NCBI RefSeq assembly: GCF_003732545.1
Contig: NZ_AYKF01000065.1
Span: forward strand, 1 to 58,634
Source of the DNA: Salinisphaera orenii subsp. halophila YIM 95161
Lineage (GTDB): Bacteria; Pseudomonadota; Gammaproteobacteria; Nevskiales; Salinisphaeraceae
Direction: 5' to 3'
DNA length: 58,634 bases
Positions 1 to 58,634 of this stretch are shown one piece after another; position 1 is the first letter of the stretch; the number at the start of each line of letters is the position of its first letter. A model generated the notes under the pieces. That model was not told where the DNA came from, searched no databases, and saw only the letters and a list, made by a program, of their open reading frames with translations. The position numbers were made by a program, and so were the translations under genes.

Positions 1-53
1 GGGCGTTATGCTGTTGGTCCCATGCGTTTCGAAATACGGCTCGGAATATCGCG

Positions 54-254
54 ATGTCGAAGACGCTGATCATCGTCGGCCTGCTGGTCGTGGCCGTGGG
101 CCTGCTGTGGCCGTGGCTCGGGCGCCTGCCGCTGGGCCAGCTGCCGGGCGATATCGTCATCCGCCGGGAGCACTCGACCTTCTACTTCCCGATCACCACC
201 ATGGTGCTGGTCAGCGCGGTGATCTCGCTGCTGCTGTGGCTGTTCGGCCGTTAG
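54..254 (+). CDS. DUF2905 family small membrane protein
   Basis: The product is 66 residues with two hydrophobic segments (about residues 4-22 and 46-63) joined by a short polar loop containing LPGDIVIRRE, the pattern of the DUF2905 family of small inner-membrane proteins. The family has no established biochemical role. In other genomes it often lies near ruvB and queA; here it stands at the left edge and queA is 21 kb away, so the context is uninformative. ATG start; no strong ribosome site is visible. Confidence 0.8.
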   Translation: MSKTLIIVGLLVVAVGLLWPWLGRLPLGQLPGDIVIRREHSTFYFPITTMVLVSAVISLLLWLFGR

Positions 255-372
255 CGGCGGGCGAGGCGGATGGCGCCTGCGGAGAGCCGGCGCGCCGACG
301 GCCGCAGCCATGTCGATAACGGCGCAGGGCCGCGTCGTCGCCCGGCCCGGGTGACGCGTCGGTGCGCCGTAT

Positions 373-861
373 TCACTCCGGCGTTTCGTGGCCGTGGCAG
401 CGCCGGTGCAGGGCGTGCACGGCCGGGGCGAGCGTCGGATCCGGCCCGTCGACGGCCACGCCCGGCGCGATCTCGTTGATCGGCAGCGGGCGTACGGGCG
501 GGCGCGCGACGCCCAGGGCGTCGAGCCACGCGACGAGCTGGGCCGCGGAACTGGCGTAGACGATCCGGCCCAGACCGACCCAAGCGTGGGCGGCCGCGCA
601 CATCGGGCAGTGTTCGCCGGAGGTGTAGACGGTGGCGCCCGCGCGCGTCTCGATATTTATATGCGCCGCCGCCCAGCGGGCCAGGGCGAATTCGGGATGG
701 CGCGTGGCGTCGCCGCCGGCGATGCGGTTGCGATCCTCGGCGCGCACGGCGCCGCTGGCATCCACCAGCACCGAGCCGAAGGGCTCGTCGCCGGCGGCGA
801 CCGCCTCGGCGGCCAGCGCCACGCAGCGCTGCAGATGGTGGCGGTCGGTGGCGTCGATCAT
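373..861 (-). CDS. Zinc-dependent nucleoside/cytidine deaminase family protein
   Basis: This 162-residue protein carries the deaminase zinc site: HPE at residues 55-57 (the family usually has H-A/P-E) and Cys85-Pro-Met-Cys88. The order fits the CMP/dCMP and guanine deaminase family, which hydrolyses an exocyclic amino group on a base or nucleoside. The substrate cannot be read from sequence; a guanine deaminase-like role is as likely as any other. I chose the ATG at 861 because the longer in-frame start at 885 is a GTG that sits on a possible -10 box. It lies downstream of the tautomerase gene on the same strand. Confidence 0.78.
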   Translation of the reverse strand: MIDATDRHHLQRCVALAAEAVAAGDEPFGSVLVDASGAVRAEDRNRIAGGDATRHPEFALARWAAAHINIETRAGATVYTSGEHCPMCAAAHAWVGLGRIVYASSAAQLVAWLDALGVARPPVRPLPINEIAPGVAVDGPDPTLAPAVHALHRRCHGHETPE

Positions 862-922
862 GCGGGTCCGGGCCGGTGTGGCCACGTTACGATAGCGTCG
901 TCACGCGAGCGCTGCAGCCGCT

Positions 923-1312
923 TCATTTCCCGGGCGGCGACCACTCGGGGCTGGTGCCGCCGAGGGCCGGATGCACCATTTCGTCGCCGGCGTGCTGGGT
1001 GAACTCGACGTTGACGCGCATCGGATCCAGGCCGAGCGTGTCGGCGCAGACGGCGATCAGGCATTCGGCCAGGGCCAGGCGCTGCTCGGCCGGCCGTCCG
1101 CGCCGGATGTCGCACATCAACATCGATACCGGAGCCGGCTCGCCGTCGATCATCCGCCAGATGCCGCCCTCGCCGGCTTCGCGCACCGCGACCGTGATAC
1201 GGCGGATGTCCGCGTCCATGCGCTCGGCATAGGCGCTGGCCAGGCGAGCGGCCAGTTCGCGTTTTTTCGCCGCCGGATGGCGGCCGTTCACATCCAGTTG
1301 CAGATACGGCAT
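923..1312 (-). CDS. Tautomerase family protein
   Basis: The 129-residue protein begins Met-Pro-Tyr-Leu, so removal of Met would expose the N-terminal proline that acts as the general base in 4-oxalocrotonate tautomerase and MIF-type enzymes. The length and the C-terminal sequence (NVEFTQHAGDEMVHP, residues about 101-115) fit the longer tautomerase_2-like or MIF-like branch better than the 60-residue 4-OT enzymes. It is 21 bp after the MFS transporter gene and reads the same way, so cotranscription is likely. Substrate unknown. Confidence 0.72.
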   Translation of the reverse strand: MPYLQLDVNGRHPAAKKRELAARLASAYAERMDADIRRITVAVREAGEGGIWRMIDGEPAPVSMLMCDIRRGRPAEQRLALAECLIAVCADTLGLDPMRVNVEFTQHAGDEMVHPALGGTSPEWSPPGK

Positions 1313-1333
1313 TTGGCTCCCGGTTCGAGGCGG

Positions 1334-2545
1334 TCAGTCGGCGCGGGCCGCGCTTGCCAGCGGCGTGTCGCGGATCGGCCAGTGCAGCGCGGCCGCGATC
1401 AGCGCCAGCGCGAGCGAGGCCAGCCACGCCTGATCGTAGTCGCCGGTGACCGTGTAGGACCAGCCGGCCGCCCAGGCGCCGAAGAAGCTGCCGAACTGGT
1501 GCGACATGAACACCACCCCGAACAGCAGCGACAGATTGCGCATGCCGAAGATCTCGCCGACCAGGCCGCTGGTCAGCGGCACGGTGCCGAGCCAGAGAAA
1601 GCCGATGGCCGCGGCGAACAGCAGCGCGCTGGTGGCACCGAGCGGCGCCAGCAGGAACAGCGCGATCACCGCGGCCCGGGCCACATACAGCCAGGCGAGC
1701 ACATGCTTCTTGCGGTAGCGATCGCCGCAGTAGCCGAAGAAGTAGGAGCCGAAGACGTTGAACAGCCCGATCACCGCCAGTGCGGCGGCGCCGATGACGG
1801 CGTCGACGCCGCGATCCGACAGATAGGCCGGCAGATGGGTCGACAGAAAGGCGATATGAAAGCCGCAGACGAAAAAGCCCGCGTTCAGCAGCCAGAAGCC
1901 GCTGTGTCCCGCCGCCGCGCGCAGGCCGAAGCCGGCGCCCGGTGCGGCCGCGTCGGGTGCGGCCGCGCGGCCGGTGACGCCGCGCGCCAGCACGACCACG
2001 AGCAGCATCAGGCCGGCGAGCACGTAGAGCGTGGCGCGCCAGCCCAGCCCTTCGATGAGCGTCTGGACGACAGGCACTACCAGACACTGACCGACCGAGC
2101 CGCCCGCGGTGACGATGCCGAAGGCGCGTCCGCGTCGCTCGGCGGGCACCACGCGGCCCACCGCGCCGAGGATGACCACGAACGTGGTGCCGGCCAGCGC
2201 CAGTCCCACCAGCACCCCCAGCGATACGTTGACGCCGGCCGCACTGCCTGCCGTCGCGGTCGCGGCCAGGCCGGCGGCATAGACCAGCCCGCCGGCGGCG
2301 ATGGTGCGGCCGGCGCCGTAGCGGTCGGCCAGCGCGCCCACGCTCGGCTGGACCAGCCCGAACAGCAGATTCTGGATCGCGATGGCGAGCCCGAAGGCGG
2401 CGCGGTCCACGCCCACGTCCTGGGCCATGGGCACCATGAACAGGCCGAAGGCCTGGCGCGCGCCCATCGACAGCGTCACGATCGTGGCGCCGCAGGCGAC
2501 CAGCAGCCAGGGCGAGGCTCGCCGCCCGATGCCGGGCACCATCAT
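1334..2545 (-). CDS. MFS transporter
   Basis: A 403-residue protein with about twelve hydrophobic segments and the usual major-facilitator layout: the loop after segment 2 contains GALADRYGAGR (about residues 70-80), a version of the family's G-x-x-x-D-R/K motif. The middle loop (residues about 190-210) is Ala/Gly rich. It is probably a proton-coupled importer or exporter in the inner membrane. The N-terminal half (ARQAFGLFMVPMAQDVG) resembles carboxylate-type MFS carriers, but the substrate cannot be called. The tautomerase gene follows closely. Confidence 0.85.
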   Translation of the reverse strand: MMVPGIGRRASPWLLVACGATIVTLSMGARQAFGLFMVPMAQDVGVDRAAFGLAIAIQNLLFGLVQPSVGALADRYGAGRTIAAGGLVYAAGLAATATAGSAAGVNVSLGVLVGLALAGTTFVVILGAVGRVVPAERRGRAFGIVTAGGSVGQCLVVPVVQTLIEGLGWRATLYVLAGLMLLVVVLARGVTGRAAAPDAAAPGAGFGLRAAAGHSGFWLLNAGFFVCGFHIAFLSTHLPAYLSDRGVDAVIGAAALAVIGLFNVFGSYFFGYCGDRYRKKHVLAWLYVARAAVIALFLLAPLGATSALLFAAAIGFLWLGTVPLTSGLVGEIFGMRNLSLLFGVVFMSHQFGSFFGAWAAGWSYTVTGDYDQAWLASLALALIAAALHWPIRDTPLASAARAD

Positions 2546-2744
2546 GCCGGCATCGCCCGCAGTGCCGATGTCTCGGCCGCCGTGGCCGATCCGGTCCGTC
2601 GCCGGCCGGCCGGGTCGGCGCGCGGTATTCCCGGTGTGGCCTGGAAGGCCCGCGCCAGGTCGCCCTCGATACTCACGCCCTGCATCGCGACCGGCCGTTG
2701 CGCGCCGCCGCGGGTATGCCGGTATCGGGGTGCGCGGGGGGCCG

Positions 2745-3815
2745 TCAGCGCCGTGTCCAATGCGCCTCCAGATCGGCGGCCAGACGCGCGACCAGCGCCC
2801 CGGCGCTCTCGGCGCGCGCCATGCCGGCGGCCTGGCCGGCCCACAGCGACATGAACTCCGGCCGGTCGCGGGCGCCGGCCGTGGCGCGGATGTCCTTGGT
2901 CCAGGCGTTCTGGACCGGATAGTCCGGCAGCTCGTGCTCGAATGGGCCGAGCGTGTCGATGAAGCGATTGCGCAGCCCGCGCGCCGGCTTGCCCGAGAAT
3001 GCCCGGGTGACGGCGGTCGGGGTGTCGCCGGCGACGAGCACGGCCTGCTTGTGGGCGGGTTTCGCGCCGCTCTCGTCGCAGGCCAGAAAAGCGCTGCCCA
3101 TCTGCACCGCCTCGGCGCCCAGTATGCGGGCGGCGGCCATGCCGCGGCCGTCCATGATGCCGCCGGAGGCGATCACCGGGACCGAGACCGCGTCGACCAC
3201 CTGCGGCACCAGCGCCATCGTCCCGACGAGCCCGTCCGCGGCGTCGCCGAGGAAGGTGCCGCGATGACCGCCGGCCTCGGCGCCCTGGGCCACGATCATG
3301 TCGACGCCCGTGGCCTCGAGATGCCGCGCCTCGACGACGGTGGTGGCGGTGCCGACGACGCAGGTGCCGGCAGCCTGCAGACGCTGAATGCGCGCGGCGT
3401 CGAGTGCCCCAAACGTGAAGCTGAACACGGGCACGCCCGCCTCGATCACGGCCTCGAACTGATCCTCGAAGTCGGGCGCGTAGCGGGCGGGCGTGTCCGG
3501 GCGCGACAGGCCGAGTTCGGCGCGGAATGCGTCGAGATGGCCGTTGGCCCGGTCGATCCGTGCGGCATCGGCAGTGAACGGCTGCGGGATGAACAGATTC
3601 ACCGCGAACGGGCGGGCCGTGCGCGCCCGGGTCTCGGCGATGGCCTCTGTCACGGCCGCCGGGCTCAGATAGCCGGCGCCGATCGACCCCAGGCCGCCGG
3701 CCTCGGCGACGGCGGCGACGAGTGCGGGCGTGGTGGTCCCGCCCGCCATCGGCGCCTGGATGATGGGATGGGCGATGCCCAGGATGTCGGTCACACGGCT
3801 GGCGCTCGCTGTCAT
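2745..3815 (-). CDS. Nitronate monooxygenase (2-nitropropane dioxygenase family)
   Basis: This 356-residue TIM-barrel flavoprotein starts with the family signature (HPIIQAPMAGG, about residues 16-26) and carries EAGGHRG around His184, the expected catalytic histidine, followed by the FMN phosphate-binding run ASGGIMDGRGMAAA (about residues 216-230) and the typical GAEAVQMGSAFL. The family oxidises alkyl nitronates with FMN and O2, which detoxifies propionate-3-nitronate and nitroalkanes; some members are enoyl-ACP reductases (FabK). Length and motifs favour the monooxygenase class. It shares its orientation with the MFS gene but is separated by 199 bp. Confidence 0.85.
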   Translation of the reverse strand: MTASASRVTDILGIAHPIIQAPMAGGTTTPALVAAVAEAGGLGSIGAGYLSPAAVTEAIAETRARTARPFAVNLFIPQPFTADAARIDRANGHLDAFRAELGLSRPDTPARYAPDFEDQFEAVIEAGVPVFSFTFGALDAARIQRLQAAGTCVVGTATTVVEARHLEATGVDMIVAQGAEAGGHRGTFLGDAADGLVGTMALVPQVVDAVSVPVIASGGIMDGRGMAAARILGAEAVQMGSAFLACDESGAKPAHKQAVLVAGDTPTAVTRAFSGKPARGLRNRFIDTLGPFEHELPDYPVQNAWTKDIRATAGARDRPEFMSLWAGQAAGMARAESAGALVARLAADLEAHWTRR

Positions 3816-3866
3816 GCGGGTCTCGAACGTTGAATCGGCGCCCCGGATGATCGCGCCTCGGCGCCC

Positions 3867-4421
3867 TCAGCGCCAGTGCACGACCAGTCCGCCCGCCGCG
3901 CCGGCGACCGGGTCCGACGCCGGTACGCCCAGCGCCGCGATGCGCGCCCGCGCCGCGGCGGGCTCGGTCTCGCCCGGCCGGCAGAGGTCCCAGTCCTGCT
4001 GATCCGGCGGATAGGCCGCGGCGAGACCGAAGTCGGCCGTGGCGGACAGCCGACAATGGCCGGTGCCGGCGGGCAGGATCAGCACATCGCCGGCAGCGAG
4101 GTCGACGACGCGCCCGGCCTCGCCACCGAGCACCAGCCGGGCCGCGCCGGCGTGGACCGCCAGCGCTTCGTGCGAGACCGAATGATAATGGTGGAAGTCG
4201 AAGACACCGCCACGCCATTGCGGCGGCCAGCCGTTGGCGGCGAAAAGCCGCTCGAAGCCCGCGGGATCGACGGCGCGGGCGGCGCCGGACCGGTAGTGCA
4301 GGACCGGCCAGCGGCCGTTCGGGGTCCGCCCGTCATCGTCGAGCCGATAGGTCGCCGGTTCGGGCGGCTGCGCGCCGAATACAGCGGCGTTCGGCGCCGT
4401 CGAGTGAGGTTGTCGCGGCAT
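3867..4421 (-). CDS. Cupin-fold protein (YjlB-like)
   Basis: The 184-residue soluble protein has a cupin signature: FHHYHSVSHEAL (about residues 76-87) contributes the metal-ligand histidines and glutamate of motif 1, and AAGDVLILPAGTGHCRLS (about residues 108-125) is motif 2. YjlB-like cupins are small metal-binding proteins with no assigned reaction. It lies 51 bp upstream of the nitronate monooxygenase gene on the same strand, so the two may be coexpressed. Confidence 0.75.
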   Translation of the reverse strand: MPRQPHSTAPNAAVFGAQPPEPATYRLDDDGRTPNGRWPVLHYRSGAARAVDPAGFERLFAANGWPPQWRGGVFDFHHYHSVSHEALAVHAGAARLVLGGEAGRVVDLAAGDVLILPAGTGHCRLSATADFGLAAAYPPDQQDWDLCRPGETEPAAARARIAALGVPASDPVAGAAGGLVVHWR

Positions 4422-4753
4422 GGCGAGATGGCTTCAAGGCGATGGGGTCGAGCCTGCCGCAGACGTGACCGCCGGTACAGCCCCGCGGCCGGCTGGTGGG
4501 CCGGGCTCGAAGTGCGGCCACGTCGGCGGCCGTCGCCATGCCGCCCGTCGGCCCGGCGTAGCGGCTTGCCCTGATCCGCTGCGCCGCGAGCGCTGCATGC
4601 GCCGCCGGGCGCGGTGATTGGCCGATCGGGCGCCGATACAACGGCACGTGGACTCACCGGAACGTCGCATGCGAAACGCGCGGGGCTCGGATAGTATGAA
4701 TGCCGACAACGTCGCGAGGGGCGTCGCGCCGCCAAGGCCGACGGGCGAGTCGA
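4422..4753. other. Divergent intergenic region
   Basis: About 330 bp separate the cupin gene and the diguanylate cyclase gene. I see no convincing gene on either strand. A TAGTAT hexamer at 4692-4697 could be a -10 box for the rightward gene; if so, transcription begins near 4704, which argues against the ATG at 4700 as the start of that gene. No clear -35 box is visible. Confidence 0.4.
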
Positions 4754-5953
4754 ATGGGCCAGGAACAGGCGACGCCGATGGATCGGCAGGGGCATGGTTG
4801 GTCCCGGGCGCTGCGCGTGCTGCTCCAGGCCGTGCATTCGCCGGAATATCTCGACGCCAAGGCCCGGGATTTCGGCGCCTTCACGCTCTGGGCCCTGCTC
4901 ATCACCGCCGTGTTCGTGCTGGGCATGATCCCCTGGGACTATGCGATCGACGCGACGCGCGCCTGGCACGTCGTCTGGCTGCGCGTGATGCAGTGCGGCG
5001 CGCTGCTGTTCTGGGCGATCGCCAGCGTCCGGTATGTGCACGGCCGCGCCGCGCGCATCGCCGCGCTGGCCGCGCCGCTGTTCATCGAGGCCACCTTCAT
5101 GGTCGTCCTCGACCGCCTCGACGGCGGCACCTCGTACGGCATGGGCGGCTTCCTGTATTTCTTCATCTTCGCGCCGTTTCTGCTGCTGGCGCAGCCGCTG
5201 GGGCTCGCCGCGCTGGTGCTGACGGCGATCACCGTGTTCCCGCCGCTGGCGGCGTGGTTCGGGCTGCAGACCGGACTCGACTGGTGGATCTATGCCGCCT
5301 ACATGGGCACCGGGTTCGTGCCGGTGCTCGCGATCCGGCTGCTGCTCGAGGTCATGTACTGGCACGTGTTCCGCTATCGGCGCGAGGTCGAGCACCAGGC
5401 CCTGACCGACGGTCTCACGCGGCTGCCCAATCGCCGCCAGTTCCTCGCCGCGGGGATGCGCAGCCTCGACTCGCACGGCGAGAGCGGCCAGCCGGCGAGC
5501 CTGTTGTTCATCGACATCGACCGCTTCAAGGGCATCAACGACACCCACGGCCATCGCACCGGCGACGCCGCCATCTGCCACGTGGCCCATGCGCTGCGTG
5601 CCCTGTGCCGCGAGGAGGATCTGATGGCGCGCTATGGCGGCGAGGAGTTTCTGGTGCTGCTGCCACGCACCGGTCCGGCGGCCGCGGCCGAGATCGCCGA
5701 GCGCCTGCGCAGCGCGGTCGTCGCCGCGCCGTTTCCAATGCCGGATGCGCGCGCCTCGCCGCTGGGGCTGACCGTCAGCATCGGCATCGCCAGTTACGAT
5801 CCCCACGACCTCGGCGATCTGACCGATATCGATCGGCTCATCCATGCCGCGGATCGGGCGGTCTATGTCGCCAAGCGCGGCGGCCGCAATCGGGTCGTCA
5901 GCGTCGGCGACGGGCCGGCGCCGGACGATGTGTCGGCTCAAGGCCGATCGTAG
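4754..5953 (+). CDS. Membrane-anchored diguanylate cyclase (GGDEF)
   Basis: This 399-residue protein has an N-terminal half with about six membrane segments (residues about 30-205) and a C-terminal GGDEF domain that makes the second messenger c-di-GMP from two GTP. The active-site loop is GGEEF (residues 295-299), and an RxxD inhibitory site (REED, residues 286-289) precedes it by five residues, so product feedback inhibition is expected. No EAL domain follows. The membrane part looks like an uncharacterised sensor. Upstream in-frame ATGs exist at 4700 and a later one at 4778; 4754 is a compromise based on the -10-like box at 4692. Confidence 0.88.
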   Translation: MGQEQATPMDRQGHGWSRALRVLLQAVHSPEYLDAKARDFGAFTLWALLITAVFVLGMIPWDYAIDATRAWHVVWLRVMQCGALLFWAIASVRYVHGRAARIAALAAPLFIEATFMVVLDRLDGGTSYGMGGFLYFFIFAPFLLLAQPLGLAALVLTAITVFPPLAAWFGLQTGLDWWIYAAYMGTGFVPVLAIRLLLEVMYWHVFRYRREVEHQALTDGLTRLPNRRQFLAAGMRSLDSHGESGQPASLLFIDIDRFKGINDTHGHRTGDAAICHVAHALRALCREEDLMARYGGEEFLVLLPRTGPAAAAEIAERLRSAVVAAPFPMPDARASPLGLTVSIGIASYDPHDLGDLTDIDRLIHAADRAVYVAKRGGRNRVVSVGDGPAPDDVSAQGRS

Positions 5954-6319
5954 CACTCGGGTGCGGGCGCCGCGCCGAAGGGCGGCGTGATCCGTGAACG
6001 GTAGTAAACGGGGCCCGTGGACGCCGCCACCCCGCGCAGGGATGCAGCGAATCGTCGGCGTTCGAACGCCCGTTAGCGCCAGCGCCAGCGCCAGCGCCAG
6101 CGGCCTGGCTTGAGGTGCGCCTGCCGGGCGTGGATGAGCGCTGTCCGGGCCCGGCCCGCCGCGATCATTCGCGGCCGACGTTTGCCAATTCGCGGCACGC
6201 GCCGCCGCGAGCGCTGACGCGCATGCCCGGCCCTCGTGCCCGTATCGACGGGCGCCAACGGTGCACGCATGCCACGCCACGCCACGCCGACACGCCGGGC
6301 CCGGCCGCGCGGCGAGCGC
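5954..6319. other. Gene-free stretch with short tandem repeats
   Basis: No credible gene lies in these 366 bp on either strand. The region contains four exact copies of the hexamer AGCGCC (6075-6098) plus a partial fifth, a palindrome CGTTCGAACG at 6059-6068, and a small GCCAC pentamer run near 6265-6281. It lies between convergent genes, yet I see no hairpin followed by a T run. Confidence 0.5.
6075..6102. repeat. Hexamer tandem repeat (AGCGCC)x4.7
   Basis: Perfect direct repeats of AGCGCC run from 6075 to 6098 with a partial AGCG copy after them. It lies in the non-coding gap after the diguanylate cyclase gene. Such short arrays can vary in copy number by slippage, but nothing here shows a phase-variation role. 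Confidence 0.75.
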
Positions 6320-6763
6320 TCAGCCGTCGTTCGCCGCGGTCAGATCCAGCGATGAATAGACCGGCCCGGTCATGGGCTCGCTGACCGTCAGCTCGCCGCG
6401 GGTCCACAGCGTGTCGCCGTCACCGTCGGCCACGGTGGCGCTGAGCGCGTACTGGCGGCCGTCTTCGAGTTTGCTGCCGTCCACGGTCAGCTCGTAGGAC
6501 ACCGGGCCTTCAGTGACCGAACCGAGCGCCTTTTCCGCCACGAGCTCGGGATCGCTGTAATCGCCGCTGACCTGCACCAGCGCGACGCGTGCGGTCCCGT
6601 CGTCCGGCCACTCGGCTTGCGCTGGGGCCTCGAGTTCACCGGTGAACATGGCCTGCTGGCTGTCGTCCAGCGCGAACGCGGCGCCCGCACTGGCGAGGGC
6701 GATGAGTCCGGCGCCGGCGGCCGCGAGCGTCGATTTCGGGGCGAAGCGGGGATGGTGTGGCAT
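6320..6763 (-). CDS. Secreted protein of unknown function
   Basis: A 147-residue protein starting MPHHPRFAPKS. A basic N-terminus and a hydrophobic stretch (residues about 12-30, ending ASAGAAFALDD) form a Sec signal peptide with likely cleavage after AFA or near it. The mature part reads like a single beta-sandwich domain with alternating strands (ARVALVQVSGDYSD, VSYELTVDGSKLEDG, YALSATVADGDGDTLWTRGEL). The start at 6763 is preferred over 6868 because it places the signal peptide at the N-terminus and leaves a 103-bp divergent promoter gap. I do not recognise the family. Confidence 0.6.
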   Translation of the reverse strand: MPHHPRFAPKSTLAAAGAGLIALASAGAAFALDDSQQAMFTGELEAPAQAEWPDDGTARVALVQVSGDYSDPELVAEKALGSVTEGPVSYELTVDGSKLEDGRQYALSATVADGDGDTLWTRGELTVSEPMTGPVYSSLDLTAANDG

Positions 6764-6866
6764 CTCTCCTCCCGGTTGTCGATTGGGTCTGGTTTCTGCG
6801 CCGGGCGCGCTCCGGCACCTGTTCCGGGACGTTGCAATCGGGCCGCGGCCGTGGTCGATTGGGGGC

Positions 6867-7310
6867 ATGAGCGAACCGTTTCGTTACCGTTTCCGTGTGC
6901 GCTACAACGAGTGCGACGCCCAGCGCGTGGTCTTCAACGCGCGTTACGCCGACTACGTCGACCTGGCCATGACCGAGTTCATGCGCGCGCTGGGCTGCGG
7001 CTATACCGAGCTGCTCGCCCGCGGCCTGGACAATCAGGTGGTAAGGCTGACACTGGACTGGCGTGCGCCGGCGCGCTTCGACGAGGTGCTCGAGGCCCGG
7101 GTCACGGTCGCGCGTCTCGGCCGAACCTCGTTCGAGCTCGGCCACGAGATCGTGCATGCGGATGATCGCCGCACGCTGTGTACCGCCACCGCGGTCTACG
7201 TGCTCATGACCACCGATCCCTTCGCCAAGACGCCGCTGCCCGAGGATCTGCGGACCGCGCTCGCCGGCGGCGCCCGGGATCGGGTGATCGACCAGAGCGG
7301 CCGCGGCTGA
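6867..7310 (+). CDS. Acyl-CoA thioesterase, 4-hydroxybenzoyl-CoA type
   Basis: A 147-residue single hotdog-fold protein. The segment VRYNECDAQRVVFNARYADYVDLAMTEF (split: residues about 11-38) matches the 4-HBT family signature, in which an aspartate after the Y-x-E-x-D-x region acts in thioester hydrolysis. Members cleave short or aromatic acyl-CoAs in the cytoplasm. ATG at 6867 aligns with the usual N-terminus of the family. The gene is divergent from the secreted protein and upstream of the broken patatin gene. Confidence 0.82.
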   Translation: MSEPFRYRFRVRYNECDAQRVVFNARYADYVDLAMTEFMRALGCGYTELLARGLDNQVVRLTLDWRAPARFDEVLEARVTVARLGRTSFELGHEIVHADDRRTLCTATAVYVLMTTDPFAKTPLPEDLRTALAGGARDRVIDQSGRG

Positions 7311-7452
7311 CCCGCACGGGCTCGGCTGCGGCGTGGTGTCGTCGCGGACTGGCATTCAAATTGCTTTTCGATCCGGCAGGTCAGACCAGCGCGGGACACG
7401 AAGCGATGATGCGAAGAGCGACATCCGGCCGGGATGCGGCGCTGCCGGGGCG

Positions 7453-8718
7453 ATGAGCCGTACTGCCGCCACGCGCCTGGCCATGCGGCCGCCGAACATG
7501 ACCGCGCTGGCGTTGACCGCGGGCGGTTCGCGCGGGGCCTATCAGGCCGGCGTGCTCCAGCGCATCGGCGAGATTCCGTCGCTGGCCGAAGGGCCGGCGC
7601 CGTTCGACATCATCACCGGCGCCTCGGCCGGGGCGATCAACGGCGCCGCGCTGGCCGGCTATTCCGCGCGGCTGCAGTACGGCACCGCCCGTCTGGCCGG
7701 GCTGTGGGCGGGGCTGACCGCGGATCGGGTCTATCGCACCGGCCTGAGCGCGATGGCACGCAACGCCCTGCGTTTCGCCGGCGACGCGGCCCTCGGGCGG
7801 CTGCTGGGCGGTGGCCGCGTCCAGGCCCTGCTCGATGCGGCGCCGCTGCGCGAGCTGCTCGCGCGCGAACTGCCCCTGGCCGGCATCGGCCAGGCCGTCG
7901 CTCAGCGGCGGCTGTACGCGCTGGCGGTGACCGCGACCGGCTATCACTCCGGCAAGTCGTACACCTTCATCCAGGGTCGGCCCGGGCATCCGCTCTGAGA
8001 GAAGAGCCGGCGCATCGCCCTGCCGTCCACGATCGGCGTCGACCATGTCTGCGCCTCGGCGGCGATACCGCTGGTGTTTCCGCCGGTGGCGCTGGCCACC
8101 GGGAATGCGTCGGCGTGGTTCGGCGACGGCGCCATGCGCCTGACCAACCCCCTGAGCCCGGCGATCCGGCTGGGGGCGAAGCGCGTGCTGGCCATCGGCA
8201 TCCGTTGCCCGGACAGCGCCCGCGCGCTCACCGACGCCGAGTTCGCCCATGCCTCGGCTTCGGCCGCCTGTCTGCCGCCGCGGCCGCCGCTGGCCCAGAT
8301 CTGCGGCACCTTCCTGAACGCGCTGTTTCTGGATCATCTGGACGCCGACATCGATCATCTCGAACGCATGAACGACCTGGTCGCCGCCTACGGCCGCGGC
8401 GCCGACGCCGGGCCGCCCAAGCACACCGTCGCCGAGCCGATGCGCGTCGTCCATCCGCTGGTGATCTCGCCCTCCGAGGATCTGGCGGTGATCGCCGCCG
8501 ATCTGGCCGATCGCATCCCGGCGTCGGTGCGCTTTCTGCTGGAGACGCTGGGCACGCCGGACGCGCGTAGTGCGGATCTGGCCAGCTATCTGCTGTTCGA
8601 CCCGGCCTATACCCGCGCGCTCATCGACATCGGCTATCGTGATGCCGATGCCCGTATCGACGAGATCGAGGCCTTCCTGCGCGGCGAGACCGCCGACGCC
8701 GCCGCGGTGGCGCGTTAG
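7453..8718 (+). pseudogene. Patatin-like phospholipase interrupted by an in-frame TGA
   Basis: Two stretches in the same reading frame together make one patatin-like lipid acyl hydrolase of about 421 residues. The first half holds the oxyanion-loop glycines (LTAGGSRGAYQAGVL) and the nucleophile elbow GASAG; the second half holds the catalytic DGA (WFGDGAMRLTNP). Between them, codon 182 is TGA (7996-7998); the frame on both sides is otherwise intact and patatin-like (FIQGRPGHPL, stop, EKSRRIALPSTI). A single G-to-A change from TGG (Trp) explains it. Termination there would remove the catalytic aspartate. Start chosen at 7453; in-frame ATGs at 7483 and 7498 are alternatives. It may be a true pseudogene, a sequencing error, or (less likely) readthrough. 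Confidence 0.82.
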
Positions 8719-8913
8719 CGCCCCGGTCGTCGGCCCGCGCGCGCTGTACGAGACCGCCCGGGTGGGTCGCCGGATACGGCGGGCGCCGTGACGGTCGGAT
8801 GTCTCGATCGCGCGGATTTGCGGGCCTACGGAAGGCAACGTCGTGCGCGGCGATCGGCGCGAACGCAGTCTGCGTTCCGCTCGGGCCGTACGCCCGATCG
8901 ACGGGTCTGGCGC

Positions 8914-9546
8914 CTATTCGCCCGTGGCTCCGGACGAGGGTTCGGCGTCGCCGCCTTCGCCGCCGGCGTCGAAGTAGTTGAAGGTGCCGCACAGCGCCGG
9001 TTTCTCGCCGGCGCTCAGCGGGTCGCGCGAGAAGGCGGCGAGCTGGAGCGTGGCCTGACTCGCGGTGCCGGTTTCGGCCAGGGCAATGTAGCGGGTTTCG
9101 CCGTCGCGGCACAGGCCGCCGTTGGGGGCGTCCGCGCCCACCTGCTCGCTGTCGACTGCGCGCAGGGTCACCGGGGTGTCCGGGGCGATGAGCAGCACGT
9201 CGGCGAAGCGGGCATCTCCCGAACCGGAGGGATAGCCGTCGCGTCCATAGACGGTCTCCGGTGCGCCCAGGGCGTAGCGCAGGCCCTTGGCTGCGGTCAG
9301 CCCGGCGTCGTCGATCTCGATCGCGCCGGTGAAGGCCATGGCGGTGTTCGACAGCGGGGTGTAGCGGCCGTGGAAGTTCACGGTCGAGCCCGGTTCGGGC
9401 CGGGCGGTCGGCGCGGCGTCGTCGGCGGCCGCGCCGCCGCCGAGCACGCTGCAGCCGGTCAGCAGCACTACGGCCGCACCCAGAACCGCGAGAGCGGCGT
9501 TGTGGGCGGGACGATGGCCAGGGCCGGGAACGACGGATTCGGTCAT
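8914..9546 (-). CDS. Putative lipoprotein, unknown function
   Basis: A 210-residue protein with a signal peptide and lipobox LLTGC (about residues 28-32), followed by a Gly/Ala/Asp linker, so it is probably lipid-anchored in the envelope. The rest has no recognisable catalytic motif; two cysteines (in GGLCRDG and ALCGTF) could pair. Its ATG overlaps the stop codon of the upstream DUF4105 gene (ATGA at 9543-9546), implying translational coupling and a shared job. Confidence 0.68.
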   Translation of the reverse strand: MTESVVPGPGHRPAHNAALAVLGAAVVLLTGCSVLGGGAAADDAAPTARPEPGSTVNFHGRYTPLSNTAMAFTGAIEIDDAGLTAAKGLRYALGAPETVYGRDGYPSGSGDARFADVLLIAPDTPVTLRAVDSEQVGADAPNGGLCRDGETRYIALAETGTASQATLQLAAFSRDPLSAGEKPALCGTFNYFDAGGEGGDAEPSSGATGE

Positions 9547-10628
9547 GGTGTGGCGGTCCTTCCGGCCTCGGCCGGTGCAGATGACGGGCCCGGCTCGATC
9601 AGGTCGCCGTCGGGGGCGGGCACGCCGCGGCGGATCGCGCGCGGGAAATCCGCCGCGGCGTGCCCGTCGACGTCGGCGGCGACGGCGCGGGCGTTGATGT
9701 GGCCGCGGGCCCGCAGTTCGGCGAGCGGGCGGGAGGTGTCGAGTGCGCCGAGATCGTAGATATAGTCCGGCAGATAGCCGGAGGCAAGCAGGCGGTAGTC
9801 GCTCGGCAGCCCGGGCACGATCGCTTTGACCATGTCGTAGACGATGGTGGTGCAGTTCGACAGAACGGTGTTGTAGAAGCGCGGCTCGCGGCGCAGCGAT
9901 TCGGCCTCGTCGAGATAGGCGAGGAACAGGTCGCGCAGCGCCGCCCGCGGCAGGGCCACGCGGTAGAGGTAGACGTCCTCGCCGCGCACGTTCGAGCGGG
10001 TGCGCACGATGTCGCGTTCGTCGGCGGCGATCAGCACCAGCTCGGACTGCTTGAACAGACCGCCGATGGCCGAGAACGAGGACTCGCGCGTGCGCCGCAC
10101 CTCCACCGAGAACACCAGCTGGCGGCCGTCGGTGAAGCCGAAGCTGACCAGCGTGTGCGCGATCGCCGGGCCCATCCAGTGGGACGCGATCAGGTCGGCC
10201 GAGCGCAGTTGCGACAGGTCGTAGGTGCGGGTCTCCCAGCGCGGGGTGAAATCCTCGCGGGTGCGCCAGTCGAAGTTGCGCACGTTGTGGAGCGTCACGC
10301 GATCGCCGTCGCGTTCGGATTCCAGCAGGCGTGCGACGTCGGGCGCCCAGTCGCGGTCCATGGCCGGCCGGATGGTCTGCCACCAGCCGATCAGCGCGAC
10401 GAAGACCAGCGCGAAGACCAGCAGCGACGGCCAGCGCAGTTCGCGCAGCGGCGGCGCCAGCAGGCTGGCGAGCGCGACCAGCGTGAGGGCCAGCCAGAGC
10501 GCGAGCAGCACTGCGGCGAACCCGCGCGGCCCGCGGAACCACAGCGCGCCGCTGCCCCAGGCGCCGAGCAGCGTCAGGCCGAGGGCGAGCGGCAGGCGCC
10601 AGAGCAGGCTCGCGCTCAGCGCGGCCAT
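9543..10628 (-). CDS. DUF4105 (Lnb N-terminal periplasmic-type) membrane protein
   Basis: A 361-residue protein with two or three N-terminal hydrophobic segments (residues about 8-85) and then a periplasmic domain. The run YNTVLSNCTTIVYDMVKAIVP (in two parts, about residues 252-272) with its central Asn-Cys is the hallmark of DUF4105, a papain/NlpC-like fold thought to act on envelope substrates. No substrate is established. It is upstream of and overlaps the lipoprotein gene, and opgD lies 88 bp further upstream in the same orientation. Confidence 0.8.
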   Translation of the reverse strand: MAALSASLLWRLPLALGLTLLGAWGSGALWFRGPRGFAAVLLALWLALTLVALASLLAPPLRELRWPSLLVFALVFVALIGWWQTIRPAMDRDWAPDVARLLESERDGDRVTLHNVRNFDWRTREDFTPRWETRTYDLSQLRSADLIASHWMGPAIAHTLVSFGFTDGRQLVFSVEVRRTRESSFSAIGGLFKQSELVLIAADERDIVRTRSNVRGEDVYLYRVALPRAALRDLFLAYLDEAESLRREPRFYNTVLSNCTTIVYDMVKAIVPGLPSDYRLLASGYLPDYIYDLGALDTSRPLAELRARGHINARAVAADVDGHAAADFPRAIRRGVPAPDGDLIEPGPSSAPAEAGRTATP

Positions 10629-10716
10629 GGGTGCTCCGGCGTGCCGACGGGGGTGGGCGACGACTCGAACATGCCGTCCATGCTAGCGAAGCCGGGGCCG
10701 GGTGTGGCGCCGGCGC

Positions 10717-12327
10717 TCAGTAATAGCGTTCCGAGGGTTTGGGCGGCACCCACTGATAGAGCCAGGTCTCGGTGAGCGTGCGATCGCCGTCACGCAGGTA
10801 GAGCCGCATGGACAGCGGTTCATCCGAGGCGGTCTCGGGAATCCAGTCGAAGATCGCGCGGTAGCCGTCGATGGGTTCGAACCGCCGTGCCTGGACCATG
10901 CCGAGCCGACCGCGCGAGACGCTGATCTCGGCGACCACGTCGGCGTCGTCGGGCAGGTCGTCGAGGGTATCGCCGACGAAATCCACGGCGAATCGGCGGG
11001 CGTACTCCGCAGGCGAGCGATCACCCGGAATCCAGCCCTCCGGGACGTTGCCCATGCCGGTCCAGGTCTTGTCCACCTGCGCGAGGGTCGGGCTGACCGG
11101 CGGCAGTGGATACCAGTACAGCCGGTAGCGATAGTCCAGCCGCTGGCCGGCCTCGACCGGGTCTCCGGGGATCCAGAAGGCCACGATGTTGTCGACGGTC
11201 TCGCCCACGGTCGGCAGTTCCACGAGCGCGATCTCGCCGGCGCCCCAATCGCTGGTGGGTTCGACCCACAGGCTCGGGCGACGGTTGTACCAGGCGACGT
11301 CGTCGCGATAGTTGTCGAAGTCGTGGTCGTGCTGAACGAGGCCGAAACCGCGCGGATTCTCGTCGCTGAAGGCGTTGTACTGCAGCGTTTCCGGGTTGAA
11401 CAGCGGGCGGCATATCCACTCGCCGTTGCCGCGCCACATCTCCAGCCGGTCCGAGTCGTGAATCTGCGGGTGGATGGTGTCGCGGGCCTGGCTCTGGCTC
11501 GTGCCCTTGAGGAACATGCTGGTCATGGGGGCGATGCCCAGCCGCTCGATCGGCCGGCGGGTGAACAGCGTCATGTCGACATCCAGGACCGCGCCCTCTT
11601 CGCGCAGATCGATGTCGAAGCGATAGGCGCCGGTGACGCTCGGCGAGTCGAGCAGGGCGTAGACGGTGACCGTGGTCGCCCCCGGCTCCGGCTGAACGAA
11701 CCAGAAATCGGTGAAGTCGGGGAACTCCTCGCCCGAGGCCAGCGCGGTGTTCACCGCCAGCCCGCGCGCCGAGAGGCCGTACTGTTCGTTCTTGTCGAGG
11801 AAGCGGAAATAGCTCGCGCCCAGAAACGCGCCGGCCTCGTCGACGTGCCCGTCGCGGATCGCGCTGGCGAGCACGAAGCCCGCGAAACCGAGATCGCGGC
11901 CTGTCAGCGGCGCCCGGTCGACGCCGGCCTGGCCGTAGTTGAACAGGGACGGGCTGAAATGGATGGGCCGCGCCATGTCCGTGTCCGGATCGAGGGCGTG
12001 CATGTGTACCGGCACGTTGAAATGCATGCCCACGTGGAAGAAGGTCATGCGCAGATCGAAGGCGTCGTCGCCTGACCAGAGCGCCTGGGCAGGGTCGTAG
12101 CGGATCTTCTGATAGTTCAGCGGCTCGAGATCGGCCAGCGTTGCCGGCAGCTTCTCGACGTGCGACTCGTACGGCCGCTCGGCGAGTTCGCGGGCCCGTT
12201 GCCGGAGCCGCTCGCCGTCGAACGGCTGCGCCTCCGAGGCGTCGCCCAGGCGGGCGAATGCGGGCAGGCCCGGCAGGCCGAGCGAGGCCAGCGCCAGAGA
12301 GGTCTTGAGCAGGGTGCGTCGATGCAT
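10717..12327 (-). CDS. opgD: Glucan biosynthesis protein D (osmoregulated periplasmic glucans)
   Basis: A 536-residue member of the MdoG/OpgG-OpgD family, which acts on beta-glucan backbones in the periplasm. The N-terminus MHRRTLLKTSLALASLG carries twin arginines, a Tat signal like that of E. coli OpgD; OpgG proteins use Sec. Family blocks visible include FDLRMTFFHVGMHFN, GASYFR, GLSARGLAVNT, FTDFWF, SPSVTGAYRF, TSMFL, NPRGFGLVQHDHDF and SDWGAGEIALVELPT. It stands alone from the opgGH pair at 54.6-58.6 kb and is followed by the DUF4105/lipoprotein pair. Confidence 0.93.
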   Translation of the reverse strand: MHRRTLLKTSLALASLGLPGLPAFARLGDASEAQPFDGERLRQRARELAERPYESHVEKLPATLADLEPLNYQKIRYDPAQALWSGDDAFDLRMTFFHVGMHFNVPVHMHALDPDTDMARPIHFSPSLFNYGQAGVDRAPLTGRDLGFAGFVLASAIRDGHVDEAGAFLGASYFRFLDKNEQYGLSARGLAVNTALASGEEFPDFTDFWFVQPEPGATTVTVYALLDSPSVTGAYRFDIDLREEGAVLDVDMTLFTRRPIERLGIAPMTSMFLKGTSQSQARDTIHPQIHDSDRLEMWRGNGEWICRPLFNPETLQYNAFSDENPRGFGLVQHDHDFDNYRDDVAWYNRRPSLWVEPTSDWGAGEIALVELPTVGETVDNIVAFWIPGDPVEAGQRLDYRYRLYWYPLPPVSPTLAQVDKTWTGMGNVPEGWIPGDRSPAEYARRFAVDFVGDTLDDLPDDADVVAEISVSRGRLGMVQARRFEPIDGYRAIFDWIPETASDEPLSMRLYLRDGDRTLTETWLYQWVPPKPSERYY

Positions 12328-12486
12328 GGACTCGCCTTCGGTGGGCTTCCTTTAGGGACAGGCGATCGGGCCCGGGGTTCCGGCGCGGATGTGCGGATGC
12401 GCTACCTCACCCGGTCGACCCTCGGCTTGCCGGCACCTCGATCGCCCCGGCGCCGTTTGGCGCGCGGTCGTGCCGGACGCCACGGC

Positions 12487-12978
12487 TCAGGGCAGGAAGT
12501 CGCTCAGGAAGGCGTCGGCCTCGTTGCGGAGCTGGCCGCGCAGTTCGATCATGCGGCGGGCGTAGTCGTTGAGCCGCCGCTGATGATCGGTCTCGGGCGT
12601 GAAGGCGGGCACGGGCTGCTTGCCGCCGCTTTCGTCGAGGGCGACGAACACCAGAATGCAGTGGGTGGTGAAGCGCCGCTGGCGCTGGCGCGGATTGCGG
12701 GCGTGCACGCTCACCGAGATGTGCATGCTGGTGCGGCCCGTGTGCATCAGTTCCGCGCGCAGCGTCACCAGATCGCCCACGCTGATCGGTTCGAGAAAAC
12801 GGATGCCGCCGACGTAGGCGGTCACGCAGTAGCTCGCGCTCCAGTTCGCCGCGCAGGTGTAGCCGGCGTGGTCGATCCACTTCATCACGTTGCCGCCGTG
12901 GACGTTGCCGCCGAAATTGACGTCGGAGGGCTCGGCCAGAAAGCGCAGGGTGATCTCGGCGGCGGGGGTGTCGGTCAC
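12487..12978 (-). CDS. Acyl-CoA thioesterase (YciA/ACOT type hotdog)
   Basis: A 163-residue hotdog thioesterase. The segment PSDVNFGGNVHGGNVMKWID (residues about 17-36) is the HotDog_ACOT signature with the conserved Asn-x-x-Gly and the Asp of the helix. It likely hydrolyses medium or long acyl-CoAs in the cytoplasm. The start codon is GTG at 12978; no in-frame ATG precedes the domain. It reads toward opgD across a 159-bp gap. Confidence 0.85.
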   Translation of the reverse strand: MTDTPAAEITLRFLAEPSDVNFGGNVHGGNVMKWIDHAGYTCAANWSASYCVTAYVGGIRFLEPISVGDLVTLRAELMHTGRTSMHISVSVHARNPRQRQRRFTTHCILVFVALDESGGKQPVPAFTPETDHQRRLNDYARRMIELRGQLRNEADAFLSDFLP

Positions 12979-13114
12979 GGTCGGCTCGGCGCGGGGGCGT
13001 GCGGCCGAGTCTAGCGGGTCGCGGCCCGCCGGGCGAAGCGTCGCCTCGCGGCCCGCTGGACGGCCCGGGGCGATACGCCGGTCGCCCGGCGTCGCGTCGT
13101 GCGGCGCGAGCGCC

Positions 13115-13120
13115 TAGACT
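13115..13120 (+). promoter_or_regulatory. Candidate -10 box of the GST gene
   Basis: TAGACT lies 29 bp before the ATG of the GST gene in a short divergent gap. No good -35 hexamer is 17 bp upstream. The same CTAGACT context appears before the lipoprotein gene at 28807. Confidence 0.4.
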
Positions 13121-13149
13121 GAGCGCGTCATTCCATCGCGAGACCCGCC

Positions 13150-13725
13150 ATGAAGCTCATCGGATCCGGCACGTCGCCCTATGTCCGCCGCACCCGCCTG
13201 CTGCTGGGCGATCGACCCTACGAGTTCGAGAGTCTGGACATCTACGGCGCCGACCGCGACGCCCTGCGGGCGCGCAACCCGGCGCTCAAGATTCCGATGC
13301 TCGTCGACGGCGGCCGCACCCTCTACGACTCGCGGGTGATCGCGCGCTATCTCAGCGACAAATTCGAGCACGCGCCGCTGAGCTGGGATCAGGAGAACCT
13401 GCTCACGCTCGTCGATGCCGCCAACGATTCGATGGTCGCGCTGGTGCTGTCGCACAAGTCCGGCCTCGATATCCACGACGGCGCGACGTTCCACGAGCTC
13501 CAGCACGAGCGCATCGGGCGTGCGATGACCGCACTCGAGGACGTCGCCGCCGACGGCGCCTTCGACGCCTGGGATTACCCGGCGATCTGCGTCTACTGCC
13601 TGGTCGACTGGGCCGAGATGCGCGAGATGTTCGATTTCGCCGAGCACCCGGCGCTGCGCGGCGTGCGCGAGCGTCATCGGGGGCAGCCGATGGTGGCCGA
13701 GACCGATCCGCGTCGCGCCGGCTGA
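13150..13725 (+). CDS. Glutathione S-transferase family protein
   Basis: A 191-residue protein with the N-terminal thioredoxin-fold GST domain. SGTSPYVRRTRLLL (residues about 5-18) supplies the usual S/P-Y/F catalytic region, NPALKIPMLVD has the cis-proline, and LYDSRVIARYLSD has the glutathione-contacting E/D-S pair as DS. The helical C-terminal domain follows. Substrates vary widely in this family and none can be named here. ATG start fits the family N-terminus exactly. Confidence 0.87.
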   Translation: MKLIGSGTSPYVRRTRLLLGDRPYEFESLDIYGADRDALRARNPALKIPMLVDGGRTLYDSRVIARYLSDKFEHAPLSWDQENLLTLVDAANDSMVALVLSHKSGLDIHDGATFHELQHERIGRAMTALEDVAADGAFDAWDYPAICVYCLVDWAEMREMFDFAEHPALRGVRERHRGQPMVAETDPRRAG

Positions 13726-13740
13726 GGCCCCGGCGACGGT

Positions 13741-13769
13741 TTGACAGCCCCTGCGGGCCGGCACAGGCT
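13741..13769 (+). promoter_or_regulatory. Possible promoter of the PNPOx-family gene
   Basis: A consensus TTGACA at 13741-13746 is followed after 17 bp by CAGGCT (13764-13769), a poor -10 match. It starts 16 bp after the GST stop codon and 68 bp before the next ATG. The -35 match is perfect but the weak -10 makes this only a candidate. Confidence 0.33.
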
Positions 13770-13808
13770 GATCCGAAGACCGCCCGCGGTCGTGAGGAGC
13801 GCAGGACC

Positions 13809-14468
13809 ATGAGCCGACTCTACGGCCCGGCCCACCGGGCCCTGCAGGATCAGTTCGACACCCGCGAACTCGCCGACCGCATCGAGGATGTGGCCGCCAG
13901 CCCGGGTGTCGAGCCCGCGGCCCGGGCCTTCATCGAATCGCGCGACATGTTCTTCCTGTCGACGGTCGATGCCCGCGGCTGCCCGACCGTGTCCTACAAG
14001 GGCGGCGCGCCGGGTTTCGTGCGGGTGCTGGACGAGACCACGCTGGCGTTTCCCAACTACGACGGCAACGGTATGTATCTGTCGATGGGCAATGCCGACG
14101 CCCATCCCGAGGTGGGCCTGCTGTTCATCGACTTCGAGAAGCCCTTCCGCCTGCGCGCCCAGGGTCGGGCGACGGTGGCCGCCGACGATCCGCTGATCGG
14201 CGACTGGCCGGGCGCCGATCTCGTGGTGCGGGTGGCGCTGCATGCGGTCTGGCAGAACTGCCCGCGCTACATCCATCGCTATCGCAAGCTGTCGAACTCC
14301 CGCTACGTGCCGGACGCCCGCGCCCGGGCGCCGCTGGCCGGCTGGAAGCGCATCGACGGCCTGCAGGACGTGCTCACCGACGCCGACCGGGCCGAGGCCG
14401 CCCGCGAGGGCCACATAACCGAGGACGAGTGGATCGACAGCATCCAGCGCGGCGATCCGCGCGCATAG
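13809..14468 (+). CDS. Pyridoxamine 5'-phosphate oxidase-like flavin protein
   Basis: A 219-residue split-barrel FMN-binding protein. The core reads FIESRDMFFLSTVDARGCPTVSYKGG (residues about 38-63, split), then FPNYDGNGMY and FIDFEKPFRLRAQGRA, typical of the PNPOx-like family distinct from PdxH (which is at 33435-34076). Members bind FMN or F420 and often act as reductases of unknown substrate. A good ribosome site (GAGGAG) precedes the ATG at 13809, which rules out longer in-frame starts. Confidence 0.8.
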   Translation: MSRLYGPAHRALQDQFDTRELADRIEDVAASPGVEPAARAFIESRDMFFLSTVDARGCPTVSYKGGAPGFVRVLDETTLAFPNYDGNGMYLSMGNADAHPEVGLLFIDFEKPFRLRAQGRATVAADDPLIGDWPGADLVVRVALHAVWQNCPRYIHRYRKLSNSRYVPDARARAPLAGWKRIDGLQDVLTDADRAEAAREGHITEDEWIDSIQRGDPRA

Positions 14469-14623
14469 GGGCTGGTCCGGCCGCTCACGCCACCGCGCCG
14501 TTTCTCGGATCCGGCGAAATCGACGCTGCCGCGGCGCGGCCCGGGGGCGACGCGTCCCGGCCCGTCGAGCGGACGCGGCCGAAGAACGCGCCCGAGCCGC
14601 GACCCGAGTCGCGCCGGCGGTCC

Positions 14624-14977
14624 TTACGGGCCCGCGGCGCGCCCGGCGGCGGACGGGTCGTCGATCGCCATCGCCGTGCCGACCTCGGCCACCTTCGTCT
14701 GCTTGTCGTAGGCGCACAGCCGCTGCTGCCGGCGGTCCGTGCCGGGCCCGCGGCCGGTCAATCGGGCCAGACCGTAGTGCTGTGAGCCGAATGGGTCGAC
14801 GGTGATCGTCTCGACCTCGAAGCCGTCGTCGTCGGCCGCCGCCCGGCAGCCGGCCTCGACGTCGGCACGGAAGGCCTGCCAGGCCGCTTCGGTCGAGGCG
14901 AGGGCGCCGGTGGACACGAGGCCGGCGAGCGCGAGCAGGCGCGCCGCGCGCTGCCGGCGGTGATCGAGTATTCGCAT
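14624..14977 (-). CDS. Small secreted protein of unknown function
   Basis: A 117-residue protein with a basic N-terminus and hydrophobic segment (MRILDHRRQR then ARLLALAGLVSTGALA), a likely Sec signal peptide with cleavage after ALA-S. The mature part has two cysteines (GCRAAADD and LCAYDK) that may pair. No family recognised. The ATG at 14977 is preferred over one 36 bp upstream because it puts the signal peptide at the N-terminus. It follows the DUF3301 gene on the same strand. Confidence 0.55.
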   Translation of the reverse strand: MRILDHRRQRAARLLALAGLVSTGALASTEAAWQAFRADVEAGCRAAADDDGFEVETITVDPFGSQHYGLARLTGRGPGTDRRQQRLCAYDKQTKVAEVGTAMAIDDPSAAGRAAGP

Positions 14978-15020
14978 TGCGCGGGTTTTCGAACGGGTGT
15001 CGCGGCCCCGCATCGTCCGC

Positions 15021-15329
15021 TCAGGCGGACTCCTCGCTGAACGGATGCGCTTCGAGTTGGACCCGGGCGACGTGCAGCCCGTGCATGTCCACGATGCCGC
15101 CGTAGCGCCGGTCGCCGCGCTGATAGAACTCGAAGCGATAACGGCGCTTGATGAACCCGCGGCCGAGGCCGATGCGGTCGAAGGCCAGTTCGTCGATGAA
15201 GGTCATGCGCGCTTGTTCGCAGGCCGCGAGCGCGGCCCGGCGGGCTCGCGACCGGGCGCCGAGCGACTGCCACCAGAAGATGGCGACGAGCGCGGTGCCG
15301 ATCAGCCAGGGGAAATAGTCGAACAGCAC
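15021..15329 (-). CDS. DUF3301 family protein
   Basis: A 102-residue protein with one N-terminal membrane segment (FPWLIGTALVAIFWW) followed by a cationic region and a small beta-rich tail (RRYRFEFYQRGDRRYGGIV). This matches DUF3301, a family of gammaproteobacterial membrane-anchored proteins without known function. The start codon is GTG at 15329, with AGGCGGG about 8 bases upstream; it is 13 bp after the stop of the alpha-hydroxy-acid oxidase gene, so it is probably in the same transcript. Confidence 0.72.
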   Translation of the reverse strand: MLFDYFPWLIGTALVAIFWWQSLGARSRARRAALAACEQARMTFIDELAFDRIGLGRGFIKRRYRFEFYQRGDRRYGGIVDMHGLHVARVQLEAHPFSEESA

Positions 15330-15342
15330 GGTCGAGCCCGCC

Positions 15343-16653
15343 TCAGGCGTCGGCCGCCGGGGCGTCGTCGGGCACGACGCGGGCGGCGCCGTTTCGGATC
15401 TCGTCGATCCCGCGGCAGCCGGCCAGCGCCATGGTCAGCTCGAAATCGGCGGCCAGATTGTCCATGACCTCGCCCGCACCGGCTTCGCCGGCCAGGGCCA
15501 GGCCGTAGGCGTAGGGGCGGCCGAGTCCGACCGCGGTCGCCCCCAGCGCGAGCGCCTTGAACACGTCGGCGCCGCCGCGCACGCCGGAATCCAGGATCAC
15601 CGGCAGCTCGGGCGCGGCGGCCGCCACCGCGGGCAGCGCGTCGAGGCTGGCCACCGCACCGTCGACCTGGCGGCCGCCGTGATTGGACACGATGAGCCCG
15701 TCCACCCCGTGATCCGCGGCCATGCGCGCGTCGTCGGCGTCGAGCACGCCCTTGAGCACGATCGGCAGGCGCGTGCGATGACGCAGCCAGGCCAGCTCGC
15801 CCCAGGTCAGATTCGGCCGCGAGTAGGTCGCGATGAAGCGGCGCACCGCGGCCAGCGCCCGGCCGCTGGTCAGCGCGGCCAGACTGGAGCCGGGATAGTG
15901 GCGCGCCGCGGCGAGCACGTTGCGCAGGGTGGTCAGGTTCACCGGCGGCCGCGGGCCGTCGTCGGCGGCGGCGTCCAGGCCCGCGGTGAAGACCGGGTCC
16001 GAGGTGTACTGGGCGATGCCCCGGCCGAGCAGAAAGGGCAGGTGGGCCAGATCCAGGTCGCGGCTGCGCCAGCCGAGCAGCGTGGTGTCGAGCGTGACCA
16101 CCAGCGCCTCGCAGCCGCAGGCTTCGGCGCGGGCGACCAGCGATTCCACCAGCGCGTCCGATTTCGACCAGTAGAGCTGGAACCAGCGCGGCGCGCCGGG
16201 GGCGACCGTCTCCATCGCGGCGGCGCAGTCCTCCATCGAACGGCTGGCCTGGTTGGAAAAGATCATGGGCACGCCGCGCGCGGCCGCGGCCCGGGCCACG
16301 GCCACGTCGGCGCCCGGGTGGGCGGCTTCGAGCACGCCGATGGGGCAGAGCAGGAACGGCTGCGGGTAGCGCCGGCCGAACAGGCTGATCGCGGTGTCCC
16401 GGTGCGCCACGTCGCGCAGCATGCGCGGAACGATGCGCCAGCGCTCGAAGGCGCGGCGATTGGCGGACATTGTGGACTCGCGCCCGGCGCCGCCGGCGAT
16501 ATAGGCGAAATCGGCCGCCGCCATGCGTCGCTGGGCGGCGGCCTCCAGCGCGGTCTCGGCCACGGGTACGCGCGGGCGACGGCCGGCCATGCCCGCCGAA
16601 TAGATCGCCTGCTGGCGGGCCACCGGGCCGGTACGCGGGTTGTCGGCGGTCAT
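15343..16653 (-). CDS. FMN-dependent alpha-hydroxy-acid oxidase/dehydrogenase (lactate-type)
   Basis: A 436-residue TIM-barrel flavoprotein of the L-lactate dehydrogenase/glycolate oxidase/lactate monooxygenase family. The active-site signature [19 protein letters not shown] (residues about 329-347) supplies the catalytic His and substrate-binding Arg. FQLYWSKSD and [13 protein letters not shown] are family blocks, and [20 protein letters not shown] binds the FMN phosphate. The long N-terminus and RDL insertion recall lactate 2-monooxygenase-type members, but the substrate is not certain. It heads a likely operon with the DUF3301 and small secreted-protein genes. Confidence 0.85.
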
Positions 16654-16755
16654 GTCGGTGTTGCTCGGGTCATGGCGGGTGGCGGCGGGCGCGGGCTCGG
16701 CCCGACCTTAGCAAGCGCGGTGCATGCCGTGCCCGCGCGGTTTCGGCGACTCGGC

Positions 16756-16761
16756 TAGAAT
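16756..16761 (+). promoter_or_regulatory. Candidate -10 box of the Kef-type antiporter gene
   Basis: TAGAAT lies 45 bp before the GTG start in the divergent gap between the flavin oxidase and antiporter genes. It stands out in GC-rich surroundings, but no -35 box is obvious. Confidence 0.4.
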
Positions 16762-16806
16762 CGACGGGGCCGAGGGTCGTCGGCCGCACTGCAAGGGGGA
16801 TGGAAC

Positions 16807-18591
16807 GTGGGTCCGCTGCTTGACGAAATCGCCATTTTTCTGGCCGCCGCCGTGATCGCGGTGCCGATCGCCCAGCGTCTGGGCCTGGGCTCGGTGCTGG
16901 GCTATCTGGCGGCGGGCGTGATCATCGGGCCCTGGGCGCTGGGTCTGATCGGCGACGTCGAGCAGGTGCTGCACATCGCCGAGTTCGGCGTCGTGCTGCT
17001 GCTGTTCATCATCGGTCTGGAGATGCAGCCGCGCCGGCTGTGGGCGCTGCGCAAAACCATCATCGGGCTCGGCGGCATGCAGGTGGGCCTGAGCGCCGCG
17101 GCGCTGGCGCTGGCCGCGTCCCTGGTGCTGGAAATGCCGCCCGTGCCGGCGATCGTCGCGGGCCTCGCCCTGGCGCTGTCGTCGACCGCCTTCGCCCTGC
17201 AGCTGCTCGCCGAGCGCGGCGAACTCACCGCCCGACACGGGCGCTCGGCGTTCGCGATTCTGCTGTTTCAGGACCTCGCCGTAATTCCGATTCTGGCGCT
17301 GCTGCCGCTGCTGACCGCGGGCAGCGAATCGGTCAGCTTCCTCGGCGCGCTCTGGGAGACGGTCAAGATCGCGCTGGTGCTCGCGGCCATGGTGGTCGGC
17401 GGCCATTATCTGCTGCGGCCGATCTTCCGGCTGGTCGCCGCGACCCGCATGCACGAGATCTTCACCGCCATGACGCTGCTGATCGTGGTGGGCACGGCGG
17501 TGGTGATGGAGGCCACCGGCATCTCGGTGGCGCTCGGCGCCTTCGTGGCCGGCGTGCTGCTCGCGGATTCGGAGTACCGGCACGAACTGGAAGCCAACAT
17601 CGAGCCGTTCAAGGACCTGCTGATCGGCCTGTTCTTCATCGCCGTGGGCATGTCCATCAACCTCGGTCTGATCGCCGCGCAGCCGCTGTTTCTGCTCGCG
17701 CTGACGGCGGGCCTGATCGGCGTCAAGGCTACGATCCTGTTCGTGCTGGGCCGGCGACACGGCCTGAGCTGGCCCGCTGCCCGCGGTCTGGCGGCCTATC
17801 TGCCGCAGGGCGGCGAATTCGCGTTCGTGATCCTGTCGACGGCGGTCGCCGGCGGGCTGTTCGTGCAGGCCGAGGCCGATCTGCTGGTCGCCACGGTGAC
17901 CCTGTCGATGGTGATCACGCCGCTGTTCGTCAAGCTGGTGGCCTACTACAACACCTGGCGCATGCCGAAAAGCGAGCCGGCCTTCGAGACCCCCGAGGCC
18001 GCCGAGCATCCGGTGTTCATCGCCGGCTTCGGCCGCGTCGGGCAGATCGTGGCGCGGCTGCTTCGGGCCAAGCATGTGGGCTTCACCGCGCTCGAGATCA
18101 ACGCCGATCAGGTGGACTTCGTGCGCAAGTACGGCAATAAGGTCTACTACGGCGACGCTTCGCGCCTGGACCTGCTGCGTGCCGCGGGCATCGAGCAGGC
18201 CCGGCTGTTCGTGCTCGCGATCGGCAATCGGGAGGCCTCGCTGCGTACCGCGCGCACCGTGCGCGAGCACTATCCGGACATCCAGCTCATCGCCCGCGCC
18301 CGCAATCGCAAGCACGCCTACGAGCTGATGGACCTGGGCGTGACCGTGCTCCAGCGCGAGACCTTTCTCTCCAGCCTCGAGCTGGCCGGCGACGCGCTCA
18401 AGGCGCTGGGCTTCAAGCCCGACGAGATCAAGCGTGCCAAGACCCTGTTCCGCGCCCACGATGAGAAGCGCCTGTTCGAGCACTATCACGCGGCCGACGA
18501 CGAGACCCGCTACGCCAAGCTGGTGATGGAGGCCGCCCAGGAACTGGAGGAACAGTTCGAGCGCGACGCCGCCGAGCACGCCGGCGAATAG
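16807..18591 (+). CDS. Monovalent cation:proton antiporter, CPA2/Kef type with TrkA-N domain
   Basis: A 594-residue inner-membrane protein. Residues 1-380 hold about twelve to thirteen membrane segments of the Na+/H+ exchanger fold; residues about 400-520 form a TrkA-N nucleotide-binding domain (FIAGFGRVGQIVARLL, with GxGxxG). Kef proteins export K+ in exchange for H+ and are gated by nucleotide or glutathione adducts; this may help with electrophile or osmotic stress. The start codon is GTG, preceded by AAGGGGG at a good distance; the nearby ATG at 16800 is out of frame. No kefF/kefG-like partner lies beside it. Confidence 0.9.
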   Translation: MGPLLDEIAIFLAAAVIAVPIAQRLGLGSVLGYLAAGVIIGPWALGLIGDVEQVLHIAEFGVVLLLFIIGLEMQPRRLWALRKTIIGLGGMQVGLSAAALALAASLVLEMPPVPAIVAGLALALSSTAFALQLLAERGELTARHGRSAFAILLFQDLAVIPILALLPLLTAGSESVSFLGALWETVKIALVLAAMVVGGHYLLRPIFRLVAATRMHEIFTAMTLLIVVGTAVVMEATGISVALGAFVAGVLLADSEYRHELEANIEPFKDLLIGLFFIAVGMSINLGLIAAQPLFLLALTAGLIGVKATILFVLGRRHGLSWPAARGLAAYLPQGGEFAFVILSTAVAGGLFVQAEADLLVATVTLSMVITPLFVKLVAYYNTWRMPKSEPAFETPEAAEHPVFIAGFGRVGQIVARLLRAKHVGFTALEINADQVDFVRKYGNKVYYGDASRLDLLRAAGIEQARLFVLAIGNREASLRTARTVREHYPDIQLIARARNRKHAYELMDLGVTVLQRETFLSSLELAGDALKALGFKPDEIKRAKTLFRAHDEKRLFEHYHAADDETRYAKLVMEAAQELEEQFERDAAEHAGE

Positions 18592-18641
18592 CGGCTGGTC
18601 CGCCCCGGCGACGCCCGCCAGGGCACGGGGGCGAGGCGTGG

Positions 18642-19067
18642 CTAGACGCGGGCCCGGCGGGGCAGCGCGGCGCCCTGCGCCGCGAGTGTGGCCGCGGTGA
18701 CGAGTCCCCAGACGGCGTTGAAGATCAGCACGAAGACCGGCGTGAGCGTGCCGAGCGCCAGGCCGAGCACGCCGGCGTCGAGCTTGAACGGGAACACCAC
18801 GAAGCACTGGACCAGTGACGGCCCGAGGCTGAGCAGCAGCCCGCGCAGCATCAGCGGCAGACCGGCGGCCAGCGGCGTCAGGAACAGCCAGCCCCAGATG
18901 CCGCCCCAGATGATCGGTCCGTAGAGGAAGGCCGGGCCGAGCGACGGCGCGATCCCGACGCCCGCAGCCTGGGTGATGCCCAGGGTGCCGAACAGCCAGA
19001 TGGTGAGCGCGGTCGCCAGGCCGCCGAGCGCGCCGGCGGCGAAGCCGAGTGAGAGTTTCGAGATCAT
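18642..19067 (-). CDS. Small integral membrane protein, unknown family
   Basis: A 141-residue protein with about four membrane segments (residues about 5-27, 45-65, 70-92 and 98-130) and few charges. The sequence LYGPIIWGGIWGWLFL is the most distinctive block. I do not recognise it securely; small uncharacterised membrane families of this length are common. The ATG has GAGGGG about 8 bp upstream. A 7-bp inverted repeat in a very AT-rich patch (19088-19114) lies just before it and may control it. Confidence 0.65.
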   Translation of the reverse strand: MISKLSLGFAAGALGGLATALTIWLFGTLGITQAAGVGIAPSLGPAFLYGPIIWGGIWGWLFLTPLAAGLPLMLRGLLLSLGPSLVQCFVVFPFKLDAGVLGLALGTLTPVFVLIFNAVWGLVTAATLAAQGAALPRRARV

Positions 19068-19087
19068 GGGGTCATCCCCTCGCGACG

Positions 19088-19114
19088 TTGTTGGTATTTT
19101 TAATTACCCAACAA
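19088..19114. promoter_or_regulatory. AT-rich inverted repeat, candidate operator
   Basis: TTGTTGG (19088-19094) and CCAACAA (19108-19114) are perfect inverted arms around a 13-bp A/T-rich centre. It sits 21-47 bp upstream of the leftward small membrane protein gene, a place where a repressor would overlap its promoter or leader. No regulator gene is adjacent. Confidence 0.5.
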
Positions 19115-19130
19115 ACCTATCACGAGACAG

Positions 19131-20000
19131 CTACGGACGGCGGACACCCTCATGCTGGCGCAGATACTCGGTAAGGGCGAAACCCGACAACAGCCAGAAT
19201 CCGCCCACCAGCAGACCGGCGGCGATATCGCTGACGTAGTGCACCGAGAGCACCGCGCGACTGGAGGCGATGAGCGCGATCAGGACGGTGCCCCAGTAGC
19301 CCAGTTCGAAACGCCGGCCCATGCCCGGCAGGTCGCGGGCGATGGCGTAGATGATGAAGCCGTAGACCGCGATCGCCCCGGTGGCGTGCGCGCTCGGGAA
19401 GGACGGCGTCGAGGCGGTGGCGAAGGTCACGAAGTCCGGCCGGTCGCGGTCGAAGGCGAACTTGCCCGCGTAAGTCAGCGCCTGCGAGCCGACGACCGCG
19501 AGCACCAGCCCCGGAATGTAGCGGTGGCGCCCGTGTGCCCAGAGAAACCCCGTGGCCACCAGCATCACCGCGACCAGGGTCTCGGTGTTGCCCAGGCCCG
19601 TGATCCAGCCGAACAGATCGACGACATGCGGGTTGCGGATGACGCCGAGCGCGTCGTTGAACCGGCGGTCGAAGGCAATCAGCTCCTCGCCCTCGACGAG
19701 ATCCTCCACCAGGCCCACACCCAGAAATATCAGATACAGTGCCAGCGCTGCGATCAGCGTCAGCGGCAACCCGGAGAAGCGGTCGACCGCGGTCCGTGCC
19801 GCCACCGCCCGCGTGGTGGCGGGGAACCGGCGCTGGAACCAGCCGCCCAGCCGCGGCCGTCGCGCCAGCCCGGTGAGGCCGCGGCCCACGCGCGGGCCCG
19901 AGAACGCGAGCGCCCGCCAGAGCCACCAGGCGATGAAACGGCTCGCGACGAGGGTGGCGACGAGCATCAGCAGCAGTTGCCAGAATGGCAGCGGGGACAT
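19131..20000 (-). CDS. PAP2-family membrane phosphatase
   Basis: A 289-residue protein with about six membrane segments and the three PAP2 phosphatase motifs in the C-terminal half: KFAFDRDRP (KxxxxxxRP), PSFPSAHATGA (PSGH-type, here PSAH), and SRAVLSVHYVSDIAAG (SRxxxxxHxxxD). Such enzymes remove phosphate from phosphatidic acid, undecaprenyl pyrophosphate or phosphatidylglycerol phosphate on the periplasmic side. The ATG at 20000 has GAGG five bases upstream; a GTG start at 20021 is less likely. Confidence 0.88.
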   Translation of the reverse strand: MSPLPFWQLLLMLVATLVASRFIAWWLWRALAFSGPRVGRGLTGLARRPRLGGWFQRRFPATTRAVAARTAVDRFSGLPLTLIAALALYLIFLGVGLVEDLVEGEELIAFDRRFNDALGVIRNPHVVDLFGWITGLGNTETLVAVMLVATGFLWAHGRHRYIPGLVLAVVGSQALTYAGKFAFDRDRPDFVTFATASTPSFPSAHATGAIAVYGFIIYAIARDLPGMGRRFELGYWGTVLIALIASSRAVLSVHYVSDIAAGLLVGGFWLLSGFALTEYLRQHEGVRRP

Positions 20001-20049
20001 CGAATCCTCGGGGATGGGCACGGCACGGCAGTATAGCGGGGGACAGGGG

Positions 20050-20846
20050 ATGGATTACACGCGTATGACGGTGCGCTGGGTTGCGCGGGCCGGCTATGGC
20101 GCGCGCGGTCTCGTCTATCTCGCGCTCGGTGCGCTGACGTTCAACGCCGCGCTGGAGTTCGACGAGGTGGAGGACGTGCACGGCGCCATGCGCGAGATCG
20201 GCCACCAGACCGGCGGCGACATCGTGCTGTTCGGACTGGCCGCGGGGCTGCTGGCCTACGGTCTCTGGCGCTTCGTGCAGACCACGCTGGATGTGGACGG
20301 CCACGGCTGGCGGCCCACCGCGCTGGCGATCCGGGGCGGGCTGCTGGTGAGTGCCGCGCTGCATATATCGCTGGCCTGGGGCTGTATCCAGATCGCCATG
20401 CGCTGGTCCGGCGACAACGGCAAGCCGGTCCAGCGCGCGGTCGAGCGCATTCTCGACTGGCCGGCGGGCCGCATGCTCGTGATCGCCGGGGGGCCGCGAT
20501 CGTCGGTGCGGGCGTGGCGCATCTGGTCAAAGCGGTGCGCTGCGGCTACCGGAAATGGTTCGAGGCCTCGCCGCGGGCGATGGCCTGGATCGATCCCGTC
20601 GCCCGTTTCGGCCTGTTTGCCCGCGGGCTGTTGTTCCTTGGGGTCGGTGCATTCGTGCTCTATGCCGCGCTCACGCTCGATCCTTCCGAGGCGCGCGGCG
20701 TGGAGGGGGTCATGCTGTGGATCCAGGAGCGGCTCTACGGGCGGATCATGCTCGCCGGCCTGGCCCTGGGTCTGATCGCGTTCGGCGCCTACGGCCTCAT
20801 CGAGGCGTTCGTGCGCCGGGTCGGTCTGGGCGCGGCCCTGCGCTAG
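20050..20846 (+). pseudogene. DUF1206 membrane protein with a frameshift
   Basis: The DUF1206 family has three repeats of paired membrane segments. Here the first part runs from ATG 20050 to about 20488, then a run of six Gs (20488-20493) shifts the frame. Adding one G restores an unbroken protein of about 265 residues (VIAGGAAIVGAGVAHLVKAV across the join, then the third repeat FGLFARGLLFLGVGAFVLYAA to a stop at 20846). A one-base loss in a homopolymer is a common sequencing error as well as a common mutation. Repeats carry the family's A-R-x-G-Y-G-A-R-G-L/L-F-A-R-G-L-L motifs. Confidence 0.82.
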
Positions 20847-21000
20847 GCGCGATGGATACCGGCGTGGTGGCCGTGGACATGCGTTCGGCATGCCGGCGCC
20901 GGTACGGGGCCACGCAGTCGGAGCGCGGCAGACTCGCGGCCGGTCGGCTGCGCCCCGGCGTCGGATGCCAGCGCGGACAGATCGGTGACGTCGAGCGGCC

Positions 21001-22038
21001 TCAGCCGGCGGCGGTCCGTTCGATGAACATGGCGTCGCCGTAGCTCAGGAACCGATATTCCGCGTTCACTGCGTGGGCGTAGGCCTCGAGCACGCGTTCG
21101 CGCCCGGCGAAGGCGGCGACCAGCATCAGCAGACTGGACTGCGGTTCGTGGAAGTTGGTGAGCACGGCGTCGACGACGTGAAACGGGTCGCCCGGCTTGA
21201 TGAACAGCGCGGTCTCGCCCGAAAACGGTGCGATGCGGCCCTCGGTGCCCGGCTGGCGGGCCGCGCTTTCCAGGCTCCGCACCACGGTGGTCCCGACCGC
21301 GACCACCCGTCGCCCGGCCGCCCGGGTGCGCCCGATCAGGGCGCAGAGCGCGTCGTCGACCGCCACGCGTTCGGCATGCAGGCGCTGGCTGCGCACGTCG
21401 CCCTCGCGCAGGCGCTGATAGGTGCCCGAGCCCACGTGCAGCGTGGCGTAGCCGAAGGCCACGCCACGCGCGGCGAGCGCCTCCAGCAGCGGCGTGTCGA
21501 AGTGCAGCCCCGCCGTCGGCGCCGCGACCGCGCCCTCGTGCCGGGCCCAGAGGGTCTGGTAGCGCTCCAGATCCGCCGGGGTGTCGGCACGCCGGATGTA
21601 GGGCGGCAGCGGCACGTGGCCGTGGGCGTCCAGCAGCGCGGCGACCGTGCCGGCCTCCAGCGTCAGGGTGTAGAGCTCGCCCCGACGGGCGGTGACCTGC
21701 AGCATGAAGTCGCCGATGGCGATCCGCGTGTCCGCGCGCGGCGGTTTGTTCGCCCGGATCTTGGCCGAGATCCGGACGCTGTCGAGCACGCGTTCGAGCA
21801 TGACCTCGACCCGACCGCCGCTGGCCTTCTGGCCGTACAGGCGTGCGGCCAGCACCCGGGTGTCGTTGAAGACCAGCAGATCGCCGGGCTCGAGCAGGTC
21901 GACCAGATCCGTGATCGCCCGGTCCGCGCGTCCGCCCTCGCGATCCAGATGCAGCAGTCGCGAGGCACTGCGCCGTGCCGGCGGCCGTTGGGCGATCCGC
22001 TGCTCGGGCAGGTCGTAGTCGAAATCGCGCTTGTCCAT
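21001..22038 (-). CDS. queA: tRNA preQ1(34) S-adenosylmethionine ribosyltransferase-isomerase
   Basis: A 345-residue QueA. It transfers and rearranges ribose from SAM onto preQ1 in the tRNA wobble position to give epoxyqueuosine. Family blocks are clear: FDYDLPEQRIAQRP at the N-terminus, LLVFNDTRVLAARL, GHVPLPPYIRR, PTAGLHFD, and HVGSGTYQ. The MDKRDFDYDLP start at 22038 fits the family. The usual partner tgt is not adjacent; the gene downstream is convergent, so this copy looks monocistronic. Confidence 0.95.
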   Translation of the reverse strand: MDKRDFDYDLPEQRIAQRPPARRSASRLLHLDREGGRADRAITDLVDLLEPGDLLVFNDTRVLAARLYGQKASGGRVEVMLERVLDSVRISAKIRANKPPRADTRIAIGDFMLQVTARRGELYTLTLEAGTVAALLDAHGHVPLPPYIRRADTPADLERYQTLWARHEGAVAAPTAGLHFDTPLLEALAARGVAFGYATLHVGSGTYQRLREGDVRSQRLHAERVAVDDALCALIGRTRAAGRRVVAVGTTVVRSLESAARQPGTEGRIAPFSGETALFIKPGDPFHVVDAVLTNFHEPQSSLLMLVAAFAGRERVLEAYAHAVNAEYRFLSYGDAMFIERTAAG

Positions 22039-22823
22039 CAACACGGGCTCGGTCGGCGGCTGGCGCGGATTCTGGCGCCCGGCGCCGGCTGCGGCAAGCG
22101 CGGCAGCCGCGCGGGCCTGGTTCGCGCACGGGGGTCGCGCGGGCCGCGTGATGCTACCAGTGCCGACGATACGCGGGCGCGACGGGCCGACGCTGAGGCT
22201 GGCCGGTCGCGTGCCGAGGGCTGCCGCGTCCGCGTCAACGTCGGTTCCATGCGGCGAATATCGGCGTGCGGGCTGCAGGTCGATCAGGCCGGGCCCCGTC
22301 GCCCGCCCACCGCGGCCCGCGTCGGCTTCCACTACGGATCGACGACCCTGCCGATACGGCGCGGCGCGCGGCTCGCCCGACCGTCCGCATCGTGCCTGCG
22401 ACCGGCCGGCCGGGGGGCATCGTCGGTGCGGGCCACGGGCGATGTCACTGCCTGTCCGGCCGATGCGCCGGTCGGGCCATACGGCCGGTGTCGGGCGTAT
22501 CCGGTTCCGCGATGCCGCCGGTCTGGACGCGTACGGCGCGTCCCCGTGCTGTGGCGGATCCCGCGCCTGCGCGAACCGGCCGCCGTGCGGCGCGAGCCGG
22601 ACTCGGACGTTGGCATTCGCTACGAGCCTGGGGCGCAGGTCGACGCAGACAGCTGTCAGCCTGCAGGGCCAAGGCGCGCCGCGACGGACAGGGGCGCCCG
22701 GGCCGGGCCGCCCGCAGCCGGGGGAGCGGGCTGATCCGGATCGGGGCGCGACGCGGAGCGGATCCGCCGCTATGCTGACTATCGCTACGACATCGACGAC
22801 CGCCCGACGGCGGTGGAGGCGCC
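22039..22823. other. Long GC-rich gene-free stretch
   Basis: About 785 bp between divergent queA and the glycine-zipper lipoprotein gene. Open frames exist on both strands, as expected at this GC content, but none shows a plausible start, ribosome site and protein-like composition. A possible -10 box (TATGCT, 22771-22776) lies 47 bp before the lipoprotein ATG. No hairpin or repeat stands out. Confidence 0.45.
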
Positions 22824-23246
22824 ATGAAAACGTTCACGACGGCCCGGGCGCTGGGTCTGCTGCTGCTGGCGGCGGCGCTGGTCGGCTGCGCCCATCAGCG
22901 GCCGGTGCTCTATCCCAACGACACGCTGTCTCGCCAGGGCGAGGACGCCGGCCAGGCGGCCATCGACGCCTGCCAGCGGCGGGCCGAGGCGGCCGGACTC
23001 GATTACTCGAAGGGCGGCGTGGCGCGACGCACCGCCGAGAGCGGTGCGGTCGGTGGCGCCGGCGGTGCCGTGGCCGGCGCGATCTACGGCAGCGTCGGCC
23101 GCGGCGCGGCCGCGGGCGCAGCCGGCGGGGCCACGGCCGGGTTGATCCGGGGGCTGTTCGATCGCAACGACCCGGCGCCGGTCTATCGCGCCTACGTCAA
23201 CCGTTGTCTGGGCGAGCGGGGCTACGAGCCGGTGGGCTGGGACTGA
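22824..23246 (+). CDS. Glycine-zipper lipoprotein
   Basis: A 140-residue protein with a signal peptide and lipobox LVGC (cysteine about residue 20). A central Gly/Ala zipper (AVGGAGGAVAGAIYGSVGRG then AAAGAAGGATAGLIRG) resembles the outer-membrane SlyB/YMGG-like families, in which such hairpins insert into membranes. The C-terminal part contains a CLGERGYEPVGW tail similar to glycine-zipper cell-envelope proteins. GGAGG lies just before the ATG. Probable outer-membrane stability role; not proven. Confidence 0.78.
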   Translation: MKTFTTARALGLLLLAAALVGCAHQRPVLYPNDTLSRQGEDAGQAAIDACQRRAEAAGLDYSKGGVARRTAESGAVGGAGGAVAGAIYGSVGRGAAAGAAGGATAGLIRGLFDRNDPAPVYRAYVNRCLGERGYEPVGWD

Positions 23247-23317
23247 GCCGCCGCCGCGCCCCCGGCGGCCGTGTTAGGTTTGGACATGTCGATTCGACGT
23301 TCTGCACAGGGGTAATG

Positions 23318-23752
23318 ATGTACCAGTCGATTCTCGTGCCGGTCGATGGATCGGCGCACTCGCATGTCGCCGTGGAGCTGGCAGCCGAACTGATCAGCCG
23401 TCCCGAGGGCCGTGTCTATCTGCTCAACGTCCAGCCGTCGGTCGGCAACACGCAGGATCTGCTCGGCCGTGCCGCGAGCGCGCCCGCCGAGGCCAGCGAG
23501 GCAGCGAAAAGCGACGGCGAGAGCCTGCTGCAGCGGGCGATCGAGGAGGCCGGTGTCGCGCCCGACAACGTCGAGTTCGACGTCAAGGCCGGGGCGCCCA
23601 GCGACACCATCGTGCACGAGGCCGGGCGCCTGGGCGTGGACGCCATCGTGATCGGCAGCCGCGGCGCGAGCCGCCTGTCCAGCCTGATACTCGGCAGCGT
23701 GGCCTATCGCGTGCTGCACGCCGCCGACTGTCGGGTCGTTCTCGTGCGTTAG
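23318..23752 (+). CDS. Universal stress protein (UspA family)
   Basis: A 144-residue Usp-domain protein. It begins YQSILVPVDGSAHS, and the ATP-binding motif G-x2-G-x9-G-S appears as GSRGASRLSSLILGSVAYRVL near the C-terminus, so it is likely an ATP-binding Usp. Such proteins support survival under starvation or oxidative stress. Two adjacent ATGs exist (23315, 23318); the second is preferred because AGGGG lies 5 bp upstream of it, whereas it is only 2 bp from the first. Confidence 0.9.
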   Translation: MYQSILVPVDGSAHSHVAVELAAELISRPEGRVYLLNVQPSVGNTQDLLGRAASAPAEASEAAKSDGESLLQRAIEEAGVAPDNVEFDVKAGAPSDTIVHEAGRLGVDAIVIGSRGASRLSSLILGSVAYRVLHAADCRVVLVR

Positions 23753-24117
23753 GACCCGTCGACACTTCATAAAAGCGCCGCGTTGGAGACCGCACATCGT
23801 GTGCGGCAACGCGCAAGTCGCCGATCGCGGCGCGCCTCGATCCAGACGGGCAACGTCGCGGCGCCTCATGATTGTTTAATGGGCGGCCCAACCCGAAGGG
23901 CCAGGCGCTCATGAATCGACCGGAATGCGGCAATCCAGTGTTGTCGCACGCTGGCGAGAACGACTGCTCGCCGCGTACGACGCCTCGTCCTGCCGCCCAT
24001 AGTCGCCTTTCAGGAGCGCTTGGCGCAGGCTCGTAGGACGTATTGAAAGGCCCTGGAGCGGCGGCCGCGGCCGCAAGGCGCTATCATCCAGAGCGTGTCT
24101 TCATGCCTGGGGTGGCC
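23753..24117. other. Gene-free stretch between usp and mscL
   Basis: No gene is seen in these 365 bp. A hairpin lies at 23790-23806 and a possible -10 box (TATCAT) occurs shortly before mscL near 24082. The rest shows no repeat or clear RNA structure by eye. Confidence 0.45.
23790..23806. terminator. Perfect hairpin after the universal stress protein gene
   Basis: CCGCACA and TGTGCGG pair perfectly around a TCG loop, and GTTG/CAAC outside can extend it with a bulge. It lies 38 bp after the usp stop codon. There is no T run, so it could be a factor-dependent terminator, an mRNA-stabilising structure or a chance palindrome. Confidence 0.35.
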
Positions 24118-24546
24118 ATGCGTGTGATCCGGGAATTCAAGACCTTCGCGGTCCGTGGCAACGTCGTTGATCTGGCGGTCGGTGTCGTCATCGGGGCGGC
24201 GTTCGGCAAGATCGTGTCGTCGCTGGTGGCCAACGTGATATCGCCGCCCCTGGGGCTGCTCGTCGGCGGCGTGGACCTGTCCAATCTGCGGGTCACCCTG
24301 CGTGACGCGGCCGGTCAGACGCCGGCGGTGACGCTCGATTACGGCCTGTTTCTGCAGAGCGTGTTCGATTTCGTGATCGTCGCCTTCGCGATCTTTCTGG
24401 TCGTGCGCGCCATCAACGGGCTCAAGCGGCGCGAGGCCGAGGCGCCCAGCGCGCCGCCGGCGCCCTCGCGCGAGGAGGTGCTGCTCACCGAGATCCGCGA
24501 TGCCCTGCGCGAGCCGCGCGGGCCCGCGGATTCCGGCGGGCCATGA
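24118..24546 (+). CDS. mscL: Large-conductance mechanosensitive channel
   Basis: A 142-residue MscL. The pentameric channel opens under membrane tension and releases solutes on sudden osmotic downshift. The N-terminal block [29 protein letters not shown] is diagnostic and forms the amphipathic helix and pore-lining TM1; TM2 is around residues 80-105. The ATG at 24118 gives the typical N-terminus; one at 24103 would add five residues. The 3' end overlaps the next gene by four bases (ATGA). Confidence 0.95.
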
Positions 24547-25067
24547 GCACCGCGGCCGAGGAGCGCGCGCGCACGCCGTCGGAGTCGGGTGTGGACGCGC
24601 ACATCTACAAGGTCTTTCCCAACGACATGAACGCCAACGCCACGGTGTTCGGCGGCATGATCATGGCCACGGTCGACCGCATCTGCCTGGTGGTCGCCGA
24701 GCGACACAGCGGTCGCGTCTGCGTGACCGCGTCGGTGGACGACGTGCATTTCATGGCACCGGCGCGCACCGGCGATACGCTGATCTTCTCCGCGGCCTGC
24801 AATCGCGCCTGGGACAGTTCGATGGAGATCGGCTGCCGGGTGATCGCCGAGGACAGTTATCGCCGCGAGTCGCGGCATGTGGTCTCGGCCTATTCCACCT
24901 TCGTGGCGCTGGACGCGGACGGCCATCCCGCGACGGTACCGCCGCTGGCGCCCGAGACCGAGGCCGAGCGGGCGCGCCACGCCGAGGCGGGGCTGCGCCG
25001 CGAGACCCGGCTGGCCCACGCCGAGCGTGTTCGGGCGCGTCGTGGCGGCGCGGCCACGCGCGGCTGA
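24543..25067 (+). CDS. Acyl-CoA thioesterase (hotdog, ACOT/BFIT type)
   Basis: A 174-residue hotdog protein. [27 protein letters not shown] (residues about 22-48, split) is the acyl-CoA hydrolase signature with N-x-x-G-x-x-F/HGG spacing, and [14 protein letters not shown] matches the following strand. It should hydrolyse acyl-CoA esters in the cytoplasm. Its ATG overlaps the mscL stop codon, which suggests translational coupling; the functional link is unclear. Confidence 0.83.
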
Positions 25068-25190
25068 GCGATCGGTGCGGTGCGCCGCGACCGTGGGCCG
25101 TGACGGTCTTCGCATCGTGAATGCTCTGCGGCGCGTAGCCAGTTCGAAGGTGCGGCCGGCCGGACGCACCGCAATCGGGGAGACGTGTCC

Positions 25191-26642
25191 ATGCAGTGGC
25201 TGCTGATCGCACCCTGGCTGGTTCTGTTCGCCTACTGTGCGCTGGTACTGGCGATGAGCCCGCGCCGGGTCGGCCCGCGCGCCTTCTTCGACGGTGGCTC
25301 CGAGCGGGGCGTGCCGCCGGGCCCGTTGCTGCTCGGGGTGTCCGCGGCGATTTCTTGGGTCATGGCCAAGAGCCTCGACAACGCCATGAACCTGTCGGCG
25401 GCGTTCGGGCTCTGGGGCGGACTGGCCTACGCCGCCTACTGGCTCGCCTTCATCGTGGTGGCCATCGCCGTCTATTATCTGCGCACGCGCGGCGGTTTCA
25501 CGTCGCTGGCCGAGTTCCTGACCTGCAAATACGGCGGCTTTGCCGCGAAGATGTTTCTCGCGGTCATCGCCATACGGCTGTTCAACGAGGTCTGGTCCAA
25601 TACCAAGGTCACGGCCCAGTTCTTCGGCCCGGAGGGCAGTGCGGGCTACTGGAGCGCGGCCGGTATCGTCACCGCGGTCACCGCCTTCTACTCCTGGCGC
25701 GGCGGGCTGCGCTCCTCGATCCTCACCGACGCCATGCAGATGCTGCTGATCGCCGTGCTGCTGGTGGCCACCCTCGCGGTGCTCGGGCCGGGCCTGCTCA
25801 GCCACGGCGTGCCGCGCGTGGGCGCGGGCGTCACGCCCGCCATGCAGGCCGGCGGGCTGACCTTTCTGGCGCTGGCGCTGGTCCAGGTGCTGTCCTACGG
25901 GTTTCACGACCCGGTGCTGACCGATCGCGCCTTCATCAGCCCGCCGCGTTCGATGCTGCTGGGCTTCGTGCTGGCGGCCGTGTTCGGCGGCGGGTTGATC
26001 GCACTGTTCAGCGTGGTCGGGCTGTATGCGCTGGCGGTCGGCGTGGAGACCGGGACGTCGGTGGCGGTCGCCGTGCCGGCCGCCATCGGTGTGTGGATGT
26101 CGCTGCTGTTCAACGCGGTGATGCTCACCAGCGCCGGCTCGACGCTGGATTCCACCTTCTGTGCCACCGCCAAGTTCGCCAGCCGCGACTGGCCGGGCCG
26201 CAGCCGCGAGACGCCGGACATGCCGCAGCTGCGCTTCGGCCGACGGGCGCTCATCGCGATCGCTCTGCTGGGCAATATCCCGCTGCTGTCGCTCTATATC
26301 GACGGTGTCGGGCCGGCGGTGATCGCGGCCACGACCATCAGCGGCACCGCCATCATGGGTCTGGCGCCGATCTTTCTGCTCGCCTGGATCCGGTCGGCGG
26401 GCGCGCTGTCGTTCCATCTCGCGCTCTGGCCGGGCGTGTTCATCGGGGTGCTGCTGGTGCTGCAGGATTTCGCCGGCCTGGCGGTCATCCCGGACGCCCT
26501 GGCGATCGGCAGCGGCCGGTACGCCCAGACGCTGGGCATCAACGTCTGGGGACTGTTGCTGTGCAGCGCCGGCTATCTGCTGGGGGCGGTGCTGCGCGCG
26601 GGGGCGCCGCTGCCCGCGCCGGCCGGTCGCGGTTCGGCCTAG
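25191..26642 (+). CDS. Sodium:solute symporter family protein
   Basis: A 483-residue inner-membrane protein with about thirteen membrane segments of the SSS (LeuT-like) fold. The early block LLLGVSAAISWVMAKSLDNAMNLSAAFG (split) and YLRTRGGFTSLAEFLTCKYG are typical of the first repeat. The likely role is Na+-driven solute uptake; substrate unknown, and osmolyte import is one possibility in a salt-tolerant cell. ATG at 25191 has GGGGAG eight bases upstream; a GTG at 25185 is too close to that site. Some homologues pair with a histidine kinase; none follows here. Confidence 0.83.
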   Translation: MQWLLIAPWLVLFAYCALVLAMSPRRVGPRAFFDGGSERGVPPGPLLLGVSAAISWVMAKSLDNAMNLSAAFGLWGGLAYAAYWLAFIVVAIAVYYLRTRGGFTSLAEFLTCKYGGFAAKMFLAVIAIRLFNEVWSNTKVTAQFFGPEGSAGYWSAAGIVTAVTAFYSWRGGLRSSILTDAMQMLLIAVLLVATLAVLGPGLLSHGVPRVGAGVTPAMQAGGLTFLALALVQVLSYGFHDPVLTDRAFISPPRSMLLGFVLAAVFGGGLIALFSVVGLYALAVGVETGTSVAVAVPAAIGVWMSLLFNAVMLTSAGSTLDSTFCATAKFASRDWPGRSRETPDMPQLRFGRRALIAIALLGNIPLLSLYIDGVGPAVIAATTISGTAIMGLAPIFLLAWIRSAGALSFHLALWPGVFIGVLLVLQDFAGLAVIPDALAIGSGRYAQTLGINVWGLLLCSAGYLLGAVLRAGAPLPAPAGRGSA

Positions 26643-27626
26643 GTGTCCAGTCGCGCCAGACGCTCTTTGCGGCGAGATGACGCTTAGTGCGTGCCGCGCG
26701 GTCACGTCTGTGCCCGTCTGCGACGACGCGGGGTGGGCGTAAACAGCGCTTGTCCCATCGGGTTGGGTCGCGATGAACCCCTCATCATGGCGCCCCGCGG
26801 CGTCGCACGTCTCGCTCGTGGCGGCCCGAGGGCGGCGAGCTCGCCTTGCAGGACATGATGGGCGGCCTTCAACGCGGCATTCGCATGACAGCCCTCGCCT
26901 GCGCGGCGGCCTGCGCGGTCGGCGCGGCACGGCGTGCCGCCGGGATGCAGGGCCTGTCGCCGAGAAGTCGATACCGGTTCGCCGCCGCCGCGGGCCAACG
27001 GGCATCTTGATCAGGTACGAGCCTCAGCCCGGCTCTACCATCGTCTTCGTATCCAAGTCCCGTTTCCGCAGCGACGCCGACGTATCGTGACGACGGGTGT
27101 CCGGCGCAGCGCGCCGGTGCGGCCAGCATGTTCGAGCGTCGCCAAAGCGACGTGCGTTCCCGCTGGAAACCCGTCGCCGCGGCGCGTTGGCGTGAACCGG
27201 CATCGCCGGTGCTGTGTCGGTGCTCTTCTGTCGGTCACCTTTCTCGGGCAAGCGAGAAAGGTGACTTGCCCATCAGCGCGCAACCCGGGCCGAGTGGCGG
27301 CGTCTAGCAGCGCCAACGCGCCGAAAGATCCTGCATATCGGCTCCGACTGAGCTTTATACATGACCAAGACGGGCATTGGCCGAGGGGAGGCAGGCCGGT
27401 GACACCGACCCGGCGTGGGCCCCAATGTGCCCGTGTCGTGCGGCACGGCAGTGCACGCCCGGTACGCTCGCTCACGATGGCGCCCGCGAGATGACCCACA
27501 GCCGAGCGCCGGCCCGGCCACTGCCGTCGAGCCCGCCAGGTCAGGGGTTGGCGATTGCCGGGCGTAGGCTGCCCGCCTGCTCGGCGCACCGCGGGTGGGG
27601 CGTCTGCCGGGCGGTTTCTTTCGGGG
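26643..27626. other. Long gene-free region containing a hairpin repeat
   Basis: Nearly 1 kb without a supportable gene, between the symporter and the leftward SRPBCC gene. It holds a perfect 13-bp hairpin (27234-27265) and a weaker palindrome (GCGGCAC, loop GGC, GTGCCGC at 26924-26940). Base composition is slightly less GC-rich around 27000-27400 than in neighbouring genes. It may be an accumulation of intergenic repeat elements or relic DNA. Confidence 0.5.
27234..27265. repeat. Perfect 13-bp inverted repeat with 6-nt loop
   Basis: GTCACCTTTCTCG (27234-27246) and CGAGAAAGGTGAC (27253-27265) are exact reverse complements around GGCAAG. A long perfect stem of mixed composition is unlikely by chance here. 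I recall comparable hairpins in intergenic repeats of other high-GC gammaproteobacteria, which would make it a dispersed repeat; that is memory, not a search result. No T run follows, so it is not a standard terminator. Confidence 0.8.
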
Positions 27627-28067
27627 CTAGCGCAGACGCCGGGTCCAGAGGCGCAGGGCCGTGGCGTAGGCCAGCGCCATCTGGCGGGCGACCGCGCGCT
27701 CGACCGCGGCGCCGATGACGGGCGTGGTCGCCCGCAGTCGGGCACTCCATTCGACCAGGGTGGCCCGGTCGCCGCGCGGCTCCAGCAACAGTCGAGCGCC
27801 GAGATGCTCGATGGGCAGTGGCGATTCGATGATGCGATAGCCCAGCGCCCGCCCGGGTGCGTACTCGGTGATGCGCTCGACAAGCGTCAGGCCCGGCAGC
27901 CGCAGCACGCGCTCGGCGCCGACGCCGTCGCGGCTGTCGTCGCCCCGGCGGCGCAGCGTGGCCGAGCGCACGCCCGGCAGGCGGGCGTAGCCGGCGTGGT
28001 CGGCGAGTACCGCGAACACGGTCGCGGTGTCGGCGGGCAGGGTACGGGCCACGTGCAGATGCTGCAT
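27627..28067 (-). CDS. SRPBCC-fold (START/polyketide-cyclase-like) protein
   Basis: A 146-residue protein with the SRPBCC ligand-binding fold: VARTLPADTATVFAVLADHAGYARLPGV at the N-terminus, a central LVERITEYAPGRALGYRI strand pair, and a long C-terminal helix (VIGAAVERAVARQMALAYATALRLW). Such proteins bind hydrophobic ligands. It begins 32 bp after the methyltransferase gene on the same strand, so the two are probably cotranscribed, perhaps in lipid metabolism. Confidence 0.78.
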   Translation of the reverse strand: MQHLHVARTLPADTATVFAVLADHAGYARLPGVRSATLRRRGDDSRDGVGAERVLRLPGLTLVERITEYAPGRALGYRIIESPLPIEHLGARLLLEPRGDRATLVEWSARLRATTPVIGAAVERAVARQMALAYATALRLWTRRLR

Positions 28068-28099
28068 GATCGATTCGAGCGGGCGGATTCCCGCGCATG

Positions 28100-28687
28100 C
28101 TAGCGCGTGTGTGCGTTCTCGGCCCGGCTGTAGCGCCAGATGGTGGCCGGCGGCAGATTGCGCCAGATGAAGCGCGCGACCTCGGCGCGATAGCCCCAGG
28201 CCGCCAGCCGGGCACGCGGCACCGGCGAGCCGGGCAGGTAGGTGATCTGGGTGAAGCTCGCCTCGGGATCGGCCTGGGCGAAGCAGCCGTCCAGCACCGC
28301 GCGCTGGGCGGTCGGGGCGAAATTGAGGATGGGCAGGGTCGAGACGATCGCGGCCACACGCTGCACGCCGCGGTCGGCGAACAGGGCGGGCAGGTCGGTG
28401 GCGTCGTGCAGGGCGGCCAAGCGCGTGCCGACCCGCTCGCACAGCCGCGCGTGCAGCGTCGGATTGGCCTCCACCGCGAGCAGCCGCTCCGGGGCGACGC
28501 CGGCCGCGAGCAGCGCTGTGGTAACCGGGCCGGTACCGGCGCCCAGTTCGACGATGATGCCGTCGGCGGCGCGGGCGTCGGTGATCAGCGCCGCGCAGAC
28601 GGCCCGGCCGCTGGGCGCGGCGGTCGCGATGGTCAAGGGCGCCCGCAGCCAGAGGCGCATGAGCAGTCGGGCGTCGGATGCCGGCAC
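28100..28687 (-). CDS. Class I SAM-dependent methyltransferase (phospholipid N-methyltransferase-like)
   Basis: A 195-residue protein. RAPLTIATAAPSGRAVCAALI followed by the SAM motif VELGAGTGPVTTALL (about residues 46-60) and LLAVEANPTLHARL resembles rhodobacter-type PmtA and related lipid methyltransferases. These add methyl groups to phosphatidylethanolamine; rRNA adenine methylases share the core, so the substrate is not certain. I chose a GTG start at 28687, which has GGGAG six bases upstream; an ATG at 28660 would give a shorter protein. Confidence 0.72.
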   Translation of the reverse strand: MPASDARLLMRLWLRAPLTIATAAPSGRAVCAALITDARAADGIIVELGAGTGPVTTALLAAGVAPERLLAVEANPTLHARLCERVGTRLAALHDATDLPALFADRGVQRVAAIVSTLPILNFAPTAQRAVLDGCFAQADPEASFTQITYLPGSPVPRARLAAWGYRAEVARFIWRNLPPATIWRYSRAENAHTR

Positions 28688-28773
28688 GAGGCGCTCCCGA
28701 GGGATGGTCCGGTCCGTTGTAACCGCGGTGCATGACGCGGCGATGACGAGCGCGCACGACGCGGATTTTGTTC

Positions 28774-28779
28774 TAGACT
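28774..28779 (+). promoter_or_regulatory. Candidate -10 box before the lipoprotein gene at 28807
   Basis: TAGACT lies 27 bp before the ATG and just after an AT-rich GGATTTTGTT stretch. The context CTAGACTGA repeats that seen before the GST gene. Confidence 0.4.
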
Positions 28780-28806
28780 GACTCGAAACGCCGACCGGGG
28801 AGAACC

Positions 28807-29181
28807 ATGTCCGCATCCGTCACCCGCTGGGCCCTGCCCTGCGCCGCCCTGATGTGTCTCGGCGCCGTGGCCTGCACCACGGCACCCGAGCCGGCGCAGC
28901 CGGGTCCGCTCGATGAGCCCATCGATGCCTTCGAGACCATCGGCGAGCCGGTTCGGCCCGGCGCGAGCGACCGGGATCGCCGCAATCTGTCGACCGACAT
29001 CGAGCGGCTTCAGAACGCCCGCAGCAAGTATGAGAACGAGCAGGAGCGGCTGAGCGCCGAGGCCCGGCGTCGCCAGGCCGAATGCCGCGCCCGGGCCGAC
29101 TCCCGTGAGGTGCCGATCGAGGACGGCAGCGGCGATCCCGCGGCCACCTACTGCCAGCCGGCCGAGGACGGCGATCGGTAG
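28807..29181 (+). CDS. Small lipoprotein with coiled-coil segment
   Basis: A 124-residue protein. The N-terminus (ALPCAALMCLGAVACTT) is a signal peptide with a lipobox at GAVAC; cleavage before that cysteine is expected. The middle (TDIERLQNARSKYENEQERLSAEARRRQAEC, split) is charged and helical, likely coiled coil. Two later cysteines could pair. No family recognised. GGGGAG precedes the ATG at a good distance. Confidence 0.65.
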   Translation: MSASVTRWALPCAALMCLGAVACTTAPEPAQPGPLDEPIDAFETIGEPVRPGASDRDRRNLSTDIERLQNARSKYENEQERLSAEARRRQAECRARADSREVPIEDGSGDPAATYCQPAEDGDR

Positions 29182-29233
29182 AGGCCGCTGCGGGTCCGCT
29201 TGTACCGCTGGCCGGCGTCACCACGTTCGACAC

Positions 29234-30751
29234 ATGAGCGATACCGCAACCGTCAGCGACCGCGAGGTCTTCGCGCTGGACTGGATCAACCGCCAGGCCG
29301 CGCTCGGCGAACCCTGGTTCTTCGCGCAGGTACCGACGCCGCTGGAGACGCCGTACCCGATCGCGTTCAACGACGACGTCGCCGCCCTGCTGGACATCGA
29401 CGCCGAGGCCGCGCGCGAGCAGGGCTACGCCGAGACGCTGTCCGGCAATGCGCTGCCGGCGGGCACGAACCCGGTCTCGCATCGCTACGGCGGGCACCAG
29501 TTCGGCGTCTGGGCCGGCCAGCTCGGCGACGGTCGCGCGATCACCATCGGCGACGTGCGCAACGCCCGCGGCCAGGCCTACGAGATCCAGCTCAAGGGCG
29601 CCGGCAAGACGCCGTTCTCGCGTTTCGCCGACGGCCGCGCGGTGCTGCGCTCGACCATCCGCGAGTATCTGGGCAGCGAGGCCCTGGCCGCGCTCGGCGT
29701 GCCGACCACCCGTGCCCTGGCGATCGTGGGCAGCGATGCGCCGGTCTATCGCGAGACCGCCGAGACCGCGGCGGTGATGACCCGCGTCGCGCCCAGTCTG
29801 GTGCGCTTCGGCAGCTTCGAGATCCTGTTCGAGAACCGAAACTTCGACGCCCTGGCGCCGCTGGCCGATCACGTCATCGGCGAGCATTTTCCCGAACTCG
29901 CCGGGATCGAGGACGACGGCGAGCGCTACCGGGCGTGGGTCGAGCGCGTGATCGCGCTGACGGCCGAGCTCATCGCCGACTGGCAGGCCGTGGGTTTCTG
30001 CCACGGCGTGCTCAACACCGACAACATGTCGGTGCTGGGGCTCACGCTGGACTATGGCCCCTACGGCTTCATGGACAGCTTCGACCCGCACTGGATCTGC
30101 AACCACACCGACGCCGGCGGGCGCTATACCTACGACCAGCAGCCGCATGTGGGGCTGTGGAACCTGGGCCGCTTCGTGCAGGCGATCCTGCCGCTGCTCT
30201 CGGGCGAGCCCGACGAGGCGGTCGAAATCGGCCAGACGCTGCTCGAGGCCTATCGCGGCCGGTTCGACGCGGCCTACATGCAGCGCATGCGCGCCAAGCT
30301 CGGCCTGCCCGATGCCCGCGACGACGACCGCGCGCTGGTCGACGATCTGTTCAGGACCATGGCCGCCGACGGCGCCGACTTCACGCGCGCGTTCCGGGCG
30401 CTGGGCCATGTGTCGGCGGCGCCCGGGGCGGCGAATGCGCCGTTCGTGGACGAGTTCGTCGACCGCGATGCGGCCGCCGCCTGGCTGGATCGCTGGCGCG
30501 CGCGTCTCGGCGGCACCGGGGCCGACGACGTGGCCCGCGCCGAGCGCATGGCCCTGACCAACCCCAAGTACGTACTGCGCAACTATCTGGCACAGCAGGC
30601 GATCGACCGGGCCGCGGACGGCGACTACAGCGAACTGCATCGGCTGCATGCGGTACTGCGGCATCCCTTCGACGAGCAGCCCGACAACGCCGACTACGCC
30701 CGTCTGCCGCCGGACTGGGCGCGCGGGCTGGTGCTCAGCTGCTCGTCGTAG
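29234..30751 (+). CDS. selO: Protein adenylyltransferase SelO (YdiU family)
   Basis: A 505-residue pseudokinase-fold enzyme that transfers AMP from ATP to Ser/Thr/Tyr residues of proteins and is linked to redox stress. Family blocks are obvious: SHRYGGHQFGVWAGQLGDGRA, QLKGAGKTPFSRFADGRAVLRSTIREYLGSEA, GFCHGVLNTDNMSVLG and DYGPYGFMDSFDP. The C-terminus ends LSCSS, where animal SelO has selenocysteine; the bacterial cysteine there is thought to form a regulatory disulfide. ATG at 29234 fits the family N-terminus. It is convergent with the following gene across 15 bp. Confidence 0.95.
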   Translation: MSDTATVSDREVFALDWINRQAALGEPWFFAQVPTPLETPYPIAFNDDVAALLDIDAEAAREQGYAETLSGNALPAGTNPVSHRYGGHQFGVWAGQLGDGRAITIGDVRNARGQAYEIQLKGAGKTPFSRFADGRAVLRSTIREYLGSEALAALGVPTTRALAIVGSDAPVYRETAETAAVMTRVAPSLVRFGSFEILFENRNFDALAPLADHVIGEHFPELAGIEDDGERYRAWVERVIALTAELIADWQAVGFCHGVLNTDNMSVLGLTLDYGPYGFMDSFDPHWICNHTDAGGRYTYDQQPHVGLWNLGRFVQAILPLLSGEPDEAVEIGQTLLEAYRGRFDAAYMQRMRAKLGLPDARDDDRALVDDLFRTMAADGADFTRAFRALGHVSAAPGAANAPFVDEFVDRDAAAAWLDRWRARLGGTGADDVARAERMALTNPKYVLRNYLAQQAIDRAADGDYSELHRLHAVLRHPFDEQPDNADYARLPPDWARGLVLSCSS

Positions 30752-30766
30752 CTGCGGTGCCGGCGA

Positions 30767-31888
30767 TCACGGCTTGACGTCGGGCAGGTCGCGCAGCGGG
30801 TGATCGCCGTCCCAGGGCGCGCGGAAATGGGCGTCCACGTAGTCTGCAGGCACTTCGGACACCGACTCGAAATGCCAGTGCGGGGTCCGGTCCTTGTCCA
30901 CCAGCAGGGCCCGCACGCCCTCGGCGAAGTCGGGGTGGCGGCAGCACTGCAGCGCGATCTTGAATTCGCGCATCACGCACTGCTTGAGCGACAGATAGCG
31001 CCCGCCGCGCAGCTGGCGGTAGATGATATGGGCGGTGACCGGACAGCCGGCGTCGAGATTGGCCGCCGCTTCCGCGAGCCACGGATCCGGGTGATCGGCC
31101 AGCCGGCGGATGCCGCCGACCATGCCCGCGAGCGTGGCCGCGTCGGTGGCCTCGCGGATGGTTTCCACATGCTCCACGAGCCGCGACGGCCCCAACCCCG
31201 CCGGCCGGTCGATGGCGAAGCGACGCAGCACCCGGTCGACCGCGGCATGCGGCTGGTGCCAGTCGTCGATGCGCTGGAGCGCCTCGACGACCTCGGCGTG
31301 AGCGCCGTGGTCGATCGCGCGGTCGGCGAGTCCGGCCACCAGCGCGTCCCGGGGTGACAGCGTGATGCCGGTCAGGGCCACGAACAGCCCCAGCCGCGGC
31401 GGCAGGCGGTTGAAGAACCAGGTCGCGCCGCAGTCGGGAAACAATCCGATCTTGATCTCCGGCATGGCCAGTCGGGAGGCCGCGGTGACCACCCGGTGCG
31501 AGGCGCCCGAGAACAGCCCCATGCCGGCGCCCATGACCAGGCCGTTGCCCCAGGCCAGACAGGGGGTGGCGAGCATGTGGACGGCGTGGCAGAGGCGGTA
31601 TTCCAGCGCGAGAAAGCGCGCCGGATAGTCGGGGTCGCCCTGTCCGGTCATGCCCCGGTAGAGCGCGACGATGTCCGAACCGGCCGAGAACGCCCGCTCG
31701 CCCGTGGATTCGATCAGGATGCAGCCGATGGTGCGATCGCTGTCCCAGGCGGTGAGCTGCCGGTACAGCGGCTCGAGCATGTCGAAGGTCAACGCATTGA
31801 GTGTGCGCGGATTGTTCAGCCGGACCCGGCCGATCCGACGGCCGCCGGCGGCCTCGATCTCATCGAACAGGATGGGGGCGTCGCTCAT
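30767..31888 (-). CDS. Enoyl-CoA hydratase/isomerase family, 3-hydroxyisobutyryl-CoA hydrolase-like
   Basis: A 373-residue crotonase-fold protein. Length and blocks such as GERAFSAGSDIVALYRGM, GNGLVMGAGMGLFSGASHRV and LAMPEIKIGLFPDCGATWFFNRL match the hydroxyisobutyryl-CoA hydrolase subgroup of valine degradation, which is longer than standard enoyl-CoA hydratases. The oxyanion-hole glycines and the catalytic Glu of MPEIKIG are present. It could also serve another branched 3-hydroxyacyl-CoA. No other valine genes are adjacent. Confidence 0.84.
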   Translation of the reverse strand: MSDAPILFDEIEAAGGRRIGRVRLNNPRTLNALTFDMLEPLYRQLTAWDSDRTIGCILIESTGERAFSAGSDIVALYRGMTGQGDPDYPARFLALEYRLCHAVHMLATPCLAWGNGLVMGAGMGLFSGASHRVVTAASRLAMPEIKIGLFPDCGATWFFNRLPPRLGLFVALTGITLSPRDALVAGLADRAIDHGAHAEVVEALQRIDDWHQPHAAVDRVLRRFAIDRPAGLGPSRLVEHVETIREATDAATLAGMVGGIRRLADHPDPWLAEAAANLDAGCPVTAHIIYRQLRGGRYLSLKQCVMREFKIALQCCRHPDFAEGVRALLVDKDRTPHWHFESVSEVPADYVDAHFRAPWDGDHPLRDLPDVKP

Positions 31889-32070
31889 GTCTGGATCATC
31901 ACCTGCTGCACGGCGCGGCGAATGCTGGCCTGTTTGTCACGATGGGACAAGTGTCGAAAAATCGATCACCGACCCGCCTGCAATCTACAAACGCGCGACG
32001 CTATGATAATTTGTCAGTGCCCGACCGAACGATACACCGGTCGTACCAACGCAAAACAAGGAGTTTTGAT
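31889..32070 (+). promoter_or_regulatory. Divergent promoter region with -10 box for the Lpp-like gene
   Basis: The 182-bp gap includes TATGATAAT at 32002-32010, a strong -10 in such GC-rich DNA; the -35 position (near 31979, TGCAAT) is weak. A short inverted repeat TTGTC/GACAA lies near 31935-31951. An AAGGAG ribosome site (32058-32063) precedes the ATG, as expected for an abundant lipoprotein. Confidence 0.6.
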
Positions 32071-32325
32071 ATGACCAAGACGCTGCTGAAATCCGCTTTC
32101 GTGATTGGCGTGGTCACTGCCGCCGCCGGCTGTGCGAGCAATTCCGACGCCACCCAGTCCCAGATCGACCAGGCCATGCGCAAGGCGGAATCCGCCCAGA
32201 CGACGGCCAACGAAGCGCAGCGTACGGCCAACCGCGCGATGCAGACCGCCCAGGAGGCCAAGTCCGCTTCGCAGGCGAACTCGCAGCGCATCGAGCGCAT
32301 GTTCGAGTCCTCGCAGCGCAAGTAA
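32071..32325 (+). CDS. Lpp/OprI-type alanine-zipper outer-membrane lipoprotein
   Basis: An 84-residue lipoprotein: signal peptide and lipobox AAGC (cysteine about residue 21), then a heptad coiled coil rich in Ala, Gln and Asn (AQTTANEAQRTANRAMQTAQ), the form of Lpp and Pseudomonas OprI trimers. The C-terminus is SSQRK; E. coli Lpp ends in Arg-Lys, the lysine being linked to peptidoglycan. So it may anchor the outer membrane to the wall. A good AAGGAG, a strong -10 box and a strong terminator flank it. The neighbour gene encodes an L,D-transpeptidase, the enzyme class that makes that link. Confidence 0.88.
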   Translation: MTKTLLKSAFVIGVVTAAAGCASNSDATQSQIDQAMRKAESAQTTANEAQRTANRAMQTAQEAKSASQANSQRIERMFESSQRK

Positions 32326-32360
32326 GGCGCGCCGCGTCTTAGCGCCTCAGGGCGCCGCGA

Positions 32361-32385
32361 AAGCCCCGCTTCGGCGGGGCTTTTT
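32361..32385 (+). terminator. Rho-independent terminator of the Lpp-like gene
   Basis: AAGCCCCGC, loop TTCG, GCGGGGCTT, then further Ts. The stem is nine pairs with a stable UUCG loop. It lies 35 bp after the lipoprotein stop and just before the end of the convergent transpeptidase gene; on the other strand only three Ts follow the stem, so reverse termination would be weaker. Confidence 0.92.
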
Positions 32386-32393
32386 CGTGGGCG

Positions 32394-33335
32394 CTATTCG
32401 TCGTCGCGGATCTCCACCCCGATCGGCTCGGGGATGCCGTCGGCGGTCTCGACGATCTTCTGGGCGCGGTCCCAGTCCACCGGCGAACTCTGGCGCGACT
32501 CGGTGGCGCCGATAACCGCCTCGACCCAGGGCGTGAAGGAGCGCACCGGCGCATCGCCGCTGGCGTCCGGCGGATGGGCTTCGATGTAGAGCGTGTTGCC
32601 CTCCCGACCGATCTTGTAGGGCTCGCTGATGATGTTGACGGGCGTGCCCGGCTCGACCATCGAGAACAGCGACGCGATGTCCTCGGGATAGAGCCGGATG
32701 CAGCCGTGCGAGACCTTGAGCCCGATCCCGGCCGGCTTGTTCGTGCCGTGCAGCAGATACGACGGCATGCCCAGATAGAGCGCGTGCTGGCCGAGCGGGT
32801 TGTCCGGACCGGCGGGCACCACGTCCGGCAGTTCCTCGCCCTGGGCCGCGTGTTCCTTGCGGATCGAGGCCGGCGGCGTCCAGGTGGGGTCGGCCTTCTT
32901 GCGCACGATCGTGGTCTTGCCCAGCGGGGTCGACCAGCCCTCGCGGCCGATGCCCAGTGGATGCGTCACCACCCGGCCGGCGTATTCGCTGCCCTCGGGC
33001 GGGAAGTAGTAGACCCGCATTTCGGGGATGTTGATCACGATGCCGCGGCGCGGCACGTCCGGCAGCACATAGCGCGTGGGAATGACGACCTCGGTGCCCT
33101 CGCCGGGCAGCCAGGGATCGACCTCGGGATTGGCCAGCCGCAGTTCGCGATAGCCCACGTTGTAGCGGCGCGCGAGTTTGACGAAGGTATCCTCCTCGCG
33201 CGTCTCGATGTGCTGCAGTGCGCCGACGAGATCGTCGCCCTCGGCGGGCATGTCGTAGATGGCGGCCTGCGCGGGAAGCGCGGCGAGCAGCGCGAGCAGG
33301 AGCAGGCAGGCGGGCCGGAGGGCGCGCAGTGTCAT
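32394..33335 (-). CDS. L,D-transpeptidase (ErfK/YbiS/YcfS family)
   Basis: A 313-residue periplasmic enzyme. A Sec signal peptide (residues 1-24) is followed by a LysM-like segment (EDTFVKLARRYNVGYRELRLANP, split) and a YkuD catalytic domain with His196-Gly-Thr-Asn and Ser209-His210-Gly-Cys212-Ile-Arg214; Cys212 is the nucleophile. YbiS, YcfS and ErfK attach Braun lipoprotein to diaminopimelate in the wall. The convergent Lpp-like gene with a C-terminal lysine fits that role. Confidence 0.93.
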   Translation of the reverse strand: MTLRALRPACLLLLALLAALPAQAAIYDMPAEGDDLVGALQHIETREEDTFVKLARRYNVGYRELRLANPEVDPWLPGEGTEVVIPTRYVLPDVPRRGIVINIPEMRVYYFPPEGSEYAGRVVTHPLGIGREGWSTPLGKTTIVRKKADPTWTPPASIRKEHAAQGEELPDVVPAGPDNPLGQHALYLGMPSYLLHGTNKPAGIGLKVSHGCIRLYPEDIASLFSMVEPGTPVNIISEPYKIGREGNTLYIEAHPPDASGDAPVRSFTPWVEAVIGATESRQSSPVDWDRAQKIVETADGIPEPIGVEIRDDE

Positions 33336-33434
33336 AGCGTCGTTCCGTCGGAGGCGGCGTGGCGAGGTGGCGCGATGCGGTTCAGGTATCGTGACTTTAA
33401 CCCGGATCCGCGTGCCCGCGCCCGCGAGCCCGGT

Positions 33435-34076
33435 CTAGGGGGCGAGCCGTTCGAGGGCCCAGGCATCGTTGTCGCGACGGTAGCGCAGCCGGTCGTGCAG
33501 GCGGCCGTGCCGGGCCTGCCAGAACTCGATGCTGTCGGCGACCAGCGCATAGCCGCCCCAGTGCGGCGGGCGGGGGACGTCCCGGCCCTCGAACTGCGCC
33601 TCGGCCCGGCTCAGGCGCTGGTCCAGCTCGGCCCGGCCGGGAATGACCTCGCTCTGCGGCGAGGCGTGGGCCCCGATCCGGCTGATGCGCGCGCGCCGGG
33701 CGAAATAGGCGTCCGCGTCCTCGGGCCCGAGCTTGTGGACCGTGCCGGTCACCCGGACCTGGCGCTCGATCGGCTCCCACCAGAACACCAGGGCCGCATC
33801 CGGGTGCACGGCCAGGGCCGCGCCCTTGCGGCTTTCGTAGTTGGTGTAGAAGCGAAAGCCGTCGGCGTCGAACCCCTTGAGCAGCACGATGCGCGCCGAG
33901 GGCCGTCCGTCCGGATCGATGGTGGCCAGCGTCATGGCGCTGGGCTCCTTCAACCCGCAGCCGCGGGCGGCCTCGTACCAGTGGCCGAACAGGGCCAACG
34001 GATCGGCCGGTACCGCGTCCTCGTTGAGGTCGTCGCGGTCGAGATCGCCCTGCCAGGCACTCGGCGCGTCGCTCAT
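33435..34076 (-). CDS. pdxH: Pyridoxamine 5'-phosphate oxidase
   Basis: A 213-residue PdxH: it oxidises pyridoxine or pyridoxamine 5'-phosphate to pyridoxal 5'-phosphate using FMN and O2. Family blocks are RIVLLKGFDADGFRFYTNYESRKG (split), FWWEPIERQVRVTG, SPQSEVI, PPHWGGYAL and the C-terminal FWQARHGRLHDRLRYRR ending ERLAP. The start matches the family length. It follows the dodecin gene by five bases on the same strand. Confidence 0.95.
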   Translation of the reverse strand: MSDAPSAWQGDLDRDDLNEDAVPADPLALFGHWYEAARGCGLKEPSAMTLATIDPDGRPSARIVLLKGFDADGFRFYTNYESRKGAALAVHPDAALVFWWEPIERQVRVTGTVHKLGPEDADAYFARRARISRIGAHASPQSEVIPGRAELDQRLSRAEAQFEGRDVPRPPHWGGYALVADSIEFWQARHGRLHDRLRYRRDNDAWALERLAP

Positions 34077-34081
34077 GCGGG

Positions 34082-34291
34082 CTAGTCCTCGAGCGTGAAG
34101 CCGACCTTCACGGAGACCTGCCAGTGCGCGATCTCGCCGCCCTCAACGTGGCCGCGGGTCTCGGTGACCTGGAACCAGCGCATGTGCTTGATCGTCTTCG
34201 AGGCTTCCCGGATCGCCTTGCGCACGGCGTCTTCCTGGCTGGTCTCGGAGGAGCCGGTGAGCTCGACGGTCTTGTAGACGTTGTCAGTCAT
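34082..34291 (-). CDS. Dodecin (flavin-binding storage protein)
   Basis: A 69-residue dodecin, a dodecameric shell that stacks flavins. The signature [43 protein letters not shown] and QVSVKVGF is complete, with the flavin-stacking Trp in RWFQV and the Gln of WQVSVK. The ATG at 34291 (MTDNVYK) is the family start; one 18 bp upstream is less typical. It is directly upstream of pdxH, an FMN enzyme. Confidence 0.92.
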
Positions 34292-34440
34292 GATGAAAGT
34301 CGGTTGCAACGGATTTGGCGCTTAGCCTACGCCGCGCGTCGTTCGCGCTCAAGAACGCGGGCACGCCGGGCCGCGATGCCGAGCAAGCGCTCGATATGGT
34401 ACAAAAGCGGCCCGTTTTTCATCCTTTTCGCGAGCCCAGC

Positions 34441-35427
34441 ATGAAAGCACTGCGCATAGTCGACACCGATGACGGCACCCGCGGCGAATTGACCGATGTG
34501 GCCCTCGATACCCTCTCCGAAGGCGATGTGGTCATCAAGGCCCGCTATTCGTCGCTGAACTTCAAGGACGCGCTGGCGATCACCGGCCAGGGCAAGATCG
34601 CGCGCAAGCGCCCGCTCAACGCTGGCATCGACGTCGCCGGCACGGTCGAATCGAGCGAGGATGCGCGCTTTTCACCCGGCGACGAGGTGCTGGTGACGGG
34701 CTGGTTTCTCAGCGAGACCCGCGACGGCGGCCTGGCCGAATACGTGCGCGTGCCGGCCGACTGCGTGACCGCCCGGCCCGAGGGCCTGAGCCTCTGGGAG
34801 ACTATGGCGATCGGCACCGCCGGCTTCACCGCGGGCATGGCGATCAAGCGCATGCGCGACAACTTCCAGGCGCCCGAGCAGGGACCGGTCGTGGTCACCG
34901 GCGCGACCGGCGGCGTCGGCATGTTCGCCATCGACATGCTCGCCGGCGCCGGCTACGAGGTCATCGCGGTGTCGCGCAAGGCCGAGCAACACGGCGACTT
35001 CCTCCGTCAGCTCGGCGCGACCGACGTGATCGGCCCCGAGGCGCTCGACCTCGAAGGCAAGCCCATGGGCAAGCCGGTCTATGCCGGCGGCATCGACGCC
35101 GTGGGCGGCGAGCTGCTGGCCAATTTGCTCGGCCACGTGCATCCCTACGGCAACGTCGCGGCCATCGGCCTGGCGGGCAGCCCCAAGCTGCCGACCATGG
35201 TCCTGCCCTTCATCCTGCGCGGCGTGTCGCTGCTGGGTATCCATTCGGTGGAATGTCCGCCGGCCTGGCGCGAGCAGATCTGGGCCGCCATGGCCGGCGC
35301 GGACAAACCGTCTCATCTGGACAGCATTGCAACGCAAACCGTAGGCTTGCGCGACGTTTTCGACGTGTGCGAGGCCATCATGGCGGGCCGCAACACCGGC
35401 CGCACGGTGGTGGATATCCAGGCCTAG
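34441..35427 (+). CDS. acuI: Acrylyl-CoA reductase AcuI/YhdH family
   Basis: A 328-residue zinc-free medium-chain dehydrogenase/reductase. SSLNFKDALAITGQGKIARKRPLNAGIDVAGTV and VVTGATGGVGMFAIDMLAGAGYEVIAVSRK (NADPH-binding Rossmann motif) are typical, and LLGIHSVECPP is a YhdH/AcuI block. AcuI reduces toxic acrylyl-CoA to propionyl-CoA with NADPH. The gene symbol rests on family likeness; related proteins are annotated as YhdH quinone oxidoreductases. The 2-methylcitrate synthase gene begins 37 bp later, which supports a propionyl-CoA link. Confidence 0.84.
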   Translation: MKALRIVDTDDGTRGELTDVALDTLSEGDVVIKARYSSLNFKDALAITGQGKIARKRPLNAGIDVAGTVESSEDARFSPGDEVLVTGWFLSETRDGGLAEYVRVPADCVTARPEGLSLWETMAIGTAGFTAGMAIKRMRDNFQAPEQGPVVVTGATGGVGMFAIDMLAGAGYEVIAVSRKAEQHGDFLRQLGATDVIGPEALDLEGKPMGKPVYAGGIDAVGGELLANLLGHVHPYGNVAAIGLAGSPKLPTMVLPFILRGVSLLGIHSVECPPAWREQIWAAMAGADKPSHLDSIATQTVGLRDVFDVCEAIMAGRNTGRTVVDIQA

Positions 35428-35464
35428 GCGGCATCCGGCCATCTTTGATCACGAGGAGTTTGGG

Positions 35465-36598
35465 ATGAGCAACAACGAGAACAGCGCCGGCCTGGCCGGC
35501 GTCACCGCCGGCAAGACGGCCGTCTGCACGGTCGGCAAGAAAGGCGTGGGCCTGACGTATCGCGGCTATCTTATCGAGGACCTGGCGGCGAAGGCCGAGT
35601 TCGAGGAGGTCGCCTACCTCATGCTCTACGGCGAGCTGCCGACCCAGAGCCAGCTCGACGCCTACAAGCAGCGCCTGATCGGCATGCGTGGCCTGCCCGA
35701 TGCGGTCAAGAAGGCGCTCGAGCTCACGCCGGGCGATGCGCATCCCATGGACGTCATGCGCACCGGCGCCTCGGTGCTGGGCACCGTCGAACAGGAGAAC
35801 GATCCCGAGGCCCAGCAGCACAATATCGCCGATCGCCTGCTGGCGAGCTTCCCGTCGATGCTGCTGTACTGGTATCACTTCACCGACAGCGGCAAGCGCA
35901 TCGACGTCGAGACCGATGACGACAAGATCGGCGGCCATTTCCTGCATCTGCTGCATGGCGAGAAGCCGAGCGCGGACGCCACCAAGGCGATGTCGACCTC
36001 GCTCATCCTCTACGCCGAGCACGAGTTCAACGCCTCGACGTTCACCGCGCGCGTGGTCACGGCCACGCTGAGCGACTTCTACAGCGCGGTCACCGCCGCC
36101 ATCGGCGCCCTGCGCGGCCCGCTGCACGGCGGTGCCAACGAAAAGGCCATGGAACTGATCCAGACCTTCGAGGACGCCGACGCGGCGGAGAAGGGCCTCA
36201 AGGAGATGATGGCGCGCAAGGAAAAGATCATGGGCTTCGGCCATCGCGTCTACAAGACGCACGATCCGCGCAATCCGATCATCAAGGAATGGTCGAAGCA
36301 CTTCGCCGGCGACGATGCCTACAAGCGCAATCTCTACGAGATCTCCGAGCGCATCGAACAGGTGATGTGGGACGAGAAGAAGCTGTTTCCGAACGCGGAC
36401 TTCTACCACGCCACGGCGTATCACTTCCTCGGCATTCCGACCCACCTGTTCACGCCCATCTTCGTGATCTCGCGGCTGACGGGCTGGGGCGCGCACATCT
36501 TCGAGCAGCGCGCCGACAACCGGCTGATCCGGCCGAACGCGGAATACGTGGGCCCGGAGATCCGCGACTTCCGCCCGATCGATCAGCGCGGGTCATAG
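35465..36598 (+). CDS. prpC: 2-Methylcitrate synthase / citrate synthase (type II-like)
   Basis: A 377-residue citrate synthase family protein that best fits PrpC, which joins propionyl-CoA and oxaloacetate to give 2-methylcitrate. It opens with GLAGVTAGKTAVCTVG and YRGYLIEDLA, then shares HPMDVMRTGASVLG, LLYWYHF, ETDDDKIGGHFLHLLHGEKPS, LYAEHEFNASTFTARV, LRGPLHGGANEKAMEL and FGHRVYKTHDPR with PrpC proteins. The catalytic histidines and aspartate lie in these blocks. Standard prpB and prpD/acnD are not adjacent, so citrate synthase activity is a second possibility. GAGGAG precedes the ATG. Confidence 0.87.
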   Translation: MSNNENSAGLAGVTAGKTAVCTVGKKGVGLTYRGYLIEDLAAKAEFEEVAYLMLYGELPTQSQLDAYKQRLIGMRGLPDAVKKALELTPGDAHPMDVMRTGASVLGTVEQENDPEAQQHNIADRLLASFPSMLLYWYHFTDSGKRIDVETDDDKIGGHFLHLLHGEKPSADATKAMSTSLILYAEHEFNASTFTARVVTATLSDFYSAVTAAIGALRGPLHGGANEKAMELIQTFEDADAAEKGLKEMMARKEKIMGFGHRVYKTHDPRNPIIKEWSKHFAGDDAYKRNLYEISERIEQVMWDEKKLFPNADFYHATAYHFLGIPTHLFTPIFVISRLTGWGAHIFEQRADNRLIRPNAEYVGPEIRDFRPIDQRGS

Positions 36599-36680
36599 AA
36601 TGCGGCGCCCGCTTCCCGGCGGGCGTGGCACCCGGTAGTCTCGGCCCCATGAGCGATCAATCGGCGGCGGGGAGATGCAG

Positions 36681-37076
36681 ATGATTCTGGCGTACTGGTG
36701 CGTGCTGATCGCGGCGTTCATGCCGGTGGCCTTCGTCGCCTATGCGAAGTTCGCCGGCGGCTCGCGGCGGATGGATCTGGCCGATAACCACCACCCGCGG
36801 GCGTGGCTGGAGCAGACCGAGGGCGCGCAGAAACGCGCCTACTGGGCCCAGCTCAATTCGTTCGAGGCCTTTCCGCCGTTCGCCGCGGGCGTGATCATCG
36901 CGGTGATCTCCGGCGGCTCGATCGGCGCGATCAACGTCTTTGCGGTGCTGTTCGTGCTGCTGCGCATCGCCTACGGCTGGTGCTATATCACCGATCGGGC
37001 CACGGCGCGCAGTCTCGTCTGGTTCGGTGCCACCGCCTGCACCATCGCGCTGTTTCTGGTCGCCGCGATCGGCTAG
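36681..37076 (+). CDS. MAPEG family membrane protein
   Basis: A 131-residue protein with four membrane segments in the MAPEG pattern (membrane-associated eicosanoid and glutathione metabolism). The conserved stretch RAYWAQLNSFEAFPPFAAGVI (about residues 52-72, split) includes the E-x-F/P-P-F motif, and RIAYGWCYITDRATARSLVW follows. Bacterial members may act as glutathione transferases or peroxidases. The ATG at 36681 is six bases after GGGGAG; the ATG at 36675 is too near. Confidence 0.83.
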   Translation: MILAYWCVLIAAFMPVAFVAYAKFAGGSRRMDLADNHHPRAWLEQTEGAQKRAYWAQLNSFEAFPPFAAGVIIAVISGGSIGAINVFAVLFVLLRIAYGWCYITDRATARSLVWFGATACTIALFLVAAIG

Positions 37077-37600
37077 GGCGTCGCGGCGCCCGGGCGAACG
37101 CCCGCGCCGCGCGCGCGATGCGCGCCTGACGGGTGGCCCGGCGATGTTCGGGCCGGTGGACTTTCGTTGCCGCCCTTCCGAGGCCCGGGTCGGGGCGCGG
37201 ACCGGCCGATGCTCGATTCGTTTCGATGCTGCGGGCACGGCCGCGCGATCGCCCCGGTTTGACGCCCTGCTCCGGGCCCGGGGCGCACGGCGGCGCCCGG
37301 CCGGGCTCACGAGGCATGACCGAGCTGTCGCATCGCCTGCCGGTCGGTCGCTTCGGCGCCTCGCCTCGGCCGCCGAGCGTCCGGAACGCGCGGCGTCATG
37401 CCCTTCGCGCTCGGGGATCGCTATCATGCAGGATGGCCGGTACACGCCGGCTCGATCGTGGTCGTGGCCCGGCACGCCGGGTCGCCGATGAAAAATCGAA
37501 CGACAAGAGCACTACGAGCGAGGGATGGGATCGGCGTCGCCCCGGGGCGGTGTCATCGGCTTTTGCATGCGGCGCCCTTCAGGGGTGCGAGAGGAGCGAG
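37077..37600. other. Gene-free stretch upstream of the wax-ester synthase gene
   Basis: About 520 bp with no supportable gene. It has a possible -10 box (TATCAT, 37422-37427) and a small AT-rich patch near 37491-37503. The 3' end carries a good GAGGAG ribosome site for the next gene. An open frame continues upstream from the wax-ester synthase gene, but the ribosome site and family length place the start at 37601. Confidence 0.45.
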
Positions 37601-39055
37601 ATGCGGACCAAGCGACTCAATCTGGTCGATATGGCCTGGCTGCGGGTGGAATCGGCGCGCGCGCCGATGCACGTCGGCGGCCTGCTGACCTTCCACAAGC
37701 CGGCGGATGCGCCGGCGGACTTCTGCCAGCAGGTCGTCGATGCCTGGCGCAGCCACAGCGCGGCCTACCGGCCGTGGAACCAGCGGCTGCGTCCCGGTCG
37801 GTTCAACTATCTGTCGCCCGAATGGGAGCTGCTCGACACCATCGACGTCGACTATCACTTCCGCCATTCCGCGCTGCCCGCGCCGGGCGGCGAGCTGGAG
37901 CTCGGCACGCTGACCTCGCGCCTGCACAGCCATCCGCTGGATTTCTCGCGTCCGCCCTGGGAATGCCATCTGATCGAGGGGCTGGAGAACGAGCGCTTCG
38001 CGATCTACCTCAAGATGCACCATTCCCTGATCGACGGTGTCGCCGGCATGCGGCTGCTGGCGCGCGCGCTGGCGGAGACGCCGGACGAGCCCGAGCGGCC
38101 GCCGTTCTGGGCCATCGAGCCGAAGCAGCGGCGCTGGAAGAAGGCGCCTGAGGAGACGCCGCCGGGGCTGTATCGCGCCGTGGCCGAACTGACCTCGGGC
38201 GCCCGCGAGCAGGTCACCTCGCTGCCCGGCTTCGCCAGCGTTCTGCGCGACATGCTCAGTGCCGCGCGTTCGAAGACGCGCAGCCTCGGCCTGCCCTTCG
38301 CCGCGCCGCAGTCGATCCTCAACGGCCGGATCGACGCCACCCGGCGCTATGCGACCCAGCTCTATCCGCTGTCCGAGCTGCGCATGCTGGCGCGGGCCGC
38401 GGGCGTGTCCGTCAACGACATCGTGCTCACCATCTGCGGCACCGCGCTGCGCCGCTATCTGCGCGAGCTGGGCGAACTGCCGGCCAAGCCGCTCACCGCC
38501 GGGATCCCGGTGTCCGTGCGCCCGGCCGACGACGAGGATTGCGGCAACGCCATCACCTTCATCATCGCGAGCCTGGCCACGGACGTGGCCGACATTCGCG
38601 AGCGGCTCGAGATCGTGTCCGCCTCCACGCGCCAGGCCAAGCAGAACCTGGAGAAGCTCTCGGCCGCCGCGATCACCCAGTACACGGTCGCGCTCATGGC
38701 GCCCTACGTGCTGTCGCTGGTCTCGGGCATGGCCGGGCGTACCCGGCCGGTGTTCAACGTCACGGTCTCCAACGTGCCGGGCCCGCGCAAGCCGCTCTAC
38801 ATCCGCGGTGCGCGCATGGAGGCCTTCTATCCCACCTCGCTGGTCACCCACGGCCAGGCGCTGAACATCACCGTGCACGGCTATGCCGACACCATGGGCT
38901 TCGGTTTCATCGGCTGTCACGACAGCCTGCCTTCGATGCAGAACGTCGCGGTCTATGCCGGCGAGGCGATGGCGGAACTCAAGGCGCTCTATCTGGACGG
39001 CGCCGGCGACGCGCCGCGACGCAAGCAGCCGAGCCGGCGCTCGCCGCGCGGCTGA
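37601..39055 (+). CDS. Wax ester synthase / diacylglycerol acyltransferase (WS/DGAT)
   Basis: A 484-residue acyltransferase that joins acyl-CoA to fatty alcohols or diacylglycerol to make storage lipid. The catalytic HHxxxDG motif is HHSLIDG at residues 140-146, followed by the family's C-terminal block VSNVPGPRKPLY near residue 388. The N-terminus (LVDMAWLRVESARAPMHVGGLL) and the length match bacterial WS/DGATs such as Acinetobacter AtfA. ATG at 37601 has GAGGAG four to five bases upstream. It stands alone; the wax substrates would come from elsewhere. Confidence 0.92.
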   Translation: MRTKRLNLVDMAWLRVESARAPMHVGGLLTFHKPADAPADFCQQVVDAWRSHSAAYRPWNQRLRPGRFNYLSPEWELLDTIDVDYHFRHSALPAPGGELELGTLTSRLHSHPLDFSRPPWECHLIEGLENERFAIYLKMHHSLIDGVAGMRLLARALAETPDEPERPPFWAIEPKQRRWKKAPEETPPGLYRAVAELTSGAREQVTSLPGFASVLRDMLSAARSKTRSLGLPFAAPQSILNGRIDATRRYATQLYPLSELRMLARAAGVSVNDIVLTICGTALRRYLRELGELPAKPLTAGIPVSVRPADDEDCGNAITFIIASLATDVADIRERLEIVSASTRQAKQNLEKLSAAAITQYTVALMAPYVLSLVSGMAGRTRPVFNVTVSNVPGPRKPLYIRGARMEAFYPTSLVTHGQALNITVHGYADTMGFGFIGCHDSLPSMQNVAVYAGEAMAELKALYLDGAGDAPRRKQPSRRSPRG

Positions 39056-39725
39056 GGTCGCGCGGCCGGGCGGCCGGTCCCGAACCCCGGCCTAGGCAGG
39101 CGGCGTGCGTTCCGGCCACGCGTGGCCCCGTATCGCCGTGCCGAGGCACCGCAACCGCGCGCCACCGGCCGGCTGGAACGTGCGTTCGGGGCGGCCGGTG
39201 CTCGTGGGGCCGGCCTGCGCCGAGCACGTCGGTTCGATTGCGAAAGGCGCGACGCTGGCCGGGGTACCCGACCGCGCCGCCGAGTCCGGGCAGCCCGGGC
39301 GCGGTGGCGACGCCCCGGCGGCCGCCGATCGATATGTCGATGCACGCACGCGGCCGGACGGTCGTCGGGGCCGAGCGCGGTCCGGGGGAATGCCTCGTCG
39401 CCGCCCCGCGCCGCATCGGGGTGTCGCCGTGCCGCGGCAGCCGGGTCGAGACGGTATCGGTGTATCATGCGGTCGACCGTCGACCGAATATGCGGGCGTC
39501 ATCGCGGTCACGGAAGGTTCTTGCTCCGCGTCCCGGCCTTCGGGATCGCGGCCGGGAACCCCGCGATGCTCGGCGGCCTCGTGGCCGACCACGCCACGAC
39601 AGCGAGCTGCGCCGGCGCCGGACATCGCCGGGTTTTATCGCGATCCGGTGTCATCGGCGACGCCGGGCGAGGTCGGCACGCATGACGGTGCGGGGTCGCG
39701 CCCGCGTTAAGAAACGGGAACGGAC
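39056..39725. other. Gene-free stretch of 670 bp
   Basis: No credible gene on either strand. A TATCAT hexamer near 39462-39468 could be a -10 box for the dehydrogenase gene, 260 bp away. The sequence is GC-rich with short palindromes such as CCACGCGTGG near 39116-39125. No terminator is evident after the wax-ester synthase gene. Confidence 0.42.
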
Positions 39726-40658
39726 ATGCCCCTGGTACTCCTCATCGTCGACCTGCCGGCAGCCTATCGGCAACGGATCGCCGACCGTTACGAGCTGGCG
39801 TGCCTCGCCCCGGGCGAGATCGTGCCCGACAATCCGCTGTGCCGGCGCGCGGCGGTGGTCTGGACCAACGGCATGGTGGGGCTGTCCGATGCCGCCATGG
39901 CGGCGCTGCCGGCGCTGGAGATCATCGTCTGCCAGGGCGTGGGCCATGACGGCGTGGACCGGGCGGCGGCGCAGCGGCGCGGCATTCCGGTGGTGGCGGG
40001 GCGCGGCGTGAACAGCACCACCGTGGCCGACCACGCGATGGCGCTGCTGCTGTCGCTGCTGCGCCGCGTGCCGCACTACGATCGCTGCGTGCGTGACGGC
40101 CAGTGGCTGGCCGTGCGCGAGCTGGAGCCGGTGCTGACCGGCCGTCGGGTGGGCATTCTGGGCTTCGGCCGCATCGGCCGCCTGATCGAACGACGGCTGC
40201 AGGGATTCGACTGCGAGATCGTCTATCACGCCCGGCGCCCGGCCGAGGCCAGGGTGGCCGACTACGCCGCCTCGCCGATCGAGCTGGCCGAGCGCTGCGA
40301 GCTGCTCGTGCTCTGCTGTCCCGGCGGGCCGGCGACGCACCATCTGGTCGACGCCGCGGTGCTCGAGGCGCTGGGCCCGAACGGCTGTGTGGTCAACGTC
40401 GCCCGCGGTTCGGTGGTCGACACCGAGGCGCTGGTCACGGCGCTCGAGAACGAGCGCATCGCCGGGGCGGCGCTGGACGTCATCGAGGGCGAGCCCGACG
40501 TGCCCGCGGCCTGTCGTACCCTGCCCAATCTCATCTGTACGCCCCACGTCGGCGGCCTGTCGGCGGTCGCATTCGACGAGATGGTGACCCAGGGGCTGGC
40601 TAGCCTCGCGGCCCATTTCGCCGGCGACGACTCGTTGCCCGGGCAGGTGACGCCCTGA
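39726..40658 (+). CDS. D-2-hydroxyacid dehydrogenase family protein
   Basis: A 310-residue NAD(P)-dependent dehydrogenase. It has the Rossmann motif VGILGFGRIGRLIERRL (GxGxxG), the substrate arginine in NVARGSVVD, the glutamate region LDVIEGEPDVP and the catalytic His in CTPHVGGLS. The family includes hydroxypyruvate and glyoxylate reductases; the short lead sequence and GVGHDGVD suggest that group. The exact substrate is not certain. Confidence 0.88.
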   Translation: MPLVLLIVDLPAAYRQRIADRYELACLAPGEIVPDNPLCRRAAVVWTNGMVGLSDAAMAALPALEIIVCQGVGHDGVDRAAAQRRGIPVVAGRGVNSTTVADHAMALLLSLLRRVPHYDRCVRDGQWLAVRELEPVLTGRRVGILGFGRIGRLIERRLQGFDCEIVYHARRPAEARVADYAASPIELAERCELLVLCCPGGPATHHLVDAAVLEALGPNGCVVNVARGSVVDTEALVTALENERIAGAALDVIEGEPDVPAACRTLPNLICTPHVGGLSAVAFDEMVTQGLASLAAHFAGDDSLPGQVTP

Positions 40659-40683
40659 GGGCGGATCCGCGCCGGCGGGGTGC

Positions 40684-41457
40684 TCAGCCGTTGCCCGGCG
40701 GCCCCCCGGGCTGCAGTCGCTGGAGGGCGCCGGCGTAGCCCGAGAAGCGCTGCGCCAGATGTTCCAGGATGGGCGCGATGTCCAGCTCCCGCGCCAGACG
40801 ATGGTCGGCGGCGCGTTGGTAGGCGCTGCAGCCCATGTCGCGGTAGTAGTCGAGCCCGAGCGCACTGCGCCCGTAGCGCTGGCGGTGTTCGATCCAGCCG
40901 CGGCCGATGCCGGCGAGATACAGCGCATAGTTGCCCATGTGCGCGTGCACCAGAAACTGCCGTTCGGGCCCGCTTTCCGCGGCTTCGGCCATGAGGTCGA
41001 CGAGATACTCGAAGGTCTCGTGCTCGCCGGGCTGGATGCGGTAGAGCCGGTCGGTGCGCACGAACAGACTCAGGAGATTGGCGAGATAGCGCTGCACGCG
41101 CCGCTGCAGATAGGTGCGCGGCCGTGGCAGGTGGCGGCGCAGCAGCACGTGGAAATACAGCTGGGGCGAGATGTCGAGCCAGCCGCCGGCCGCACCGGTG
41201 ACCTGCCGATAGACCGCCTCGCCCTCGATCAGCGCCTCCACCGCCGGCGAGGCGCCCGGGGCGAGCAGGCTGTCGTCGTCGCTCGGGTGGCCGGCGGCGG
41301 CGAGCAGGAAGGCGATATCGCCGGGCCGCAGCCAGATCGCGTCGGCGTGGGCGAAATCCGGCACCCGCGGGACCGGCGGCCGGTTGGCGTCCGGGCGGGC
41401 GGCATCCGCGCCGCGCCGCGCGCTGCTGAAATCCACGGGTACGATCTTGTCGCTCAT
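40684..41457 (-). CDS. Uncharacterised soluble protein
   Basis: A 257-residue protein with no signal peptide or membrane segment. Its N-terminus (residues 1-30) is polar and Ala/Arg/Asp-rich; the body is helical, with distinctive blocks ISPQLYFHVLLRRHLP (about residues 96-111), a run from 119 to 133 ending LFVRTDR, and HAHMGNYALYLAGI (about residues 171-184). I do not recognise a family. The coherent amino-acid pattern and ATG start support a real gene. It converges with the dehydrogenase gene and diverges from glnS. Confidence 0.65.
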   Translation of the reverse strand: MSDKIVPVDFSSARRGADAARPDANRPPVPRVPDFAHADAIWLRPGDIAFLLAAAGHPSDDDSLLAPGASPAVEALIEGEAVYRQVTGAAGGWLDISPQLYFHVLLRRHLPRPRTYLQRRVQRYLANLLSLFVRTDRLYRIQPGEHETFEYLVDLMAEAAESGPERQFLVHAHMGNYALYLAGIGRGWIEHRQRYGRSALGLDYYRDMGCSAYQRAADHRLARELDIAPILEHLAQRFSGYAGALQRLQPGGPPGNG

Positions 41458-41598
41458 CGAAAGCCCTCCGGTGGCCCTGTCCGCATTCTTGCGCACTGGG
41501 CGCGGCTTGCCCAGCGCGCGGCGCCCGGACCGGCGCCGATTGGGAGGCCGAATCCCGGGGCGGGGCCGCCCGGTCACGGCGGGTTCGCCTCGAAACGC

Positions 41599-41604
41599 TA
41601 TACT
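41599..41604 (+). promoter_or_regulatory. Candidate -10 box of glnS
   Basis: TATACT lies 59 bp before the chosen glnS ATG in the divergent gap. No good -35 box stands 17 bp upstream. Confidence 0.42.
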
Positions 41605-41663
41605 GATGCGGGAATGGATCTGAATTCGCAACCATGCGCCCCCTCGGGCGCGAGCCGCCTGGT

Positions 41664-43370
41664 ATGACCGACAACGCCTCCGACGCGTCCCGGGCCGAAC
41701 CCCGGGGCGGACACAACTTCCTGCGCCAGTTGATCGCCGATCAGATCGCCCGCGGCGAGCACCACGGCGAGGTGGTGACGCGCTTTCCGCCCGAGCCCAA
41801 CGGCTATCTGCACATCGGCCACGCCAAGTCGATCTGCCTGAACTTCGGTCTGGCCGAACACTTCGGCGGCAAGTGTCGGCTGCGCTTCGACGACACCAAT
41901 CCCGAGAAGGAGGAGCAGGAGTACATCGACTCGATCCAGGCGGACGTGCACTGGCTGGGCTTCGACTGGGAAGGCGCGGTGCGCTTCACCTCCGACTACT
42001 TCGATACGCTCTACGATTACGCGCTGCACCTGATCGAGCAGGGCCATGCCTATGTCGACGAACTGAGTTCCGAGCAGGCGCGCGAATACCGCGGCGACTG
42101 GAACACTCCGGGCACCGACAGCCCCTATCGCGAGCGCAGCGTCGAGGACAATCTGGCTGCCTTCGAGAAGATGCGGGCCGGCGGCTTCGCCGAGGGCGAG
42201 GCCGCCCTGCGCGCGAAGATCGACATGGCCGCCGGCAACATGAACCTGCGCGACCCGATCATCTATCGCGTGCGCCACGCCGCGCACCACCAGACCGGCG
42301 ACGCCTGGTGCATCTATCCGTCCTACGACTTCGCCCACGGCCAGTCGGACGCGATCGAGGGCGTGACCCACTCGATCTGCACGCTCGAGTTCGAGGACCA
42401 TCGGCCGCTCTACAACTGGTTCATCGAGCACCTGCCGGTGCCCGCGCGGCCGGTCCAGTACGAATTCGGCCGGCTGCATCTGAACTACACCATCACCAGC
42501 AAGCGCCGGCTCCGGCGGCTGATCGATGCCGGCATCGTCGACGGCTGGGACGATCCGCGGATGCCGACGCTGTCGGGCATCCGCCGGCGCGGCTACACCC
42601 CGGCCTCGATCCGCGCCTTCTGCGAGACCGTGGGCGTGTCGCGCTCGGACGGCGTGGTCGACACCGCGGTGCTGGAGAACGCGGTCCGCGACGATCTCAA
42701 CCACAACGCGCCGCGCGCGATGTGCGTGATGGACCCGCTCAAGCTCGTCATCACCAACCTCCCCGAGGAGGCGGTCGAGATGCTCGCCGCCCCGGGCCAC
42801 CCGAACCGCGACGATCTGCCCGCGCGCACGCTGCCGTTCACGCGCGAGGTCTTCATCGAGAAGGCCGACTTCCGCGAGTCGGCGAACAAGAAGTACAAGC
42901 GCCTGGTGCTCGGCAAGCGGGTGCGGCTGCGCAACGCCTATGTCGTCGAGGCCACGGACGTGGTCCGCGACGACGCCGGCGAAGTCATCGAAGTCCATTG
43001 TCGCTACGATCCGGACACCCTCGGCGACAACCCCGCCGACGGCGTCAAACCGCGGGGCGTGATCCACTGGGTCTCGGCCAGCCACGGCCGGCGGGCGCTG
43101 GTGCGCGCCTACGACCGGCTGTTCGCGACTCCGAATCCCGGCCGCGAGACGGGCGATTTTCTGGACGATCTCAACCCGGCCTCGCTCGAGGTCCACGCCG
43201 GCTGCTGGATCGAGCCCGGCCTGGCCGAGGTCGAGGCCGAGCAGCGTGTCCAGTTCGAGCGCATCGGCTATTTCGTGGCCGATCGCTTCGATCACCTGCC
43301 CGGGGCGCCGGTGTTCAACCGGGTGGTGCCGCTGCGCGACAGCTGGTCGAAGATCGACGACGGCCGCTGA
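41664..43370 (+). CDS. glnS: Glutaminyl-tRNA synthetase
   Basis: A 568-residue class I aminoacyl-tRNA synthetase that charges tRNA-Gln. Signatures include [24 protein letters not shown] (HIGH at residues 50-53), [20 protein letters not shown] and the KMSKS-equivalent loop ITSKRRL, in which Thr stands where Met is common. The anticodon-binding barrels end with [14 protein letters not shown]. Start at 41664 (MTDNAS) matches the E. coli length; an ATG at 41634 lacks a ribosome site. Confidence 0.97.
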
Positions 43371-43381
43371 GGGCTGTGCCG

Positions 43382-44041
43382 ATGCCTCGCGCCACGGCGC
43401 CGACGGACTGGGCCGCCTGCGAGCGCGAACTCGCCGCGGGTGCGGCCGCGCTCGGCCTCGAGCTGGGCACGGGCGTGCGCGCGCGGTTGCTGGATTATCT
43501 CGCCGAACTGGCCAACTGGAACGCCACCCACAACCTCACGGCCGTACGCGAGCCGCGGGCGATGGTGGCCCGGCATCTGCTCGATAGCCTGGCCGTGCTC
43601 GAGGCGGTGACGGGCCCGCGGCTGGCGGATGTAGGCACCGGCGCCGGGCTGCCGGGGCTGGTGATCGCGCTGGCGCGGCCGGAGATCGCGGTCACGCTGA
43701 TCGAGTCGAGCGCGAAGAAGGCGGCCTTTTTGCGTCACGTTCGCCGACGTTTGCAGCTCGCCAACGTCGAGGTCGTGCGGGCCCGCGTGGAAGCCCATGC
43801 GCCCGCGACCGGTTTCGATTGCGTCATCTGCCGCGCCTTTGCCGCGGCGGACGACTGCCTGCGCCTGGCCGGTCATCTGGTGGGCCCGGGCGGGCGCTTC
43901 CTGCTGATGAAGGGGCGGGACCCGGTCGCGGAACTGGGGGCGCTGCCGCCGGCGTTCCGGCATCGCGAGACGCGCGCGCTGACGGTGCCCGGGCTGGATG
44001 CCGCGCGGCATCTGGTCGTTCTCGAGCCCGTTCGGGCCTGA
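43382..44041 (+). CDS. rsmG: 16S rRNA (guanine527-N7)-methyltransferase
   Basis: A 219-residue RsmG (GidB) that methylates G527 of 16S rRNA with SAM. WNATHNLTAVREPRAMVARHLLDSLAVL and LADVGTGAGLPGLVIALARPE (SAM motif) are diagnostic. It starts 11 bp after glnS and leads into parA. In many gammaproteobacteria rsmG follows mnmG (gidA); here glnS holds that place. Confidence 0.95.
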   Translation: MPRATAPTDWAACERELAAGAAALGLELGTGVRARLLDYLAELANWNATHNLTAVREPRAMVARHLLDSLAVLEAVTGPRLADVGTGAGLPGLVIALARPEIAVTLIESSAKKAAFLRHVRRRLQLANVEVVRARVEAHAPATGFDCVICRAFAAADDCLRLAGHLVGPGGRFLLMKGRDPVAELGALPPAFRHRETRALTVPGLDAARHLVVLEPVRA

Positions 44042-44116
44042 TCGCTGCCCGGATGCGCGCGCGCCGGGCCGCCCGGGTCGGCGCGCGGGCCGCATCGTGC
44101 TTTAGGATACGCGCTC

Positions 44117-44959
44117 ATGAGCAACATCATCGCCATCGCCAATCAGAAGGGCGGCGTCGGCAAGACCACGACCGCGATCAATCTGGCCGCCGCGCTCGCC
44201 GAGGCGGAGCAGCGGGTGCTGCTCGTCGACATGGACGCCCAGGGCAACGCGACCATGGGCGTGGGCGTCGACAAGAACGCGCTCGAGGCCACGGTCTGCG
44301 ATTTCCTGCTCGGCGACAAGGGCGTGGCCGAGGCCCTGGAGGTCGTGCTCGACGGCGCGTTCTATCTGCTGGGCGCCAACGGCGACATGACCGCCGCCGA
44401 GGTCGGTCTGCGCGATCGGCGCAACGGCCGTCTCGCGCTCAAGCACGCGATCGCCGAGATCTCGGACAGCTTCGACTATGTCGTCGTCGACTGCCCGCCG
44501 GCCCTGTCGATGCTCACGATCAACGCGCTGGCCGCCGCGCGCGGCGTCATCATACCCATGCAGTGCGAGTACTACGCGCTGGAGGGGCTGTCGGCGCTGC
44601 TGGAGACGATCGAGAGCGTGCGCCAGATGATGAATCCCGAGCTGACCATCGAGGGCGTGCTGCGCACCATGTACGACGCCCGCAACCGCCTGACCGGGGA
44701 CGTCTCCAATCAATTGATCGAGTATTTCGGCGATGCGGTCTACGAGACCGTGATCCCGCGCAACGTGCGGCTGGCGGAGGCGCCGAGTTACGGCCTGCCG
44801 ATCATGCATTACGATAACGCCGCAACCGGGGCCGCGGCCTATCGTGCGCTGGCCGCGGAGATCCTCGGCCGCGACGACAGCGAGATCGTCGGGGCCCCCC
44901 AATCCGGCGCGCGGCGCGCGGTGTCGTCGCTGTTCGGTCGGCGGCGGCGCGCGCGCTAG
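44117..44959 (+). CDS. parA: Chromosome partitioning ATPase ParA (Soj)
   Basis: A 280-residue Walker-type ATPase. The deviant Walker A motif KGGVGKTTTAINLA is near residues 11-24; the VDMDAQGNAT and VDCPPALSMLT motifs follow. With ParB it segregates the origin region. The ATG has AGGA upstream. It is part of the rsmG-parA-parB-atp order typical of the origin-proximal chromosome. Confidence 0.96.
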   Translation: MSNIIAIANQKGGVGKTTTAINLAAALAEAEQRVLLVDMDAQGNATMGVGVDKNALEATVCDFLLGDKGVAEALEVVLDGAFYLLGANGDMTAAEVGLRDRRNGRLALKHAIAEISDSFDYVVVDCPPALSMLTINALAAARGVIIPMQCEYYALEGLSALLETIESVRQMMNPELTIEGVLRTMYDARNRLTGDVSNQLIEYFGDAVYETVIPRNVRLAEAPSYGLPIMHYDNAATGAAAYRALAAEILGRDDSEIVGAPQSGARRAVSSLFGRRRRAR

Positions 44960-44983
44960 CGGTCTCATCGGGAAGACGCAGTT

Positions 44984-45841
44984 ATGGCACAGAAGAAACG
45001 CGGGCTCGGCCGGGGGCTGGAGTCGCTGCTGTCCAAGGACCTCGAGGAGGCCGCCGAGGCCGGCGTCGCCGCCGAGCTCACCGAGGTCGGCCTCGACGCG
45101 CTTAGGCCGGGCCGCTATCAGCCGCGCCGCGACATGGACGCCGAGGCGCTGGAGTCGCTCGCGCAGTCGATCCGCTCGCAGGGCGTGGTCCAGCCTCTGG
45201 TCGTACGCGACACCGGCGACGGCTACGAGATCGTGGCCGGTGAGCGCCGCTGGCGGGCCGCGCGGCTGGCCGGGCTGGAGACGGTGCCGGCGGTCGTGCG
45301 GGCGCTGCCCGACGAGACCGCGATGGCCGTCGCGCTCATCGAGAACATCCAGCGCGAGGATCTCAATCCGCTGGAAGAGGCCGAGGCGTTGCGCCGGCTG
45401 ATCGAGGAATGCGGCCTGACCCATGCCGCCTGCGCCGAGGCGGTGGGCCGTTCGCGCGCGGCGGTGTCGAATCTGCTGCGCCTGGCCGAGCTGGTGCCCG
45501 AGGCCCAGGCGCTGCTGCGCAGCGGCGACATCCAGATGGGGCACGCGCGGGCGCTGCTCGGCGCGCCGGCCGCGCTGCAGGCCGATCTCGCGGCCCGGGT
45601 GGCCGCCCGCCAGCTGACCGTACGCCAGACCGAGGCACTCGTGGCCTCGGCCATGGCCGAGGCCGATGACGGCGAGACGGCGCCGCGCCAGAGCAACCGG
45701 CTGGTGCGCTTCGAGCGCGAGCTCGGGGACACGCTCGGCGCCCGCGTCACCGTGCGCTCGCAGCGGGGCGGGCGGGCCCGTGTGGTGATCGACTATGCCA
45801 GTGCCGGCGAGCTGGAAGCGCTGCTGGAACGGCTCAAATAA
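44984..45841 (+). CDS. parB: Chromosome partitioning protein ParB (Spo0J)
   Basis: A 285-residue ParB. The CTP-binding ParB/Srx domain is shown by RYQPRRDMDAEALESLAQSIRSQGVVQPLVVR and EIVAGERRWRAARLAG; ENIQREDLNPLEEAEA and the helix-turn-helix THAACAEAVGRSRAAVSNLLRL (split) bind parS DNA. The C-terminal dimer domain is present. It starts 24 bp after parA. A hairpin terminator follows its stop codon. Confidence 0.96.
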   Translation: MAQKKRGLGRGLESLLSKDLEEAAEAGVAAELTEVGLDALRPGRYQPRRDMDAEALESLAQSIRSQGVVQPLVVRDTGDGYEIVAGERRWRAARLAGLETVPAVVRALPDETAMAVALIENIQREDLNPLEEAEALRRLIEECGLTHAACAEAVGRSRAAVSNLLRLAELVPEAQALLRSGDIQMGHARALLGAPAALQADLAARVAARQLTVRQTEALVASAMAEADDGETAPRQSNRLVRFERELGDTLGARVTVRSQRGGRARVVIDYASAGELEALLERLK

Positions 45842-45849
45842 TCGGCATT

Positions 45850-45871
45850 TGCCTGTATCAGGCAGCTTTTT
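45850..45871 (+). terminator. Rho-independent terminator after parB
   Basis: TGCCTG, loop TAT, CAGGCA, then GC and five Ts (45867-45871). It is 9 bp after the parB stop and just before the atp promoter, separating the par and atp transcripts. The six-pair stem is short but has a clear T run. Confidence 0.72.
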
Positions 45872-45878
45872 GCTGCAA

Positions 45879-45907
45879 TTGACCTTCGTTTTTTCTTTGT
45901 CTATAGT
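45879..45907 (+). promoter_or_regulatory. Sigma70-type promoter of the atp operon
   Basis: TTGACC (45879-45884) and TATAGT (45902-45907) are separated by exactly 17 bp of T-rich DNA, each matching five of six consensus bases. It lies 71 bp before the atpI ATG and just after the parB terminator. This is the best promoter in the window. Confidence 0.88.
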
Positions 45908-45978
45908 CCGTCGAGCGCCGTGACCGACACGAGGAGAGAATGTGTCGGGACGGTCGCCGCGGTGGGGGATTCTCTAAG

Positions 45979-47251
<1,273 letters not shown>

Positions 47252-47294
47252 TCGACCAACCCACTGACCCCACTGACTCGTAAACGGAGAGTAG

Positions 47295-47577
<283 letters not shown>

Positions 47578-47579
<2 letters not shown>

Positions 47580-47593
47580 GTCGCGGACTTTTT
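47578..47593 (+). promoter_or_regulatory. Hairpin with T run at the end of atpE
   Basis: AAGTC (47578-47582), loop GCG, GACTT (47586-47590), followed by Ts to 47593. It starts within the TAA stop codon. Five pairs and a three-base loop make it weak; it could slow or partly end transcription, or protect the upstream mRNA. Confidence 0.35.
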
Positions 47594-47635
47594 CGCCATC
47601 GCCTTGAGTCGAGTTAAGCAAGCCCGGGGTAACCC

Positions 47636-48109
47636 ATGAGCATCAATGCCACACTGCTGGCCCAGATGATCGTCTTCGCGATCTTCGTCTGGTTCACCAT
47701 GAAGTTCGTATGGCCGCCGATCATGCAGGCCATGCGGGACCGTCAGAAGCGGATCAGCGAAGGTCTGGCGTCCGCGGAGCGCGGCGTTCGCGAGCTCAAC
47801 GAGGCGACCGCCAAGGCCGAGGAAATGGTCGGCAAGGCACGCGAGCAGTCGCAGGAGATCCTGTCCAACGCTCAGCGTCAGGCCAACGAGACCCTCGATC
47901 GGGCGCGCGACGAAGCGCGTGCGGAAGGCGATCGAATCGTCGCCGCAGCCCGAGAGGAGGTCGACCAGGCGGTCGCCTCGGCCAAGGAGGACCTGCGGCG
48001 CGAGGTCGGCGAGCTGGCCGTCGTCGGCGCGGAGCGCATTCTCAAGCGCGAGATCGACGCCAAGGCGCACAACGACATCATCGACGATCTCGTCACGGAG
48101 ATCCGCTAA
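47636..48109 (+). CDS. atpF: ATP synthase F0 subunit b
   Basis: A 157-residue protein with one N-terminal membrane helix ([20 protein letters not shown]) and a long charged coiled-coil stalk ([20 protein letters not shown] and onward). It forms the peripheral stalk with delta. It ends three bases before atpH. Confidence 0.96.
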
Positions 48110-48112
48110 GCC

Positions 48113-48649
48113 ATGGCCGAGATCCAGACGCTGGCACGGCCCTATGCGGAGGCCGTCTTCGAGATCGCACAGGCCGGAGGCACGCTGGATGCGTGGTCCA
48201 ACGCGCTGGCCGCGCTCTCGGCCGTGGTCCGCAATCCGGACGTGGCTGCGGTGCTCGACAATCCCGAGATCGACGATCGCGTGCTGGCCGATGCCATCAT
48301 CGGCATCGCGGACGACGACCTCAACGACGGGGCACGCAATCTCGTGCGTCTGCTGGTCGAGAATTCCCGGCTCCGTCTGGTGCCCGACATCGCCGACCAG
48401 TTCGAGTCGCTCAAGGCCGAAGCCGAGAACCGGGTCGACGTGAGCGTGACGTCCGCCGTCGAGTTCTCGGAGGACCAGCAGGCCGCGCTCGCGCAGTCGC
48501 TCGAGCAGCGGCTGGCGCGCACCGTGCGCCTGAGCTTCGAGCGCGATGAGAGCGTGATCGGCGGCGCGGTCATCCGGGCGGGCGATCTGATCATCGACGG
48601 GTCGCTGCGCGCCCAGCTCGAGCGCATGCGGCAGTCACTGGCGCACTAA
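48113..48649 (+). CDS. atpH: ATP synthase F1 subunit delta
   Basis: A 178-residue protein of the OSCP/delta family: [15 protein letters not shown] at the N-terminus, [22 protein letters not shown] in the middle and the C-terminal domain with [29 protein letters not shown]. It links the peripheral stalk to F1. Confidence 0.95.
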
Positions 48650-48720
48650 GCCCGGCTCTTACAGGCGATCATCCGCCGGCGGCAGGCGCCGCGGCGACAA
48701 GGACACAGAGGACAAGGTCA

Positions 48721-50245
<1,525 letters not shown>

Positions 50246-50262
<17 letters not shown>

Positions 50263-50281
50263 CGACACCGGGCGTCTTTTT
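50246..50281 (+). promoter_or_regulatory. Hairpin with T run at the end of atpA
   Basis: AGACGC (50246-50251) pairs with GCGTCT (50272-50277); inside, CC-GGT and ACCGG pair with one bulged T, leaving an AACGAC loop. Ts continue to 50281. The structure spans the atpA stop codon and resembles an intrinsic terminator or attenuator within the operon. The bulges lower its predicted strength. Confidence 0.45.
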
Positions 50282-50305
50282 GGCATCGTTTAACGGAGTT
50301 TCCGA

Positions 50306-51166
50306 ATGGCCGGCGCAAAGGAAGTCAAGGGCAAGATCAAAAGCGTAGAGAATACGCAGAAGATCACCAAGGCGATGGAGATGGTCGCCGCATCGAAGAT
50401 GCGCAAGGCCCAGGAGCGCGTCGAGGCGGCGCGGCCCTATGCGGAGAAGATCCGCCGCACCATCGGGCATCTGTCCGAGGCCAACCCGGACTTCGAGCAT
50501 CCGTTCATGGTCGAGCGCGAGGTCAATCGCGTCGGCATGATCGTCATCTCGACCGACCGGGGACTCTGTGGCGGTCTCAATATCAACCTGTTCCGGCAGG
50601 TGCTGGCGGAGATGCGCCACTGGGAAGAGCGCAACGTGCCGGTCGAGCTCGTGGTCATCGGTCGCAAGGCGGCGTCGTTCTTCCGGCGGCTGACCGACAT
50701 CAAGGCCGAGGTCCTGGATCTGGGCGATCGCCCGCACATCGACGACTTGATCGGCACCATCAAGGTGATGCTGGACGACTACCGGGAAGGCAACGCCGAC
50801 CGGCTGTTCCTGATGGGCAACCGCTTCGTCAACACGATGACCCAGAAGCCGGAGAGCCAGCAGTTGCTGCCGGTGCAGCCGGCGGACGATGACGACCTGC
50901 CGGATCACTGGGACTACATCTACGAGCCGGAACCGGCCGAGCTGCTCGAGGACATCCTCGTGCGCTACGTGGAGGCCCAGGTCTACCAGGGTGTGGTCGA
51001 GAATGTCGCCTGCGAGATGGCGGCGCGCATGGTCGCGATGAAGTCGGCCTCCGACAACGCGGGCGACATCATCGACGACCTCCAGCTGGAGTACAACAAG
51101 CAGCGTCAGGCCGCGATCACCCAGGAGCTTTCGGAGATCGTGGCGGGCGCCGCCGCCGTGTCGTAG
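50306..51166 (+). CDS. atpG: ATP synthase F1 subunit gamma
   Basis: A 286-residue central-stalk subunit. N-terminal [32 protein letters not shown] and [15 protein letters not shown] are diagnostic; the C-terminal [36 protein letters not shown] helix is also standard. It starts 43 bp after atpA, with a hairpin in that gap. Confidence 0.97.
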
Positions 51167-52630
<1,464 letters not shown>

Positions 52631-52693
52631 GGTCGTCTTGGATCGCGCATCGGCGCGCGGCCGTACGGGCCGCGCGCGCCACAGGGCAGGGTT

Positions 52694-53107
52694 ATGAAAA
52701 TACATGTCGACGTTGTGAGCGCGGAAGGCGAGATCTATTCGGGATCCGCCTCCATGGTGTTCGTCGCCGCCGAACTCGGCGAGGTCGGCATCGCGCCGCG
52801 ACACGCGCCGCTGTTGACGCGGATGCGTCCCGGTCAGGTGCGCGTGCAGCAGGAAGGCCAGGACGAAGTCACGTTCTTCGTCTCGGGCGGGGTGCTCGAA
52901 GTGCAGCCCCATCTGGTCACCGTGCTTGCCGACACCGTGGAGCGCGCCGCGGACATCGACGAGGCCGAGGCCGAGAAGGCCAAGAAGCGCGCCGAAGAGG
53001 CGATGGCCGAGGCGCACGACCGCGTCGACATGGCACGCGCCCAGGCCGAGCTCGCCGAGGCCGCGGCACGGCTGAGCATCGTCCAGAAGCTGCGGTCGGG
53101 TCACTGA
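52694..53107 (+). CDS. atpC: ATP synthase F1 subunit epsilon
   Basis: A 137-residue subunit with the N-terminal beta-sandwich (VDVVSAEGEIYSGSASMVFVAAELGEVGIAPRHAPLLTRM) and a helical hairpin at the C-terminus (EAEAEKAKKRAEEAMAEA onward), which can inhibit ATP hydrolysis. It ends the operon and is followed by a GC-rich terminator. Confidence 0.95.
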   Translation: MKIHVDVVSAEGEIYSGSASMVFVAAELGEVGIAPRHAPLLTRMRPGQVRVQQEGQDEVTFFVSGGVLEVQPHLVTVLADTVERAADIDEAEAEKAKKRAEEAMAEAHDRVDMARAQAELAEAAARLSIVQKLRSGH

Positions 53108-53113
53108 CGCATC

Positions 53114-53135
53114 GCGCGCGCCCGCGCGCGCTTTT
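53114..53135 (+). terminator. Rho-independent terminator of the atp operon
   Basis: Two GCGCGCGC arms (53114-53121 and 53124-53131) form an alternating GC stem with a very short loop, followed by TTTT. It lies 6 bp after atpC. The stem can slip in register, but the position and T run make termination likely. Confidence 0.75.
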
Positions 53136-53164
53136 CACAATACGCGTCAACTATCGGCGCTAAC

Positions 53165-53193
53165 TTGCGGTTTCAGCGAATCGCGACTAGATT
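53165..53193 (+). promoter_or_regulatory. Candidate promoter of the beta-barrel-like gene
   Basis: TTGCGG (53165-53170) and TAGATT (53188-53193) are 17 bp apart. Expected transcription would begin near 53200, ahead of the ATG at 53237, which argues against translation starting at the TTG inside this promoter. Confidence 0.5.
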
Positions 53194-53236
53194 GGTGCGC
53201 TGCAGCGATCCTCTGTGCCGATCCATCATCCGCGTC

Positions 53237-54469
53237 ATGCTTCGCGTCGCTTCACACCCTATCGGTCCGGCCCTGCTGGCAGGGCTGGCCATGGTCTGCG
53301 CGACGGGCGCCGACGCCGCGCCGCCACAGACGATCTCGCCGTTCGTCTCCTCGTCGTTCAATCGCACGGTCCACGGACAGTCGCGGGGCGTCGATCTCTC
53401 CGTCGGCGGGCGGAATCTCGGTCATGCGCGGGCGTTCGCCGGTCTGGATGCGTTGAGCAACGCCAGTCAGCAGTACCTGACGAGCGGGCTCCAGTGGCGA
53501 TCGGATGTCGCCGGGACGCCCGCGTTGCGCATGTCGGCGCTCCGGACCGAAGGTCGCAGCGGCGAGCTCGGGCGCAGCCAGACCCTGACGCGGGCGGCCA
53601 ACCGGCTGGATCTCGGCGAGCGCTGGTTTCTGCCCACGCTCGAGACGGAAGTCGCGCAGGTGAGCAACAGCCGGATGGCCGATGCGCCGGCCTTGGGCGG
53701 TCGCGCGGCGCGCCTGGGTCTGGTCGAGACCTTCGATACCCAGAGTTATCGTCTCGGCTTCTTCCAGGCGGATCCGACCTTCAACGCCCTCGGGAGTTCG
53801 GTACGTGCCGGCGATGCGGGCTTCGAAGTCGGCGGCAGCCAGGCCGTTGGTGGCGATTGGAAATTGTCGCAGACGCTGCGCCTGCATCAGGCGACGGCGC
53901 TGCGATCGCAGGCCGGGCTGGTGCAGGAATGGCGGCTGTCGCGGAACGCGCGGCTCACGGACATCGGCCGCCCTTGGCGGTTCAGCGCGCAAGTCGGCAA
54001 CCCCGGTCTGGGCACGCACGCGGACCATGCGCCGATGGCACTGCAGTTGCTGGTGCCAACCGCACGCGTCAGCGACTGGCGTCTGGATACGAGCGTCGGC
54101 TGGTACGACCCGGTGATGGCCGCGCCCGGCGGCTTGCCGGTCAGCGGCTCGATGTGGCGGGTCTCGGCCACGCGCGGACTCAGCCTGGGCGGTCTGTCGG
54201 CGGAAGTCTCGCCAAGTCTCGCCGTCGGGGGCAGTCGTTTCGACGATCGTGAATACGGTGGCCGTGCCGGCTTCACGCTGGGGCTCGCCGATCGGATCGA
54301 TCGTGTCGATCTGAGTGTGGATTATCTCAGCGACGGCTGGGGCGCGGCGCCGGAGGACGACGGCGATGTGCAGCTGATGCTCAATTATCGCCAGAGCACG
54401 GCCGCCCTCGTGCCGCGACTTCACTCGATGGCTCGCGCCCTGCGCCTGCCGTGGGTGCCGCGCTATTGA
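53237..54469 (+). CDS. Putative outer-membrane beta-barrel protein, unknown family
   Basis: A 410-residue protein with a signal peptide (residues about 1-28, cleavage near ADA-APP). The mature part is rich in short amphipathic strands with alternating polar and hydrophobic residues separated by Gly/Asp turns (for example WRVSATRGLSLGGLSAEVSPSLAVGG, then VDLSVDYLSDGW and DVQLMLNYRQ), and the last residue is Tyr, as in many outer-membrane barrels. Almost no cysteine. I do not recognise the family. It sits between the atp terminator and opgG in the same orientation, so an envelope or glucan-related role is possible but unproven. Confidence 0.65.
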   Translation: MLRVASHPIGPALLAGLAMVCATGADAAPPQTISPFVSSSFNRTVHGQSRGVDLSVGGRNLGHARAFAGLDALSNASQQYLTSGLQWRSDVAGTPALRMSALRTEGRSGELGRSQTLTRAANRLDLGERWFLPTLETEVAQVSNSRMADAPALGGRAARLGLVETFDTQSYRLGFFQADPTFNALGSSVRAGDAGFEVGGSQAVGGDWKLSQTLRLHQATALRSQAGLVQEWRLSRNARLTDIGRPWRFSAQVGNPGLGTHADHAPMALQLLVPTARVSDWRLDTSVGWYDPVMAAPGGLPVSGSMWRVSATRGLSLGGLSAEVSPSLAVGGSRFDDREYGGRAGFTLGLADRIDRVDLSVDYLSDGWGAAPEDDGDVQLMLNYRQSTAALVPRLHSMARALRLPWVPRY

Positions 54470-54579
54470 GTGGCGCGCGCCCTTCGAATCGACGAATTTG
54501 TTAGATTGAACGCTGAATCCGGCGGAGCCGAGTCGATCGCGCCGCGGGGATGCGGGGCCACACATCATTGGAGTGTCGA

Positions 54580-56184
54580 ATGAAAAGGCGTTGGTCACGT
54601 GGCCTGCTGTGGGGGTGTGTCGTTTTCGGTCTGGCGGCAATCGCGCCGCTGTCGTTGGCGCAGGATTCGTCCGCTGCCGCCGAGCAGGAGCAGAGCGACG
54701 ATGGCTCGGCGTCCGACGCAGGATCCACGGGAGAGGCGTTCGGCTACGAGGCGGTGGTGGCAAAGGCCAAGGCCCGGGCCGACAAGGCCTACGCCGCCCC
54801 ATCGGGTATCCCCGATTTTCTCGAGGAGCTCGACTGGGCCGGTCTCGACCGCATACAGTTCAAGCGGGATCAGGCGCTGTGGCATGACAGCGATCGTCCG
54901 TTCGAGGCGATGTTCTATCACCCCGGCTCCTATTACACCCACCCGGTCTCGATCCGGCTGATCAATGCCAACGGCGAGGGCCGCTTCGCCTTTGACAAGA
55001 ACCGGTTCAGCTATCCGGACGACAAGATGCGCGAGCGCGTGCCGGATGACCTGGGCTATGCCGGCTTCAAGCTGCTGCACGAGCTCAACCATCCCGAGAA
55101 GATGGACGAGGTGCTGTCCTTTCTCGGCGCCTCGTATTTCCGTGGCCTCGGCGCCGACCAGCATTACGGTCTGTCGGCGCGCGGGCTGGCCATCGATACC
55201 GGGTCCGACGACGGCGAGGAGTTCCCCGCCTTCACCGACTTCTGGCTGGTGGAGCCGGCCGCGGACGACGACACGATGACCGTGTTCGCGTTGCTGGACT
55301 CGCCGAGCGTGGCCGGCGCCTATCGTTTCGAACTCGAGCCGGGCGACGCGACCGTGACGCACGTCGAGATGACGCTGTTCACGCGCAAGGCGATCGACAA
55401 GCTCGGCATCGCGCCGCTGACCAGCATGTTCATGTGGGGCGAGAACAGCCTGTCCCGGCTCGACGACTATCGGCCGGAGGCGCACGATTCCGACGGCCTG
55501 CTGATATCGGCGGCCAACGGCGAATGGCTCTGGCGGCCGCTGGTCAATCCGCAGACGCTGTGGATGAATCAGTTCTCGGCCGAGAACGTCCGCGGTTTCG
55601 GGCTGTTGCAGCGGGATCGCGATTTCGACCACTACCAGGATCTGGACTACGAATACGAGCGGCGCCCGAATGCCTGGATCACGCCCGACGGCGACTGGGG
55701 CGCCGGGCGCCTCGAACTCGTCCAGATCCCCTCGGACAGCGAGGTCAACGACAACATCGCGCTGTACTGGATCCCGAAGGAGTCGGTGAAGGCCGGCCAG
55801 CGGCTGCACTACGCCTATGACATCAAGTGGAGCACCGAGGGCGCGGTCCCGAATTCGCTCGGCCACGCGCAGGCCTCGCGTATCGGCCGGGCTGCGACGG
55901 TGCCCGGCCAGCCACGCAACACCATCCGCGTGGCGATCGAGTTCGTCGGCGGCGAGCTCGGCGGGCTGGAGGATTCCGCGGCCGTGCAGCCCCGGGTGAA
56001 CGCGTTGCGCGACGCCACCATCAACAATATCCAGGCGGTGCGCAATCCCCATACCGGCGGCTGGCGGCTGACGTTTCTGGTGCCGACCGATTCGCTGGAT
56101 TCGCCCCTCGAGCTGCGCGCCTACCTCGCCGGCAAGGAAGGCGGCGCGCTGACGGAGACCTGGAGCTACGCGCTCAAGCCGTGA
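54580..56184 (+). CDS. opgG: Glucan biosynthesis protein G (osmoregulated periplasmic glucans)
   Basis: A 534-residue periplasmic OpgG with a Sec signal peptide (residues 1-27, cleavage near SLA-QDS) and an acidic linker (residues about 28-50). It is needed to process or branch the glucan backbone. The family blocks shared with OpgD here are FEAMFYHPGSYY, GASYFRGLGADQHYGLSARGLAID, FTDFWLVEP, DSPSVAGAYRFE, NVRGFGLLQRDRDFDHYQDL and DGDWGAGRLELVQIP. Its stop overlaps the opgH start (GTGA). Confidence 0.95.
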   Translation: MKRRWSRGLLWGCVVFGLAAIAPLSLAQDSSAAAEQEQSDDGSASDAGSTGEAFGYEAVVAKAKARADKAYAAPSGIPDFLEELDWAGLDRIQFKRDQALWHDSDRPFEAMFYHPGSYYTHPVSIRLINANGEGRFAFDKNRFSYPDDKMRERVPDDLGYAGFKLLHELNHPEKMDEVLSFLGASYFRGLGADQHYGLSARGLAIDTGSDDGEEFPAFTDFWLVEPAADDDTMTVFALLDSPSVAGAYRFELEPGDATVTHVEMTLFTRKAIDKLGIAPLTSMFMWGENSLSRLDDYRPEAHDSDGLLISAANGEWLWRPLVNPQTLWMNQFSAENVRGFGLLQRDRDFDHYQDLDYEYERRPNAWITPDGDWGAGRLELVQIPSDSEVNDNIALYWIPKESVKAGQRLHYAYDIKWSTEGAVPNSLGHAQASRIGRAATVPGQPRNTIRVAIEFVGGELGGLEDSAAVQPRVNALRDATINNIQAVRNPHTGGWRLTFLVPTDSLDSPLELRAYLAGKEGGALTETWSYALKP

Positions 56185-58634
56185 CCGATGCCCCCGCCAG
56201 CGCTGGGCCCCTCGCGGTCGTCGATGATTATCTCTCGCGGCTGAGACTCGGCGATGCGCGCAGACGCGAGCTGCGGGCATGTGTCGCTGCGGAGGCGCCG
56301 GCCGATCGGGCCGAGGCCCTCGACTGCCTGCACCGCCATCTCGCGGCCACCTGCGACGAGGCGACGGCCGACGACCACGAGCGCGATGTGGCCGCGCGCC
56401 TGGACGGCGCCTACCCGGGTCTGCGCTCGCGGATGGCGGGCCGTTCGCGCGCCGGGCTGTTCCGCGGCGCATCGATGCCGGGACTCAACCGGTGGCCCAT
56501 GTCCCCGGCGGATGTGGATCGCCGCCCCTGGCGTTTTCTGTCCCGGGTCTGGCCGGGGCTGCGCCGGGCGCAGCGGCGCCTGCCGCGGGCGGTGCCCAGC
56601 CGCCTGAAGTCGGTGGTGCGCCGGCGCCAGATCCTGCTGGCGCTGATGGTCGCGCTGCCGGCCGCCGGCGCGGCCGCCTACATGGGCACGGTGCTGCCCC
56701 ACCGCGGCGCCACGCTGCTCGAGGGCGTCATCCTGGGTGCCGCCTTTCTCCTGTTCGCCTGGATCCTCGTCGGTTTCTGGACCGCGCTGTCGGGGTTTTT
56801 CGTACTCTGGCGCGGGGATCGCTATCTCGTGCGAGCCGAGCCGGAGGCCGTGCCGGACGACGCCGCCCGCACGGCGATCGTGATGCCGATCTACGAAGAG
56901 GACGTGTCACGCACCTTCGCCGGGCTGCGGGCGATCTACGAGTCGCTGGAGGCCACCGGTCGCCTCGACGGGTTCGATTTCTTCGTGCTCAGCGACTCGA
57001 TCAAGCCGGACACCGTCGCCGCCGAGGAGCGGGCCTGGGCCGACGCCTGCCAGACGCTCGACGCCTTCGGTCGGCTGTTCTATCGCCGCCGGCGTGCACG
57101 GGTGAAGCGCAAGAGCGGCAATCTGGCCGATTTCTGTCGGCGCTGGGGCGGCCATTATCGCTACATGATCGTGCTCGATGCCGATAGCATCATGACCGGC
57201 TCCACGCTCACGCAGCTGGTCGACCGGATGCAGGCCAACCCCAGCGCCGGCCTGATCCAGACGCCGCCGACCGCGGTCAATCGCTCCAGTCTGCTGGCTC
57301 GCGTGCAGCAGTTCGCGACCCGGGTCTACGGCCGCATGTTCGCGGCCGGCCTGCATTACTGGCACCTGGACAATGCCCACTACTGGGGCCACAACGCGAT
57401 CATCCGGATCGCGCCGTTCATGGCCCATTGCGCGCTGCCGCGCCTGCCCGGCCGCGGGGCGCTGTCCGGCGAAATCCTGTCGCACGATTTCGTCGAGGCC
57501 GCGCTCATGCGGCGCGCCGGCTGGGGGGTCTATATCGCCTACGATCTGCCGGGCAGCTATGAAGAGGTCCCGCCCACGCTGCTCGAGGAGCTCGGGCGCG
57601 ATCGACGCTGGTGCCAGGGCAACATCCAGCATATCCGGCTGCTGTTCTCGGACAATCTCGCGCCCGCCCACCGCGCCCTGTTCGCCAACGGGGTGATGGC
57701 CTACACGTCGGCGGCGATCTGGTTCATCTTCCTGCTGCTGTCCAGCGGCGAGGCCGTGCTCGAGGCCTTGCGCACGCCGGACTATTTCCCGGTGGCCGGG
57801 GCGCTGTTCCCGCAGTGGCCGGTCTGGCAGCCGATCTGGGCGATCAGCCTGTTCGTGGCGACGCTGATCGTCCTGTTCCTGCCCAAGATCCTGGGCATGG
57901 CCATGATCATCGCGCGCGGGCGTCAGGCGGATTTCGGCGGCGTCGGCAGCCTGATCGGCTCCACCCTGATCGAGATCGTGCTCACCTCGCTGCTGGCGCC
58001 GATCCGCATGCTGGCGCACACCCGGTTCGTGTTCACGACGATGCTCGGCTGGCAGGTCAAGTGGAACAGCCAGCAGCGAGCGGATGCCCAGGTGGCCTGG
58101 CTGCGGGCGCTGCGGTTCCATCTGCCGGGGATGGTGCTCGCCGCCGTATGGGGCGGGCTGCTGCTCTGGTACACGCCGGGTTTCGCGCCGTGGCTGGCAC
58201 CGATTCTCGTGCCGCTGCTGATCGCGCCGGCGATCACCGTACTGACCTCGCGCACGGATCTCGGCGTCTGGCTGCGCGATCACGATCTGCAGCTGATTCC
58301 CGAGGAGCGCAATCCGCCGCCGGAGTTGTCGCGTCTGGTGGCGCTGCTCGTCGGCGCCCCGGCGGAGCCCGATTTCGCCGCGGTCGTCGTCGACCCCACC
58401 CTCAATGCGCTGCATGTCGGCCTGCAGGGACGTGCGCGGCGGCTGACCCCCGAGCTCGACAGCTATCGCGACGATCTGCTCGTTCAGGTTCTGGAAAACG
58501 GGCCCGGCGCACTCTCGACGGATGAAACGCGGATCCTGCTCGCCGACCCGGCGCGCATGGATCGGCTGCACCGCCGGGTGTGGGCCGAGGTGCCCGCGGC
58601 CTGGGCCGATCGGCTGGGGGGCCCCGCCCCCCCC
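56181..58634 (+). CDS. opgH: Glucans biosynthesis glucosyltransferase H, 3' end beyond the window
   Basis: The frame stays open from GTG 56181 to the window edge (818 codons). OpgH is an inner-membrane glycosyltransferase (GT2) that polymerises UDP-glucose into the linear backbone and extrudes it. The N-terminal cytoplasmic part is followed by two membrane segments near residues 155-215; then IVMPIYEEDVSRTFAGLRAIYES, FVLSDSIKPDT, YRYMIVLDADSIMTG (DxD-type), EILSHDFVEAALMRRAGW (catalytic Asp region), RRWCQGNIQHIRLL (RxxRWCQGN, QxxRW-like) and further membrane helices. E. coli OpgH is 847 residues, so only a short C-terminus is missing. GTG start overlaps opgG. Confidence 0.93.
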   Translation, partial: MTDAPASAGPLAVVDDYLSRLRLGDARRRELRACVAAEAPADRAEALDCLHRHLAATCDEATADDHERDVAARLDGAYPGLRSRMAGRSRAGLFRGASMPGLNRWPMSPADVDRRPWRFLSRVWPGLRRAQRRLPRAVPSRLKSVVRRRQILLALMVALPAAGAAAYMGTVLPHRGATLLEGVILGAAFLLFAWILVGFWTALSGFFVLWRGDRYLVRAEPEAVPDDAARTAIVMPIYEEDVSRTFAGLRAIYESLEATGRLDGFDFFVLSDSIKPDTVAAEERAWADACQTLDAFGRLFYRRRRARVKRKSGNLADFCRRWGGHYRYMIVLDADSIMTGSTLTQLVDRMQANPSAGLIQTPPTAVNRSSLLARVQQFATRVYGRMFAAGLHYWHLDNAHYWGHNAIIRIAPFMAHCALPRLPGRGALSGEILSHDFVEAALMRRAGWGVYIAYDLPGSYEEVPPTLLEELGRDRRWCQGNIQHIRLLFSDNLAPAHRALFANGVMAYTSAAIWFIFLLLSSGEAVLEALRTPDYFPVAGALFPQWPVWQPIWAISLFVATLIVLFLPKILGMAMIIARGRQADFGGVGSLIGSTLIEIVLTSLLAPIRMLAHTRFVFTTMLGWQVKWNSQQRADAQVAWLRALRFHLPGMVLAAVWGGLLLWYTPGFAPWLAPILVPLLIAPAITVLTSRTDLGVWLRDHDLQLIPEERNPPPELSRLVALLVGAPAEPDFAAVVVDPTLNALHVGLQGRARRLTPELDSYRDDLLVQVLENGPGALSTDETRILLADPARMDRLHRRVWAEVPAAWADRLGGPAPP

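Follow-up and report, generated by a model that had tools for sequence, protein, structure and literature searches.

Two neighbouring genes of the Salinisphaera genome studied here very probably encode a tether between the outer membrane and the cell wall, in which an L,D-transpeptidase would link the C-terminal lysine (Lys84) of an OprI/Lpp-type lipoprotein to peptidoglycan. What we observed in its favour is the sequence anatomy of the two proteins, their family matches, a conserved terminal lysine, and a conserved neighbourhood. Both genes lie in the window, by which we mean the whole stretch of DNA analysed (58,634 nucleotides); it makes up contig C65 of a genome assembled into 153 contigs with a total of 3.79 Mb. 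The mechanism is already known elsewhere, and the window pair extends the known tether to the Salinisphaera lineage. Because this mechanism has been shown for OprI and LdtPae2 of P. aeruginosa, according to excerpts of the study concerned (PMC10434034), the pair is an addition to a known kind of tether.

The lipoprotein gene (32071..32325, + strand) follows a Shine-Dalgarno-like AAGGAG (32058..32063, + strand, by direct reading of the sequence) and encodes an 84-residue protein, which begins MTKTLLKSAFVIGVVTAAAGC and ends in ESSQRK; the sequence-only reading had likewise seen an 84-residue lipoprotein with an RK tail here. As expected of the Lpp/OprI family, it has a lipoprotein signal peptide with a lipobox (AAGC at residues 18-21), lipidation is predicted, and the mature part from Cys21 comprises 64 residues ending in SSQRK. 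The protein passes the thresholds of two families, with 58.4 bits against 43 for NCBIfam NF040598 ('Lpp/OprI family alanine-zipper lipoprotein') and 44.7 bits against 23.1 for Pfam PF11839 (Alanine_zipper). When the helix is read in its best-scoring heptad register, nine a/d core positions in a row are alanine (from the C-terminus backwards, the core runs K S M I N S A A A A A A A A A I T S C), and the heptad score of the mature protein was reached by none of 20,000 shuffles; taken together, these results indicate that the alanine register is not due to chance. Cys21 and Lys84 were invariant in all 17 aligned sequences from the order, one relative carrying an extra lysine after the latter. By each feature checked in its sequence, the window lipoprotein belongs to the OprI/Lpp family. 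No other Alanine_zipper match in the whole genome passes the cut-off, two further ones (E up to 1) falling below it, and the lipoprotein gene adjoins one of the five YkuD genes present.

The second gene (32394..33335, - strand) encodes an L,D-transpeptidase of 313 residues, and the two stop codons are 68 bases apart. Between them lies a predicted intrinsic terminator of the lipoprotein gene (32360..32385, + strand), consisting of a perfect GC-rich hairpin at 32363-32380 (GCCCCGC-TTCG-GCGGGGC) followed on the lipoprotein strand by five T. The 56-base stretch gave folding z values of -3.25 and -2.99 on the two strands, and the terminator scan of the stretch returned 2 terminator-like sites against 0.9 expected. 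A 'two-way' terminator was ruled out, since on the enzyme strand the same hairpin folds but has just three T behind it, and the terminator scan did not report it. An operon was likewise ruled out because the genes are convergent with the hairpin between them. Elsewhere in the window, a gene at 28807-29181 (+ strand) encodes a second small lipoprotein (124 residues, with the lipobox-like start VACTTAPEP), and the gene downstream of it is presumably SelO/YdiU-like; a weak match of similar appearance was seen 728 bases beyond the enzyme at locus L142.

The enzyme matched Pfam YkuD over residues 97-235 with 76.3 bits (cut-off 23.4) and carries the motifs HGTN and SHGCIR, the latter fitting SXGChR with Cys212 as the catalytic residue, which bears out the convergent transpeptidase of the sequence-only reading. 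Cys212 and Arg214 were invariant in 17 of 17 aligned enzyme sequences. The hydrophobic N-terminus is likely a signal peptide, as judged by eye, and residues 46-73 form a LysM-like segment whose match is weak and below the cut-off. An AlphaFold2 model built with 33 aligned sequences (pLDDT 89.4) had as its first Foldseek match Klebsiella 4lzh (TM 0.78 normalised by the query, 0.87 by the target), a solved relative whose fold the window enzyme is predicted to share. By sequence, the nearest solved chain was 9tyw_A, with 142 identical residues (50.5%) over enzyme positions 28-308. In the list of distinct sequences this entry and 9tz4 ('Major outer membrane lipoprotein', ending in ASRK) are consecutive, which suggests that both come from one study of a Pseudomonas pair; we take 9tz4 to be OprI, and from this neighbouring entry we infer that 9tyw is LdtPae2. 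Residues 31-84 of the window lipoprotein aligned with 9tz4 at an E of 0.16, which is not significant, and SNAP-25 chains scored alike.

None of the E. coli names can be transferred to the enzyme. Its best NCBIfam equivalog was LdtE (NF047955), at 231.1 bits against a cut-off of 480, and PRK10260 (212.5 bits, cut-off 583) and PRK10190 (211.9 bits, cut-off 517) were also missed; the name LdtE was rejected because the curated cut-off was missed by half, and with all these equivalog cut-offs unreached, the enzyme should not be named LdtA, LdtB, LdtC or LdtE. A detaching amidase of the DpaA/YafK kind was ruled out as well, since SHGCIR keeps the arginine where the DpaA-type motif SXGChA has alanine; a motif with alanine replacing arginine has been proposed for detaching enzymes such as DpaA in the available parts of PMC10434034. 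The enzyme is a YkuD transpeptidase of a kind similar to LdtPae2 and is no E. coli equivalog. Scanned as fragments, the genome's remaining four YkuD domains all stayed below curated cut-offs, with best matches to PRK10594 (146.7 bits; we take this profile to be LdtD), ElsL (165.8 bits) and DpaA (44.3 and 26.1 bits), and the YkuD protein on contig C13 carries NGCIA, a motif of the type proposed for detaching enzymes. For a DpaA-like role the window genome shows just these weak DpaA matches, in which respect it differs from Pseudomonas.

The closest known system is that of P. aeruginosa, where, in the excerpts of PMC10434034, LdtPae2 (PA14_27180) is an anchoring enzyme of the ErfK/YbiS/YcfS/YnhG lineage and the only one that anchors OprI, while loss of either OprI or LdtPae2 renders cells EDTA-sensitive. 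The likeness to the window pair lies in a lipoprotein with an Arg-Lys C-terminus together with a YkuD enzyme. The sequence-only reading had stated that such enzymes link the C-terminal lysine of Lpp to the wall and that OprI-type proteins of Pseudomonas have a similar tail; this function has been demonstrated by experiment in P. aeruginosa (PMC10434034). In E. coli, Lpp is anchored by LdtA, LdtB and LdtC through its lysine side chain, which is joined to diaminopimelate, and is detached by DpaA, as stated in excerpts of PMC12729407. The likeness to the E. coli system consists of the C-terminal lysine, an alanine-rich helix and, for the enzyme, the fold of Klebsiella 4lzh, and the shared mechanism would follow by analogy; unlike the E. 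coli system, the window has one neighbour enzyme and not three, and this enzyme fails the E. coli-type profile cut-offs. The E. coli genes for LdtA, LdtB and LdtC are scattered.

By comparison with OprI/LdtPae2 of P. aeruginosa and Lpp/LdtABC of E. coli, we infer lipidation, trimer formation, the chemical link and the enzyme responsible for it, and the window pair most likely works like the former. After export, the lipoprotein would receive its lipid at Cys21 and take its place in the outer membrane, and its 64-residue alanine-zipper helix would assemble, by analogy with Lpp, into a three-helix rod across the periplasm that presents Lys84 at the wall. The YkuD enzyme would load a peptidoglycan tetrapeptide stem onto Cys212 with release of D-Ala, and then join the diaminopimelate to Lys84 through the amine of its side chain. 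In the literature searched, outside which most subscription journals lay, we found no account of the neighbourhood rule or of the cysteine pair described below, and nothing on a Salinisphaera lipoprotein with a transpeptidase or on oprI and ldtPae2 as neighbours in Pseudomonas (PA2853 with PA2854).

The enzyme may serve more than one substrate. If it also attached other proteins with a C-terminal lysine, the system would be one of general rather than dedicated anchoring, as in Dickeya, where the Lpp-anchoring enzymes also attach OutB (excerpts of PMC12274547 and PMC12729407), and as the acceptance of the diverged E. coli Lpp by LdtPae2 would lead one to expect (PMC10434034, in part). A further alanine-zipper lipoprotein that passes the cut-off is absent from the genome, which argues against this broader role, and we consider it unlikely but still deserving of appreciable weight.

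The conservation of the neighbourhood was assessed in an order sample of 85 genomes, with the enzyme called at an E below 1e-60. It was found in 28 genomes, every one of which also has the lipoprotein, and in 26 of these the two genes lie within 1.7 kb on one contig. The co-occurrence in relatives on which the sequence-only reading had staked its proposal thus survived. The lipoprotein was found directly in 24 of the 28, and the other four (G016, G017, G026 and G043) have a diverged one adjoining the enzyme, with lysine as the last residue and E from 7e-12 to 1e-20. Separate contigs accounted for the remaining two genomes: in G073 the genes are at contig ends, and in G083, a member of the same genus, the lipoprotein lies on a contig other than that of the enzyme and away from its end. 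At this lipoprotein locus (L016, G083:C88:10150-13401) a SelO-like gene is kept upstream but the enzyme gene is not kept downstream, and is found at the start of contig C126; the arrangement is either a rearrangement or an assembly break. In six genomes of family f4 (G016, G017, G026, G040, G043 and G049) the lipoprotein gene is 3' of the enzyme gene on the same strand (tandem loci L056, L057 and L063-L066), and the genes are convergent in G035 of the same family. The tandem order indicates that adjacency persists where orientation has changed. Weak lipoprotein matches in G003 (E 0.008) and G007 (E 0.006) were seen without an enzyme; the co-occurrence p of 2e-17 for the order was computed without these two, and we therefore rely on the counts instead.

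Beyond the order, a scan with the enzyme alignment alone supplied the named loci, namely the best 80 of 580 confirmed ones, and their lipoproteins were searched with a profile built from the order sequences. A lipoprotein was present in 59 of these 80 enzyme loci; 57 of the 80 were convergent within 1 kb, and two more had the genes at 2.8 and 3.4 kb. No recognisable lipoprotein was found in the other 21 of the best 80 of 580, even with a second, broader profile; these include Chromatiaceae, Methylococcaceae, Nitrosomonas and two of three Acidithiobacillus loci, and in three of them (L086, L133 and L147) the contig runs out no more than 500 bases from the enzyme. One record among the loci (L102) is titled Klebsiella pneumoniae and is metagenome-assembled; its enzyme groups with uncultured Gammaproteobacteria in the tree, and the title is probably wrong.

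In a sample of the class with one genome for each genus (143 in all), NF040598 matched in 40, the enzyme in 66, and both in 37 (Fisher p 7e-13, for related and hence not independent genomes). The enzyme was thus present in 37 of 40 genomes with a lipoprotein match versus 29 of 103 without one. Among the 40 lipoprotein genomes, the genes were convergent within 1 kb in 29, convergent at about 4 kb in two, tandem in two and far apart in one, while three had the enzyme on another contig and three had no enzyme. These last three (G131, G132 and G163) carry proteins unlike alanine-zipper lipoproteins, with weak scores and reading frames that run off the fetched stretch. The flanks of the 29 class enzymes without an NF040598 match were searched locally with a profile, as far as 2 kb to either side. 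A diverged lipoprotein was clear in one genome (G176, with a terminal lysine and two cysteines), a candidate in G218 was very weak (E 0.006), and no convincing lipoprotein turned up within 2 kb in the other 27, some of which lie near contig ends. This speaks against a class-wide pairing rule: the two genes are paired in the nearer branch of these enzymes, not in all. Our confidence in anchoring is left unchanged, because that claim rests on the order sample and the nearest enzymes. As for the 'dedicated pair' of the sequence-only reading, the neighbourhood and the co-inheritance stand, but co-transcription does not, given convergent genes with a hairpin between them, and the pairing does not reach all enzyme branches.

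The enzymes without a nearby lipoprotein, in 21 loci among the best 80 of 580 and in most of the 29 class genomes, would also fit an enzyme that is mainly a 3-3 cross-linker of the LdtE kind, whose neighbourhood is historical and whose place in anchoring is taken by another YkuD enzyme. LdtE was the best NCBIfam profile and, in the excerpts of PMC10434034, falls within the lineage of the anchoring enzymes, anchoring and cross-linking enzymes forming no separate lineages. However, the lipoprotein is kept in all 28 order genomes with the enzyme, and the four YkuD domains elsewhere in the genome, compared as fragments, best match PRK10594, ElsL and, weakly, DpaA, not the anchoring group. We therefore regard a cross-linking role as improbable and keep to the enzyme as the one that would anchor its neighbour.

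The C-terminus of the lipoprotein is the point at which such a tether would meet the wall. Lysine is the last residue in all 59 lipoproteins of the enzyme loci (from the best 80 of 580), against a background of 4.8% of 4639 mechanical open reading frames from the same loci, and in 35 of the 36 lipoproteins of the class sample (the window and three false matches being left out). Neither count involved a filter on the terminal residue, since a filter on lysine or arginine would bias the tails. With these tails and the strong co-occurrence with the enzyme in the class sample, it is extremely improbable that we are dealing with an unattached coiled coil of the outer membrane whose terminal lysine is coincidental. 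The penultimate residue is variable (Ser 24, Ala 13 and Arg 6 of the same 59), and a Gln-Lys tail occurs in 7 of 14 genomes of the genus in a search that demanded terminal lysine or arginine. Thus, the Arg-Lys tail pointed out by the sequence-only reading exists in the window protein but is ruled out as a signature of the family, only the final lysine being conserved. The mature part ranges from 59 to 104 residues across the 57 loci with a recognised lipobox (from the best 80 of 580), compared with 64 in the window, and this variation may reflect differing periplasm widths.

In the same tails, cysteines come mostly in pairs or are absent. We counted them in the last 30 residues of 73 labelled sequences (the 59 loci from the best 80 of 580, 13 order relatives, and the window): 49 have two, 24 have none, and not one has a single cysteine, while independent placement would give about 26 singles, with a minimum of 11 in 20,000 simulations that ignore relatedness. 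The class sample, three false matches again left out, gave two cysteines in 20 of 36 tails, none in 15, and a single one in 1. Measured back from the last lysine, the pair lies at 18/17 in 32 of the 49, at 14/10 in 9 (Sedimenticola group), at 14/13 in 5 (Methylophaga group), and at 19/18, 18/14 and 4/3 in one each; positions 17, 14 and 10 before the lysine are core a/d positions in the heptad register of the window protein. On the tree of the enzymes, 11 changes are needed to account for the 18/17 state. The pattern of two cysteines or none covers loci L070-L145 (e.g. L107, L116 and L126), L149-L186 and L189, and the pair is absent at 32071-32325 in the window, in the genus mates and in the stretch of 9tz4; G069, of the same family but another genus, has the 18/17 form. 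E. coli Lpp is not known to carry such a pair either. In trimeric coiled coils and collagen knots, a closed disulfide ring in a trimer needs two cysteines per chain. We tentatively speculate, though we lean somewhat against it, that in most of the sampled relatives with the gene pair the trimer is locked by an interchain disulfide ring at its wall-facing end, the two cysteines of each chain being gained and lost together.

Two parts of this work deserve to be followed, namely the cysteine pair and the gene neighbourhood among nearer relatives. The lineages do not settle which YkuD enzyme anchors the lipoprotein, according to the excerpts of PMC10434034, and the conserved neighbourhood hints at which of the several YkuD enzymes in a genome does so. 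If interchain disulfides form, a class of protein that ranks among the most abundant in bacteria would gain a covalent lock. A real disulfide ring would also make the best-studied tethers the exceptional ones and put the anchoring of the outer membrane under the control of oxidative folding (DsbA).
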